Shown piece after piece: positions 1 through 55,191 of a DNA stretch of 55,191 nt. Made by a program: the position numbers and the translations under genes. A model generated the notes under the pieces. That model was given only the letters and a program-made list of their open reading frames with translations. It was not told the DNA's origin and searched no databases. Every line of letters begins with the position of its first letter. Position 1 is the stretch's first letter. Source of the stretch: Acidobacteriota bacterium (GTDB lineage: Bacteria > Acidobacteriota > Holophagae > Acanthopleuribacterales > Acanthopleuribacteraceae); assembly GCA_020439745.1 (NCBI GenBank), contig JAGQSC010000028.1:1-55191 (forward strand), read 5' to 3'.

Positions 1-1
1 C

Positions 2-2062
2 GCGCTGGGTCGCACCACCTCCTGGTCCTACGACCATTTAGGTCGCGCGGTGAAACGCACCCTGCCGCTGGGCATGTTCGAAACGCTTAGTTACGACGGT
101 GTGGGGAACCTGACCGCCATGACCGATTTCAATGGCAACACCACCCAATACGGTTATGACGTCCTGTCACGGCCCATCGTCAAAACCTATGCCGATGCCA
201 GTCAGCAGAAGATGGGTTACAACGCCTTGGGTCTGCGTACCCATGCCCAGACCGCCGATGGCACCACCTTCTATTTCTACGATCTATCCGACCGCCTCAT
301 CCATCAGGAGAACCCCGATGGCACCTGGCTAGTCTATGAATACGACGAGGCGGGCAACCGCACGGCGGTGGAAACGCCCAACGGCCTGACCACCTACAGC
401 TACGACCCGCTCAATCGGCTGGAAGTGGTGACCGCACCCGACGGCACCGCCACCACCTACACCTACGATGCGGTGGGTAACCGGCAACGGGTGCAGATGG
501 GTAACGGCACCGAGACCTTCTACGTGTATGACGACCTGAACCGGCTCACCTACATGGAACACAAGGACGGCGCCGGTACGGTGCTGGCCTCGTTCACCTA
601 CACCCTGGGTCCGGCGGGGAACCGGCTCAGCGTGACCGATCATACCGGTCGCGTGGTGGACTACACCTACGACGAACTGTACCGACTTACCCGCGAGGAT
701 ATTTCGGATCCAACCACAGGTTCCAGCTTCTTCGCCTATACCTACGACGCGGTGGCCAACCGGCTCACCAAGCAAGACGTGAACGGGGTGGTCACGTCCA
801 CTTACGACGATAACGATCGCATCCTCACACGAGGTGGCGACAGTTACAGTTACGACCTGAACGGCAACACCTTGACCGCGTTGGTGGCAGGGGTTACCAC
901 CCACTACGCCTACGACTATGAGAACCGCATGGTGGGCGCCGATGATGGCAGCAAGCTGGTGGCTTACGGCTACAACGCCGATGGCATCCGCAGTTGGAGC
1001 GAGGTGGACGGGCTGCGTACCCATTACCTGGTGGACCAGAACCGGGATTATGCCCAGGTGCTGGAAGAGCTGGATTCGGGCTTCGTGCCCAGTGTCACCT
1101 ATGTGCATGGGGATGACCTGCTGAGCCAGTTCCGCGACGGTACGCGATACAGCTACCACTACGACGGGCACGGCTCCACGATTGCGTTGACCGATCACCT
1201 GGAAACGGTCACCGATACCTACACCTACGACGCCTGGGGCGAACTGTTGGCTTCCACGGGCGCCACCCCCAACAACTACCTCTACACGGGCGAACAGTAC
1301 GACCCCAATGTGGGCTTCTACTACCTCCGAGCCCGCTACTACAACCCCTCACTCGGCCGCTTCCACACCATGGACACCTGGCCGGGCATGCAGTTCGAAC
1401 CCGTCACCCTACACAAGTACCTCTACGCCAACGCGAATCCTGTAATGATGATCGACCCAAGTGGGCGATTCTCGATGGCCGATATCATGGCAGCGAACAC
1501 CATACGCAACATAATTTCTGAGCTTCAAAACGCGCTCCTTCAAGGCTGGGCCATTTTCCAGGAATCAAATGGCGATGGTTATCGAGTATTGAAGAAGGTG
1601 GGGATTGCTGTTGCCACATCGATTGGTGTGGGTGTCGCGCTGAAAATCAGTGGTCGAATCATCGGTAAGATTGCCAAATTGAAGTCGTTTCGAAAACAAC
1701 GGTCCCGTCGAGGTCAACGACTTGGAGGAGATTGTGTGAAGTGTGCGCCAGAAGCGGCCAAGGAATTTGGATTAGACCCAAACAATTTGGCCCCTGATGG
1801 CAAACCTGGATTAATCGCTCCAATACCAGGAACGAAACCGGGGGGGCCACACATGGCTGTTAGACTTCCAAACGGTGATATTTACGACGATACCATCCTG
1901 TGGAACATCCATCAAAAAAACAAAGGTCATATCCCATCTGGATTAAACGATTTGGCTAACTACGATACTTTCTCGCCTGATGTATATGAGAAACTTCTGG
2001 ATATACTCGACGAAGTGAGCAATGCGGTTCGCACCGACCCACCTGTCCGGGCAACAAGATAA
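2..2062 (+). CDS. Rhs-repeat protein, C-terminal part with putative papain-like toxin tip (5' cut by window)
   Basis: The frame is open from base 2, so this is the 3' end of a longer gene; the GTG at 50 is only an internal codon. It encodes many YD repeats (YDxxGN/YTYDAxGN), then the conserved core end (LYTGEQYDP, YYLRARYYNPSLGRFHTMDT) and the DPSG boundary near 1457. The variable tip after DPSG has a hydrophobic stretch (VGIAVATSIGVGVAL), a basic linker, then GGDCVKCAPEAAKEFG and GGPHMAVRLPNGDIYDD. The Cys, His and Asp order suggests a papain-fold (Tox-PL-like) toxin. Rhs proteins deliver C-terminal toxins to neighbouring cells, often through type VI or other export systems; none is visible here. 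Base composition becomes AT-richer after the core, as expected for a swapped tip. Rhs assignment is firm, toxin fold is inference. Confidence 0.9.
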   Translation, partial: ALGRTTSWSYDHLGRAVKRTLPLGMFETLSYDGVGNLTAMTDFNGNTTQYGYDVLSRPIVKTYADASQQKMGYNALGLRTHAQTADGTTFYFYDLSDRLIHQENPDGTWLVYEYDEAGNRTAVETPNGLTTYSYDPLNRLEVVTAPDGTATTYTYDAVGNRQRVQMGNGTETFYVYDDLNRLTYMEHKDGAGTVLASFTYTLGPAGNRLSVTDHTGRVVDYTYDELYRLTREDISDPTTGSSFFAYTYDAVANRLTKQDVNGVVTSTYDDNDRILTRGGDSYSYDLNGNTLTALVAGVTTHYAYDYENRMVGADDGSKLVAYGYNADGIRSWSEVDGLRTHYLVDQNRDYAQVLEELDSGFVPSVTYVHGDDLLSQFRDGTRYSYHYDGHGSTIALTDHLETVTDTYTYDAWGELLASTGATPNNYLYTGEQYDPNVGFYYLRARYYNPSLGRFHTMDTWPGMQFEPVTLHKYLYANANPVMMIDPSGRFSMADIMAANTIRNIISELQNALLQGWAIFQESNGDGYRVLKKVGIAVATSIGVGVALKISGRIIGKIAKLKSFRKQRSRRGQRLGGDCVKCAPEAAKEFGLDPNNLAPDGKPGLIAPIPGTKPGGPHMAVRLPNGDIYDDTILWNIHQKNKGHIPSGLNDLANYDTFSPDVYEKLLDILDEVSNAVRTDPPVRATR

Positions 2063-2080
2063 GCTGATTGAGGTTAAGAA

Positions 2081-2590
2081 ATGAGAATAGCTGTTTGTGG
2101 GACCACGTACTCGGATCCTAGATCATTCGTTGAAGGAGTAGCAAAATTCTTTCAGTCGCCTTCTAAAACAACCCCAATTGGACCAATAGATTACATGATT
2201 GAGACCACAATTAACTTAGATAACCGATCATTGCATTTCAAGGGCGCTGTGCAATCTTTGTTTCACAAAAAAAATTCCTACAAAATCGTGTTATCCGACA
2301 CGAATGCAGTAATTTATTTACTGCCGATTAGCCGAGAGTCCGCGACAATGATACTTGATGACCTAGAAGTGTTTTCTAGCTTGTGCCACGAAATCGGCTA
2401 TAACCATCCAATCAAGTACTTATTTAACGATTATTGGCAAGGGTCGTATCGCGGTCCGGTGTTTGATCTTAATGAAATCGAAGCACTTACTGGTCTTTCA
2501 TCCCTACAACAAACCTCCATTTCCCATGATCCAACGGGGATCGACATTGATGTTATAAGAGGTATAGTCAAACAACTTGGGACCAGTTAA
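2081..2590 (+). CDS. Hypothetical protein, probable immunity protein of the rhs toxin
   Basis: This 169-residue soluble protein has no motif I recognise. It starts 18 bp after the rhs stop, with GAGG upstream of the ATG. It has no signal peptide or membrane segment, and its sequence is AT-rich like the toxin tip and unlike the rhs core. Position directly behind a polymorphic toxin tip is the standard place for the cognate immunity gene, so it probably binds and blocks the upstream toxin in the cytoplasm. Function rests on position only. Confidence 0.6.
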   Translation: MRIAVCGTTYSDPRSFVEGVAKFFQSPSKTTPIGPIDYMIETTINLDNRSLHFKGAVQSLFHKKNSYKIVLSDTNAVIYLLPISRESATMILDDLEVFSSLCHEIGYNHPIKYLFNDYWQGSYRGPVFDLNEIEALTGLSSLQQTSISHDPTGIDIDVIRGIVKQLGTS

Positions 2591-2610
2591 AATCGACGGG
2601 AGATTAGGAG

Positions 2611-2675
2611 GTTAAAACTGGGACACTGAGAGGAGGTTAAAACTGGGACACTGAGGTTAAAACTGGGACACTGAG
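2611..2675. repeat. Three tandem copies of a 20-bp direct repeat
   Basis: The unit gttaaaactgggacactgag begins at 2611, 2636 and 2656. The first step is 25 bp (with an extra ggagg) and the second is 20 bp. It lies just after the immunity gene and before the IS-associated repeats. The GGGACA-type sequence resembles ends of some IS elements, but I cannot assign it. Confidence 0.8.
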
Positions 2676-2723
2676 CGTAAACTTGTTGATATAACTAACT
2701 TTTGAACTCCTGGTTGTACCGTT

Positions 2724-3130
2724 GTACCGTCCGCGTATCCGGGACGTGTGTTCACCTCTCTTTGCGTGCTGTTTGACACAGATTATGCGCGTAGTGAGCT
2801 AAAAGGACCCGATTCGGACGTTGTTTTTATTAAAAAATGGGCGTCGTATCCTCCGTTTGGCGCGTTTTTCAGGGTGTACCGTCCGCGCGTCCGGGACGTG
2901 TTGTTGCCTTTCTTTGCGCGTTGTTTGGTATAGATTGAGCGCTTCATGAGCTAACAGGACGCGATTCGGACGTTGTACCGTCCGCGTGTCCGGGACGTGT
3001 TTTTGCCTATCTTTGCGTGCTGTTTGATACAGATTAAGCGCGTAATGAGCTAATAAGACGCGATTGGGACATTAGTTTTATTGAAAAATGGGCGTCGTGT
3101 CCTCCTTTTGGCGTGTTTTTCAGGTTTTTG
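2724..3130. repeat. Ladder of IS-end-like repeats starting gtaccgtccgcg
   Basis: A block beginning gtaccgtccgcg(t/c)(g/a)tccgggac starts at 2724, 2876 and 2975, with a fourth copy at 7357. The first and third copies carry the whole unit, including a T-rich part (tttttattaaaaaatgggcg) and a ggcg(c/t)gtttttcagg end. The second copy lacks the T-rich part, so the spacings are 152 and 99 bp. The third copy runs into the transposase segment, as does the copy at 7357. The block is therefore probably the 3' (left) end of the IS, duplicated in tandem here. The short open frame at 2748-2933 lies inside it and is not a gene. Confidence 0.75.
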
Positions 3131-3216
3131 GAACGATGAAAGGCACACCACGAGCGGCTGCTTTGCGGACAGGTCTATCCTGATCCATTTTGATGGTTGC
3201 TTGAAGGCGACTCGTT

Positions 3217-4152
3217 TCACGGAGGTGGGATCCAGCCAGTCAACAAACCATCCCAGGCTTGGAAGAAACGCGGACATTTGCGATGGCCGGTTCTTGCTGC
3301 CCAAGCCATAGCTGGTGTAAGGCCAGCCAAACTCTGGTGCGGCCGGGCGTGGTTGTACCAGGTTTTGAACACATCGAGATCCACTTGAACATCATCAGGC
3401 ACGCCGACACTTTGCCACCAGGGATACAGTCGTTCCTTCAAGGTTCTGAAAAGGCGCTTTATCCGACCATTCTGCCAGGGACAGAACGGGTCTATGGTCT
3501 GTTTGCGAATACCCAGGAAAAGGAGCGCGAGTCGCATGCGTCTTGATGTGAAGAGTGTCTCGTTGTCCGTACGCAGGAATCGTGGCCGACCGCAGTGCTC
3601 CATCACATCGAGTAGCACCCGCAACAGACCGGTGGTGGACCGGTCGACCAGGGGCCGGAGGCACAACAAGGCGCGGGTCCCATGATCCATGATGCCGAGC
3701 ACGGGTGTCTCGCAGTGATGCGTGAGAAACGTAAGGTCCATTCCCCACACCAGGTTTCTTTGCCCCTGGACGCGCCTGCGATTCTTGATGTCACGTTGCA
3801 GCTTGAGCACGCGTGACGCGTGCCGTTTGAGTACTTCGGCCACATACGTCTTGCCCACTGTCTCCCCTTTGCGCGTGTTGCGTGCATTAAACGCTGACGC
3901 AATCGTGCGACAGCCTTCATGTGGCATCAGCGCCTTGAGCTTGATCACTTCCTCTTGAACCCAGGGTGGCTTCTTTCGCGATGCACGGCGTTTATCGGAT
4001 TTTGAATGGATGGCGCGACGTCGCAAGCGCGGCCCAAATCCAGACCACGAAAACCATGCGATCACCCCCAGCACGAACGCAAGCATCAATATCAGCAACC
4101 CGCTCCCCCAAATCAAAGAGTGGGACTCTAGCACAGACAACCACCTCGACAT
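3217..4152 (-). CDS. DDE integrase-core transposase (IS3/IS481-like), catalytic Glu replaced by Lys
   Basis: This 311-residue protein has an rve/integrase core. The first Asp is in WGMDLTFLTHH and the second in FLRTDNETLF. Exactly 35 residues after that Asp, where DD35E enzymes carry the catalytic Glu, the sequence reads NGRIKRLFRTLKERL: a Lys (AAG, 3457-3459). The truncated copy at 7599-7866 has Glu (GAG) at the same place, so the change is a point mutation in this copy and strand transfer is probably lost. The C-terminal YNHARPHQSLAGLTP motif is typical of the family. The N-terminus is odd: residues about 13-36 form a strong hydrophobic segment before a basic linker and the helix-turn-helix region. 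The chosen ATG gives the longest frame; a later start would remove the hydrophobic part. Confidence 0.85.
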   Translation of the reverse strand: MSRWLSVLESHSLIWGSGLLILMLAFVLGVIAWFSWSGFGPRLRRRAIHSKSDKRRASRKKPPWVQEEVIKLKALMPHEGCRTIASAFNARNTRKGETVGKTYVAEVLKRHASRVLKLQRDIKNRRRVQGQRNLVWGMDLTFLTHHCETPVLGIMDHGTRALLCLRPLVDRSTTGLLRVLLDVMEHCGRPRFLRTDNETLFTSRRMRLALLFLGIRKQTIDPFCPWQNGRIKRLFRTLKERLYPWWQSVGVPDDVQVDLDVFKTWYNHARPHQSLAGLTPAMAWAARTGHRKCPRFFQAWDGLLTGWIPPP

Positions 4153-4344
4153 CTATTCGACCTGGATGGCTGACCGGGATTGTCAAAGCAGGGCCTTGAA
4201 GATGGAATACTCGATTCTTTTAAATGCCTATGTTCATATGACAGGGCCTACGCACCGGGCCATGACGGGATGGGTCAAGTCACTGAACGATCAATCAGCC
4301 TCCCAAGCCAGTTCAAGCGCACCCAAGGGAACGGGGTCTTGCTT

Positions 4345-4698
4345 TCATATCCTATTCTTCCAGTAGTTAGGTTCTCGATGGACGTGAGCCACTGCAAGGA
4401 TGAAGATTAGGTTCTTTCGAATCACGTAGGGAAGAAAGAACGGAAACACTGGGCAATTTGCACGTCGATATCCGCCCTCACGCAGACGGCAGATCTTAGG
4501 ATTCTCCGCGATTAATTCCGACGTTTGCTTGATCTCAAAAAGCAAACGCCTACCGAGACCGGGCTCCTGTGCTTCATACCATTCCACGGCCGCCTCCATT
4601 TCGGCTTCCGCCTCTTGGATGAATTCAACTATTCTGGTCGAGCCGAGCCTCCCACGCTTGAAATACTTCTGAAGCGGGACGTGAACTTGTAAGTCCAT
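4345..4698 (-). CDS. ParE/RelE-family toxin of a type II toxin-antitoxin pair
   Basis: The sequence has the ParE-like pattern EAEAEMEAAVEWYEAQ, then LGRRLLFEIKQTSELIAENP, a Pro/Arg-rich middle and a C-terminal strand ending near VAHVHREPNYW. Members of this family poison gyrase or cleave mRNA in the cytoplasm. The start is uncertain: the ATG at 4698 gives a 74-bp overlap with the antitoxin gene, the frame stays open up to 4743, and homology begins only near 4620 with no good start codon there. It follows the antitoxin on the same strand. Confidence 0.75.
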   Translation of the reverse strand: MDLQVHVPLQKYFKRGRLGSTRIVEFIQEAEAEMEAAVEWYEAQEPGLGRRLLFEIKQTSELIAENPKICRLREGGYRRANCPVFPFFLPYVIRKNLIFILAVAHVHREPNYWKNRI

Positions 4699-4858
4699 TG
4701 TCAAGCGCGAGAATGCGTTGGCGTATCTCCTGATCCCAGGCACTTTCTACCAATGAGTCCGAGGACTCCCCGGATTTCAAAAGAAGGTGTGCCAGTTCTA
4801 AACGCTCACTAGGTGAAAGTGACTCGGCTTCTCGAACGAGTGCTTCTATTTTGCTCAT
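4625..4858 (-). CDS. Addiction-module antitoxin (TIGR02574/Unstab_antitox type)
   Basis: This 77-residue protein begins MSKIEALVREAESLSPSERL and has the helical LELAHLLLKS pattern and the WDQEIRQRILALDNG segment of the 'putative addiction module component' family, which pairs with ParE/RelE toxins. It lies upstream of and overlaps the toxin gene, the usual antitoxin-first order. It probably neutralises the toxin and represses the pair's own promoter. Confidence 0.8.
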   Translation of the reverse strand: MSKIEALVREAESLSPSERLELAHLLLKSGESSDSLVESAWDQEIRQRILALDNGLTSSRPASEVFQAWEARLDQNS

Positions 4859-4920
4859 GACACCATTCTACTCCCCATATTCCGATTCACAATACCATTC
4901 AAAAAAACTAAACATAGAAT

Positions 4921-5007
4921 GTCACGCCCTTACAGGGCTTGGTTCCCTTTGGTTACCTAACCCAGGGCTCCGCCCTGGGCTGCCATGTTTGGCCCTGCTA
5001 GGGCCAG
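4921..5007 (+). repeat. Palindromic intergenic repeat, copy A
   Basis: This is a unit of about 87 bp made of three palindromes in fixed order: gcccttacagggc, cccagggctccgccctggg and ggccctgctagggcc, joined by conserved spacers (gctgccatgt). Other copies are at 7900-7982 (inverted), 8139-8223 and 8831-8881 (partial). This copy runs directly into truncated rhs sequence at about 5013 and supplies the accidental ATG at 4985 of that frame. Confidence 0.85.
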
Positions 5008-6403
5008 GCCATCATTCACCTACACCCTGGGTCCGGCGGGGAACCGACTCAGCGTGACCGATCACACCGGTCGTGTGGTGGACTACACCTACGACGAACT
5101 GTACCGCCTCACCCGCGAGGATATTTCGGATCCAACCACAGGTTCCAGCTTCTTCGCCTATACCTACGACGCGGTGGCCAACCGGCTCACCAAGCAAGAC
5201 GTGTACGGGGTGGTCACCTCCACCTACGACGATAACGATCGCATCCTCACGCGGGGTGGCGACAGCTACAGTTACGACCTGAACGGCAACACCTTGACCG
5301 CCCTGGTGGCGGGGGTTACCACCCACTACGCCTACGACTATGAGAACCGCATGATGGGTGCCGACGACGGCAGCAAGCTGGTGGCTTACGGCTATAACGC
5401 CGATGGCATACGCGCCTGGAGCGAGGTGGATGGGCTGCGTACCCATTACCTGGTGGACCAGAACCGCGACTACGCCCAGGTGCTGGAAGAGCTGGATGCG
5501 GGCTTCGTGCCCAGCGTCACCTACGTGCATGGCGATGATCTGCTGAGCCAGTTCCGCGACGGTACGCGGTACAGCTACCACTACGACGGGCACGGCTCCA
5601 CGATTGCGTTGACCGATCACCTGGAAACGGTCACCGATACCTACACCTACGACGCCTGGGGCGAACTGTTGGCTTCCACAGGATCCACCCCCAACAACTA
5701 CCTCTACACGGGCGAACAGTACGACCCCAACGTGGGCTTCTACTACCTCCGCGCCCGCTACTACAACCCCTCACTCGGCCGTTTCCACACCATGGACACC
5801 CACCCCGGAATAGAATACGAGCCGCTGACACTACATAAATACTTATATGCTGGCGCGAGTCCAACACTATTCGTAGACCCCAGCGGTATGATTTTTGTTG
5901 CTGGCTTCAGCGAACTACTACTGTCGCTCAACAACGCTTCCTTTTATCGAGGTACCTCTGCTCAAGGTGCCAGGGTTGCTCTGCGGCAAGTTTTGTTCGG
6001 AAGGCCTCCCAAAGACCTGGGATTAGTTGGAGAAGGAGTGCTGGATCTTGCGTTGCAAGGAGTTTTTGACACCATCATTAACAATCCAAACGGATTTGAC
6101 TCGAAATCTAACTTCGGAACAGCAGCACATCATGATTTAGAATTGAAAATAGCATCATTTAAACCGCTTCCAGGTTTTGAGATTGCTGCTGAGGTCTATT
6201 ATGACAAGAATAACAAACCTACCACGAGGAGAGCGAAAGGATCGCTAGGAATCGATGTTCAAATCATACATCGAGGTAAAGTGGTACTTTCACTCGATCT
6301 GAAAACAGGTAAAGGGTGGTCGAAGAACGGTATCTTAGTGAGAAAAAAGAGGTTCGGTTCAGATATCATTCAGATTTTCGTAAAAACCGAGGCATCACGA
6401 TGA
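4985..6403 (+). pseudogene. Orphan, 5'-truncated rhs C-terminal cassette with PD-(D/E)XK nuclease-like toxin
   Basis: From about 5013 to 5801 the DNA repeats 593-1380 of the first rhs gene almost exactly. The translated cores differ at only five residues up to HTMDT. The 5' part is missing: the frame starts at an ATG inside the palindromic repeat, so no secreted Rhs shell would be made. After DPSG (near 5884) the tip is unrelated to that of the first gene. It contains FGTAAHHDLELKIA, then GSLGIDVQIIHRGK and LSLDLKTGKGW, a D...(D/E)xK arrangement typical of restriction-endonuclease-fold nuclease toxins. This is the layout of an orphan rhs-CT module, which can be recombined onto the full-length rhs through the shared core. 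Annotated as a pseudogene because of the lost 5' part; the tip itself is intact. Confidence 0.8.
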
Positions 6404-7305
6404 CGAGTGAAAAAACGAAAAAAGTACTAAAACTTATTGAATCTGTACTAATTCATCATTCAACGAAAAGCCCTGCAAGATATCAAGGAGCTGTTTGTAT
6501 TGAAGAAGGGTGCAAAAGATTCTGCATGTTACCGCAGAGTGTATTTGGCAAACGCATAAAGATAATCGTTTTCGTCGTCGACAGTTGTTTCACAATCGAT
6601 GATTCATCTCTCCAGATTACGAATGGTGGCACCCTGTCGCCGGAGGGACTTGGACATCACTTCGCTTGGGTTATCGACACCTCAGATGAATGGAAGACAT
6701 CGAAGGTGTCAATACAACAATGTATCGAAGAAACAGCTTTGCCTTGGTTTCGCTGCGTCCAAACCCACGATGACTATGAGCACATCTCACAAAACCTGCC
6801 AGATCTCGAACCGATAGACTCGCTAGATAGGGAGTACTCGTTCAAGGGTCAATCGTGGCTGAGGTCCGCATGCAAATCGATAGGCACTTGCTTGCGCCAA
6901 TATTCATTTCAAGAAATTGATTCACCGTACATTCGATATGTGAGGATAAGAGGTGATGTATTCCATGTCATACAATTGAGGCTAATCAACGACGGATCAC
7001 ATTTCCTGACTGATGTTTTTAGCTGGATTCCAGGTATGCACGATCAGGAGACCTCCATTCATGATGACCTTCTCACGATTTGTGGCGGTCGGCTGTCTCA
7101 AGAAGGCGTTTCTCAAACGGGAAAACCCTGGCTGGCGCAGGATTTCGCGATAAAAGACCAAATGATGCAAATCGAAACGGTGTTGGTTACGCAAGCAATT
7201 CCTTGGCTCGATTCCATAAAGAACGTAGATGACGTTCTTGAAAACATTGCAGAACCTTACTTGATCATGATGCCAGGTATTCGACATCGGCTTGGTCTTG
7301 ATTAA
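6400..7305 (+). CDS. Hypothetical protein, probable immunity to the orphan Rhs nuclease tip
   Basis: This 301-residue soluble protein starts at an ATG overlapping the stop of the orphan rhs tip (ATGA at 6400-6403). That start is preferred over the upstream in-frame codon at 6316. The sequence is AT-rich. The two halves look alike: GGTLSPEG followed by a helix and ETALPWF in the first, GGRLSQEG followed by a helix and TQAIPWL in the second. This suggests a tandem duplication of one domain, perhaps DUF4304-like (weak). Position directly after a toxin tip points to immunity function; I have no independent evidence. Confidence 0.65.
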   Translation: MTSEKTKKVLKLIESVLIHHSTKSPARYQGAVCIEEGCKRFCMLPQSVFGKRIKIIVFVVDSCFTIDDSSLQITNGGTLSPEGLGHHFAWVIDTSDEWKTSKVSIQQCIEETALPWFRCVQTHDDYEHISQNLPDLEPIDSLDREYSFKGQSWLRSACKSIGTCLRQYSFQEIDSPYIRYVRIRGDVFHVIQLRLINDGSHFLTDVFSWIPGMHDQETSIHDDLLTICGGRLSQEGVSQTGKPWLAQDFAIKDQMMQIETVLVTQAIPWLDSIKNVDDVLENIAEPYLIMMPGIRHRLGLD

Positions 7306-7356
7306 CACTAAGCAGTTTGATTGCCCGAGGAATTTGGGGGACGAGGTTGTCGAGGT

Positions 7357-7866
7357 GTACCGTCCGCGTGTCCGGGACCTGTTTTTACCTCTCTTTGCGC
7401 GTTGTTTGATACCTATTAAGTGCGTCATGAGCTAACAGGACGCGATTCGGGCGTTGTTTTTATTAAAAAATGGGCGTCGTATCCTCCTTTTGGCGCGTTT
7501 TTCAGGTTTTTGAAACGATGGAAGGCACACTTTGGGCGACTCCCATGCGGACAGGTCGATTCTGATGAATTTTGATTATTGCTTGAAGGCGACTCGTGTC
7601 ACGGAGGTGGGGTCCAGCCTGTCAGTAAGCCATCCCAGGCTTGGAAGAAACGCGGACATTTGCGATGGCCGGTTCTTGCTGCCCAAGCCATGGCAGGAGT
7701 AAGACTCGCCAAGCTCTGGTGCGGCCGGGCGTGGTTGTACCAGGTCTTGAACACATCGAGATCCACTTGAACATCATCAGGCACGCCGACACTTTGCCAC
7801 CAGGGATACAGTCGTTCCTTCAAGGTTCTGAAAAGGCGCTCTATCCGACCGTTCTGCCAGGGACAG
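7357..7866. mobile_element. Truncated second copy of the IS seen at 2975-4152
   Basis: Bases 7357-7866 match 2975-3484 with scattered substitutions. They start with the same gtaccgtccgcg end and stop abruptly inside the transposase gene at gggacag, after which the sequence is unrelated. The inverted palindromic repeat follows about 35 bp later. The 5' two thirds of the transposase gene are gone. Confidence 0.85.
7599..7866 (-). pseudogene. Transposase remnant (C-terminal part only)
   Basis: About 88 C-terminal residues remain, including NGRIERLFRTLKERLYPW with the catalytic Glu intact (codon 7839-7841), and NHARPHQSLASLTP. The frame continues upstream into unrelated sequence to 7994 but this is accidental. 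It is useful as evidence that the ancestral element had Glu where the full-length copy has Lys. Confidence 0.8.
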
Positions 7867-7899
7867 ATTGACCCCCGTTGTCGCATCGCGAACAGGTCA

Positions 7900-7982
7900 A
7901 GGCCCTGGAAGGGCCAGACATGGCAGCCCAGGGCATCGCCCTGGGGAAACGGAAAAAAGAAATCAGTGCCCTGTAAGGGCAC
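7900..7982 (-). repeat. Palindromic intergenic repeat, copy B (inverted)
   Basis: Read on the minus strand this copy shows gtgcccttacagggcac, ccccagggcgatgccctggg, gctgccatgt and ggcccttccagggcc, in the same module order as copy A. It sits beside the break point of the truncated IS. Confidence 0.8.
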
Positions 7983-8138
7983 CACATCAATCAAACACGT
8001 ATCGTTGGTCGAACGGCACGTTATACCGTTTCAGAAACAAGAGAAATTCCTCTTGAAACCCCACTTCCCGATGGTGTTCCTCGTGGTTTGAGTTTTTTCC
8101 GGCTCCCCACCCCATTTCCCACAGAATGATCCCTGATT

Positions 8139-8223
8139 GTCACGCCCTTACAGGGCTTGTTTCCCTTTGATTTCCTAACCCAGGGCTGCGCCCTGGGCTG
8201 CCATGTATGGCCCTGTCATGGCC
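8139..8223 (+). repeat. Palindromic intergenic repeat, copy C
   Basis: It has the same three palindromes as copy A (gcccttacagggc, cccagggctgcgccctggg, ggccctgtcatggcc). Like copy A it runs straight into rhs sequence at the FTYT codons. The 156 bases before it (7983-8138) hold nothing I can identify. Confidence 0.85.
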
Positions 8224-8225
8224 AT

Positions 8226-8343
8226 GGTTTACCTACACTTTTGGGCCCGCGGGGAACCGGCGCGACCGATCACAGCGGTTGCGTGATGCACACCGCCTAC
8301 GACGATCTGGGTCGCCTCACCCGCGACGACATTGGATATCCAA
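8226..8343 (+). pseudogene. Frameshifted scrap of a third rhs core
   Basis: It encodes FTYTFGPAGNR in one frame, then after a small deletion ATDHSG...HTAYDDLGRLTRDDI in another. This matches the first gene's FTYTLGPAGNRLSVTDHTG...LYRLTREDI. It is more diverged than the other two copies, lacks both ends, and cannot be functional. It is directly preceded by palindromic repeat copy C. Confidence 0.75.
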
Positions 8344-8428
8344 CGTTAATTTCAAGGAATGGTGCGTCCGCTGGCAGCAGTCCATGTTACATTGCTCTCG
8401 AAAAATGATTGGAATTAGGAGTTAACCG

Positions 8429-8812
8429 TTGAAATTGATGGCCAAGTATTCGGATCATGCCTATGCCTTCATGCGAATTATTGCCGGCTTCATGTTCTCA
8501 TTCCACGGCGCACAAAAGATATTAGGGATCATGACGGACAGTCAACCCGCGCTCTTCTCACAGGGTTGGTTTGGCGGCATCATCGAGTTGGTGGGCGGCG
8601 TGCTGATCATGCTCGGCTTCTATTCCCGTTGGGCGGCCTTTGTCTGCAGTGGCACCATGGCGGTCGCCTATTTCCAATTCCACTGGAAATTTCAAATGGG
8701 TGCTGCCTTCTTCCCAACCATCAACCAAGGAGAACTAGCGGTACTCTATTGTTTCGTCTTCTTGTTGATATGCACGAAGGGTGGTGTGAAGTGGTGCCTC
8801 AACAAGAAATGA
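8429..8812 (+). CDS. DoxX family membrane protein
   Basis: This 127-residue integral membrane protein has about four transmembrane helices. It shows DoxX-type features: RIIAGFMFSFHGAQKI, the glycine-rich GGIIELVGGVLIMLGF helix and a C-terminal AVLYCFVFLLICTKGG segment. DoxX proteins are small inner-membrane proteins linked to redox or sulfur/thiosulfate metabolism; the role here is unknown. The start is a TTG at 8429, seven bases after AGGAG (8417-8421); the ATG at 8438 is an alternative. It appears monocistronic. Confidence 0.85.
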   Translation: MKLMAKYSDHAYAFMRIIAGFMFSFHGAQKILGIMTDSQPALFSQGWFGGIIELVGGVLIMLGFYSRWAAFVCSGTMAVAYFQFHWKFQMGAAFFPTINQGELAVLYCFVFLLICTKGGVKWCLNKK

Positions 8813-8830
8813 CGCGGGTGAGTTGCAGTC

Positions 8831-8881
8831 CCTAACCCAGGGCGAGTGCCTGGCTGCCATGTACGGCCCTGTCAGGGCCAT
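8831..8881 (+). repeat. Palindromic intergenic repeat, copy D (partial)
   Basis: The first palindrome is missing and the second decayed (cccagggcgagtgcctgg), but gctgccatgt and ggccctgtcagggcc are intact. It lies in the space between doxX and the K+ uptake operon; I see nothing else in 8813-9006. Confidence 0.75.
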
Positions 8882-9006
8882 TGGCATCGCAGAATTACAT
8901 GTTGGAGCCGGCGGAACAGGTTAAACGCCTTGGCCAACTGAGATACGTTCTAACCTGATGTTTTGAAAATAGGCAGGAGCGAACGTTGGGGAGATATTAT
9001 GTGGAA

Positions 9007-9891
9007 TCACGGGCGCAGGCGAATCATGCGAATCTCGTTCGTCAGCTCGGTGATGTCGAGCTTGCCCTCGTCTGACTTGATCATCTCCACCATGTCGTGA
9101 ACCAGGCCTGCACCCTGCTTGTTGGATGCCAAGACCCGGTCCTTTGAGTCCATCAACCAGACCGGTTGCATTTCCCGATCCAAAAGTGCATTGAGTGCTG
9201 CCCTTTCTTCGCGCACAAGTTGATGGTCCATAGCGCTAGTTTTTCGAATGCGCTGATCCATGAGTTGGTTGAGGGTTCCGCCGATCACGGCAAACTCATA
9301 GGGCACCCGATGGGCTTCGAATCGTTGGAACTTGTCGCCAGACTGATGGGCCCGAGCCAAATCGACCAGTCGGTGTATGGGTCGCAGGAGCCGATAACCC
9401 GTCCGTCGTACCATGAGCAAACTGAAGACCACCGCTAGCATCGCCAGACCCACCATGGCCCAAGCACCGGCGAAGGCCAATCGCTTGGCGTGTGAATCGG
9501 CTTCGTGCATGGTTTTGCGATTGATATCCACCAACTCTCGCAGCGCATTCAACGCCAAATCGATCTGAGCCGGGCTCTGAACGCCTTTCATGTGGAACTC
9601 GCGCAAGAATTCGATGATCGCCTGCTCTTCGGGTTCCGTAATGTTTCGTTCCGCACGATCCAAGGCCTCGCCAAAAGCCGTGTACACTTCCGCAGGCCAG
9701 GCATCGGTATGGTGCCCCGCAAGGATGTGAACCATGTCTTCGGCTGCAACCAGGGAGTAGTCGTTCTCGGCAAGGATCATCTCGATCGCCGGCGCGGTGC
9801 GTTCGACCAACCAGATGGCACTGGTCGCGGTGACAAATTGAAGACCGAGCAACACGAAGATGACGAGCCGAATTTCCGTCCGGATTTGCAT
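9007..9891 (-). CDS. HAMP-type membrane sensor protein without kinase domain, linked to trkA/trkH
   Basis: This 294-residue protein has an N-terminal membrane segment (residues about 9-27), a helical periplasmic region of about 120 residues, and a second membrane segment (about 143-162, AGAWAMVGLAMLAVVFSLLMV). A HAMP-like stretch follows (RRTGYRLLRPIHRLVDLARA), then a coiled region and a short PAS-like tail (REMQPVWLMDSKDRVLASN). It stops where a histidine kinase or cyclase domain would begin. AAGGAG precedes the ATG, two bases after the trkA stop, so it is translated with the K+ transporter genes. It may sense turgor or redox state for them, which is inference. Confidence 0.7.
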   Translation of the reverse strand: MQIRTEIRLVIFVLLGLQFVTATSAIWLVERTAPAIEMILAENDYSLVAAEDMVHILAGHHTDAWPAEVYTAFGEALDRAERNITEPEEQAIIEFLREFHMKGVQSPAQIDLALNALRELVDINRKTMHEADSHAKRLAFAGAWAMVGLAMLAVVFSLLMVRRTGYRLLRPIHRLVDLARAHQSGDKFQRFEAHRVPYEFAVIGGTLNQLMDQRIRKTSAMDHQLVREERAALNALLDREMQPVWLMDSKDRVLASNKQGAGLVHDMVEMIKSDEGKLDITELTNEIRMIRLRP

Positions 9892-9893
9892 GT

Positions 9894-10559
9894 CTATTGC
9901 TCCTTGAGTAACGCACGTGTGGATCCAGGACGACCCACCACCAGAAGCGATTCCTGCTCATTCAGGGGCCGTTCGGGACCAGGAAGGGCGATATGCTCCA
10001 CACCTTCCTCCACGGTCTTGATACCCAGCACCATGATTCCGTACTGCTTGGGCAGTTTCAGTTCGGCCAGGGTGCGATTGGCCATGAATGGCAGCACCTT
10101 CATCTCGGTGATCACCAGGTTCTCGCTGAGGGGAATTTCTTCCAGCAGGCCTTGGTGTGCCAGTCTCTTGGCATAACGCTCTCCAAACTCCTGCTCAGGG
10201 TTCACGACCTCGTGGGCACCCACCAGTTGAAGAATACGTTCCAGCAGGCGGTCGGTAGCTCTGGCGACAATGAAGGGGCAGCCGAGCTGACGTAACAGCG
10301 CCGTGACGATTATGGACCCCTCCCGCGACTCATTGCCAATGGCACTTATGGCCATGTCACGGGCGCCGGGGTTCAGGGCTGCCAACGTTTGCTCATCGGT
10401 CGCATCGGCACAGATGGCTCGGACGGCATAGGAACTGGCTTCCTGAACAAGTTCCTGACGTCGGTCTACCACGATCACTTCCACGCCTTCTGAGGTCAAA
10501 GAACGTGCGACCGCCGAACCGAACTGTCCCAACCCAATCACAATGGCTTGTTTTTTCAT
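9894..10559 (-). CDS. Trk/Ktr potassium uptake regulatory subunit (TrkA/KtrA)
   Basis: This 221-residue cytoplasmic protein has an N-terminal RCK/TrkA-N Rossmann domain (VIGLGQFGSAVARSL, then VIVVDRR at the end of the second strand, which favours NAD/ATP binding) and a C-terminal TrkA-C domain from about residue 135. It forms a ring under the membrane channel and gates K+ flux by nucleotide binding. The start at 10559 has GGGAG upstream; the longer frame to 10616 runs back over the trkH 3' end. It is 13 bp behind trkH and 2 bp before the membrane sensor gene. Confidence 0.92.
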   Translation of the reverse strand: MKKQAIVIGLGQFGSAVARSLTSEGVEVIVVDRRQELVQEASSYAVRAICADATDEQTLAALNPGARDMAISAIGNESREGSIIVTALLRQLGCPFIVARATDRLLERILQLVGAHEVVNPEQEFGERYAKRLAHQGLLEEIPLSENLVITEMKVLPFMANRTLAELKLPKQYGIMVLGIKTVEEGVEHIALPGPERPLNEQESLLVVGRPGSTRALLKEQ

Positions 10560-10572
10560 TGCAGACTCCCTA

Positions 10573-12642
10573 TTAACCCACGTCCAGATCTGTTTCGGGC
10601 AGGACCATAGGCGCATGCCCCCTAGATTTACTTGGCAGCACCAATAAAAGTGTCAAAGGCCCGACCCGCCCTGCAAACATGGCTGTCATGATAATGATCT
10701 TGCCGATTTCATCCAAGCGAGCAGTTCCACCCAATGACAGTCCCACGGTACCCAATGCTGAAACCGTTTCAAAGAAGCCTACCTCCATGGACATATCTTG
10801 TGTGAGCAAGATACCCACAAAGAAGAACGCGACGGCAACCAGACCAAGCACGGTAACGGTGGCCGCGCGAAACACGGTCGCGGATCGGATTTGGTACCCG
10901 TAAAAACTGATGTGGTCCCGACCCTGGAAAGCAGCACGAATCAGTAAAATCAGAACCGCAATGGTCGTGGTCTTGATGCCCCCAGCCGTAGAAGCAGGAC
11001 TACCCCCAATGAACATGAGTGGCAGCATCAAGACGTAGGTTGCTGGCGCTACAGTCGTTAAATCCACTGAGTTGAATCCCGCCGTCCGCAGGGTCGCCGA
11101 CTGAAAGAAGGCATTGGCCACACGATCGCCAAATCCCATCCCCGCCAAGGAGTTACGTGTTTCGAACACCGAAAAACCTACGAACCCTATGGCCAGCAAG
11201 ATACCTGCGGTCACGAGAATGAGTTTGGATTGTGCGGCTAGTCGCTCACCCAGGGGAAGCCGTATCAGATTCAAAATGACCAAGGGGCCCAGCCCGCCAA
11301 GGATGATCAAACAAGCTACCGTACTTAACAAAACAGGATCGCCGTTGTAGGGAACCAAGCTATCGCTCTGAAGGGCAAAACCGGCGTTGCAGAACGCTGA
11401 AATCGACGTAAAGGTGGCACGCCAAATGGCTTGGCCCCAGGCATCACCATGAGCGCGAAACAAGAACGTCAACAGCAAGGCTCCGGAACTCTCACAGACT
11501 ATGGTAACCGTAAACACGTTGCGAATAATGCTGCGTATGGCGCTGTGACTGGATGTGTTCAACAACGAGGCCGCAGTTAACTCATAGCGCATGCTCAACC
11601 GCCGTCCCAGAATCAAGAGCGCAGCCGTTGAAAACGTCATGATCCCCAAGCCACCCAGTTGGATGAGCAGCAAGATTACGGCTTCCCCAAATGACGTGAA
11701 CGCCACTGGCGTATCCAAAACGGCTAGACCGGTCACGCAAATGGCGCTAATTGATGTGAAAAGGCCATCCAACAAATGGTGGGCCGATCCCGTGTCTGAG
11801 GCGATGGGCAAGGACAAGACGACGCCGCCCACCACACCTCCCAACAAGAAGGTTACCACCAGTGCCTTGGCGGGATCCTCAAAGATGACGAGCATCCAAT
11901 TGTCATCTTCCATCTGTTCATGGACGGGTAGACCATAGCGAATGTGCCGCGACCACCACAAAATCACGAGCATTGCAGGAACGATCAGCAAAGTTGGTTG
12001 TGCCCTACTGATCAGAGGCAAAAGGCACAGCAGCCAAAGCATGGCCTTGAGAAAAAGGTGCCTCTTGATGTCCTGTCGCCAGAGCGACCAAGCCACACTG
12101 AGCGCGGCACCTGTCAAGGCATATCGAGCCGGCCAGCCAGAAGCATCTTCAACGAGACACAGCACCCAAAGTGCGACAAGACCCCAAGCGCTGGCCGTCA
12201 CATGCGGTGGCGGTGTGGGATTGGCCTCATTGAGATGACGCACGTTGAACCAGCCCCACAACGAACAGAGGTACAGTGAAACAGCTGTTAACGTGAACAT
12301 GCAGATCAGTGGTTTATGTAGCTGGAACGACAGATACAGGCAGGTTTCGGCAAGTATCAAGAATGTGGTGAGGGGTCGATGGCTGGGCCGTAAGTTGCGT
12401 CGGTTCCCCACAATAGCCACTGTGATCACCGCTAATCCCGACAATAGCCAAACGGCTACGACTTGGCTTGGACGCACAGGAGCCAACGCACGCAGCATGG
12501 CGGGTGCCGCATCCAGGACAAAGAGCCAAGACAAAGCTTGGCTCAACCCTATCAACACCGATGGGACTTGAGCCGTCTCGCTTTTCTCTGATGATCGAAC
12601 TTGTTGGGCACTCAACTCGGTATGGCTCCCGCTGCAACGCAA
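10573..12642 (-). CDS. Trk/Ktr potassium transporter membrane subunit with N-terminal extension
   Basis: The C-terminal ~440 residues are a TrkH/KtrB channel with four recognisable filter loops: SAICVTGLA, SAFCNAGFA, TLRTAGFN and ALGTVGLS. At 689 residues it is about 200 longer than usual. The extra N-terminal part holds several hydrophobic segments, an architecture seen in some TrkH-like proteins. It imports K+ with the TrkA subunit encoded next. The start is uncertain: the frame opens with a TTG at 12642 without a clear ribosome site; a TTG at 12615 lies ten bases after CGGGAG. Confidence 0.9.
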   Translation of the reverse strand: MRCSGSHTELSAQQVRSSEKSETAQVPSVLIGLSQALSWLFVLDAAPAMLRALAPVRPSQVVAVWLLSGLAVITVAIVGNRRNLRPSHRPLTTFLILAETCLYLSFQLHKPLICMFTLTAVSLYLCSLWGWFNVRHLNEANPTPPPHVTASAWGLVALWVLCLVEDASGWPARYALTGAALSVAWSLWRQDIKRHLFLKAMLWLLCLLPLISRAQPTLLIVPAMLVILWWSRHIRYGLPVHEQMEDDNWMLVIFEDPAKALVVTFLLGGVVGGVVLSLPIASDTGSAHHLLDGLFTSISAICVTGLAVLDTPVAFTSFGEAVILLLIQLGGLGIMTFSTAALLILGRRLSMRYELTAASLLNTSSHSAIRSIIRNVFTVTIVCESSGALLLTFLFRAHGDAWGQAIWRATFTSISAFCNAGFALQSDSLVPYNGDPVLLSTVACLIILGGLGPLVILNLIRLPLGERLAAQSKLILVTAGILLAIGFVGFSVFETRNSLAGMGFGDRVANAFFQSATLRTAGFNSVDLTTVAPATYVLMLPLMFIGGSPASTAGGIKTTTIAVLILLIRAAFQGRDHISFYGYQIRSATVFRAATVTVLGLVAVAFFFVGILLTQDMSMEVGFFETVSALGTVGLSLGGTARLDEIGKIIIMTAMFAGRVGPLTLLLVLPSKSRGHAPMVLPETDLDVG

Positions 12643-12752
12643 CTAGCAGATTACTTGATCAGGGGCGCAATGCCAAAGGTTGATCCTATATTCCCGGCAG
12701 GGTTGCCTGCAACCTATCATCATCGTTTAGGGGTTCCATGCTGTTAGACAAG

Positions 12753-12779
12753 AAAAAGGGAGGCAGTGGCCTCCCCTTT
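12753..12779 (-). terminator. Rho-independent terminator after the exported-protein gene
   Basis: A gggaggc-agtg-gcctccc hairpin is flanked by an A run on the plus strand, which is a TTTTT run when read on the minus strand. It lies 18 bp after the stop of the gene ending at 12797 and separates that gene from the K+ uptake operon. Confidence 0.8.
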
Positions 12780-12796
12780 CGATGGGGTGGCTGCGC

Positions 12797-13582
12797 TTAA
12801 TTCAAGTAGTAGATTCTCCCACCCTTGAGCGAGGTTTGGGCGCCCCCACTGGCGCCGAACAGCAATGCTTGATCACTGCGAACGGTGTAATCCATGGCGT
12901 GGAAGAGACGCGTCAGGCCATTGGGCGTGACATCCTGATAGGTGAAGAACAGGTCATCTGCGGATTTCGCCTCAAACAGATACTCGAATTGGGCGAACAT
13001 TTGAATACCCGAAACGCCATCACCCACATAGGAGAACTCGGCAAACAGGACACGAGCACCCACGGGAAGGTGGGGGTTGATTAAGGCATAGTTGGTGAGT
13101 CCGATGGTGAAACCATATTGTTGGTCCCACTGCACCATATTGTCACGGTGTTCAATTTCAAACGCGTTGAAAGAATAGCTTTCCAACGGTTGAGAGCTGA
13201 ACTTGGCACCGTTTTCGCCCTCAATTTCCCAGCGCTCATTGTCGATCGCGCGCAGGAACATATCGGAACCTTGATCGGTAACCGTGGCTGAATCCAAATC
13301 AACCGCGTAGGTCATATTTGGCCAAAGCCACTGGTCTGATTGAATATGGATGCCTTCCCAGGTCACCACATTCAGATTTTCAATGCGGAAGATGCTGCCT
13401 TCGCGAATGGCCACAAAGGTGGCGGTATTGCCTTCCGAAGTGATGCAGGTGATGAGGTGTTCGTGTACAGCGCTGCCCGGAAGCGATGGGCTGAACACAA
13501 GGCGTTTGTGTGATGGGTTGGGACGTTGAGCTGCACAAAACAGTGCAAAGAAGAGAAATAAGAATGAAACGTGTTTTTTCAT
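12797..13582 (-). CDS. Exported protein of unknown function
   Basis: This 261-residue protein begins with a clear signal peptide (MKKHVSFLFLFFALFCAA). The ATG at 13582 has GGAGG upstream and is preferred over the frame opening at 13624. The mature part is rich in beta-type sequence and aromatic residues, without a motif I recognise. It has few cysteines and no further membrane segment. It follows the LolD-like ATPase gene by 87 bp, so it may be the last gene of that operon or have its own promoter. Confidence 0.75.
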   Translation of the reverse strand: MKKHVSFLFLFFALFCAAQRPNPSHKRLVFSPSLPGSAVHEHLITCITSEGNTATFVAIREGSIFRIENLNVVTWEGIHIQSDQWLWPNMTYAVDLDSATVTDQGSDMFLRAIDNERWEIEGENGAKFSSQPLESYSFNAFEIEHRDNMVQWDQQYGFTIGLTNYALINPHLPVGARVLFAEFSYVGDGVSGIQMFAQFEYLFEAKSADDLFFTYQDVTPNGLTRLFHAMDYTVRSDQALLFGASGGAQTSLKGGRIYYLN

Positions 13583-13669
13583 GGTGAACCTCCGAATGTT
13601 TACGTTCACCAAGCATCGCGTCACGAGACAGACAAACGTGACAGGTCAGGCGCCCTATTGTGTCGGAGA

Positions 13670-14332
13670 TCACATGGGTACGAAGCTACCGCCACTCAAA
13701 CGCACTTGCCGTTGGCAACGCTGTGCCATTTCTGGACTATGCGTGACCATAATCATCACAGCCTCGCCCTGCACTTCCAACAAGAGATCGGCTACAAGCG
13801 TCGCCGTTTCCTGGTCCAGGTTACCGGTCGGTTCATCGCACAACAACACGGAGGGTCGGTTAATCAAGGCTCGCGCAATGGCGGTGCGTTGGCGTTCGCC
13901 TCCAGAGAGTTGTGTTGGGAAATGGCCCAGCCGGTCGCCTAACCCCACCCTTTCAAGCAGTTTCCGCGCATCGTCAGGCGTAGCACGATTGCTCTTTTGA
14001 GCCAAGGTAGGGAGCAGAGTGTTTTCGAGTACCGTGAACTGGGGCAGCAAATGATGGTCTTGAAACACAAAGCCAATGTTTTGGTTTCTGAACAGGGCGC
14101 GACCCTGCTCGTTCAGGCTGAACGGATCGACGCCATCAAATTGGACAGAGCCAGAAGTAGGTGTATCCAACACACCCACAATGTGCAGGAAGCTGCTCTT
14201 ACCCGATCCAGATGGACCCATCACCGCCACCGAATCACCTGCCTCCATGATCAAATCCACATCGCGTAGCACTTGAATCGGACCTGTGGGTCCCGTGAAC
14301 TGCTTGCGCAGATCGTTGATTTCCAGTTTCAT
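13670..14332 (-). CDS. ABC transporter ATP-binding protein (LolD/MacB-like)
   Basis: This 220-residue cytoplasmic ATPase has Walker A GPSGSGKSS at residues 39-47, a Q-loop in VFQDHHLLPQ, the signature LSGGERQRTAIARAL, Walker B VLLCDEPTGNLD and the H-loop in VTHSPE. The DEPTGNLD form and overall length are typical of the LolD/MacB/FtsE group. No permease gene is adjacent, so the partner must be elsewhere. Its ATG overlaps the stop of the glycosyltransferase gene (ATGA, 14329-14332). Confidence 0.9.
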   Translation of the reverse strand: MKLEINDLRKQFTGPTGPIQVLRDVDLIMEAGDSVAVMGPSGSGKSSFLHIVGVLDTPTSGSVQFDGVDPFSLNEQGRALFRNQNIGFVFQDHHLLPQFTVLENTLLPTLAQKSNRATPDDARKLLERVGLGDRLGHFPTQLSGGERQRTAIARALINRPSVLLCDEPTGNLDQETATLVADLLLEVQGEAVMIMVTHSPEMAQRCQRQVRLSGGSFVPM

Positions 14333-15603
14333 TCCCTACCTCCCATCACATCCTCATACACCGCCGACATGCCTCGAGCCATGGCCTCAAGCGAGTAAGA
14401 CTCTGCAGCAGATGCCGCTGCGGCAGCACCCATGGAAGCCCGTATGGCCGGATCACGGGCCAGCTCCACAATGGCAGTCACCAACGCATCGTGGTTCAAG
14501 GGTTCCACCAAAAGGCCACCGCCTTTTTGTAGCAGTTCAGGGAACACACCATGCCGCGGGAGTATGACAGGGAGACCACTGGCCATGGATTCCATCACGC
14601 TCAGCCCTTTAGGTTCGCGGTAGCGTGTGGGCAATGCCATCATGGTCAACTCGCCCAGGAACGATCTTTTTTGAGCCAAGTCCAGCTCCCCATGAAATTG
14701 CGTCGATGATTGCAGTCCCATCGCCGCGATCTTCTGGCGTTGCTCGTCCACATACTGCCTGTCTTTCTGTGCCACGTAGCCACCCACCCGCAGTGTCAAC
14801 TCTTGCACATGCTGTTTGGCCTCTATGAAAGCGTCCACCAACAGGTCCAGTCCTTTTTCGGGTGACTGGCGCGCAAAAAAGCCCAGGATCGGTTGATCAT
14901 GGCGCATCACCTTTGCATGCGAATCCACACCCAAAGACACCACATCAATGTCAGCGCGATCAAATCCCACATGTTCAGCCATGAAATCGGCATAAAAGGT
15001 GGCCGTGGCGATCAGTCGGTCTATGCCTTTGGCTTTTGTGCGTAGCAACTCGAACACGCGACTCTTATAAGGTTCAATCAGGTCGTCCAGGAACAGGTCT
15101 TCGCCCTGAAGCGAGCAAACGACCCTACAGTTCAACGACCGTTTCAACGCCACCCCCACACCCAAGAACATGGAATTGGTGATGTGGACCAAGTCAGGTC
15201 TGAAATGATCTTGCAACCAACTGGCCAACTGATTCAGGTCATGACTGTGTGGCCCCTCAAGGCCCAGCAACATGGATTCGGTGAGCGAACCCAAATCTTC
15301 CGCCTTGGTTCGATCACTGAATTTGGATACCGCGCGTAGCAGCATCGGACGATCCAACATCCACCGCATGAACCCAGGTGCTTTGCGCCAGCGCGGGCTC
15401 TTCTGATCGAGGAAGGCGTTAATCCCACCAAGGAACACCCGCTGGTTGCTGAAATTCTTCACATCCGTCCGTGTAGGCGTGTAAGTGGGCAACAACACGA
15501 CATCGTGCCCCAATTTCGTCAATGCGCCTGCAAGCGCATTGTCGTTGATACAGCTGCCGCAGTACATGCCGGCAGCGCCCGCCGTAATGTAAGCAACCTT
15601 CAT
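14329..15603 (-). CDS. Glycosyltransferase, GT4 family
   Basis: This 424-residue protein has the two-domain GT-B form. The N-terminal MKVAYITAGAAGMYCGSCIN has the glycine-rich acceptor loop, and the C-terminal domain carries PILGFFARQSPEKGLDLLVDAF and the E-x7-E donor motif (EPKGLSVMESMASG). Such enzymes move a sugar from a nucleotide donor to a lipid, glycan or metabolite; the acceptor is unknown. The start overlaps the symporter stop by one base (TGATG-type). It lies in the nine-gene run. Confidence 0.88.
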   Translation of the reverse strand: MKVAYITAGAAGMYCGSCINDNALAGALTKLGHDVVLLPTYTPTRTDVKNFSNQRVFLGGINAFLDQKSPRWRKAPGFMRWMLDRPMLLRAVSKFSDRTKAEDLGSLTESMLLGLEGPHSHDLNQLASWLQDHFRPDLVHITNSMFLGVGVALKRSLNCRVVCSLQGEDLFLDDLIEPYKSRVFELLRTKAKGIDRLIATATFYADFMAEHVGFDRADIDVVSLGVDSHAKVMRHDQPILGFFARQSPEKGLDLLVDAFIEAKQHVQELTLRVGGYVAQKDRQYVDEQRQKIAAMGLQSSTQFHGELDLAQKRSFLGELTMMALPTRYREPKGLSVMESMASGLPVILPRHGVFPELLQKGGGLLVEPLNHDALVTAIVELARDPAIRASMGAAAAASAAESYSLEAMARGMSAVYEDVMGGRE

Positions 15604-17036
15604 CAGTGATCACTTTGAGCGTTGGGAAAAAAGAAGCTGCCTAAGACCATGGACAAACTCGAAGTGACGGTTAAGACCACTACGGGCATCAGACCAAAAA
15701 CGGTATATCCCGGAATCTTGCCCGCTTGAATGTAGAAGTAAACCCAGCCTACGACTACCGTCAGAAGACATAGCCAAGCCCCTACTCTGCTACTGCGCTT
15801 CCAATACAAGGCCGCAATGACCAACGGAATCAACGCTGCAAAACCGGTGAACGACCAAATACCCAACTTGAAAATGCTGCGTTGAACCACCAGCGATAAA
15901 AGATAGGTGACCGTTAGTACCAACAATACAAAGGCCCGACCCACCATTACTTGCTGTTTTTCAGACATCTTGTCGTGCAGTCCATAATGGCGCACCACGT
16001 CATGGGTGAACATGGTGCCAAGTGACAGTGATTGAGAGTCCAATGACGACATAATCGCCGCAAACACGCCAGCCGCAAGAAGGCCTCCCAACAAGCCGGG
16101 CGCGTGGAGACTCACCATGCGCACCAATACCGAATTGGCGGCAGGACCTTGTAGGCCGGGAAAATCAACCACGCCCAATACGCCCAACAACACGCTCGGT
16201 ATCCAAACCACCGCGATACAAACGGGATAAAAAATGACCGTCGACTTGAAAGCCTTTCCGGACTTTGCCGTAAGCCAATGCATAAACATGTGGGGAAACA
16301 TGCCGACCGACAGCGGCACAAAGGTGTAACTGATCACTTTCACCCAACTGAGCTTTTCCCCACGTATCAACAGATCAGGCGATACTCCGGCTACCTTCTG
16401 CATGGCAGATTCAAGCCCACCCATTCTTTGACTGACCACCCAAAACGTAGCAACCCCAATCAATCCGAACACAAGGGTCTGGAAGGTATTCACCCACGCG
16501 GTTCCCCTCAGCCCGCCAGAACACACATAGATAGCGATGACCACGCAAACAAGTAATCCACCCATCCATTGGGGCACCTGCTGCTCCGTAATTTCGGACA
16601 GCGTAATTCCAGCACCCATCACACCAATCAACAGATAGGGAATCATGAGTGCCACTAACACCAGAAACAATGCCAGACCAAATCGATCATCACCGTAGCG
16701 ATGCCGGAAAAATTGAACCTGAGTGAGAAAGCCCTGTTCCTTGCCGATCCGCCAGATACGCGTGCCCACCACAAAAAACACGACCGGCACCACAAAGGCT
16801 GAACTAGAGGCCATCAGGGCAAAAACACCCACCCCGGAATGGTAGGCTTCTCCGGAAGCGCCCAAAATGGCAAAGGCAGTCATATGCGTGCCAAACAGCG
16901 ACATCAGCAATACGAATGCGCCGATGGAACGGCTGGCCACAAAGTAGTCCTCGCCGGTACCCCGTAACAAGCGGTTGGCTACAAGGCCTATACTGGCCAC
17001 CAAAATCAAATACCCAATGATTGCTCCGAGGATCAA
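15603..17036 (-). CDS. Sodium:solute symporter family transporter
   Basis: This 477-residue protein has about 12-13 membrane helices. SSS-family features include DYFVASRSIGAFVLLMSLFG near the N-terminus, the GGLRGTAWVNTFQTLVFG segment and the MSSLDSQSLSLGTMFTHDV helix. It imports an organic solute, often a carboxylate, with Na+; the substrate cannot be read from the sequence. It follows a DUF3311 gene with a 4-bp overlap, a standard pairing for one SSS subgroup. Confidence 0.9.
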   Translation of the reverse strand: MILGAIIGYLILVASIGLVANRLLRGTGEDYFVASRSIGAFVLLMSLFGTHMTAFAILGASGEAYHSGVGVFALMASSSAFVVPVVFFVVGTRIWRIGKEQGFLTQVQFFRHRYGDDRFGLALFLVLVALMIPYLLIGVMGAGITLSEITEQQVPQWMGGLLVCVVIAIYVCSGGLRGTAWVNTFQTLVFGLIGVATFWVVSQRMGGLESAMQKVAGVSPDLLIRGEKLSWVKVISYTFVPLSVGMFPHMFMHWLTAKSGKAFKSTVIFYPVCIAVVWIPSVLLGVLGVVDFPGLQGPAANSVLVRMVSLHAPGLLGGLLAAGVFAAIMSSLDSQSLSLGTMFTHDVVRHYGLHDKMSEKQQVMVGRAFVLLVLTVTYLLSLVVQRSIFKLGIWSFTGFAALIPLVIAALYWKRSSRVGAWLCLLTVVVGWVYFYIQAGKIPGYTVFGLMPVVVLTVTSSLSMVLGSFFFPNAQSDH

Positions 17037-17245
17037 CGGTCGTCTCCCTCATCCAAAGGCCAAGCCCATCGCACCACGCCAACCATCACAAAGACCACCA
17101 AGAAGCAGTATCCCACGTGGTACCAAAGAGACACGGGCATACCCCAGACAAGCGACCCATTTTGGCCTGCCCCAAAATCCACATGAAGGAGGTAAACCAC
17201 CATCAAAACCAGACCTGTCGTCCAGCTCTTGGCTTTGGTGCTCAT
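17033..17245 (-). CDS. DUF3311-type small membrane protein, symporter partner
   Basis: This 70-residue protein has two hydrophobic segments (WTTGLVLMVVYLLHV and YHVGYCFLVVFVMVGVV) and a short loop with a GMPVSLWY motif. Its size, topology and place directly before a sodium:solute symporter gene match the DUF3311 family, thought to be an accessory subunit. It begins three bases after the radical SAM gene and overlaps the symporter by 4 bp. Confidence 0.75.
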   Translation of the reverse strand: MSTKAKSWTTGLVLMVVYLLHVDFGAGQNGSLVWGMPVSLWYHVGYCFLVVFVMVGVVRWAWPLDEGDDR

Positions 17246-17248
17246 GGC

Positions 17249-18580
17249 TTAGGTATACCTTTTGCCACGATAGGCCTCGTCATAAAAAGCGGGTAAGAGA
17301 CTATCCACGCGAAGCAGACCGTCCATCGTGAGCTTGATCCGGTCCTTTTTAACGACTAACAACCCCTGTTCCTCGTATTGAGCAAGTTCCTCGCTGAACT
17401 GCTCAGCCGGATTCTGACCGAACCGATCGACAAAGGGTTGCATGTCCACCTCGCCCAACTTCAGCTTGAGAATGAACTGTCGGCGGAATTGATCGTCTTC
17501 GTCGGTCACAAACGCCCGCTGCAACGGCAACAATCCTTGGTCCAAATGATCCAGATACTCGCCCCAGTTGGAGATGTTCTGATAGTGCACGCCTTGTACG
17601 TGTGAAAACGAGGCCACACCGGTCCCCATCATGTCGGCACCATCCCATAACGCATCACGGTAGACAAACGGCCGTGCTTTATGTGCTTTGACCATGGTGT
17701 AGGCACTGGAGCGCACGTATCCGGCTTTGCCCAACTGCTCGATGGCCCATTGATGCCAACGTCGCTTGGTTTGCCAGTTGGCAAATTGCTCGTGCTCGCC
17801 GGCCTCACGAATGGAGCTCGAATAGATCGTGTTGAAAGGCAGCTCCATCTGGTAAATGGTGACACTATCGGGATCTGCGGCCAGAGTTTCGTGAATTGTT
17901 CGTTGCCATTTTTCTTCGGTTTCACCCGCCATGCCGGCAATCAGATCCAAATTGAACAATTCAAATTCCGCCGCCTTGATCCATGGCAGAACCCGATAGA
18001 TCTCCTGGCTGACGTGGGCACGGCCGTTGTGACTTAGAATCTCGTCATCGAAATTCTCAACACCCAAACTCAATCGGGTGACACCCACTTCTTTGAGGGT
18101 CTTTACCTTGGCTTCTGTCAGTGTGCCCGGTTCGCATTCAAAACTGAATTCTTCCAATTTCCGCCAATCAGTCATGGAACGCAGGCCATCAATCAGATCA
18201 TTCAATTGAGAGGCACTCAAATAGGAAGGCGTGCCACCGCCGAAATAGACGAATTTCAACGGTCGATCTCGGAATGCGGGTTGTTCTTGATAGAGCTCAA
18301 CCTCGCGCAACAAGGCATCCAGATAGGTGCGCACCTCCTGACTGTTCTTGCCTGTGTAAACCTTGAAATAACAGAACTTACATCGCTTCCGACAAAAAGG
18401 GATATGCACGTACAGACCCAACCCTCGATCCAGTTTAGGTGCACGAGACAAAGAGCTTTGCAATTGCCTCAGATGATCCTTGGACCAGGCGGAATAGGGA
18501 GGGTAATTGGATACGAAGACCGAACCAATTTCGGTTTCTTGAGAGGTCTGGCCAGATGTGGCTGGATCTAATGGACTCAT
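17249..18580 (-). CDS. HemW/coproporphyrinogen-oxidase-like radical SAM protein
   Basis: This 443-residue protein has the CxxxCxxC cluster motif at residues 63-70 (PFCRKRCKFCYF). GGGTPS follows, then ECEPGTLT and RLSLGVENFDDEIL, all diagnostic of the HemN/HemW branch, and a C-terminal HemN-like domain. It may be a heme chaperone or act on the product of this operon; oxygen-independent coproporphyrinogen oxidase activity is less likely. The ATG at 18580 overlaps the previous stop (ATGA) and is chosen over the frame opening at 18598. Confidence 0.85.
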   Translation of the reverse strand: MSPLDPATSGQTSQETEIGSVFVSNYPPYSAWSKDHLRQLQSSLSRAPKLDRGLGLYVHIPFCRKRCKFCYFKVYTGKNSQEVRTYLDALLREVELYQEQPAFRDRPLKFVYFGGGTPSYLSASQLNDLIDGLRSMTDWRKLEEFSFECEPGTLTEAKVKTLKEVGVTRLSLGVENFDDEILSHNGRAHVSQEIYRVLPWIKAAEFELFNLDLIAGMAGETEEKWQRTIHETLAADPDSVTIYQMELPFNTIYSSSIREAGEHEQFANWQTKRRWHQWAIEQLGKAGYVRSSAYTMVKAHKARPFVYRDALWDGADMMGTGVASFSHVQGVHYQNISNWGEYLDHLDQGLLPLQRAFVTDEDDQFRRQFILKLKLGEVDMQPFVDRFGQNPAEQFSEELAQYEEQGLLVVKKDRIKLTMDGLLRVDSLLPAFYDEAYRGKRYT

Positions 18581-19632
18581 GGTTTCGCTCCAAAACAAAG
18601 AATATCACCGCTATGGGTGCCGATCACCAGCCGTTGTTCAGAAACAGCGGGAGAGGCTACGAATCCGTCTCCGCCCTGGAAGGACCAGACGAGTGACCCA
18701 TTTCCTAATTGCAACGCGACGATCTCGCCTCTGGTGGTAGCAATCCAAACCACATCACCGGCGATGACCGGCGAGGCATCGACCTTTGCCCGCGCATCGT
18801 AGGTCCATAACGGCTTTCCGTCGATCAAATTAAGGGCCCTTACCTGTTTGTCACGACCTGCAATGATCACCTGCTCCCCATTGGTCGCAGACGATGCATA
18901 GAAAGGGAACTGGCCATCATCGATCGACCAAAGGGTCTTTCGGGTGTTCAAATCAAGCGCCAATACGCCATTCTCGAAATGCGGTATGACCGCAATTGAT
19001 CCGCTTATACAGGTACTCGCGGCCACATAACCACCTACAGGCTGACTGAACTCGGATGCGCCATTTTGGGTTGCTACGACGTGGACCAGACCATCGCAGC
19101 CGCCAAAAACAGCCAATTCGCCAAACAAGGCGGGCGTCGCATGCACATACCCATCCGTTTCCAACTGCCAGAGCGCGTGGCCCTCTTTGGAAACAGCATA
19201 GCAACGGTTATCGTAGGAACCAAAGATCAATCGACCATCCATCGCATTGACTGACGAGACAATACCGCCTTCACTTTCGTATTTCCAGGCCAGGGTGCCC
19301 GTGTCAACATTGACGGCATGGAGAAAGCCATCTTCGTTTCCAAACACCACCAGACCATCGGTCACTGTGGGCGACGATTTGATCTCGGCACCACTTTCGA
19401 AGTTCCACACAAGTGCGCCGTCCGATAGCCGAAACGCTGATAGATCACCATTCAAATCACCCACATACACAGTCCCCGCCACAATGGCGGCCGAGCTCTC
19501 ACAGCCCTCAGTGACCTTGGCGCTCCACAGCAGTTCGGTAGGCACGGGCACTGATTCGTTCGTGTATCCGGTGAGTTGCCCGTTTCCACGAAACATGGGC
19601 CAGTCGAATGCAAAAATTGTGAGAAGAATCAT
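18577..19632 (-). CDS. PQQ-type beta-propeller protein
   Basis: This 351-residue protein is built almost entirely of repeats of the PQQ/WD-like type (TGTLAWKYESEGG, DGALVWNFESGAE, DGKPLWTYDARAK, NGSLVWSFQGGDG), forming a seven- or eight-bladed propeller. The N-terminus is hydrophobic (MILLTIFAFDWPMF) but short, so export is likely yet not certain. No catalytic residues of quinoprotein dehydrogenases are obvious; it may be a binding scaffold, like BamB. Start at 19632 overlaps the alcohol dehydrogenase stop by 4 bp. Confidence 0.82.
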   Translation of the reverse strand: MILLTIFAFDWPMFRGNGQLTGYTNESVPVPTELLWSAKVTEGCESSAAIVAGTVYVGDLNGDLSAFRLSDGALVWNFESGAEIKSSPTVTDGLVVFGNEDGFLHAVNVDTGTLAWKYESEGGIVSSVNAMDGRLIFGSYDNRCYAVSKEGHALWQLETDGYVHATPALFGELAVFGGCDGLVHVVATQNGASEFSQPVGGYVAASTCISGSIAVIPHFENGVLALDLNTRKTLWSIDDGQFPFYASSATNGEQVIIAGRDKQVRALNLIDGKPLWTYDARAKVDASPVIAGDVVWIATTRGEIVALQLGNGSLVWSFQGGDGFVASPAVSEQRLVIGTHSGDILCFGAKP

Positions 19633-20765
19633 GCCACTTCCTCGTAGAGTAACTTCACCCATTCCCTATCCAGTGGCCTGGGATTGAACGTACCCGTCCA
19701 TTGCGTCATCGCGTCGTCCACCAACTCTGACCAGTCACCAACTTGAGCCACCTGAGCGATTCGTTCAGGCAAACCCAGTCGTGCCTTGATGGATTGCACA
19801 TAAGCTGCCAGTGCATGGCCCGGTTTCGGACCACTCAGGCAGGCATCTTGAGCCAATCGTGCGTAGCGATGAGCCATCAACTCATTATTCCCACGCAGCA
19901 CGGCCGGCAACATCAGCGAAACAGCTACCCCATGGGTGATCCCATATCGGGCCGTGAGTGGATTGGCACACGCGTGCGCGGCACCCAGCATGGAGGCTTC
20001 GATGGCACATCCAGCAAAGTGGGCGCCGAGCAACATATCGCCCCAGGCGCTGTTGTCTGCTTTCCCATCAGCAATCTCATCCACACCCGAATGCAAGAGG
20101 CGCCAAGCGTGACTGGCATACATACGCGAGAGTGGGTTCGCCCTGGTGGAAACATAACTTTCAAGGGCATGAGCCATGGCGTCCAGACTGGAGGCGGCGA
20201 TCACGGCACGAGGCGCTGAGGCAGGCAGGTCGGCATCAAGAATTACGGTTCTGAACCGCGCCTGAATGTCGCCACACGCCATTTTTTTATGGTCGGCGGC
20301 ACGCGAAATCAGCGCGTAGGACTGGCCATCACTGCCCGTGCCAGCTGTCGTGGGGATACCAATACTCGGAATCATGGGTTTGGTTGCCTTGCCGAAACCC
20401 CAATAATCCTCCATGGCACCACCGTTGCTCAATAAGAAGTTGATCCCTTTGGCGCAGTCCATGGCAGACCCGCCACCCAACGCCACCAACAAATCGGGTT
20501 GAAACCGACTTACGGCCTGTACACCGCGTGCCACATCGTCCGTGGTTGGGTTCTCATGCACATCGGTAAACACCAGCACGTCGAGACCTGCGTTGATCAA
20601 TGCTCGGCGCGCCTGGTCCACATATCCTATTTCTTCAATGCCCGGGTCCGAGATCAAGGCCACACGCGTCCCGCATAGGTCCAATGCAAGTTGGCCCACG
20701 CGATCGAGGCTGCCTGCCCCAAACACAAGCCGTATGGTCTGTTGAACGTCAAAGGGTTCGGTCAA
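19629..20765 (-). CDS. Iron-containing alcohol dehydrogenase
   Basis: This 378-residue protein has the Fe-ADH nucleotide-binding motif ALGGGSAMDCAKG (about residues 96-107), the GIPTTAGTGSDGQ motif, and the metal-binding Asp/His region DAMAHALESYVS and GAAHACANPLTARYGITHG. It interconverts an aldehyde and an alcohol with NAD(P)H. Directly behind the aldehyde dehydrogenase/acyl reductase gene (4-bp overlap), it could reduce the aldehyde to an alcohol. Confidence 0.92.
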   Translation of the reverse strand: MTEPFDVQQTIRLVFGAGSLDRVGQLALDLCGTRVALISDPGIEEIGYVDQARRALINAGLDVLVFTDVHENPTTDDVARGVQAVSRFQPDLLVALGGGSAMDCAKGINFLLSNGGAMEDYWGFGKATKPMIPSIGIPTTAGTGSDGQSYALISRAADHKKMACGDIQARFRTVILDADLPASAPRAVIAASSLDAMAHALESYVSTRANPLSRMYASHAWRLLHSGVDEIADGKADNSAWGDMLLGAHFAGCAIEASMLGAAHACANPLTARYGITHGVAVSLMLPAVLRGNNELMAHRYARLAQDACLSGPKPGHALAAYVQSIKARLGLPERIAQVAQVGDWSELVDDAMTQWTGTFNPRPLDREWVKLLYEEVA

Positions 20766-22168
20766 AACTGGCGTTCCTCTTGGTAGGCGCGTTGTTGATA
20801 TAGGAACTCGAACAAATTACCTTCATGAGGTTGGTCCCGACGAATATGGAACGTAGGGATAGGCCCTATGTTCAGTCGGTCGATCTGATGGGCCACCTTT
20901 AATTGGTTGATCCATTGCTCATCTCTGGTCAAAGCCGTGGCGACCAATGTCTCCTGCAGATGATTCAAGAGGTCCCCTTGAGGCACTTGGGTTACGGCGA
21001 CAAAGGGGAACAAGAATTCCATTTGCATGAGTGGATGATCGGGATCAGAGCACCAAACCACTGTCGGCAAAAGAAAATGAGCGCCGTCGACGACCGCTAC
21101 GCGCCCTCCTTCGCGGTACTTGGCAGTCATATCTTCCGCTCCGGGTGTTTGCAATAGCTCATCCACCATCTTTGAGAAGAGCTTGGCCACTTCCGGCTGC
21201 GCAAAGGCCGACAAAGTCGCTTGGGGATGATTCAAGGGCAAAGCATTAATGGCACCCAATCGCTTCGCCAAACCATCCGCCAATTCGTATCCGTGGGTCG
21301 CCGTCCAGACGCTGGAGGTATTGAGGCACGATCGACCGCTATTCTCACAAACCGAGCGTTCGATGAGGTCGACAAAGGCCAGGACCTCTTCGCCCATATC
21401 TTCACCTACCAGGACCTTGCTCCACCCGGGTCCATGGATTTGGACGCGCGCGTCGCCCCGCCATGGCGACACGGTGCGTTCGTCACCAAACAGCATGGAT
21501 CGATCCGTGTTCATGAGGATTTCTCGGGCACCGGCATGGTCGGTTGGATAGATGCTAACGGCTTCCGGCGGGCAGCCACTCTCAATCAACGCCGCAGCAA
21601 TGCGATAAGGTGACCATGGCTCTTGTCGACCAGGCTTTAATACCACAGGCACCTTCAATGCGATGGCGGGTAACCATAGTGAATGAACGCCGGGCGAATT
21701 GCTAGGCAACACGGCGCCCATGCACGCTGCTTCGCGCCTGAACATGACCCCGCCACGCGAATCTTCTAACTGTGAGGGGTCCATTCCGCGCATGAGGCCC
21801 TGTAACGTGGGCCTGATTTCGCGCAATGCCGCGCTAATCTTGGCGGCGTTTTTGCGGCAAAGCGTCAACGGCATGCCCGTCGTTGCGCTCAGTTGATCTA
21901 AATAGTCCTCAAAGGATTGATCGAATGCACCCAGTACATCGCATTCAAAGGCGTTGGCCGCACGAGTAAATATGGATTCCCATTGCGCAATCCCAATGCT
22001 TGAAAGCCGCTGTGACCATTCCCTCTTGTGGCGAATATCCCAAGGGATCATGCCGGAGTTGGCCATGCTCAGCTCGCCCATGACTTCCCCGGTCAAAAAG
22101 TGTTGCACGGGCACCCGGTCCACAGATTGATAGGGTTTGCCTGCGCGAAGTACAGGAAATTGACGCAT
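20762..22168 (-). CDS. Aldehyde dehydrogenase / acyl reductase family protein
   Basis: This 468-residue protein belongs to the ALDH superfamily: SNSPGVHSLWLPAIALK then PVVLKPGRQEPW, a catalytic Cys in NSGRSCLNTS (near residue 280) and MEFLFPFVAVTQV near the end. It may reduce an activated acyl group to an aldehyde, as LuxC does, because the upstream gene is a LuxE/adenylate-forming ligase homologue and the downstream gene an alcohol dehydrogenase. The opposite (oxidative) direction is possible. The start at 22168 overlaps the ligase stop by one base; the frame extends to 22237 without support. Confidence 0.82.
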   Translation of the reverse strand: MRQFPVLRAGKPYQSVDRVPVQHFLTGEVMGELSMANSGMIPWDIRHKREWSQRLSSIGIAQWESIFTRAANAFECDVLGAFDQSFEDYLDQLSATTGMPLTLCRKNAAKISAALREIRPTLQGLMRGMDPSQLEDSRGGVMFRREAACMGAVLPSNSPGVHSLWLPAIALKVPVVLKPGRQEPWSPYRIAAALIESGCPPEAVSIYPTDHAGAREILMNTDRSMLFGDERTVSPWRGDARVQIHGPGWSKVLVGEDMGEEVLAFVDLIERSVCENSGRSCLNTSSVWTATHGYELADGLAKRLGAINALPLNHPQATLSAFAQPEVAKLFSKMVDELLQTPGAEDMTAKYREGGRVAVVDGAHFLLPTVVWCSDPDHPLMQMEFLFPFVAVTQVPQGDLLNHLQETLVATALTRDEQWINQLKVAHQIDRLNIGPIPTFHIRRDQPHEGNLFEFLYQQRAYQEERQF

Positions 22169-23241
22169 CAATAAACCCCAACCACCACCGAAGATTGGAG
22201 CCTGGAGAACAAGCGCAAATTTTGCACGCCATCCCAAGGATAGAGATCAATAGGGCCCATGCGCTCACCCTCATCGCGTTCGAGGAAACACGGCACAAAG
22301 AACTCTCGGGTGAGCGTCGTCAACATGACCCGACCCGTTTCGCCGTAGTCCACGACACGATTGGGGTCGTCGGGATCCACCACATCGATGACTGCACGCG
22401 GGTGAGGTGGATAATAGGTAATGCGGTATTCATCTTCGGGTACAAACGGTTTGTGGCAGGCAAGTCCCATCAGCGTATTGCCATAGGTTGGCCTGAAATC
22501 AATGCCAGGTACCAATTCCTCTCGCGCAAATCGATGGAACTGGGCATTCATCTCAGTGCCACCGCAAAAGATCCCGGTGATCCCGTATCTAGCGAGATCG
22601 ATCTTTGCGCAAAGTGCCTCCAAAAGCTTAGGCGTTGTAAACACGCAACGCACCTTGTCGTTGGCTTTCAAGATGGTGAGTGCCTGATCGACCACATGTT
22701 CTTTATACAGTTCCAACTCATGGAAGGCCGATCGTTTGATCAGTTTATTGACCCAGCGGGGATCCAAATCTACGTGAAAGGCGATACCACCGCGATACTG
22801 GGCCAAGTGTTCAATTGCCAGCCGCAGTCGGCGTGGCCCCGTTGGACCCAACATCAACCAATCACATCCTTTGGGGAACGTCTCATCGGACAAGGTGTCT
22901 GAAAACATCTCGTAGTCAATGCGGAAGTCGTCCATGCTTACGCGGTACTTGGGAATGCCTGTGGATCCGCCGGTTTCAAATACTGAAACCCCTTTTCCGG
23001 CCAGTCCCTTGGGTATCCATCGACGCACTGGACCACCTCTTAACCATTCGTCCTGGAAGTGCCCGAGTTTCTTGAGGTCAGCATAGCCGCCAATCTTGTC
23101 GCGAGGATCAAAGTCCAATCGTGAAGCGAAATCCAGCCAAAAGGGACAGCCCGTTTCGGGTGAGAAGTGCCAGGCTACCAGGTCCCTCACATGTGCATCC
23201 AGGCGTTCACGAGCCTGCTGCACGCGCGATAAATCAACCAT
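22168..23241 (-). CDS. LuxE/phenylacetate-CoA ligase-like adenylate-forming enzyme
   Basis: This 357-residue protein has the adenylate-forming P-loop FETGGSTGIPKYR (residues 88-100), a second core motif GIFCGGTEMN and RPTYGNTLMG (adenine-binding region). A short C-terminal part contains DYGETGRVMLT. The length fits LuxE-type acyl-protein synthetases rather than full CoA ligases. It would activate a carboxylic acid as acyl-AMP and pass it to the next enzyme. The ATG at 23241 has GAGG eight bases upstream and is preferred over 23259 and 23286. It is the first gene of the nine-gene overlapping run. Confidence 0.82.
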   Translation of the reverse strand: MVDLSRVQQARERLDAHVRDLVAWHFSPETGCPFWLDFASRLDFDPRDKIGGYADLKKLGHFQDEWLRGGPVRRWIPKGLAGKGVSVFETGGSTGIPKYRVSMDDFRIDYEMFSDTLSDETFPKGCDWLMLGPTGPRRLRLAIEHLAQYRGGIAFHVDLDPRWVNKLIKRSAFHELELYKEHVVDQALTILKANDKVRCVFTTPKLLEALCAKIDLARYGITGIFCGGTEMNAQFHRFAREELVPGIDFRPTYGNTLMGLACHKPFVPEDEYRITYYPPHPRAVIDVVDPDDPNRVVDYGETGRVMLTTLTREFFVPCFLERDEGERMGPIDLYPWDGVQNLRLFSRLQSSVVVGVY

Positions 23242-23336
23242 ACCAGTCACCTCGTCCATTGTTTGCTCTAGCCTACGCCGCCCCACCCGATTGGATCAAG
23301 ACCTCTGCAAAACATACGGCAAATGCCTCTTAGGGT

Positions 23337-24284
23337 TCAGGGATTCTCGTCCTTGAAGATCCAGACCCCTTTTCGTCCATCCGACATCTGGATGCCTCGA
23401 TACATGCCTGCTGTATTCATCACCATCGCCACATTTCCACCAGCATCCATGGCAATCAGGCCGCCACTGCCGCCGCGTTCGGTCAATTTATCGATGGTTT
23501 TTTGGGCGGCCACTTCAACACGATCGTTCAAGTAAGTCATCATGGCCGACACGTCATAGGCAGTCACACCGCGCATAAAAAATTCGCCCTGGCCCGTGCC
23601 CGACACGCCACAGGTCTGATTGTCGCAATAAGTACCTGCGCCAATAATCGGAGAATCACCTACTCGGCCGAACCGTTTATTGGTAAGCCCGCCGGTTGAC
23701 GTGGCGGCAGCCAATTGGCCTTGTTGGTCCAGAGCTACCACGCCCACAGTCCCAAACTTCTGCCATCGCTCGTCGGGTGGCGCTTCCTGGGCCTTTTGTA
23801 GCTGGTTCCACCGTCGCTCCGTGAAGAAATATGGATCTGGCTCCAGTTTCAGACCCAACTCTACGGCAAAAGCTTGGGCACCCTCCCCGACTAACATGAC
23901 ATGGGGTGTCTTGTTCATGATGGCTTGCGCCAGCAGGATGGGATTGCGAACATTTCTGATGGCGGCACATGCGCCTGCGCGCCCGGACCCAAGCATTATC
24001 GACGCATCAAACTCGTTTTTGCCTTCATGGGTAAATACAGCGCCTCGTCCGGCGTTGAATAGCGACGAATCCTCCAAAACCATGATGGTGGCAATGCTGG
24101 CAGACTCTGAAGATTCACCGGCTTGGAGCTTTGCATAACCGGCATCCAATGCCTGCTGAAGGACTTGGCGATATTGGGCCTCCAATCCATCACCGAGCTG
24201 TTCTTTCTTGATCGTACCGGCCCCTCCATGGATGACCAGTCCATAGGGACCTTCTCCAAAACACAACAAAATCAGCCAAATCAT
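23337..24284 (-). CDS. Isoaspartyl peptidase / L-asparaginase (Ntn-hydrolase)
   Basis: This 315-residue protein has VIHGGAGTI near the N-terminus, NAGRGAVFTHEGKNEFDASIM, the autocleavage/nucleophile site GTVGVVALDQQG and the substrate loop RVGDSPIIGAGTYCDN. These are features of plant-type asparaginases that self-cleave before Thr and remove isoaspartyl residues from peptides. The N-terminus (MIWLILLCFGEG) is hydrophobic and may be a short signal for export. It overlaps the preceding PLP enzyme gene by 4 bp; 95 bp separate it from the ligase gene. Confidence 0.9.
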   Translation of the reverse strand: MIWLILLCFGEGPYGLVIHGGAGTIKKEQLGDGLEAQYRQVLQQALDAGYAKLQAGESSESASIATIMVLEDSSLFNAGRGAVFTHEGKNEFDASIMLGSGRAGACAAIRNVRNPILLAQAIMNKTPHVMLVGEGAQAFAVELGLKLEPDPYFFTERRWNQLQKAQEAPPDERWQKFGTVGVVALDQQGQLAAATSTGGLTNKRFGRVGDSPIIGAGTYCDNQTCGVSGTGQGEFFMRGVTAYDVSAMMTYLNDRVEVAAQKTIDKLTERGGSGGLIAMDAGGNVAMVMNTAGMYRGIQMSDGRKGVWIFKDENP

Positions 24285-25456
24285 GACATTGCTCCTGCCA
24301 AACCTCGAATGAAGTCATCTTTCAGATCGCTGATATTCTCAATGCCCACAGACACGCGTATGGTCCCATCACTAATCCCGATCTTCCTTCTTTCCTCTGG
24401 TGTCAACGCCACGTGAGACGTACGAGCAGGTATGGTGACCAAGGTCTCAACACCACCAAGACTGGGCGCGTACACACCAAGTTGCAGGTTCTGACAAAAC
24501 GTCACGGCTTGATCAGATGTGCCACTGAGTTCAAAGGCCAGCATTCCTCCGTACCCTCGTAGGTACTTGCGTGCATTCGGGTGACTGGCATGTTGGGACA
24601 AGCCCGGATAAAAAACTCGTCTCACCTCAGGCCTTAGGGACAGCCATTGGGCGAGTTGCAGGGCATTCTCACTTTGTGCGCCAACCCTTAACTCCAAAGT
24701 CTTTATCCCTCGTTGCAACAAATAACAGGCGTGGGGATCCAAGGTGCCACCAAACAGGTTGAGACATTTTCGGATCCTGGAAACCAGCACCGAGCTACCC
24801 ATGACACAGCCAGCTACCAAGTCCGTGTGCCCATTCAGATATTTTGTGGCGCTATGGGCGACGAGGTCGAAGCCGAGCGACAGTGGATTGAACCACACCG
24901 GCGACGCGAAGGTGTTATCGATGATCGATATGAAACCGTGCCGACGACAAAACTGAACTACTTGGTCAAAGTCCACCACCTCCAACAAAGGATTGGAAAT
25001 GGTCTCACACAGCACTAATGCCGTATTGGGTCTTACCAGTCCTTCCCATTGTTCGGGATGTTGGCCATCGAAGAATGAGCAGGTGTACCCCAGTTTAGGC
25101 AACTCATGAACCAGCCAGCTACCCGTACCTCCATAAAGGCCGCGCTGGGCCAGAATATGGGCACCCGGCTGCAAAAGAGCCATCAGGCTGGTGGTTATGG
25201 CAGCCATGCCGCTGGACATGGACAAAGCTGATTCAGCACCTTCCAATGCCGCCAACTTCTGGTGCAACACATCGTGGCTGGGCGTATTGTTTAATCGGAT
25301 ATAGCGTATGTCGTCATAAGATTCGCCTTCCCTTGTCTCAAAAGTGGATGATTGGAAAATAGGCATGGACACCGCGCCACCGATTCGGGGCCTGGGCTCA
25401 CCCGCATGAACCGCACGCGTTGAGAATCCGTTTGGGGTGTGATCGTTGGTGTTCAT
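24281..25456 (-). CDS. Cystathionine gamma-synthase/gamma-lyase family PLP enzyme
   Basis: This 391-residue protein has Cys/Met-metabolism PLP-enzyme motifs: SSGMAAITTSLMALL, the YGGT tyrosine loop, ISNPLLEVVDF, IIDNTFASPV, and the PLP lysine in HSATKYLNGHTDL. It catalyses elimination or replacement at the gamma carbon of homoserine esters or cystathionine in the cytoplasm. Which of the family reactions it runs cannot be told. It is divergent from the HAD-UbiA gene with only 38 bp between, so their promoters must overlap or lie within coding sequence. Confidence 0.9.
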   Translation of the reverse strand: MNTNDHTPNGFSTRAVHAGEPRPRIGGAVSMPIFQSSTFETREGESYDDIRYIRLNNTPSHDVLHQKLAALEGAESALSMSSGMAAITTSLMALLQPGAHILAQRGLYGGTGSWLVHELPKLGYTCSFFDGQHPEQWEGLVRPNTALVLCETISNPLLEVVDFDQVVQFCRRHGFISIIDNTFASPVWFNPLSLGFDLVAHSATKYLNGHTDLVAGCVMGSSVLVSRIRKCLNLFGGTLDPHACYLLQRGIKTLELRVGAQSENALQLAQWLSLRPEVRRVFYPGLSQHASHPNARKYLRGYGGMLAFELSGTSDQAVTFCQNLQLGVYAPSLGGVETLVTIPARTSHVALTPEERRKIGISDGTIRVSVGIENISDLKDDFIRGLAGAMS

Positions 25457-25494
25457 GGCATCGCCTTTCTAATGGCTTTGATGTGTTGTGATTC

Positions 25495-26961
25495 GTGCGC
25501 TTCCGTGCAAGTATTTGCCACATGGTACCAGAGGAACTGCGCAATGCAGAAAGCCAATTACCCAAGCATATATATGTAGATTTGGACGGCACGCTGACAC
25601 CATGTGACACACTGTGGGAACAAGTAGCCAGACTCATCCGCAGAAAGCCCTTTTACCTACTGCTGCTTCCCTTCGTCCTGTTGAGGGGGCGCGCAAGATT
25701 CAAGTCATCCTTGATCCAATGGACCCAGGTAAATGTTGCGACCTTACCTTTCCGAACCGCATTGGTCAGCTGGCTGCAGAGCCAACAGACCGCTGGGCGA
25801 AGGGTGATTTTGGCGACGGCATCTCATGACCTGACCGCACATGCGGTTGTCAAACATTTAGGACTCGACGGTTACCTCGCTACCGATCAGGACAAGAATT
25901 TGAAGGGTGCGGCCAAAGCGGACGCCGTGAAACGTCACGCCAACGGCGAACCCTTTGTCTATGTTGGCGATAGTTCTGCAGATATTCCGGTCTGGCGTGA
26001 AGCGACAGTGGCCATTGCGATCAACAATGCAAAAGACCTCAATCGAGCCAACACCGAAAACCGCCATAACTGGCTATTTGAACAGCACAGTTTGCGTCAT
26101 GCAGTTCGTGCACTTCGCCCGCACCACTGGGCGAAAAACGCCCTGCTTTTCGTGCCTTTGATCACTGCTCATCAATTTGTGGATTGGCGACCTTGGCTGG
26201 CCTGTGCCGTGGCATTTCTGTCTTTTAGTTTCATGAGCTCTGCTGTCTATTTGGTCAATGATCTGATGGATCTGGAAGCCGATCGCCAACATCCTCGTAA
26301 GAAAAACCGCCCACTCGCGCAGGGTTCACTTTCCATACCAATCGCGTTGGTCCTGACTTTGGCCGTCTTTTTGACGTCTGCGGGATTGGCATATTTCCTG
26401 CCGTTGGGGTTTGGTCAGTTGTTGGCGCTGTACGCAGTCATGACCACTCTTTACAGCTTAGCCGTCAAACAGATTGTGGTCATTGACACCATCACATTGG
26501 CAGCGTTATTCACCATGCGTGTCTTAGCAGGAGGTGCTGCGTCTGGCACACCCATATCACCCTGGCTGTTGGCATTCTCCATGTTCGTCTTTTTGTCGCT
26601 GGCCATGTTGAAAAGGTACATCGAATTGATCACCTTGAAAGAACAAGACGCCAAAGCTGCAGCCGGTCGCGGCTATTTGGTGGGTGACGCACCTATGGTG
26701 GCTGCCCTCGGCGTTGCCAATGGATCGGTTTCGGTGCTTGTGCTTGCACTTTACGTGAATAGTCCAGAGGTAGCCTTGCTCTACGCAAATCCCATGGGGA
26801 TCTGGCTTATCTGCCCGGCACTGATTTATTGGTTGAGTCGACTGTGGATGCGGGCCCACCGAAGTCAAATGCATGATGATCCTTTGGTATTCGCTTTTTC
26901 GGATCCGGTTTCTTACGCCGTCGGAATTTTCGTTTTGGCAGTTATGTGGCTCGCGTTATGA
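25495..26961 (+). CDS. HAD phosphatase - UbiA prenyltransferase fusion (DPPR synthase-like)
   Basis: This 488-residue protein has an N-terminal HAD domain (nucleophile motif YVDLDGTLTPCDT at residues 27-39, VYVGDSSADIPVW later). A membrane UbiA domain follows from about residue 205 (HHWAKNALLFVPL, then VNDLMDLEADRQHPRKKNRP with the Asp-rich motif, and RVLAGGAASGTPISPW). The UbiA part resembles 5-phosphoribosyl-1-phosphate polyprenyl transferases; the HAD part could remove the 5-phosphate. With the next two genes this would make polyprenyl-phosphoryl-arabinose for envelope glycans. The start is a GTG; the ATG at 25522 is an alternative. It overlaps dprE1 by 4 bp. Confidence 0.88.
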   Translation: MRFRASICHMVPEELRNAESQLPKHIYVDLDGTLTPCDTLWEQVARLIRRKPFYLLLLPFVLLRGRARFKSSLIQWTQVNVATLPFRTALVSWLQSQQTAGRRVILATASHDLTAHAVVKHLGLDGYLATDQDKNLKGAAKADAVKRHANGEPFVYVGDSSADIPVWREATVAIAINNAKDLNRANTENRHNWLFEQHSLRHAVRALRPHHWAKNALLFVPLITAHQFVDWRPWLACAVAFLSFSFMSSAVYLVNDLMDLEADRQHPRKKNRPLAQGSLSIPIALVLTLAVFLTSAGLAYFLPLGFGQLLALYAVMTTLYSLAVKQIVVIDTITLAALFTMRVLAGGAASGTPISPWLLAFSMFVFLSLAMLKRYIELITLKEQDAKAAAGRGYLVGDAPMVAALGVANGSVSVLVLALYVNSPEVALLYANPMGIWLICPALIYWLSRLWMRAHRSQMHDDPLVFAFSDPVSYAVGIFVLAVMWLAL

Positions 26962-28241
26962 ACTGGGAGAGTTGGGGTCGCTATCCCAGACTGAGCCAAA
27001 CGGCCAAAGCGCTGTACTGGCAATCCGAAGCTCCCCACTTGTTGGCCGAGGGAACCTACCTACCAGTGGGCCTGGGCCGAAGCTACGGCGATGTCTGTCT
27101 TAGCGACAGTGGTACGGTCATGACCACCAAGTTTATGAACCGTGTGATTGCTTTTGACCATCGCTCCGGACACATCCGTGCCGAAGCGGGCATTGCGTTA
27201 AGTGATCTTCTAAAGGTGACCCTGCCTCACGGATGGTTCCTGCCTGTGACGCCTGGTACCAAATACGTGACATTGGGTGGAGCGGTGGCCAACGACGTTC
27301 ATGGAAAAAACCATCACACGGCTGGGACTTTCGGCCGTCATGTCACAGAATTGGTTCTAGAGCGATCCGATGGCCGACGCATCGTCGCTTCGGCCACAAA
27401 CGATGAACCCTGGTTTCGGGCAACCATTGGCGGACTCGGATTAACCGGATTGATTGTTGAAGTCTCGCTAAGATTGAAACGGGTTCAAGGTCCCTTCGTG
27501 TCTCAGGAACTAATCCGCTTCAGAAGTTTGGACGATTTTTCGAAACTCACAGAGTCATCGGACCGCGACTGGGAGTACACGGTTGCGTGGGTGGACGCAG
27601 CCCGCAGGAGTAGAGGTCTCGGGCGAGGGATCTTCATTCGTGGAAATCATGCATCGAAACAGGGCAAACCAGACATACCGGGGCCTCGGATTAATATCCC
27701 CGTTCAGGGGCCCGAATGGCTCTTGAATCCCTGGTCCATCCGCTGTTTCAATAATCTCTATTATCATCGACCGCTTAAGTCGGGACTTCAACACTTCGAT
27801 CCCTTCTTCTACCCTTTGGATGTGCTAGGCCACTGGAACCGTTTATACGGCCGGCGCGGTTTTGTTCAGTACCAGTGCGCGATTGATGATTTGGATCTGG
27901 TGGGCCGAATTCTGGCTTACTGCGCCAAACACAAACGTTACTCTTTTCTTTCGGTGTTGAAGAAGTTTGGCAATCAACCGGCTGCAGGTACCCTTTCTTT
28001 TCCCATGCCCGGTTATACACTCACACTTGATCTACCTGCCGACCCAAACACATTGCGCGTGCTCGATCAGCTCGATCAGTGGGTTTTGGATGCGGGCGGT
28101 CGAATCTATCCAGCCAAGGATGCACGCATGTCTCGAGACACCTTCAAAAGATGTTTCCCGCAGTGGCGCGACATGCAGCCATTTATGGACCCAAGAATCT
28201 CATCTGCATTTTGGCAGCGGGTATCGGGAGAGAAACCATGA
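26958..28241 (+). CDS. dprE1: Decaprenylphosphoryl-ribose oxidase-like FAD enzyme (DprE1)
   Basis: This 427-residue protein has an FAD-binding-4 domain (YLPVGLGRSYGDVCLS, PVTPGTKYVTLGGAVAND) followed by VHGKNHHTAGTFG, which matches the strongly conserved DprE1 flavin-site segment. The C-terminal part has LSFPMPGYTLTLDLP and GGRIYPAKDARMS, as in mycobacterial DprE1. It oxidises C2 of polyprenyl-phosphoryl-ribose. From memory of the mycobacterial enzyme, the Cys targeted by benzothiazinones aligns with Thr356 (codon 28023-28025) here. The ATG at 26958 overlaps the UbiA stop. Confidence 0.88.
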   Translation: MNWESWGRYPRLSQTAKALYWQSEAPHLLAEGTYLPVGLGRSYGDVCLSDSGTVMTTKFMNRVIAFDHRSGHIRAEAGIALSDLLKVTLPHGWFLPVTPGTKYVTLGGAVANDVHGKNHHTAGTFGRHVTELVLERSDGRRIVASATNDEPWFRATIGGLGLTGLIVEVSLRLKRVQGPFVSQELIRFRSLDDFSKLTESSDRDWEYTVAWVDAARRSRGLGRGIFIRGNHASKQGKPDIPGPRINIPVQGPEWLLNPWSIRCFNNLYYHRPLKSGLQHFDPFFYPLDVLGHWNRLYGRRGFVQYQCAIDDLDLVGRILAYCAKHKRYSFLSVLKKFGNQPAAGTLSFPMPGYTLTLDLPADPNTLRVLDQLDQWVLDAGGRIYPAKDARMSRDTFKRCFPQWRDMQPFMDPRISSAFWQRVSGEKP

Positions 28242-28969
28242 ACGTGGTTGTGTTCGGCGCCACATCGGCCATTGCACAGGCCGCATCCCATTTTTGGGCT
28301 GCACGGGGCGACCGCCTCCTTTTGGTGGCGCGGAACGCCGATAACCTCAATGCCGTCGCCAATGATCTTAGAGCGAGATATGATGTCGATATTGCCACCC
28401 ACCAAGCCGATTTGGCTGATGTCGCTGGTGTGCCAGACCTAGTCCATTCGGTCTTTGAGTCCATGAGCCAAGTCGATCGTGTTTTGATCGCTTATGGCAC
28501 GCTACCCGATCAAGAGGCGTGTGAGATCATACCGGCGGACGCTTGGCCTCATTTGACAACCAATTTCGTATCACCCGTCATTCTGGTTGGCGAACTGAGC
28601 AGGCGCATGGCGTCCCATGGCGGATGTATCGGTGTGATTACCTCGGTGGCCGGGGAACGTGGGCGTCGCAGCAACTATGTGTACGGATCAGCCAAAGCCG
28701 GACTGATGACGTTCCTACAAGGGATGAGACACCGCTTGCACGGCACGAAGCTACACATCTGTGATATCCGTCCAGGTTTTATCGCGACACCTATGACACA
28801 GCATCTGAAACAGGGTCTCTTGTTTGCTAAACCCGCCAAAGTGGCACCTCGCCTGGTGCAGGCCATGGATCGCGGTAAAAGCGTGGTTTACCTACCCGGT
28901 TTTTGGCGTTGGATCATGTGGGTCATTCGTGCGATGCCGACCTATATCATGCACCGCACCAAGCTTTAG
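28238..28969 (+). CDS. dprE2: SDR-family reductase, DprE2-like
   Basis: This 243-residue short-chain dehydrogenase has the Rossmann motif VVVFGATSAIAQA at the N-terminus, GVITSVAGERG (Ser) and YVYGSAKAG (YxxxK catalytic pair). A C-terminal hydrophobic segment (WRWIMWVIRAMPTYIM) suits a lipid-linked substrate. As partner of DprE1 it would reduce the 2-keto intermediate to the arabinose form. It starts in a 4-bp overlap with dprE1 and its stop overlaps the convergent DJ-1 gene by 4 bp. Confidence 0.87.
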   Translation: MNVVVFGATSAIAQAASHFWAARGDRLLLVARNADNLNAVANDLRARYDVDIATHQADLADVAGVPDLVHSVFESMSQVDRVLIAYGTLPDQEACEIIPADAWPHLTTNFVSPVILVGELSRRMASHGGCIGVITSVAGERGRRSNYVYGSAKAGLMTFLQGMRHRLHGTKLHICDIRPGFIATPMTQHLKQGLLFAKPAKVAPRLVQAMDRGKSVVYLPGFWRWIMWVIRAMPTYIMHRTKL

Positions 28970-29517
28970 GCTACGGGTCGCAGTAAGGGTTCTTCAACCT
29001 TCTTGCGAGTGGACTCACCCAGAAGCTTTTCGATCAACATCAAGGCGAAATCCAACGCTACGCCCGGTCCGCGAGCTGTGATCAGGTTCTGATCCGTGAC
29101 GATGGGCTTATCGACGCGCTTCACGGATGGAAATTCATCCAGGAACCCGGTATAGCACGTCGCCATGCGCCCAGCCAAAATCCCAGCCTCGGCAAGAACC
29201 ATGGGTGCCGCGCAAATCGCAGCGACCCACTTTCCCGATTCATGCACCTGGCGGACAAGTTCAATGACCCTGCCGTTTTCACGAAGATGCTTGGCACCGG
29301 GCATGCCGCCCGGCAACACAAGCATATCCCAGTCTGAAGCCGTCACATCATCCAGCAAACCGTCAGCAATAACGTGAACGCCATGTGCTCCGAGCACGGT
29401 TCGATGAGTAATCGAAACCGTTGTGACTTGGGCACCCGCGCGCCGCAACAGATCGATCGACGTGATTGCTTCAATCTCTTCAAAACCGTCGGCCAACAGG
29501 ACCGCTACCTTCTTCAT
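28966..29517 (-). CDS. DJ-1/PfpI family protein
   Basis: This 183-residue protein has the DJ-1 fold with MKKVAVLLADGFEEIEAI (conserved Glu in the first loop) and the nucleophile elbow WVAAICAAPMVLAEAG (Cys). ARGPGVALDFAL near the end is typical of the DJ-1/YajL type. Likely roles are a glyoxalase or protein/nucleotide deglycase-type repair or redox chaperone in the cytoplasm. It follows the M16 peptidase gene with a 4-bp overlap. Confidence 0.92.
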   Translation of the reverse strand: MKKVAVLLADGFEEIEAITSIDLLRRAGAQVTTVSITHRTVLGAHGVHVIADGLLDDVTASDWDMLVLPGGMPGAKHLRENGRVIELVRQVHESGKWVAAICAAPMVLAEAGILAGRMATCYTGFLDEFPSVKRVDKPIVTDQNLITARGPGVALDFALMLIEKLLGESTRKKVEEPLLRPVA

Positions 29518-32303
29518 TGATTGGCTTCCTCTGCTTCCGGTCGCATCACCACAATAACCTCGTTTTCTCGCGTGAAATAACGTTCAGCAGCCTTCTTGAT
29601 GGTATCTGCGTTCAGACGATTCGCAAATTCAAGGCGTTCCTGAAAGCTGCTCCACGGCAGCTGATGACGCACGCAATTTCGGATCTCAGACATCCAGAAT
29701 CTGTTTTCTTTGAGATCCGTTTCCAGAGAACGCTTGAGCACTTCCTTTACCTTATCCAGGTTCTTTTGTGAGACGCCTTCCGTCCGCAATTTGTCCACCT
29801 CGCCTTGCGCGGCCGCGATCAACTCGTCAGCGCGATGGGGATCGCAGGTGAATACGATGGACACATTGAAGAGGGGCGCAGGATCTCGCTCCAGACGCCC
29901 AAACGCAGAGGCGCCATACACACCGCCCATTTCCTCACGCAGTTTTTCGCGTAGCATGATGTTCAAAACGTTGATAGCTGCGCGTAATTCACGATCGTTT
30001 TCGTCGGACCACTCAGCTTGGCCGGACATGGCAATCGCTACCTGACTCTTGGGTTCGGTTCCCGCGGTTACGACCTCGTTGATCTTGCCCTTAGGCGGTC
30101 GCTCGCCGCGATCCACGAATTGGGGCTCAAACGGCTCACTGGGAAGGCTAGCCAGATACTGCAGGGCCAATTCCTTGAAGGCAGGCACGTCGATATTACC
30201 CACAAAGATAAACGTCATTCCGTAGGCATTACTGAACCTGGACTCAAAGAAGGCCAATGCCTTTTCATGGTCGATCGTATCGATGGATTCCATCGTCAAG
30301 GGCTTCGAACGAAAATGGCCTTGCGACATGATTTCCACCAGGCGGTCCCGGAACCGTGTTTCCGGTCGAGCCAGCCGGGTTTCGACGCTGGTCCGCATTT
30401 TGGATTGCCACGAAGTGAACGCTTCCGTGTCTTTTCGTGGAGGCTGTGCATTCAAATAAATCAACTGCAACGCGGTTTCCAGATCCTTGGGCGAGGCGGA
30501 CCCAGTGAATCCTTCGGTGAGTTCACGAATGGATGGATTCACCGAAACGATCCGACCTGCCAACAGTTTCTCTAACTGTATGGCCGAAAACTCGCCTGTC
30601 CCCGACAACGACACAATTTCATCGGCCGATGAGGCAGATAGGTAGATATCATCCTCTGCCAAACTGACACCACCATCTCTGAACCCAGTAAACAGAACCT
30701 CATCATTCTGAAAATCCGTGGCCTTGACGTATACTTCCACCCCATTTTCAAAAACCCAGTGGGTCGCATCAAAGACATCCACATGAGCCTCTGACTTGAG
30801 CACGCCTTTCTGCGGCATCTTTTCCAGAAGGGGCTTGTCGGAGACATCATCTTTGTAACCGGACACTTCCATGGCCGCGACACGAGCAAAAACTGCATTC
30901 AAGGACTCGTCCGTGGGTACGGTTACACCTTCTTTTGCATTCATACCCACTGTAATCACCCTGTTCTCGTCTGTCACCCATTTACTGGCCAATTCATTAA
31001 GGTCGTCGAGGGTAATCTCACCCATCCAAGCAGTAAATAATTCGCGTCGTTTCTCTATGCCTACTACAGGTCCTCCATCCATGAAGTGGCCCATGTAAGC
31101 ATTGGCATAAGAACTGGACTCTGTTTTTTCCCGTTCCTCATAGGCCTGTTCCAGGGATCTCAACTGCTGCAATTTTTCTCGGTCCAATTCACCTTGGCTG
31201 AATCCGTGTTTCTGAACACGTTTCGCTTCTTCGAGCAGCGCGCTGAGCGCCGATTCCATTTTCTCCGGTGCAGCAATCGCGGCAAGCGCAAAACCGCCCA
31301 TGTTCTGTGTGAATGAAGAGTCAAAAGCAAAGGCACCCAGATAGGGCGAATCGGCAGTCTGACTGCGTTCGTATAAACGCATGTTGAAGATCCCATAAAA
31401 CATGCCTTCAACGAGTTCTCGACGCATATCTTCCAGTTTGGTCCTCTTTTGCGGCTTGTCTTTGAACAATACCATCACGGTTGATCGAGAAAGTTCTGCA
31501 TCGGTGACCACTGATGTGAGCGTCTCTTTATGGAGCGGTACTTCATATTGAGTGCGTTCTCTAGGCTGATCAGGTGCGGGTATTTTAGAGAACATGGCTT
31601 CCAGTTTTGACATCATGTCTGTCGCGTCAAAATCGCCCACGGCCACCACGGCCATCAGGTCGGGTCGGTACCAATCGCGATAGAAACGCTTAAGCGCTTC
31701 ATGACTCCCTTTCTCCAATATCTCAGGTAACCCGATGGGAATACGCTCTGCATAGCGGGACTGGTGCATGATCACCGAAAACTGTTTGTCGCGCACCCGC
31801 TCTTCGGCACCTTTCCCACGGCGCCACTCCTCCAGGACAACCCCGCGCTCTTTGTCTATTTCATCGTCCTCAAAGGATACTTTGCTCGCCCAATCACTGA
31901 GAATAAGCAGCGCCTTATCCAATTGTTCAGATTGATCGGTGGGCACCTGTAGCATATAGGCGGTCATATCAAAGGATGTAAACGCGTTGAGATCGGCTCC
32001 AAATCGCATGCCGATTGATTCGAGGTAATCCACCAGTGCCAATTTTTCAAAATTGGCGGTCCCATTGAACGCCATGTGTTCTACAAAATGCGCGAAACCG
32101 CGCTGATCCTCGTCTTCCAAGATGGAGCCAGCATTCACCACAAGCCTGAGCTCAGCCCTTTTTTCTGGTTTGTGATTGGCACGCACATACAAGGTCAATC
32201 CGTTTTCCAAACGCTTCACTGAAAGTGCCTGATCATAAACCTCAAATGGCGACTGAGCCTGCGCGGCGACTACGAACAGCGCCACCAAAAGCATCCTAAA
32301 CAT
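29514..32303 (-). CDS. Exported M16 family zinc metallopeptidase (insulinase-like)
   Basis: This 929-residue protein has a signal peptide (MFRMLLVALFVVAAQA). The inverted zinc motif HFVEH is at residues 72-76 and a downstream Glu in the KERGVVLEEW segment near 152. Four M16 repeats are expected for this length, the second pair starting near residue 540. It probably degrades peptides in the periplasm. It is transcribed toward the DJ-1 gene with a 4-bp overlap. A second M16 gene of a different subgroup lies at 39000. Confidence 0.92.
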   Translation of the reverse strand: MFRMLLVALFVVAAQAQSPFEVYDQALSVKRLENGLTLYVRANHKPEKRAELRLVVNAGSILEDEDQRGFAHFVEHMAFNGTANFEKLALVDYLESIGMRFGADLNAFTSFDMTAYMLQVPTDQSEQLDKALLILSDWASKVSFEDDEIDKERGVVLEEWRRGKGAEERVRDKQFSVIMHQSRYAERIPIGLPEILEKGSHEALKRFYRDWYRPDLMAVVAVGDFDATDMMSKLEAMFSKIPAPDQPRERTQYEVPLHKETLTSVVTDAELSRSTVMVLFKDKPQKRTKLEDMRRELVEGMFYGIFNMRLYERSQTADSPYLGAFAFDSSFTQNMGGFALAAIAAPEKMESALSALLEEAKRVQKHGFSQGELDREKLQQLRSLEQAYEEREKTESSSYANAYMGHFMDGGPVVGIEKRRELFTAWMGEITLDDLNELASKWVTDENRVITVGMNAKEGVTVPTDESLNAVFARVAAMEVSGYKDDVSDKPLLEKMPQKGVLKSEAHVDVFDATHWVFENGVEVYVKATDFQNDEVLFTGFRDGGVSLAEDDIYLSASSADEIVSLSGTGEFSAIQLEKLLAGRIVSVNPSIRELTEGFTGSASPKDLETALQLIYLNAQPPRKDTEAFTSWQSKMRTSVETRLARPETRFRDRLVEIMSQGHFRSKPLTMESIDTIDHEKALAFFESRFSNAYGMTFIFVGNIDVPAFKELALQYLASLPSEPFEPQFVDRGERPPKGKINEVVTAGTEPKSQVAIAMSGQAEWSDENDRELRAAINVLNIMLREKLREEMGGVYGASAFGRLERDPAPLFNVSIVFTCDPHRADELIAAAQGEVDKLRTEGVSQKNLDKVKEVLKRSLETDLKENRFWMSEIRNCVRHQLPWSSFQERLEFANRLNADTIKKAAERYFTRENEVIVVMRPEAEEANQ

Positions 32304-32360
32304 GGGGTTCCTCCGAAATCAAATGGGCCGAGCATAACATACGGCACGTGGTTCGATTAG

Positions 32361-32981
32361 TTAACCGAATTGATAGATACGGTCCAATCGTTCCCTTTCT
32401 CGGGTTTCGATCGCCTGGACGAGTGGCGTGATTTCATTCAGTTCTGTAAGAATATCGTGTGCTTCCACCAAGAATCCCGTCACCAAGGCATCTCCACGTA
32501 ACTTCTGGAATCGATGAAGGGCCTTCAAAGCGGCACCTATCCCAAATCGTTGAAACAGGCGAAAACCCTGTTGCAGCGCATCGACGAGCACTTCAATCTG
32601 GTCGATTCTCGCTTGGTAATTGTTTCCCATGCGATAGGCCTGCTCGTATTGGATGAGATCGAATGTCACGGGAGCCTGCAGAATTCGGAGGTCGGCAACC
32701 AACTTGAGGTCCAGTTGAATCGTGAGCTGTTGTAATTTGATGATGGCACCCAGGCACCGCACCACATCGCCACCCAAGAAGCGATCGAGGTGATGATGCA
32801 AACGCTGCATCCCAGCATCCCGTGTACGGGTGTCTTCGGTGTTGTAAACGCGTTCAAAGAAGAACCAACATACGTCCTTCCACTCTTCTTGGGCGGCGAA
32901 ATCCGCATAAGTCGTACGCAAGCGTTCGGTCTGATAAGATTTGACGCTCAGATATAAATCTTCTCGATGTAACGTATCCAT
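32361..32981 (-). CDS. FFLEELY-motif-like helical protein
   Basis: This 206-residue, mostly helical protein has no signal peptide. The segment WFFFERVYNTEDTRTRDAG resembles the FFLEELY-type motif followed by a conserved D..RD, and the rest fits a small family of uncharacterised proteins. The function is unknown. Its ATG (32981-32979) shares the CATG tetramer with the start of the divergent CPBP gene. An earlier in-frame ATG lies at 32987. Confidence 0.6.
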   Translation of the reverse strand: MDTLHREDLYLSVKSYQTERLRTTYADFAAQEEWKDVCWFFFERVYNTEDTRTRDAGMQRLHHHLDRFLGGDVVRCLGAIIKLQQLTIQLDLKLVADLRILQAPVTFDLIQYEQAYRMGNNYQARIDQIEVLVDALQQGFRLFQRFGIGAALKALHRFQKLRGDALVTGFLVEAHDILTELNEITPLVQAIETRERERLDRIYQFG

Positions 32982-33696
32982 GACCAAGATAATAAATGAA
33001 AAAACCGAACATCAACCCAAGCGCACACGCCTTTGGGTCTTATTGTGGGTCATGTCGTTGTTTCCTACTCTTGGTACCCTGTGTTACTTCACAGGACTTG
33101 CACCACCGACTTTATCCAAAATCATTTACGGATCCATCAAATGGTTTACGGTTGTTTGGCCCTGGATGCTCTACTTTTGGTGGGCTAAGAAGGTGCTGCA
33201 CCTTCCTTCTCGAGGGATTCGCAAGATAGACGTGTATTGGGGGTTGTTAACGGGAATCTGTGTTGCGGGGTTCATGTGGTTTCTCTCGCTGGCTCTGGGC
33301 GATCAACTTGCTGCATTTTCGCACCAGATCAGAGACAAGGTTGTTCAATTGGATTTAGCCGATCATTACTGGACGTTTGGCTTGTTTTTGTCTTTGGTCC
33401 ATTCAGGCATTGAGGAGGTTTATTGGCGTTGGTGTGCGTACGGTCTATGCAAAAAGTTGATGCCTGCGAAGTGGGCCCATATCTTTGCCGGAATTGCATT
33501 TGCCTCCCATCATGTGGTTGTTCTTTGGTTCTTTTCCAATGCCATGATGGCCCTCACATTCGGAGCCATGGTGGCACTGGGAGGCATCTTGTGGAGCTTG
33601 TTATTCGAACGCACTGGTAGATTGTGGGCGTCGTGGCTGAGTCATGCAGTGATCGATCTTATGATCTTATGGATTGGATTCATCGCGATTTTTTGA
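32980..33696 (+). CDS. CPBP family intramembrane metalloprotease
   Basis: This 238-residue membrane protein has about six helices. CPBP/Abi motifs are present: GIEEVYWRWCAYG (EExxxR-type), a conserved FASHHVVVLWFF helix and SWLSHAVIDLMIL. Such proteins cleave or bind membrane proteins; some protect against self-produced bacteriocins. The start chosen (MTKIINEKTEH) overlaps the divergent gene's start codon; the open frame to 32941 would lie inside that gene. No ribosome site is evident. The 3' end overlaps the convergent kinase gene by 30 bp. Confidence 0.8.
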   Translation: MTKIINEKTEHQPKRTRLWVLLWVMSLFPTLGTLCYFTGLAPPTLSKIIYGSIKWFTVVWPWMLYFWWAKKVLHLPSRGIRKIDVYWGLLTGICVAGFMWFLSLALGDQLAAFSHQIRDKVVQLDLADHYWTFGLFLSLVHSGIEEVYWRWCAYGLCKKLMPAKWAHIFAGIAFASHHVVVLWFFSNAMMALTFGAMVALGGILWSLLFERTGRLWASWLSHAVIDLMILWIGFIAIF

Positions 33697-36600
33697 GGCT
33701 TTTAAGGGGACACAAATCACTAGACACGCACCCTTACCAGGCCCGGGGCTGGTAAATTTGATGCTGCCATTTATTTCGGCCATCACGTTCGCGCTGTAAT
33801 GAAGTCCGAATCCCAGGCCATCGGTTTTCGTCGAAAAACCATGGCGGAAGACATCTTTTTGAATGTCGGGACTGGCACCAACCCCGTTGTCTTCAAAGCG
33901 AATCTCGGCAACCGAGCCCACGCGTTTTAGCGAAATAATCAGTTTGCAGTCAGATGAATGACTGGCTTCCAGGGCTTCTACTGCGTTTCGAATCGCATTT
34001 TGTATGACTTGTGCAATTTTGTGAACCGGAACCAAGGCATACAACTTCGTTTCCAGGTTAAGTTCACAGCTGATATCCCGTTTCTCCAATTCGTCTCGCT
34101 GCAAATCCACAAGATCTTTGATGGTCGTGGAAAGATCGAGAGCACGAGAGTAACTACGCCCATCAGCAACCGCATGTTGGTTTTGGATGACCCGGCCCAA
34201 CAATTTCACGTGTTGGTCCAATGCGTCCAATTCTTCGGTCATTGCGGACTTCAGACGGTCTTGGTTCTGTCCATAGTGTGCGAGCAGTTGCATGGTTTGG
34301 GACCGTTTCTTCGGGTTCACGATTGTCAGGCCGCCCTCAGATTCCAATTGGTTCAACCACTCGCTCAGTCGACTCGCAAATGTCCCATCTATTTGCTGCG
34401 CCTTCTCGCGGAGTACATAGTTGGAGACATTGAGGCGGTTTAAATAGTTACCTATGTTGTGGAGCACATCGGCTGCCACCTCTGCTTTGCCAGCGTGATG
34501 TGCCGCTACAAGTAATTGTTCCTGACTACGGGCCAACTCCTGTGCGATTTCGCTCAATTCGTCATTGGCAAGTTTCAAGTCGGCGGTTCGATCTCTCACT
34601 TCGGCCTCCAGCGCGAGTCGCTGAGCGTGAGCGCGATTGACTTTGCGCCGGTACAGTGCCAAAGACATCAGACACACGATCGCGACCAGCAACGTTCGGA
34701 ACCACCAGGTCTGATAATAAAAGGGGGGCACGACGAACATCATTTCGGCAGCATCTAGGCTCTCTATTCCGGCATGATTTACAGCCTTCACATGGAGTTT
34801 GTAGGTGCCAGGAGCCAACTTGGAATAGGTTACGGATCGCAGGTTCCCATTGTCATGCCAACGATGGTCCAGTCCTTCTAACTTGGTGAAGAACCGCACC
34901 TTCTTAGGCGCTTTGAAGGTGAGCGCCGTGAATTCGAACCTGGCTGGCTCATTCTGCGGAACCGTGCGTTGTCCCGCAACCATCAGGAACGGCCAATGTG
35001 CTTCACGTTGGCTTCTAATGCTCGTTGGCGGTGGTCTGGACACGGGCTTTTGCGCCAAAGGGTCTAGAAAAAAAGCGCCACGAAAAGTGGGGAACCAGAA
35101 TTTTCCTTGGCCGTCCACGGCTGCGGAAGGATACACACCACCCGTAAAATCAACAGGCAGGATATCATTTTGGTCACCAAATATTTCGCACTCTACCCGG
35201 CTGGATCGTCCACTCAATACGTCCATAAGCTGGCGCCGATCTGCTCGAAATATCGACTGGTGACTGGCCATCCAGATCCGATCCAACGGGTCATCCATCA
35301 TAAAAAACACCACGTCGTGAGGAAGTCCGTGGGCTGAACCAATAGACTCGAACTTGCCGTCTTTGTAACGGCAAATGCCACCACCATAGGTTCCCAGCCA
35401 GATATTCCCATCGCGATCCTCAAAGATGGACCGAATAAAGGCTGAACTCAGTCCTTGGCGAGAGTCCGTCCACGAACGCCAGGACGATCCATCATACACA
35501 CAAAGGCCTGTGTCGGTACCCACCCACATACGTCCCAACCGATCTTCGCAAAATGCACGTATGACGGGACCCGCAATGCCTGACCCTACCGCGAAATTGA
35601 CAAATGACCGGTTGCTGAAAACGCTGATGCCTTCCTTGGTCCCAATCCACACATCGCCTTTTCGATCTTCAATCAAACATCGTATGTAGGGATGAATGAG
35701 CCCATCCACCACACCAAATTTCGTGACTTGTTTGCCTTCAAGGCAATACAACCCATCGCGCGTTCCAGCCCATACTCGATTAGATCGGTCAATATAAACG
35801 CTGATTACCGTTTCTGATTCAAGTCCCTGTTCAGGCCCCCAATACTGGGTACCCTCACTATCGATGATGTTCAGCGCCCCACCCTCTGTGCCAATGGCAA
35901 CACGGCCCTGACTCGCATGAATGGACCAGATGATGTCGCTTGAAAGACCATTTCTACTGGATCGAGTCGCCACAAATGAGTCCTGTAGTTGAATCAAGCC
36001 AAAATGGCTCGCCACCCAGAGGTTCCCTTCATGGTCCTCCCAAAGAGCGAGGATTCGGTCGCGAAACTTGTCGGTTCTGTTATTGAGCACGGACCACACG
36101 TTTTCGGTAAGTCGAAACAGGCCATGAGCATCAGAACCTGCCCACAAATTGCCATCTTGATCCAGTAACAGATCATTGATCGCAGGTTCAAGGATTTGAA
36201 TGGCTGCGCCATCACTCAAGCGAAAAAGGCCATGGTCGCCGCCTGCATAGGTTTGATGGTCTGTAACGCACACGGCGTTAATGGGCTCATCCAATAACAC
36301 CGTTGCACGCTCTGGCCAGCCCGTTGTGAAATCAAATCGCATCAATCCGGACTTCGCACCCACATACAGGAACTGGTCATGCCAGTCCAGGCAGCGCACG
36401 GGCTCATCGACATCTGAAAACACTTGGTCCCAAGATCCAGCCGTTCCGACTCGTATTCCATTTTCCGTACCAAGCCACAGCATGCCGTCTGAGCGTAGCT
36501 CCAACGCATAGACGGCCTTGGCCCCAATTTCTTCACGAATCAGTTGATGGGTTTCCAGGTTCAGCGAATAGAGACCATGTCCCCGTGTCCCCAGCCATAA

Positions 36601-36891
36601 CGTGTCGTCCTGTTGGCAAAACGCAGTGATGTAATAGGATTCGGTGTGACTGTCCCCGCCCGATGGTTTCCTGAACTCGACGCCATCAAATTGTGCAAGT
36701 CCTGCTTGGGTCCCGATCCACAAATAGAGATCGCTGGTCTGAATGACGGCCGTCACGGAATAGTGGGGCAATCCATCATCCGTTCCATAGCTCGTCACCA
36801 GGTACTCTTGTATCCCTTTCTGCGGATCCAAGCCCCACAGAAAGGCAGATCCGGCAAACAGGCCAAGACATTTGATCGCGCGAAAAACCAT
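33667..36891 (-). CDS. Two-component sensor kinase with Reg_prop propeller and Y_Y_Y domain
   Basis: This 1074-residue protein has a signal or anchor sequence and two seven-bladed-type propellers of Reg_prop repeats (LWIGTQAGLAQFDG, LWLGTENGIRV, MWVGTDTGLCVYDG and others, residues about 40-620). A Y_Y_Y domain and one membrane segment (about 733-752) follow, then a coiled coil and a DHp helix with the phospho-accepting His in AADVLHNIGNYLNRL (about 814). The ATPase domain has NAIRNAVEAL, FEDNGVGASPD and GLGFGLHYS. It senses a periplasmic, probably carbohydrate-related, signal. No response regulator is encoded nearby or fused, unlike in many Bacteroidetes hybrids. Confidence 0.92.
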   Translation of the reverse strand: MVFRAIKCLGLFAGSAFLWGLDPQKGIQEYLVTSYGTDDGLPHYSVTAVIQTSDLYLWIGTQAGLAQFDGVEFRKPSGGDSHTESYYITAFCQQDDTLWLGTRGHGLYSLNLETHQLIREEIGAKAVYALELRSDGMLWLGTENGIRVGTAGSWDQVFSDVDEPVRCLDWHDQFLYVGAKSGLMRFDFTTGWPERATVLLDEPINAVCVTDHQTYAGGDHGLFRLSDGAAIQILEPAINDLLLDQDGNLWAGSDAHGLFRLTENVWSVLNNRTDKFRDRILALWEDHEGNLWVASHFGLIQLQDSFVATRSSRNGLSSDIIWSIHASQGRVAIGTEGGALNIIDSEGTQYWGPEQGLESETVISVYIDRSNRVWAGTRDGLYCLEGKQVTKFGVVDGLIHPYIRCLIEDRKGDVWIGTKEGISVFSNRSFVNFAVGSGIAGPVIRAFCEDRLGRMWVGTDTGLCVYDGSSWRSWTDSRQGLSSAFIRSIFEDRDGNIWLGTYGGGICRYKDGKFESIGSAHGLPHDVVFFMMDDPLDRIWMASHQSIFRADRRQLMDVLSGRSSRVECEIFGDQNDILPVDFTGGVYPSAAVDGQGKFWFPTFRGAFFLDPLAQKPVSRPPPTSIRSQREAHWPFLMVAGQRTVPQNEPARFEFTALTFKAPKKVRFFTKLEGLDHRWHDNGNLRSVTYSKLAPGTYKLHVKAVNHAGIESLDAAEMMFVVPPFYYQTWWFRTLLVAIVCLMSLALYRRKVNRAHAQRLALEAEVRDRTADLKLANDELSEIAQELARSQEQLLVAAHHAGKAEVAADVLHNIGNYLNRLNVSNYVLREKAQQIDGTFASRLSEWLNQLESEGGLTIVNPKKRSQTMQLLAHYGQNQDRLKSAMTEELDALDQHVKLLGRVIQNQHAVADGRSYSRALDLSTTIKDLVDLQRDELEKRDISCELNLETKLYALVPVHKIAQVIQNAIRNAVEALEASHSSDCKLIISLKRVGSVAEIRFEDNGVGASPDIQKDVFRHGFSTKTDGLGFGLHYSANVMAEINGSIKFTSPGPGKGACLVICVPLKASKNRDESNP

Positions 36892-37007
36892 GTTTCCTCG
36901 AAAATGTACTTGATTCTATATCGATCGTCTCAAAAGACCCAAGGTGTTAGGTTTTGGGATCGGCTCGTTTCCTGTATCCTTTGGGGTCATTAGCACAAGG
37001 AGCTAGC

Positions 37008-37796
37008 TTGAGATTCGCCGACGATGTGATAGAAGCAAGTAGAGAAAGCCCCATTCTTGTGGATTTTTGGGCCGAATGGTGTGGGCCGTGCCGTACGTTA
37101 ACCCCAGTCCTTGAGGATTTAGAAGGCGAGTCTGGCGGTGCATGGCGGTTGGTGAAAATTAATGTAGATCAGGAGCCTGAGATAGCGAGGCAGTTCCGCA
37201 TCGCCAGCATTCCCACGGTCATGCTCTTTGTAGACGGAACACCGATCGCTGAATTCATGGGGTCGCTGCCCAAAGCCGATCTGCGAAAATGGCTCGCGCA
37301 GCATTTGCCCGACCCTGACAAAGAAGAGCTTCAGGCCGCAAAGGCTAATTGCCAAAAGGGCGATGATTCTACGGCGACCCAAATATTGGAAGCCTTGGTA
37401 GCCCGCCGTCCAGATTGGGATGACGCTGTCGTTGAACTGGCAGTCCTTCTGGCGTGGCGCGACCCCATACGGGCAGACCAACTGTTACAGCACCTGGATT
37501 CAAGGTCGCCGCTCTTTGATCGCGTAACGCATATCCGTCAGGTGACGAGTTTTTACCCTTTCTCCGTTGGAGATGAGCCCAGCGCCATTGAAGCACTATT
37601 GAACCGAGCCCATGAGGCGCTGTTTCGGGGCGCATTGACGGATGCTGTTGAATCGCTCATATCATCTATTCATGGGGACAAACATTTTGCAGATGATCTG
37701 GCGCGCAAACTGTGTATTGCCTTGTTTCAGCTTTACGGTCCGTGCCAACCAGAGCTCATGAAATGGCGTAAACGATTTGAAATGTCACTTTTTTGA
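37008..37796 (+). CDS. Thioredoxin-domain protein with TPR-like tail (CnoX/YbbN-like)
   Basis: This 262-residue protein has an N-terminal thioredoxin fold with WCGPC (Cys25, Cys28) and the cis-Pro loop IASIPTVMLF. A C-terminal helical region from about 105 onward resembles TPR repeats of CnoX/YbbN co-chaperones. It starts with a TTG at 37008, five bases after AAGGAG; the frame to 36954 is not needed. FolE follows 12 bp later, so the two are probably one transcript. Confidence 0.87.
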   Translation: MRFADDVIEASRESPILVDFWAEWCGPCRTLTPVLEDLEGESGGAWRLVKINVDQEPEIARQFRIASIPTVMLFVDGTPIAEFMGSLPKADLRKWLAQHLPDPDKEELQAAKANCQKGDDSTATQILEALVARRPDWDDAVVELAVLLAWRDPIRADQLLQHLDSRSPLFDRVTHIRQVTSFYPFSVGDEPSAIEALLNRAHEALFRGALTDAVESLISSIHGDKHFADDLARKLCIALFQLYGPCQPELMKWRKRFEMSLF

Positions 37797-37808
37797 AGGA
37801 GATTGATC

Positions 37809-38396
37809 ATGAAACCGGTTTCAGAAAGGGAAGCCCAGGAAGCTGTGACCACCTTGCTGAGGTTCATTGGCGAAGACCCATCCCGGGAAGGATTACGGGA
37901 AACACCGTTGCGCGTGGTACGCAGTTTCCAAGAACTGTTTGGCGGATATGCGACGAATCCCGAAAGCGTATTCAAGACCTTTCGCGATGGCGGTGAAAAA
38001 GTGGATGAAATGGTCATCCAGCGCAACATCCCCTTCTTCTCGAACTGCGAACATCACATGCTTCCGTTTTTCGGTGTCGCCCACGTGGCCTATGTACCTG
38101 AGGACGAAATCATCGGGCTGTCCAAATTGGCGCGTCTGGTCGATGTGTTTGCACGTCGTCTGCAGGTCCAAGAACGCATGACCAACCAAATTGCCGATGC
38201 ATTGGTGAAGTATCTCAAACCAAAGGGCGCAGCCTGTGTGATTGAGGCGACTCATTTGTGTATGGTTCAACGAGGCATTAAGAAGCACATGTCGGACACC
38301 ACAACTTCGGCCTTGAGAGGGGTTTTTCTGGAACCAGCAACACGTGCCGAATTCTTGCGTTTCACCCAACAGGGGCCTCGCGTACCTATCTTCTAA
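37809..38396 (+). CDS. folE: GTP cyclohydrolase I
   Basis: This 195-residue enzyme converts GTP to dihydroneopterin triphosphate, the first step to folate and pterins. It has the zinc ligands in FFSNCEHHMLPFFG (Cys80, His83) and CMVQRGIKKH (second Cys), together with GLSKLARLVDVFARRLQVQE and the C-terminal TRAEFL. AAGGAG lies seven bases before the ATG at 37809. Length is normal for a type IA enzyme. Confidence 0.95.
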   Translation: MKPVSEREAQEAVTTLLRFIGEDPSREGLRETPLRVVRSFQELFGGYATNPESVFKTFRDGGEKVDEMVIQRNIPFFSNCEHHMLPFFGVAHVAYVPEDEIIGLSKLARLVDVFARRLQVQERMTNQIADALVKYLKPKGAACVIEATHLCMVQRGIKKHMSDTTTSALRGVFLEPATRAEFLRFTQQGPRVPIF

Positions 38397-38438
38397 AAAG
38401 GTATAATTGAAGCACACTTAAGGATGAGAGGCGTGGCT

Positions 38439-38897
38439 GTGCCCAAGATCAAACGTCTGGTCTACCCTACTTGTTTTACATCGGAATCTCAGGAAGCCGA
38501 AAGATATGCCATCTGGTTGGCACAACAATCTGATGCGGAGATCTTGCTGCTCCATGTGTTTGACCATTCTGCACTCGAGATACCCGCACCCTATTTCATG
38601 TTGCCTAGTGCCGAACATTGGGTACAGCACAGGATGACCGAAGTCATGCAGCGCGTTCAGCAGGAGCTTGAACAGCTCGGGACACGTATCAAAAACGAAG
38701 TCAGTTGCAATTGGGCCATGATCGAGGGAAAGCCGGGCCCGGAAATCGTCACCTATGCGCACGACCATCAGGCAGACATGATTGTCATGGGCACGCACGG
38801 TTACACGGGACTGGACCGCCTGGTCTTGGGTAGCGTGGCCGAGTATGTCGTTCGCCATGCGGACTGCCCCGTGCTCACCATCAAACCCAAAGCCTAA
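38439..38897 (+). CDS. Universal stress protein (UspA family)
   Basis: This 152-residue single-domain Usp has VYPTCFTSES at the first strand, then LLLHVFD. The ATP-binding motif GTHGYTGLDRLVLGSVAEYVV (G-x2-G-x9-G-S/V type) marks it as the ATP-binding class. The GTG at 38439 is seven bases after GAGAGG; an ATG at 38424 would add five residues. A TATAAT hexamer at 38402-38407 may be its -10 element, but no good -35 is visible. Confidence 0.9.
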   Translation: MPKIKRLVYPTCFTSESQEAERYAIWLAQQSDAEILLLHVFDHSALEIPAPYFMLPSAEHWVQHRMTEVMQRVQQELEQLGTRIKNEVSCNWAMIEGKPGPEIVTYAHDHQADMIVMGTHGYTGLDRLVLGSVAEYVVRHADCPVLTIKPKA

Positions 38898-38999
38898 ACA
38901 TCCGTATCAATTCGCAGCGTCAACCACAACCGGAGGTTGTCAAGTGCGGCCCCTGCGTTTAGGATAGCTGGGTTTGTTTGCCACAAAGGAGATGTGTTC

Positions 39000-41789
39000 A
39001 TGATGCAGAAGATCATTCCAGGAGTCTTGGCCATGACTTTATGTGCCACGGGTTTTTCCCAAAACGTTTTTCCCTATCCCTACAAGCGGGTAGACCTGAA
39101 GAACGGATTCAGAGCCTACTTGATTCAGTCCAGTGAGGCGGGTTCATTCACGTACGTGACCATGGTCCGAACCGGAAGCCGCGATGAATACGAACCTGGA
39201 AAGAGCGGTTTTGCCCATTTTTTTGAACACATGATGTTCCGCGGCACCGACAAATACCCCCACTTCGACGATGTCATTGCCGAAATGGGCGCTGCAAGCA
39301 ATGCCTTTACCAGCGACGACATGACGGTCTACTACATCAGTGCAGCCGAGAATTACTTGGAACAGGTTTTTGATTTGGAATCCGATCGATTTATGAATCT
39401 GAAATACTCAGAAGATGGATTCAAAACAGAAGCTGGCGCCGTGTTAGGCGAACAACAACAAAGCAAGTTCTCACCGTATCAGTTTTTGGAAGAGAACATT
39501 CGACTTGCTGCCTACGACAAACATACCTACCGGCATACAACCATTGGTTACGAAGAAGACGTGCGAGCTATGCCGGAGGGTTATGAATATTCCATCTCTT
39601 TTCACAACCGCTACTATCGACCCGAGAATTGTGTGTTGGTTCTTGCCGGGGATTTCGACCTCAAGAACGCTGAAGCCTTTGTCAAAAAGTACTACAGCGA
39701 TTGGAAAACTGGCTACAAAACGCCTCCGATCCCCCAAGAACCTCCTCAGAAGGGTGCCCGAGAGACGATTATTGAATACCCATCCCGAACGCTTCCCATC
39801 ATCGCTCTGAACTATAAGGGACCTGCCTTCGACGCCAAGAGCCCACTGGGTGTCGCCACCGAAGTACTTGGAGAGATCGCTTTCGGTAGTAACTCCGATT
39901 TGTACAGACAACTGGTCATCACGGAACAACGTGTACAAAATCTGGGCAGCGACTTCAGACTTCCCCGTGATCCGGGATTGTTGCAGGTCTATGCCACGGT
40001 CAAAGACCTCAATGACGTGGCCCTAGTCCGCTCGGAGATTGAGTCCACCATTGCGAAGTTCCAATCAGAAAAGGTGAGTCAAGAGAAACTGGACGAAGTC
40101 AAAAGCAACATGAAGTATGGATTCTTGATGAGCTTGGAGACGCCTCGTTCCGTTGCCTTCTCGCTTATGAGGTATGTCATTAATACCGGAAATGCCGAAG
40201 CCATTGAGGATTACTATAAGTCCCTGGACGCAGTCACTCCCGAGCTCATTCAAAAAGCCGCACAAACCTATCTCACGTCGGATCGCAGTACCTATGCGGC
40301 CATGATCCAAGCTGGCACGTCACTTCCTAGCGGCAGCGAAGGGATCATCGCACACCCGGTAGACAATTCGCCATTTGTAGCATTCACCGTCTGGGTGAAG
40401 TCAGGTTCGATTGCCGATCCCCCGGGTAAGTCAGGTTTGGCTGAGTTAACCGCAAGCCTACTGAATTCAGGTTCCACCCACAACCTTAGCTATCAGGAGA
40501 TTGTCTCAGCACTCTATCCCATGTCTGCCGGTTTTGGTTCAAACGTAGACCGCGAAATGACTGTCTTTTCGGGATCCGTTCACAGGGATCACTTGAATCA
40601 ATACTATCAGTTGTTCCGGGACCGTTTGCTGGAGCCCGCCTTCGACCCGGACGATTTTGAGCGCATCAAGGCTCAGCTCGTCAACTATGTGGAACGACTG
40701 CGACCCTATTCGCGCGATGAGGAGTTGAGCAAAGAACTGCTCATGTCGCGCATTTTTGCGGGTACCCCCTATGAACACCCCTCACCAGGATACGTAGAGT
40801 CGGTTAAGTCGCTGACCTTGGACGATGTCAAAGCGTTTCACAAATCCAATTACACCCGTGAGAATACAGTCGTTGCCATTGCAGGCAATTACCCGCAGAG
40901 TTTCGCAGCAAAAGTACGCCATGACTTTGACCAACTCCCTTCTGGCGAACCGCTAGAGAGCCCAAGCTTCAAGGCACATCAAGTTGAGGGGTTGCACCTT
41001 TTACTTGTTGAAAAGGAAACCAATGCGGCACCGATATCCATCGGGTTCCCTACAGAGTTGACCCGTAAGCACGAAGATTTCTTCCCGCTCTTCGTTACCA
41101 ACTCCTGGTTCGGCGAGCATCGCAATTCTTTTAGTCACTTGTACAATGTCATTCGAGAAGCGAGGGGCATGAACTATGGTGATTACAGCTACATCGAAGC
41201 TTTTCCCCGCGGCTACACCACCCAAATTCCCCCGATCAATGTGGCGCGTAACCACCAAATTTTTGAGATATGGCTACGTCCCGTTTCTGAAAAGAAGGCA
41301 GGCACGTTACACGATCAGACGTTGTTCGCTTTGCGAGCAGCCTTACGTGAGTTCGACAAACTGATTGATTCGGGCATGTCGCCTGTGGATGTGGAAAAGA
41401 CCAAGTCCTTCCTGAAGAACTACACCGTCGGCTACGCCGAAACCCTTCAACGACAACTGGCCTATCGAGTAGATGATGCGTTTTACGGCATGTCTCCCGG
41501 CTTCCTAGAAAGCCTGCAGCAGGGAATAGACAGTGTCACACCCGAACAAGTAAACGCTGCGATTAAGCGACACTTGCAGTCAAAGAACATGCAAATCGTC
41601 ATCATCACCAAAGACGCGGCCGGGCTTAAGGCGAAGATTGAATCAGGCGCAGCTTCAATGCTCACCTATGGCGGCGAACCACCTGCCGAATTGGCCGAAG
41701 AAGACGCAGTAATCGCCCAATACCCGCTCAAGTTCGCAAGCATTGAGATCATGCCCATTGAAAAGGTGTACCAACAACAACCTGAATGA
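39000..41789 (+). CDS. Exported M16 family zinc metallopeptidase
   Basis: This 929-residue protein has a signal peptide (MMQKIIPGVLAMTLCATGFS). The zinc motif HFFEH is at residues 73-77 in GFAHFFEHMMFRGT, with a Glu-rich second ligand region (KTEAGAVLGEQQQS). The second half has the degenerate M16 repeats. AAAGGAGA precedes the ATG at 39000, so the open frame from 38937 is not used. It is likely to be a periplasmic peptidase. It forms an overlapping trio with the rhomboid and tag genes. Confidence 0.92.
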   Translation: MMQKIIPGVLAMTLCATGFSQNVFPYPYKRVDLKNGFRAYLIQSSEAGSFTYVTMVRTGSRDEYEPGKSGFAHFFEHMMFRGTDKYPHFDDVIAEMGAASNAFTSDDMTVYYISAAENYLEQVFDLESDRFMNLKYSEDGFKTEAGAVLGEQQQSKFSPYQFLEENIRLAAYDKHTYRHTTIGYEEDVRAMPEGYEYSISFHNRYYRPENCVLVLAGDFDLKNAEAFVKKYYSDWKTGYKTPPIPQEPPQKGARETIIEYPSRTLPIIALNYKGPAFDAKSPLGVATEVLGEIAFGSNSDLYRQLVITEQRVQNLGSDFRLPRDPGLLQVYATVKDLNDVALVRSEIESTIAKFQSEKVSQEKLDEVKSNMKYGFLMSLETPRSVAFSLMRYVINTGNAEAIEDYYKSLDAVTPELIQKAAQTYLTSDRSTYAAMIQAGTSLPSGSEGIIAHPVDNSPFVAFTVWVKSGSIADPPGKSGLAELTASLLNSGSTHNLSYQEIVSALYPMSAGFGSNVDREMTVFSGSVHRDHLNQYYQLFRDRLLEPAFDPDDFERIKAQLVNYVERLRPYSRDEELSKELLMSRIFAGTPYEHPSPGYVESVKSLTLDDVKAFHKSNYTRENTVVAIAGNYPQSFAAKVRHDFDQLPSGEPLESPSFKAHQVEGLHLLLVEKETNAAPISIGFPTELTRKHEDFFPLFVTNSWFGEHRNSFSHLYNVIREARGMNYGDYSYIEAFPRGYTTQIPPINVARNHQIFEIWLRPVSEKKAGTLHDQTLFALRAALREFDKLIDSGMSPVDVEKTKSFLKNYTVGYAETLQRQLAYRVDDAFYGMSPGFLESLQQGIDSVTPEQVNAAIKRHLQSKNMQIVIITKDAAGLKAKIESGAASMLTYGGEPPAELAEEDAVIAQYPLKFASIEIMPIEKVYQQQPE

Positions 41790-42538
41790 TTCCACTTTAT
41801 GATGATAACCAAACCAGGCATGTAGCCTATGCCACGTATTGGTTGATTGGGCTCAATGCTGGGGCATTTGCATTACTGCAAGGTCTCAGTTTTGAGCCCA
41901 TGCTCACCCATTCGCTATGTCGGTGGGGCCTGATTCCCGGTGAGTTACTGGGAACGATCCCTGCAGGGTCCACCATTCAACTGGGCCAAGTCCTGTGCAC
42001 CACTGGCGATTTGTGGACGTACCTCACACCCATCACCTCAATGTTCATGCATGGCGGCTGGTTTCACATCATAGGTAACCTTTGGTTTCTGCATGTCTTT
42101 GGCGACAATGTGGAGGACGCCATGGGCTGGAAACGGTTTGTGATCTTCTATTTGATTTGCGGTCTGGCGGCTGCCGCCGCTCAAGTAGCCTCCAACCCTA
42201 CGAGTCCTATTCCCATGGTGGGCGCATCTGGCGCCATTGGTGGTGTGATGGGCGCATACGCCCGCTTATACCCACACGCACGGGTTCACACCTTGATTTT
42301 CCTGGGTTTCTTGATCACGCGAGCCTCCATTCCGGCCGTCATCATGCTGGGTTACTGGTTTGTCATTCAAGTTGTGGGTGGTATTCCTTCCCTGGCCTCG
42401 AATCATGGCGGCATCGCTTTCTGGGCACACGTCGGTGGATTTGTCATGGGATTGATACTGGTCAAGCCGTTTTCGAGGCAGGGTGACCACAAGAGGCAAG
42501 AAAACGCTTTCATCAAATTTCGCAGGCCAGAACGATGA
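41786..42538 (+). CDS. Rhomboid family intramembrane serine protease
   Basis: This 250-residue membrane protein has about seven helices. The catalytic Ser is in PMVGASGAIGGVMGAY and the His in FWAHVGGFVMG. HGGWFHIIGNLWFLHVFGDNV carries the conserved HxxxN oxyanion region. Rhomboids cleave membrane proteins in the bilayer; the substrate is unknown. It overlaps the M16 gene and tag by 4 bp each, which suggests translational coupling. Confidence 0.93.
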   Translation: MIPLYDDNQTRHVAYATYWLIGLNAGAFALLQGLSFEPMLTHSLCRWGLIPGELLGTIPAGSTIQLGQVLCTTGDLWTYLTPITSMFMHGGWFHIIGNLWFLHVFGDNVEDAMGWKRFVIFYLICGLAAAAAQVASNPTSPIPMVGASGAIGGVMGAYARLYPHARVHTLIFLGFLITRASIPAVIMLGYWFVIQVVGGIPSLASNHGGIAFWAHVGGFVMGLILVKPFSRQGDHKRQENAFIKFRRPER

Positions 42539-43125
42539 GCAACGGGCTATTTCGTGGCGACGATGGCAAGCTTAGGTGTTGGTGGTGCTCGGCTACGCCA
42601 ACCTATCAGGATTATCACGACCACGAATGGGGATATCCCGTCCACGACGATCGACGTCTATTTGAGAAAATCTGTCTGGAGGGGTTCCAATCTGGTTTGA
42701 GCTGGTTGACGATTCTCAACAAACGGGAGGCCTTTCGCGCCGCCTTTTGTGACTTCGACATTTACAAAGTCTCACAGTTTGGCGAGCATGAAGTGAACCA
42801 AATGCTTGTAAATCAGGGAATCGTGCGCCATCGCGGCAAAATCGAAGCAACCATAAACAACGCAAAACGCGCCTTGGAAATGGTTACGGAGTACGGCTCC
42901 TTAAGCGACTTTTTCTGGCGCTACCAGCCTGCCAAAAGGGAGCGGCACCTCACACGAAGTGATTTGGCTAACATGGCGACTTCTCCTGAGTCCATCGCTC
43001 TATCCAAGGATCTAAAACGGCGCGGTTGGAAATTTGTCGGGCCAACCACGGTCTATGCCTTCATGCAGGCCATGGGCCTGGTGAACGATCATCTGGAGGG
43101 TTGCTGGACCCACGAATCCGAGTGA
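42535..43125 (+). CDS. tag: DNA-3-methyladenine glycosylase I
   Basis: This 196-residue base-excision repair enzyme removes 3-methyladenine from alkylated DNA. It has RCWWCSATPTYQDYHDHEWG (zinc Cys/His), FQSGLSWLTILNKREAFR (helix-hairpin and catalytic Glu region) and the C-terminal zinc pair in LVNDHLEGCW. Length is normal. The gene is coupled to the rhomboid gene by ATGA. Confidence 0.95.
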   Translation: MSNGLFRGDDGKLRCWWCSATPTYQDYHDHEWGYPVHDDRRLFEKICLEGFQSGLSWLTILNKREAFRAAFCDFDIYKVSQFGEHEVNQMLVNQGIVRHRGKIEATINNAKRALEMVTEYGSLSDFFWRYQPAKRERHLTRSDLANMATSPESIALSKDLKRRGWKFVGPTTVYAFMQAMGLVNDHLEGCWTHESE

Positions 43126-43199
43126 CATTCAGGTTTCAAGTCACTTCAGCCGATAGACATGTGAGAGCGGACTTGGAAGGTTGCTCCGTTTTACTCACT

Positions 43200-45404
43200 A
43201 TGCGCTCATTCACGAATTTTTTTGTGCCCCAAAAGGTCACTCCCGCTCTGGCTCTTCGATTGGACCAGTGGTGTCAACGCACACTCATCTGGTTCAGTCC
43301 CTTGGCAGCGTTGATTCTCGCCGTACTCATATGGAGGGATATTCATTTGTTTCAGGGAGGTGCGCGAAATTGGATTCTCGCGGCCAGTCTCGCTTCGGTG
43401 TTTTTGTTGTTACTGATTGCGGCCATGTCGTGGACAAAGGCTATCAAGTCAACAACGGCACCATGGGCTCTGTTGATGATTGTGGCCGTTTCTTTGATCA
43501 AAAACATTACGCTTATTTCATTCTCAGGCCATTTGGGGTTCTCATCTAATACAGCCTTCGTTCTTATTTGCGCAGCGATGGTTATCAAACGCAGCCGAAT
43601 TTATTTTGGATTGCTACTTGTCACATCGATTGCTTGGTGGACTGTGGCAACCTGGTCGACTCAAAAACCGCTGATCATACTCAGCGTCGCGTTATTGGGT
43701 GCGTGTTTGTTTTGGATCATACACATCCAATTGCGCAGCAGTCTCATCCGCTACGAGTTCATGGCAATTGCACTAGAACAACATCGGCAGCAGCTTTCCG
43801 ATTTGGTCCAGTGTTTCCCAAGTCCGGTATTTGAAAAAGACCACGAAGGGAAATTCGTCGTAGTCAACCGAGCATTCTGTGAATTTTTCAGGCTCAAACC
43901 TGATCATTTCTTGGGTAAGACGAGTTTGGATGTGTTCGGCAATCAGGAGATTCACAAACTCACTCGAACCGATTCACGCACCTTGAAGCAAGGCGAATCA
44001 CTGAGACGCGAGTTCCGCGTCCAGGAAAATGGCCGCGAATACCATTTCTTCTCCGTCATATTTCCGATACGTAGTGATGGCAATGATCACCGGGTTTGTG
44101 GCGTACTCATTGACATGTCCAACGAGCGTATTTTGGAGACCAGGTTCAGAGAGTTGACGAACCTGATGAAAGACGTCTTCTTCATCGTGGATGTGTCCCA
44201 GGCAAAACTGAAATTTGTGAGTGACTCCGTCTCGGAATTGATTGGGTACAGTGCCGACCAAGTGATGCGATTTCCAGATCCGCTGGGCATCATGGCCAAA
44301 GGATCTCTACCCCTACCCGTCTCTCAGTTGTGGGCGACTTTGAAAGAAAAAAGACATGCCACCCTTCAATGTCCCCTCGATCATCGCGATCGCAAGACCA
44401 TTTGGATTCGAGTTGATCTATCACTTGTGGAGGGCGACGAGCCAGAAGTTTTCGGTATTTGCAGTGACATTAGCGACGAGATTGCCATTCGCCGAAAATT
44501 GACTGAACAAGAACAACTGTTTAGACAGCTTGCTGAGAACGTGGTCCAGACTTTCTGGCTCTTTGATCTGAAGGAAGATCGATTCGTCTATGTCAATCCC
44601 ACCTTCAAGCAACTCAGTGGTAGGACGCCCGAATCGTTGACTCAAGACAACCGCGTCTTCTTTTCACTCTTCTTTCCGGAAGATCTAGAAAGCGCAAAGG
44701 AATACATGCGACGTGGCCGGGCCGGAGAATCATTGAACTTGGAGCATCGACTGAGACATATCGACGGTTCGGAACTATGGGTTCATTTGCAAACATCCAT
44801 CATTCACGACAGCGATGGCGCCCCGATCCGAATTGTGGGTTTGAGCACAGACATCACTGAACAAAAGAATGTCCAGCAGAAGTTGGAACATCTTTCCCAG
44901 ATCGATGGACTCACAGGTCTCGCCAATCGCCGCAAGTTCAATGAAGTCATTGAAAGGGAATGGAAGCGCCTCGCTCGAACATCCAATCCGCTGTCATTAC
45001 TCATGGTCGACATAGACTATTTCAAGAAGATGAATGACAAGCAGGGTCATCAAGCGGGTGATTGGTGTTTACAACAGGTGGCTCAAACCATTGGTTCGTT
45101 GGTGCGCAGGCCTGCAGATTTGGCGGCGCGATACGGCGGCGAAGAATTTGCCGTCGTTCTTCCCGAAACAAACGCAGAGGGCGCACACCAGTTTGCGGAG
45201 TCCATTGCCCAGAGCGTCCAGGAATTGGACATCCGCCATCCAGACTCGCCATACGGTAAGATTACGGTAAGTGTCGGAGTCGCCACGGCGTACCCCAACC
45301 CGGATCAACAATCACACGCGCTGATTTCTTCGGCGGACCAAGGTCTTTACATGGCCAAAGAACAAGGCCGCAATCGCGTTGTCTCTTCATCTGTTAACGT
45401 ATGA
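43200..45404 (+). CDS. Membrane diguanylate cyclase with PAS domains
   Basis: This 734-residue protein has about six N-terminal membrane helices (residues ~30-185) and three PAS-type domains (about 195-310, 320-440, 445-565). It ends in a GGDEF domain with DGLTGLANRRKFNEV, the metal Asp in LLMVDIDYFKKMND and an intact active site RYGGEEF (near 644). It should make cyclic di-GMP. No RxxD inhibitory site is obvious before GGEEF. The ATG at 43200 lacks a close ribosome site; a GTG at 43161 is an alternative. Confidence 0.9.
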   Translation: MRSFTNFFVPQKVTPALALRLDQWCQRTLIWFSPLAALILAVLIWRDIHLFQGGARNWILAASLASVFLLLLIAAMSWTKAIKSTTAPWALLMIVAVSLIKNITLISFSGHLGFSSNTAFVLICAAMVIKRSRIYFGLLLVTSIAWWTVATWSTQKPLIILSVALLGACLFWIIHIQLRSSLIRYEFMAIALEQHRQQLSDLVQCFPSPVFEKDHEGKFVVVNRAFCEFFRLKPDHFLGKTSLDVFGNQEIHKLTRTDSRTLKQGESLRREFRVQENGREYHFFSVIFPIRSDGNDHRVCGVLIDMSNERILETRFRELTNLMKDVFFIVDVSQAKLKFVSDSVSELIGYSADQVMRFPDPLGIMAKGSLPLPVSQLWATLKEKRHATLQCPLDHRDRKTIWIRVDLSLVEGDEPEVFGICSDISDEIAIRRKLTEQEQLFRQLAENVVQTFWLFDLKEDRFVYVNPTFKQLSGRTPESLTQDNRVFFSLFFPEDLESAKEYMRRGRAGESLNLEHRLRHIDGSELWVHLQTSIIHDSDGAPIRIVGLSTDITEQKNVQQKLEHLSQIDGLTGLANRRKFNEVIEREWKRLARTSNPLSLLMVDIDYFKKMNDKQGHQAGDWCLQQVAQTIGSLVRRPADLAARYGGEEFAVVLPETNAEGAHQFAESIAQSVQELDIRHPDSPYGKITVSVGVATAYPNPDQQSHALISSADQGLYMAKEQGRNRVVSSSVNV

Positions 45405-45562
45405 GCAACATCACATTCTCCCGGAAACAGAATATTGCGTTTGCAAGTTACATTTTTCTTGTGGTTAGATCCGCCTGAATTCCAATTCAGTCATTAATGC
45501 AACGATTAATTGAAGACGAAGAGCAGTAGCAAGGCAATGCCTTGAAAATGGAGGATCTGAGC

Positions 45563-47047
45563 ATGAAAATTTGGCTATGTTTGTTTTGCCCGGCGCTGGC
45601 CTGGGCACAAATTGGGGACGGACCTGTCGTCCCACAGCACATGGATCAAGCAGAAATCGAATCGGGCGCGATTTCTTTTGATGACATCATGGAACACGGT
45701 GAATTGCTTTTCACCGCGAAATTCAACACTTACGACGGGCAGAGCAGACCCGGCACGACCGGAGGTGGCGTGGCACGTGAAGTGGGCTCGGCCCCGCGTT
45801 TCATTCGCACCTCCGCACCTGACTCCAATTCTTGTGCAGGTTGCCACAACGATCCCGCCCCTGGTGGTGCGGGTGACATCGTGGCCAACGTGTTCGTGTT
45901 GGCTCAAACTTTGGACCCAGTCACGGAATCTGTGGGTGCGGACTTTTCCAACGAGCGCAATACGCTTGGTATGAACGGTGCCGGTCCAATCGAGATGTTG
46001 GCGCGTGAAATGACCGCCGATCTGCAGGGAATTCGCAGCGATGCGCGTTCGGAAGCACAATCATCCGGGGCTGATGTGTCGCGTGACTTGATCGCAAAAG
46101 GTGTTCACTTTGGGCGCATCACAGCTCACCCTGATGGAAGTGTGGACACGTCTCAAGTGAGTGGTGTGGATCCCGATCTGATCATCAAGCCCTTTCACCA
46201 AAAAGGAGCTGTGATCTCTCTGCGCGAATTCACGAACAATGCCATGAACCATCATCACGGGATGCAAACGGTCGAACGTTTTGGTGTGGCCAGAACAGGC
46301 ACCAACGATTTTGACCAGGATGGCGTCACCGATGAACTGACAGTTGGCGATGTAACGGCAACTTCCTTATGGCAGGCAGCGTTGAATACGCCGGGCCAAG
46401 TCATCCCCAACAACACGGCAAAGGCACGAGCCATCATTCGTGGTGAACACCGCTTTGCCGCAACCGGATGTGCCGATTGCCATGTACCGTTTCTGGTATT
46501 GGAGAATCCCTCATTCAGTGAGCCGAATCCCTACAACCCCGCAGGTAACCTGCAAGTAAGCGAAGTGACGCACACCTTTGAGTTTGACATGACTCAAGAG
46601 GGCTTCTTGCCTCGTTTGGAAAGCACCGGCGACGGGCGCGCGATCGTTCGGGCATTCACCGATCTGAAGCGCCACAATCTGTGTGACGACGACTATCAGC
46701 ACTACTGCAATGAGCAGTTGGTTCAGGCCGGTGTCTCTACCGAGGAGTTTCTCACCAGGAAACTGTGGGACGTGGGCAACACGGCTCCTTATGGCCACAA
46801 GGGCGACCTGACAACCATCACGGAAGCCATACACTTCCACGGTGGAGAGGCACGTGCTTCACGAGATGCATTCTTTGCGCTTGACCAAAATGGGCGCGAT
46901 GAAATCGTCGAATTCCTGAAATCGCTGCAGATCCTGCCCGAGGGCACGCCGGATCTCGTTGTGGACGAACATGGTTCGCCCAAGAACAAGCAATCCCTCG
47001 CAAAAATCCATGGCAGTGACCTTCCCATGCACCGCATGGATCCCTAA
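45563..47047 (+). CDS. Di-heme oxidoreductase (DHOR, c-type cytochrome) family protein
   Basis: This 494-residue exported protein has a signal peptide (MKIWLCLFCPALAWA) and two heme-c motifs, SCAGCH (near residue 92) and GCADCH (near 305), typical of the di-heme thiol-oxidoreductase/DUF1111 group. DVGNTAPYGHKGDLTTITEAI near the end is a conserved segment of the family. It is periplasmic and redox active; its electron partner is not visible here. GGAGG sits eight bases before the ATG at 45563. Confidence 0.88.
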   Translation: MKIWLCLFCPALAWAQIGDGPVVPQHMDQAEIESGAISFDDIMEHGELLFTAKFNTYDGQSRPGTTGGGVAREVGSAPRFIRTSAPDSNSCAGCHNDPAPGGAGDIVANVFVLAQTLDPVTESVGADFSNERNTLGMNGAGPIEMLAREMTADLQGIRSDARSEAQSSGADVSRDLIAKGVHFGRITAHPDGSVDTSQVSGVDPDLIIKPFHQKGAVISLREFTNNAMNHHHGMQTVERFGVARTGTNDFDQDGVTDELTVGDVTATSLWQAALNTPGQVIPNNTAKARAIIRGEHRFAATGCADCHVPFLVLENPSFSEPNPYNPAGNLQVSEVTHTFEFDMTQEGFLPRLESTGDGRAIVRAFTDLKRHNLCDDDYQHYCNEQLVQAGVSTEEFLTRKLWDVGNTAPYGHKGDLTTITEAIHFHGGEARASRDAFFALDQNGRDEIVEFLKSLQILPEGTPDLVVDEHGSPKNKQSLAKIHGSDLPMHRMDP

Positions 47048-47055
47048 CCACACCA

Positions 47056-47077
47056 AGGAGGGGGCTTGCCCCCTCCT
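47056..47077 (+). terminator. Strong hairpin after the di-heme oxidoreductase gene
   Basis: aggagggggc-tt-gccccctcct forms a perfect ten-pair stem 8 bp after the stop. It lacks a long T run, so it may act as a 3' stabiliser or a weak terminator. Confidence 0.65.
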
Positions 47078-47139
47078 ACTTTGGCGGGAATAGCGCACTC
47101 GAGACACGCGTTAAAGGGACAAACCGCAAGGAGTGCTCC

Positions 47140-48255
47140 TTGATTTTCGCGTCGATTATTTGCCTCAGCCTGGTCTTGGCTTTTGCCAACGGTGCCAATG
47201 ACAATTTCAAGGGTGTCGCCACCCTGTATGGCAGCAAAACGACCGGCTTCAACACCGCAATTTGGTTGGCAACCATCACCACAGCCGTTGGGTCCATTCT
47301 GGCACTTATCCTGGCTAAGGGTCTGTTGGCCTCGTTCTCCGGCAAGGGCCTGGTTCCAACTGAAGTGGTGGCCGACCCCAGATTTGCCGTAGCAGTTGCC
47401 TTGGGATCTAGCGCAACTGTCCTACTGGCATCGCGATTAGGGTTCCCTGTTTCAACCACCCACGCATTGATCGGTGCACTGGTGGGCACGGGTTTGCTGG
47501 CGGCTTCTGGTCAACTGAACCTCGACAAACTAGGTAAAGGATTTCTGTGGCCCTTGCTGAGTAGCCCTCTCCTTGCTGTCGTCGCGGCAATGACTCTTTA
47601 TCCGTTCCTTCGCCGGTTACGTTTAAGGATGGGGGTTGGCGAAGAAACATGCATCTGCGTCGAGAACGCGATCGTCGCAGTGATGCCCGGTAGACATGAT
47701 TGTGCAGAAGCACTTAGGTCCATATCCATGCCCAAGCTCAACGTAAACCCATCTTGCAGAACCCGGTACAGTGGGCAGGTACTCGGTATCCAAGCACGAC
47801 AGCTACTGGATGCGGCCCATTTCTTGAGTGCAGGTGCGGTGAGTTTAGCCCGCGGACTTAACGACACACCAAAAATAGCAGCCATCTTATTGTTGGGTGG
47901 CGGTACCTCCGCAACAGCACTCATTGGGGTGGGTGTGATGATTGCTGTGGGTGGACTGGTCTTTTCCCGTCGGGTTGCCGACACCATGTCACATCGAGTT
48001 ACAGACATGAACTCGGGCCAGGGGTTTACGGCCAACATCATTACTTCTGGACTGGTGATCGCTGCCTCGAAGTTGGGTTTACCGGTGTCTACGACTCACG
48101 TGTCCTGTGGCAGCTTGTTTGGTATCGGAGCGGTCTCTGGCGGCGCTCACTGGAGGACCATCACGTCCATCCTAACTGCATGGCTGGTGACGCTTCCGCT
48201 GGCAGGCATCATCGCAGCAGGTTCTTTTTGGAGCCTCGGTTTTTTTAGTCTTTAG
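47140..48255 (+). CDS. PiT family inorganic phosphate transporter
   Basis: This 371-residue membrane protein has duplicated signature regions: FANGANDNFKGVA in the first half and ARGLNDTPKIAA in the second, and the motif PVSTTH twice. It imports phosphate with a cation. The start is a TTG at 47140 placed six bases after AAGGAG (47128-47133). It appears to be a single gene. Confidence 0.92.
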   Translation: MIFASIICLSLVLAFANGANDNFKGVATLYGSKTTGFNTAIWLATITTAVGSILALILAKGLLASFSGKGLVPTEVVADPRFAVAVALGSSATVLLASRLGFPVSTTHALIGALVGTGLLAASGQLNLDKLGKGFLWPLLSSPLLAVVAAMTLYPFLRRLRLRMGVGEETCICVENAIVAVMPGRHDCAEALRSISMPKLNVNPSCRTRYSGQVLGIQARQLLDAAHFLSAGAVSLARGLNDTPKIAAILLLGGGTSATALIGVGVMIAVGGLVFSRRVADTMSHRVTDMNSGQGFTANIITSGLVIAASKLGLPVSTTHVSCGSLFGIGAVSGGAHWRTITSILTAWLVTLPLAGIIAAGSFWSLGFFSL

Positions 48256-48314
48256 TTTTCCTTTGGACCCCTGTTAGAGTGGATGTCAAGACACCGTTTC
48301 AAAAGGAGAACTGT

Positions 48315-51300
48315 ATGTTGCGGAAGATGGTCTGTCTGTCTGTGTTCTTTTCAACCCTCACTGTTTTGGGACAGGGCGTTACCGTTGGATCCCTGAGTGG
48401 CACCATTACCGATGCGTCTGGCGGTCCCCTACCGGGTGCCGTAGTCACCGCTGAACTTGAGGCAAGCGGCACGCGTTATTCGGCCGTTTCACAAGATAGC
48501 GGCCACTTCTTCATGCTCAACATGCGCGTGGGTGGCCCCTACACAGTCACTGTCACGATGCCCGGATTCCAAACGCAGAAACGTTCAGAGATCACGGTGC
48601 GATTGGGTGAAAATCTGGCGTTGGATTTTGAAATGAGTACCGAAGCCATCGCCGAGGAAATGGTCGTCGTCATCAGTCAAGATGAGCTGTTTGATGCCGA
48701 GAAAACGGGTGCAGCGACCTCGATTAATGAGGACCAGGTGATTCAACTTCCTTCGATCAAGCGGAGTACGCGGGATCTGACTCGAGTGGACCCACGAAGT
48801 GACGGCAACATGAGCTTCGGCGGGCGCAACTGGCTCTACAACAACATGTCCCTGGATGGCTCGTACTTCAACAATCCATTTGGATTAGACGACCCGGCAC
48901 CGGGTGGACAAACCAACGCTGAACCCGTACCTTTCGATGCCATCGAACAAGTGCATGTGTCCGTGGCCCCCTTTGATGTGCGCGAGGGTGGATTCACCGG
49001 GGCTGGTATCAATTCGGTCACCCGCAGTGGCACCAACCAATGGTCGGGTTCCATTTATACCTTCCAACGCAGTGAAGACACGATTGGTGATGAGGTCAAC
49101 GGCGTCAAAGTTCTCAATCCAAACCTCGATTTTCAACAAACGGGTGTTCGTATTGGAGGCCCCATCATTAAAGACAAGTTGTTCTTTTTTGCCAATGGTG
49201 AACTGGTGCGGCGTGACGATCCGGGCTCCAATTTCCTGGCTGCGCGTCCCGGGCTCAGTGGGTCGACAGTCTCTCGTGTCAGTGCTGAAGATCTGGACAC
49301 CATCCGTCAACGCATGATCGACGTATACAACTACGATCCAGGTGCCTATGAAAACTATGTGCATGCCACGGACAACGATAAGTTCATTCTCAAGTTTGAT
49401 TGGAACGTGAATGCGGATAACACGGTGAGCTTTCGCTATAGTCGACTTGACGCCACAAGAGACTTACCTCCGCACCCTTTTGCGATCAGCATCAACAACA
49501 CGGGTCGCGGTCCTAACGAAAACAGTCTGCCTTTTCAAAATGCCGGTTACGCCATCAATAACAAGTTGGACTCGTACGCTCTGGAGTGGAACAGTCAATT
49601 CGACAGCTCAGCAAACCGGTTCTTTTTGAGCTATAACCGCTTCCGCGACTTCCGTACGCCGTTTAGTAGGCCCTTTCCAACCATTGAAATAGGCGTCGAC
49701 GGTGTGACCTACACAACACTGGGTCATGAACCCTTCTCGATCCACAATATTCTGGATCAAGATGTGATTCAACTTACCGACAATTTCTCCTATTTTGCGG
49801 ACAATCATGTCATTACGGTGGGGACAAACTTCGAGACCTTTGAGTTCTTCAATTCATTCAACCTCTTTTTTCATGGGTTGTTTCCAGCACCCGCGTTTGT
49901 GGGACCCGAGGTGGGCGGTACCACCTTCTTCTCCGTGGCGGAATTCTTGGACTACACCGACCCCAACAGTCCCAATTTCCGCGATTTCAATGCTGAGGTA
50001 GACGCGCAACTTCAGAACCCATTCAAGGGCGATGATATTGAGCTGGGCCAATTTGCGATCTACGCACAAGACGATTGGCGCGTCAGCGGTACCTTAAATC
50101 TGACCTATGGTTTGCGGGTGGATTTCCCCATTTACTTCACAGATCTGGAGTCCAATGCCTTTACCCAATCTCTGACGCTGTTGGACGAGAATGGCAACCC
50201 TGAGACCATTGATGCTGGGCAACTCCCGGACACAGGCCCCCTATTCTCACCACGCATTGGATTCAATTGGGATATCAAAGGCGATGCAACAAGCCGTCTG
50301 CGCGGCGGAACGGGTATCTTCACGGGTCGATTACCCTTCGTATGGATCGGTAACACCATATCCAATCAGGGGCCCACTGCTGAGTTCCCCAGCTTCGATA
50401 TCAATGCCACGGACCCGGACTTCGAATGGCCACAAATCTGGACCACCAACCTGGCACTGGACCATCAACTCCCCATGGACTTCGACCTAACTGTGGAAGG
50501 TATTTATGGCAAAGACATCAACGCCATTTATGTCCGCAATGCCAACTTGGCTGCGCCTATTGGAAGGTTACCGGGTCCCGATGGCAGAACCGCCTATGAT
50601 CCCAACAACAACCAACTGAACGACCTAGGCGGCGGTGGCGTCTACGTGCTGGACAACACGTCTGATGGATCCAACTTCAACATCACGACGCAAGTGCATA
50701 AGCGTTTCAAGTCGGGACTCCAAGCATCTCTGGCATATGCCTTCCTTGAAGCGAAGAACCAATTGAGTTCCACGGAGATTGCCTCATTTCTTTGGCAATT
50801 CAACGCGGTAAAGGGTAATCCCAACAAACCCGAGGTGAGTTATTCGGAGTTTGGTAACCGGCACCGAATTGTGGGTACACTCAACTATCGCCATCAGTGG
50901 AACAATGCTTTGGCCACCAGCGTGGGTGTGTTTTTTGAGGCCGCCGAGGGCAGCTTCTCCACCGCAGGACGCAGGTCTCGATACTCTTATGTCTATGCCG
51001 GCGACGTGAATGGCGATGGTCAGGGCGGTAACGACCTGATTTATATCCCCAACGGCCCAGACGAAATTAACTTCGACCCCATCCTGGATGACATGGGTAA
51101 TGTGGTGGTGACTGCCGATGAGCAATGGGCTCAATTCAATGCGTTTATTGAGCAGGATTCCTATTTGAGGAGCCATCGCGGACAGATTGCGGACCGCTTT
51201 GGTGCGTCGAATCCCTGGTTCAATAGCATCGACGTACGTATCCTTCAGGACCTCGGGTTGGGCAACCACAAACACACATTCCAACTCAGCTTGGACATAT

Positions 51301-51509
51301 TGAATCTGGGCAATCTGATCAATTCTGACTGGGGCGTGCGCGAGGTGGCCAACACCAGTGCCACAACACCCCTTGTCTTTACCCGCTATAACGATGCGGG
51401 TGAACCTGTTTTCATCTATCCTGGCACCACCGACCGTACCTTTGTGGACGATGTGAGTGTCGTATCTCGCTGGCAAGCGCAACTGGGCATTCGCTACACG
51501 TTTCAATAA
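48315..51509 (+). CDS. TonB-dependent receptor with carboxypeptidase-regulatory-like domain
   Basis: This 1064-residue outer-membrane protein has a signal peptide (MLRKMVCLSVFFSTLTVLG). A CarboxypepD_reg-like domain follows (LSGTITDASGGPLPGAVVTA, residues ~25-110), then a plug region and a beta-barrel ending in QLGIRYTFQ, with the expected terminal aromatic residue. This 'oar-like' architecture is abundant in Acidobacteriota and Bacteroidota and imports large or polymeric substrates; the ligand is unknown. AAGGAGA is upstream of the ATG at 48315. No SusD-like gene is next to it. Confidence 0.9.
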   Translation: MLRKMVCLSVFFSTLTVLGQGVTVGSLSGTITDASGGPLPGAVVTAELEASGTRYSAVSQDSGHFFMLNMRVGGPYTVTVTMPGFQTQKRSEITVRLGENLALDFEMSTEAIAEEMVVVISQDELFDAEKTGAATSINEDQVIQLPSIKRSTRDLTRVDPRSDGNMSFGGRNWLYNNMSLDGSYFNNPFGLDDPAPGGQTNAEPVPFDAIEQVHVSVAPFDVREGGFTGAGINSVTRSGTNQWSGSIYTFQRSEDTIGDEVNGVKVLNPNLDFQQTGVRIGGPIIKDKLFFFANGELVRRDDPGSNFLAARPGLSGSTVSRVSAEDLDTIRQRMIDVYNYDPGAYENYVHATDNDKFILKFDWNVNADNTVSFRYSRLDATRDLPPHPFAISINNTGRGPNENSLPFQNAGYAINNKLDSYALEWNSQFDSSANRFFLSYNRFRDFRTPFSRPFPTIEIGVDGVTYTTLGHEPFSIHNILDQDVIQLTDNFSYFADNHVITVGTNFETFEFFNSFNLFFHGLFPAPAFVGPEVGGTTFFSVAEFLDYTDPNSPNFRDFNAEVDAQLQNPFKGDDIELGQFAIYAQDDWRVSGTLNLTYGLRVDFPIYFTDLESNAFTQSLTLLDENGNPETIDAGQLPDTGPLFSPRIGFNWDIKGDATSRLRGGTGIFTGRLPFVWIGNTISNQGPTAEFPSFDINATDPDFEWPQIWTTNLALDHQLPMDFDLTVEGIYGKDINAIYVRNANLAAPIGRLPGPDGRTAYDPNNNQLNDLGGGGVYVLDNTSDGSNFNITTQVHKRFKSGLQASLAYAFLEAKNQLSSTEIASFLWQFNAVKGNPNKPEVSYSEFGNRHRIVGTLNYRHQWNNALATSVGVFFEAAEGSFSTAGRRSRYSYVYAGDVNGDGQGGNDLIYIPNGPDEINFDPILDDMGNVVVTADEQWAQFNAFIEQDSYLRSHRGQIADRFGASNPWFNSIDVRILQDLGLGNHKHTFQLSLDILNLGNLINSDWGVREVANTSATTPLVFTRYNDAGEPVFIYPGTTDRTFVDDVSVVSRWQAQLGIRYTFQ

Positions 51510-51519
51510 ATCGCTCCTA

Positions 51520-51541
51520 GCCTGGGGCGACAGCCCCAGGC
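51520..51541 (+). terminator. Terminator after the first TonB-dependent receptor gene
   Basis: gcctggggc-gaca-gccccaggc is a nine-pair stem followed by atatttt, ten bases after the stop codon. Confidence 0.75.
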
Positions 51542-51570
51542 ATATTTTCATCGATTCTTCATGTAATCGA

Positions 51571-51598
51571 TTGTGTTCGTTATGAAATGGGCTACAAT
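51571..51598 (+). promoter_or_regulatory. Possible promoter of the second TonB receptor gene
   Basis: ttgtgt (51571-51576) and tacaat (51593-51598) lie 16 bases apart in the 242-bp gap before the receptor gene. The -10 is close to consensus and the -35 is weak, so this is a plausible but unproven sigma-70-type promoter. The long leader that would follow (about 150 bases) holds no structure I recognise. Confidence 0.35.
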
Positions 51599-51751
51599 TC
51601 GGCATTGCGTTCAAGCACAAAATCAGGGAGTCCGATTGATGTCACTGGTAGCCGTTCCGCCGATCTGACAAACGGTTCCATGGCCATATGGACGACCTGA
51701 CATGTATCCATTTATTTTCAGGAAGGCAGATTAAGGAAAAGGAGATCATCC

Positions 51752-54298
51752 ATGAGTCGTTTAAAACGCTTGTTTCTGATCCTAGGTCTTCTGGTGCCAT
51801 TTCTTTGCGCCATACCCGTTTTCGCACAGGAAAGCGAGGCCGCTGAGGAGAGCCAAGAAGCCGATGAAGGTGAAGAAACCAAAATTTATGAAACATTTGT
51901 CGTCACAGGAACACGTGCCCGCCCGCGTTCGGCTACCGAGTCCATGGTTCCCATTGACGTGATCGGTGTTGAGGATTTCGTCAAAATGGGCGATACGGAC
52001 CTGAGCAATCAATTGCGAACACTGGTTCCCTCATACAACGTCAATACTCAGCCCATCAGCGACGCAGCCACCGTTGTCAGACCTGCCAACTTGCGCGGCC
52101 TTGCCCCAGACCATAGTTTGGTCCTGATCAACGGTAAACGCCGACATCGCGCGGCCGTCATTTACTGGCTTGGCAACGGTGTTGCGGATGGCGCACAGGG
52201 TCCCGATATTTCTGCCATCCCATCCATTGCATTGCGCCAAGTGGAAGTGCTTCGCGATGGAGCCTCGGCCCAGTACGGGTCTGACGCCATTGCAGGCGTG
52301 ATGAATTTCATTCTCAAGGATGCCAACAAGGGCTCATCGATCGAAATCAAATCAGGCTCCTATTTTGAAGGTGATGGGGACTCGACCACCGTCAGCGGGA
52401 ACTTCGGGTTGCCTTTGACCGATAACGGTTATGCGAACCTGAGCTTCGAGTGGGGCCAGTCAGATCCCACCAATCGCAGTGTACAACGCGACGACGCTGC
52501 AGCATTGATCGCAGCGGGTAACACCCAGGTACGCGATCCAGCCCAAATTTGGGGCTCCCCTGAAATTGAAGACGATATGAAGTTATGGGGTAACTTTGGT
52601 ATTGAATTAAGTGGTGGCAACAAGCTCTATGCTCAAGCCAACTACGTCAGTAAGACCGTCACTGGCGGATTCTACTTCCGTAACCCCAACACCCGCAGTG
52701 CTGTGTTCAGCGGTGACGGAGGCCAAACCCTTTTGATCGGCGACATGATCGACGCACAAGATGGCGTATTGGACGGCTCAGCCAACTGCCCCACCGTCAA
52801 CATCATCAACGACGTGCCTGACCCGGTTGCCTTGGCAGAAGTCTTTGCTCGGGACGAGTGTTTCTCGTTTCAGGAGCTGTTTCCTGGCGGGTTCACACCG
52901 CAATTCGGCGGCGACGTACTGGACTATTCCATACTTGCCGGCCTGAAAGGGGTTACCGATGCAGGGTTGGCTTGGGACTTCAGCCTGAGCACCGGTTTCA
53001 ATGAAGTGGATTTCTTCATTTCTAATACCGTCAACGCGTCTCTGGGTCCTAACACTCCTACATCCTTTGACCCCGGTCTCTACGCCCAGCAAGAGTTCAA
53101 CGTAAACTTCGACGTGTCTTATGCCGTCAATGCCAACGTGAACATAGCCGGTGGCGTGGAATACCGCGAGGAGGAATTCGAGATTGGCCTGGGCGATCAG
53201 GCATCCTACGAGATCGGCCCTCTGGCCGAGCAGGGTTTCAGTGCCGCATCCAACGGATTCCCGGGATTCAGTCCTATTGCCGCAGGAAAGTGGAGTCGTA
53301 ACAACTACGCTGCATACGTAGACGCGGAATTCAACTATGACCAGTGGACAGCCGGTCTGGCATTGCGCTTTGAGGACTTCGAAGATTTCGGAACGACGCT
53401 CAACGGCAAGATCGCAGGTGCGTACCGATTTAACGATAACTTCTCCGCTCGCGGTAGCGTGAGCACCGGTTTCCGCGCACCGACGCCTGGTCAATCCAAC
53501 GCCTTTAACGTCTCCACCGAGTTCGACTTGGTGCAGATGGAACTGGTAAATAACGGAACGATCCCTTCGGGTTCCGCTGTCGCGCGTCTGAGAGGCGGCA
53601 AGCCGCTCATCGCCGAAGAGTCAGTGAACTACACGGCAGGTATTGTCTACCAAAACAGCAATTTCACACTCACCACAGACTACTTCAACATCAACCTGGA
53701 CGACCGCCTGGCTGTGACGCAACTATTTGCGTTGACCCAGGAAGAAGTGGACAGCTTGTTGGCTGAAGGTGTGACCAGTGCTGCGAACCTGCAGAACTTC
53801 CGCTTCTTCACCAATGACTTCGAAACGGAAACCTCGGGTGTCGACGTGGTGGCCACCTATTCTCCTGGTTCTGGCAAAACCGACTACTCATTGGTCTTCA
53901 ACCACACCAGTACTGAAGTAAAGAGCTTCAATCCAGATACGCTGGATAGCACGCGCATCATGGAGCTCGAGGAAGGTCTGCCGGAAAATCGTTGGAACCT
54001 GAGTGTGAACCACACCTTTGGCGAAGCATTCCGGGTATTGGGTCGCCTGAGCTATTTCGATGGCTGGTTTGATTCCGAAGATGGCGAAACCTACGATGGC
54101 GACTACATCTTCGATACCGAACTGGGTTACACGTTCAACCACAAATTCTCAGTCATTCTGGGTGCCCAGAACCTGTTCGACACCTTCCCTGAAGAGAACC
54201 CGGGCGCACGTTCTGGTGTGGGTAACCTCTACAGCCAGTTCACGCCATTCGGTTTCAACGGCGGCTACTATTACGCTCGTTTGAAATACGAATTCTAA
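51752..54298 (+). CDS. TonB-dependent receptor
   Basis: This 848-residue outer-membrane receptor has a signal peptide (residues 1-25, LVPFLCAIPVFAQ). A short acidic stretch and a TonB box-like segment follow (ETFVVTGTRA), then a plug domain (VRPANLRGLAPDHSLVLINGKRR) and a barrel that ends in YYYARLKYEF. The C-terminal Phe is typical of outer-membrane proteins. Plug and barrel motifs resemble those of siderophore/vitamin-type receptors, but the substrate is unknown. AAAGGAG precedes the ATG. Confidence 0.92.
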   Translation: MSRLKRLFLILGLLVPFLCAIPVFAQESEAAEESQEADEGEETKIYETFVVTGTRARPRSATESMVPIDVIGVEDFVKMGDTDLSNQLRTLVPSYNVNTQPISDAATVVRPANLRGLAPDHSLVLINGKRRHRAAVIYWLGNGVADGAQGPDISAIPSIALRQVEVLRDGASAQYGSDAIAGVMNFILKDANKGSSIEIKSGSYFEGDGDSTTVSGNFGLPLTDNGYANLSFEWGQSDPTNRSVQRDDAAALIAAGNTQVRDPAQIWGSPEIEDDMKLWGNFGIELSGGNKLYAQANYVSKTVTGGFYFRNPNTRSAVFSGDGGQTLLIGDMIDAQDGVLDGSANCPTVNIINDVPDPVALAEVFARDECFSFQELFPGGFTPQFGGDVLDYSILAGLKGVTDAGLAWDFSLSTGFNEVDFFISNTVNASLGPNTPTSFDPGLYAQQEFNVNFDVSYAVNANVNIAGGVEYREEEFEIGLGDQASYEIGPLAEQGFSAASNGFPGFSPIAAGKWSRNNYAAYVDAEFNYDQWTAGLALRFEDFEDFGTTLNGKIAGAYRFNDNFSARGSVSTGFRAPTPGQSNAFNVSTEFDLVQMELVNNGTIPSGSAVARLRGGKPLIAEESVNYTAGIVYQNSNFTLTTDYFNINLDDRLAVTQLFALTQEEVDSLLAEGVTSAANLQNFRFFTNDFETETSGVDVVATYSPGSGKTDYSLVFNHTSTEVKSFNPDTLDSTRIMELEEGLPENRWNLSVNHTFGEAFRVLGRLSYFDGWFDSEDGETYDGDYIFDTELGYTFNHKFSVILGAQNLFDTFPEENPGARSGVGNLYSQFTPFGFNGGYYYARLKYEF

Positions 54299-54324
54299 CC
54301 AACGACCAACCACCAAACCGATTA

Positions 54325-54351
54325 ATGGCCACGCCGAGCGTGGCCATTTTT
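54325..54351 (+). terminator. Terminator after the second TonB receptor gene
   Basis: atggccacgc-cga-gcgtggccat forms a ten-pair stem, followed by TTTTT. It is a good intrinsic terminator for the gene ending at 54298. The rest of the 54352-54580 gap shows nothing further. Confidence 0.85.
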
Positions 54352-54580
54352 CATTGAGGGGTACCTGACAAGGGGGCACTTTGTCCCTGCTAACTAAGGC
54401 AAGTGTTTTTCCCTTGCGTTTCGTCCCCCGCCCGGGTTTTACTGGTGGCAGAAACAATCCACACAAAGACGGAATCCTAACCATGTTACAGGCATGGAAT
54501 GAGTGGAAAAGTGCGCGCATGGAACAAATTCCAAGTATTCAACTCCTGCGTGCAGCCAAACAACACAATGAGGAGAACAT

Positions 54581-54928
54581 ATGAACTGGTATTTGGACGT
54601 AATCAAGAAGTATGCAGTGTTCACAGGACGAGCAAGGCGCAAAGAATATTGGATGTTTGTCTTATTCAACATCATCATTGCATTTGTATTGGGCTTTGTA
54701 GAAGGTCTGGTTGGCGGCCCAGGAGCCCTGGCCATGCTCTATTCTTTGGCTGTACTGATTCCAGGCATCGCAGTCGGTATCCGTCGACTGCACGACACCG
54801 ATCGCAGTGGCTGGTGGTTACTAATCGGTCTGGTCCCCATCGTCGGCGGTTTGATCCTTCTCTATTTCATGGTGATCGACGGTACGCCCGGTTCGAATCA
54901 GTACGGGCCCAATCCCAAAGGAGCCTAA
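54581..54928 (+). CDS. DUF805 family membrane protein
   Basis: This 115-residue membrane protein has the DUF805 pattern: [20 protein letters not shown] at the start, a central pair of helices, and the conserved [14 protein letters not shown] segment before a final hydrophobic stretch. Proteins of this family (YhaH-like) are small inner-membrane proteins of unknown role. GAGGAG precedes the ATG. Confidence 0.9.
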
Positions 54929-54950
54929 CCACTTAGCCATGTAAATATTG

Positions 54951-54979
54951 TTGACACAGATGCGCGCATTTCTTAGAAT
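54951..54979 (+). promoter_or_regulatory. Promoter of tRNA-Asn
   Basis: ttgaca (54951-54956) and tagaat (54974-54979) are 17 bases apart, a near-consensus sigma-70 promoter. It lies 34 bp upstream of the tRNA, as expected for a strong stable-RNA promoter. Confidence 0.8.
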
Positions 54980-55012
54980 GCTGCACTGTTGCCCCTGTAT
55001 GGGGCACATTAT

Positions 55013-55088
55013 TCCGGTGTAGCTCAGTTGGTAGAGCAGACGGCTGTTAACCGTCTTGTCCGCGGTTCGAGTCCGTGCACCGGAGCCA
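55013..55088 (+). tRNA. tRNA-Asn (anticodon GTT)
   Basis: The acceptor stem tccggtg/caccgga, the D arm gctc/gagc, the anticodon stem gacgg/ccgtc with loop ctgttaa (anticodon gtt), and the T arm cgcgg-ttcgagt-ccgtg all pair. The discriminator is G and CCA is encoded (55086-55088). Length is 76 bases. Confidence 0.96.
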
Positions 55089-55094
55089 CTTATC

Positions 55095-55129
55095 AAGGGG
55101 TTGGAGTTTAGGCTTCAACCCCTTTTTTT
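55095..55129 (+). terminator. Terminator after tRNA-Asn
   Basis: The stem aaggggttg/caacccctt, extended by wobble-tolerant pairs, is followed by a T run. It begins six bases after the tRNA. Confidence 0.85.
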
Positions 55130-55142
55130 CAACCCCTTCCGA

Positions 55143-55191
55143 GACGGCTGTTAATCCCGCTGCGGCGGGATTCGAGTCCGTGCACCGGAGC
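55143..55191 (+). repeat. Partial, rearranged copy of tRNA-Asn at the window end
   Basis: gacggctgttaa (anticodon arm) is repeated at 55143-55154 and ttcgagtccgtgcaccggagc (T loop, acceptor 3' strand, discriminator) at 55171-55191. The original 15 bases between the two segments are replaced by a 16-base hairpin, tcccgc-tgcg-gcggga. The copy runs off the window edge. It could be a tRNA-derived att site, a decayed tRNA, or a repeat. Confidence 0.75.

What the first reader, a model, noticed from the sequence alone, without database searches (positions are those of the whole stretch)
4921..8343. Palindromic repeat abuts rhs sequence at the same codon twice
Copy A (4921-5007) and copy C (8139-8223) each run within a few bases into the rhs codons for FTYT(L/F)GPAGNR. 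The two rhs scraps are of clearly different ages: one is almost identical to the main gene, the other diverged and frameshifted. Either the repeat targets this site, or it marks the edge of a mobile rhs cassette.
Basis: seen in the sequence. Interest (0 to 1): 0.62.

Follow-up and report, generated by a model that had tools for sequence, protein, structure and literature searches.

The report
REP-like element carrying an rhs scrap
A palindromic repeat left behind by a small transposase-linked element became fused once to a piece of an rhs toxin gene, and that fused end was then copied to several places in the genome, so the repeated 'same codon' junction is most likely inherited and not targeted.

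Summary
The palindrome (A 4920-5006, C 8138-8224) is the right end (R) of a REP-like unit linked to a Y1 (IS200-type, RAYT-like) transposase: L palindrome (7901-7987), C-terminal scrap of the transposase gene (7990-8082, - strand), R palindrome. A relative (G004) has the same layout around an intact transposase.

In this genome, five R copies on three contigs run, about 3 nt later (A has 5 extra bases), into the rhs codons FTYT: A, C, two on C24 and one on C27. Permutation p was <=1.5e-4 for each. Six other R copies (C26 x2, C6, three in a congener) have no rhs there. Copy D is inconclusive.

The five form one clade of R sequences. None has rhs upstream. Outside the window the rhs tail is only about 26-40 bp. 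Intact rhs genes are uninterrupted at FTYT, and orphan rhs pieces in relatives break elsewhere. The best account is one R-rhs fusion, possibly at a shared GGCC, then spread of the fused end.

The 'different ages' claim is weak: scrap A has dS 0.17-0.24 from other rhs copies and is under purifying selection. Scrap A is an orphan rhs-CT module; scrap C is dead. Modest interest.

The parts
4920..5006 (+). Copy A: R-type palindromic repeat (hairpin-forming), right end of the REP-like unit
   Evidence: Repeat family; single-strand DNA fold z -4.0
5007..5014 (+). Junction A: GGCCATCA between repeat and rhs; the TCA matches the codon before TTC in the C36 rhs gene, and GGCC is shared by repeat end and rhs
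5012..6403 (+). Orphan rhs-CT module A: 816 bp of rhs core (93.5% identical to the upstream copy), then a different C-terminal tip from about 5828; the ORF reads in frame from an ATG at 4985 inside the repeat
6400..7305 (+). Candidate immunity gene of module A (ATG overlaps the tip's stop codon; no Pfam match). Assignment by position only
7901..7987 (-). Copy B: L-type palindromic repeat, left end of the unit
7990..8082 (-). C-terminal scrap of a Y1 (IS200-type) transposase gene: EEHHREVGFQEEFLLFLKRYNVPFDQRYVFD
   Evidence: 55% identical to the C-terminus of an intact Y1_Tnp protein in G004, 48% to that of C17 in this genome
8138..8224 (+). Copy C: R-type palindromic repeat, right end of the unit
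8227..8344 (+). rhs scrap C: about 118 bp, 5-bp deletion (frameshift), pseudogene
8831..8881 (+). Copy D: partial R-type repeat; its outer flank is not significantly rhs-like (p = 0.13)
2..2062 (+). Probably itself a 5'-truncated copy; the full-length gene (4738 aa) is on C36

Best explanation
The repeat is the right-end palindrome (R) of a REP-like unit mobilised in the past by a Y1 HUH (IS200/RAYT-type) transposase. In the window most of the transposase gene is gone, leaving L palindrome, gene scrap, R palindrome. Once, an R end was joined to an rhs gene just before the FTYT codons, plausibly by illegitimate joining at a shared GGCC (R ends GGGCC, rhs reads CTGGCC-TCR-TTC). Descendants of that fused end were copied to other sites (C24 twice, C27), carrying about 26-40 bp of rhs as a passenger. 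At the rhs locus the R end borders an orphan rhs-CT module (A) and a dead scrap (C). Shown: the unit architecture, the five junctions, lack of upstream rhs, shared subfamily, intact rhs elsewhere. Inferred: the transposase's role in copying, the microhomology origin, and which copy came first.
For: Five R copies on three contigs abut FTYT; flank p <= 1.5e-4 each; six other R copies do not. The five group together in the R tree, support 0.79. The C24 units at 20378 and 23753 are homologous from the first bases of L to 26 bp into the rhs tail and not outside, so the tail was duplicated with the unit. None of the five upstream flanks contains the rhs sequence that precedes FTYT. The spacing between repeat and TTC is about 3 nt in C, C24a, C24b and C27; A has 5 extra bases. 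Intact rhs copies on C36 and in the window are uninterrupted, and orphan rhs pieces in relatives start about 107 and 155 residues before FTYT or 89 after it. An intact Y1 transposase flanked by the same type of palindromes occurs in G004. In the congener G001, two L-scrap-R units share a different outer flank, part of another dispersed repeat, so co-copying of R with its neighbour has a possible parallel.
Against: R(A) and R(C) differ at 8 of 87 sites, but their rhs tails differ by about 22%. A single fusion therefore needs slower change in the repeat, or overwriting of A's rhs by recombination with intact copies; similarity of A, the upstream copy and C36 is patchy by window, which allows but does not prove this. 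The rhs tails end at different points (26, about 32 and 36-40 bp). The R tree rests on about 87 columns. Only three places lie outside the window's locus, and C24's two copies are one lineage. The clade alone would also fit one active, targeting subfamily.
Confidence: 0.68

Rival explanations
1. Decayed rhs cassettes: R-rhs-CT-immunity modules were once inserted whole at C24 and C27, with R as cassette edge, and later lost everything but the first 26-40 bp of rhs.
For: A is a whole module with R at its edge; C looks like an intermediate stage with 118 bp left. A weak rhs C-terminal similarity lies between L and R at C24:20458-20600 (p = 0.003).
Against: No other convincing rhs remnant lies downstream of R in C24 or C27. 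The C24 and C27 tails stop within about 14 bp of one another, unlikely for independent deletions of long modules. The homologous C24 spacer shows no rhs similarity.
Confidence: 0.17
2. Site-specific targeting: the Y1 transposase inserted its palindromic unit repeatedly at the FTYT codons of rhs genes.
For: Nearly constant spacing between R and TTC in five copies; IS200/IS605-type elements choose cleavage sites by pairing with guide sequences (PMC8266576).
Against: No upstream rhs in any copy; rhs genes with FTYT uninterrupted; no rhs at six other R copies; tails of only 26-40 bp outside any rhs gene.
Confidence: 0.07
3. Two or more independent chance fusions, or recombination between repeats, without a common fused ancestor.
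For: Tail lengths and divergences differ among copies.
Against: Same codon and almost the same spacing in all five, and a shared R subfamily. Three of the five lie on contigs (C24, C27) with no other rhs match in the genome search.
Confidence: 0.05

Closest known systems
REPtrons / TnpA-Y1 class 3 elements (Planctomycetes, Acidobacteria, Proteobacteria; PMC6006769)
   Same: Small Y1 transposase gene flanked on both sides by palindromic structures, copies of which are dispersed in the genome
   Different: In this genome the cognate gene is only a C-terminal scrap; the CnGA foot was not established; copy number is low; one subfamily carries an rhs tail
REPINs / BIMEs (paired inverted REPs mobilised by RAYTs; PMC3116915, title and abstract only)
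   Same: Inverted palindrome pairs without a transposase gene, presumed non-autonomous
   Different: Longer repeats (about 87 bp, several hairpins), L and R ends distinct, low copy number, no GTAG tag demonstrated
Orphan rhs-CT/immunity modules (Salmonella rhs; PMC3967940)
   Same: Displaced rhs 3' fragments with a new tip and a downstream gene; 816 bp at 93.5% identity to another copy compares with 522 bp at 95% in Salmonella
   Different: Module A is bordered upstream by the palindromic repeat, which supplies an in-frame ATG; no expression or recombination was tested

Membership tests
REP-like unit of a Y1 (IS200/RAYT-type) transposase, class 3-like | Y1_Tnp (PF01797) transposase gene between the palindromes | tested here: met
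   Intact 151-aa Y1_Tnp protein (E 1.1e-24) between such palindromes in G004; only a 31-aa C-terminal scrap in the window
REP-like unit of a Y1 (IS200/RAYT-type) transposase, class 3-like | Palindromes able to form hairpins, in inverted arrangement on either side | tested here: met
   Folds z -3.1 to -5.6; inverted pairs at C9, C24, C26, C6
REP-like unit of a Y1 (IS200/RAYT-type) transposase, class 3-like | CnGA tetranucleotide foot at the hairpin (PMC6006769) | tested here: inconclusive
   CTGA precedes the main hairpin in only some copies (C26b, G001 C19); others read CTAA, CTTA, TTTA (by eye)
REP-like unit of a Y1 (IS200/RAYT-type) transposase, class 3-like | Transposase acts on these palindromes | not testable with these tools
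   Needs a cleavage assay; no full-length cognate gene was seen in G000
Orphan rhs-CT/immunity module | Displaced rhs 3' end homologous to a longer rhs gene, with a different tip | tested here: met
   816 bp at 93.5% identity then divergent tip
Orphan rhs-CT/immunity module | Cognate immunity gene directly downstream | tested here: inconclusive
   An ORF (6400-7305) overlaps the tip's stop codon, but has no family match
Integron cassette array (attC sites) | attC ends RYYYAAC/GTTRRRY and an integrase | not tested
   Considered by eye only; no GTTRRRY seen at the R ends

The most novel reading that the evidence does not exclude
The rhs-tailed R ends are working borders that let a Y1 transposase mobilise or reshuffle rhs toxin modules, with the FTYT segment acting as homology for reinsertion into rhs genes.
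Probability: 0.06. Interest if true: 0.65.

Novelty: new member of a known kind. Interest (0 to 1): 0.3.

Why it matters
It shows how a REP-like element's end can pick up a fragment of a neighbouring gene and spread it, producing repeated 'same codon' junctions that look like targeting. It is also a worked caution: enrichment at one site is not evidence for targeting until subfamily structure and both flanks are checked. For rhs biology it adds a multi-module rhs locus in this family with an orphan module under purifying selection.

Tried and rejected
Pattern scan of 84,980 species for repeat-FTYT junctions gave 5 hits, none in rhs sequence on inspection; treated as chance. Copy D as a sixth junction: not significant (p = 0.13). 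An rhs C-terminal remnant inside the C24 spacer: p = 0.003 in one copy, nothing in its homologue; set aside. Origin of the roughly 20-40 bp flank shared outside the L ends on C24: found only on C24. rhs and REP co-mention in papers: three hits, not relevant by title and abstract. Two Pfam calls failed on wrong coordinates. Integron attC idea dropped on inspection.

Full report
The observation. Copy A (4920-5006) and copy C (8138-8224) are 87-base repeats with 8 differences. Each is followed within 3-8 bases by rhs codons for FTYT(L/F)GPAGNR. A search of the organism's own genome (5.1 Mb, 65 contigs) with the repeat gave 18 matches on five contigs. With the repeat plus rhs, five matches run across the junction: window A and C, C24:20600, C24:23976 and C27:329102. 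In a permutation test on the outer 60 bases, these five have p of 1.0e-4 to 1.5e-4 (floor 5e-5); copies on C26 (two), C6 and in the congener G001 (three) have p of 0.37-1; copy D has p = 0.13.

What the repeat is. Copies come in two forms, L and R, in inverted pairs. Between L (7901-7987) and R (8138-8224) the minus strand encodes 31 residues that match the C-terminus of an intact Y1_Tnp (PF01797) protein in G004 at 55% and of the C17 protein of this genome at 48%. In G004 the intact gene lies between palindromes of the same form. Units in G001 also keep a transposase scrap beside R. L and R fold as single strands better than shuffled sequence, z -3.1 to -5.6. The closest described group is TnpA-Y1 class 3, known mainly from Planctomycetes, Acidobacteria and Proteobacteria and flanked by atypical dispersed structures (PMC6006769). 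Its CnGA foot was not established here. C17 appears to carry its own, different palindromes (by inspection). No full-length cognate transposase was found in this genome, so the family is probably no longer active here; that is inference.

Why the junctions look inherited. First, the five rhs-bearing R copies form one group in a tree of R sequences, support 0.79 on about 87 columns. Second, the spacing between the R end and TTC is about 3 nt in four of them, with 5 extra bases in A; R ends GGGCC and intact rhs reads CTGGCC before the TCR codon, so joining at GGCC is plausible. Third, no upstream flank contains the rhs sequence that precedes FTYT, as an insertion into rhs would leave. Fourth, the two C24 units align from the first bases of L to 26 bp into the rhs tail and no further. 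Fifth, the rhs tails at C24 and C27 are only about 26-40 bp. Sixth, rhs genes here and in relatives run through FTYT, and orphan pieces in relatives begin elsewhere. In G001, two L-scrap-R units share a different outer neighbour, part of another dispersed repeat that also occurs alone; this resembles copying of R with its neighbour, though insertion beside R is also possible there.

The rhs side. C36 carries a 4738-aa rhs gene with FTYT intact; further along is a 5'-truncated rhs ORF that runs off the contig end, and the window begins in rhs sequence of the same kind. Scrap A keeps 816 bp of core at 93.5-94.4% identity to the other two copies and then a different tip, the pattern of orphan rhs-CT modules (PMC3967940). 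It has dS 0.24 and 0.17 and dN/dS of about 0.09-0.15 to the other copies, so it is constrained, not recent. Scrap C is about 118 bp with a 5-bp deletion.

Limits. The tree is short, the genome is a draft with copies near contig ends, only one congener is held, and the metagenome collection could not be scanned. R(A)-R(C) divergence is lower than that of their rhs tails; recombination of A with intact rhs would explain it, but was not shown.

Noticed in passing
C36 (L039) 1439-4223, - strand: UvrD-like helicase gene and an OLD-type ATPase/TOPRIM gene, overlapping, between rhs modules; resembles a Gabija-like defence pair (Pfam only; PADLOC not run).
   Followed up: partly
window 4345-4858; L037 about 9690-10200; L066 5730-6304: ParE-type toxin and Unstab_antitox-type antitoxin genes lie close to R copies in three places; Pfam was run only on the window pair, the others are by eye.
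   Followed up: partly
L035 7467-8437: A Gp49/HigB-like and HTH gene pair sits between two L-type repeats in the same orientation.
   Followed up: partly
window 2709-3124 and 7342-7506; L037 about 11440: A repeat of about 116-162 bp (GTACCGTCCGCGTGTCCGGGACGTG) accompanies the integrase-core transposase genes, possibly their element end.
   Followed up: no
window 4985: An ATG inside repeat A is in frame with the orphan rhs module, giving a 472-aa ORF.
   Followed up: no
L035 about 10780-10870 and L037 about 9460-9530: A second palindromic repeat family (TACCCTGGGTTCCTCG...) near two of the rhs-tailed R copies.
   Followed up: no
L066 6353-6690, 7594-7835, 7850-8047, 8767-9009: A dispersed repeat of about 240 bp in G001 whose left end lies about 10 bp outside an R copy in one place and without R in others.
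   Followed up: partly
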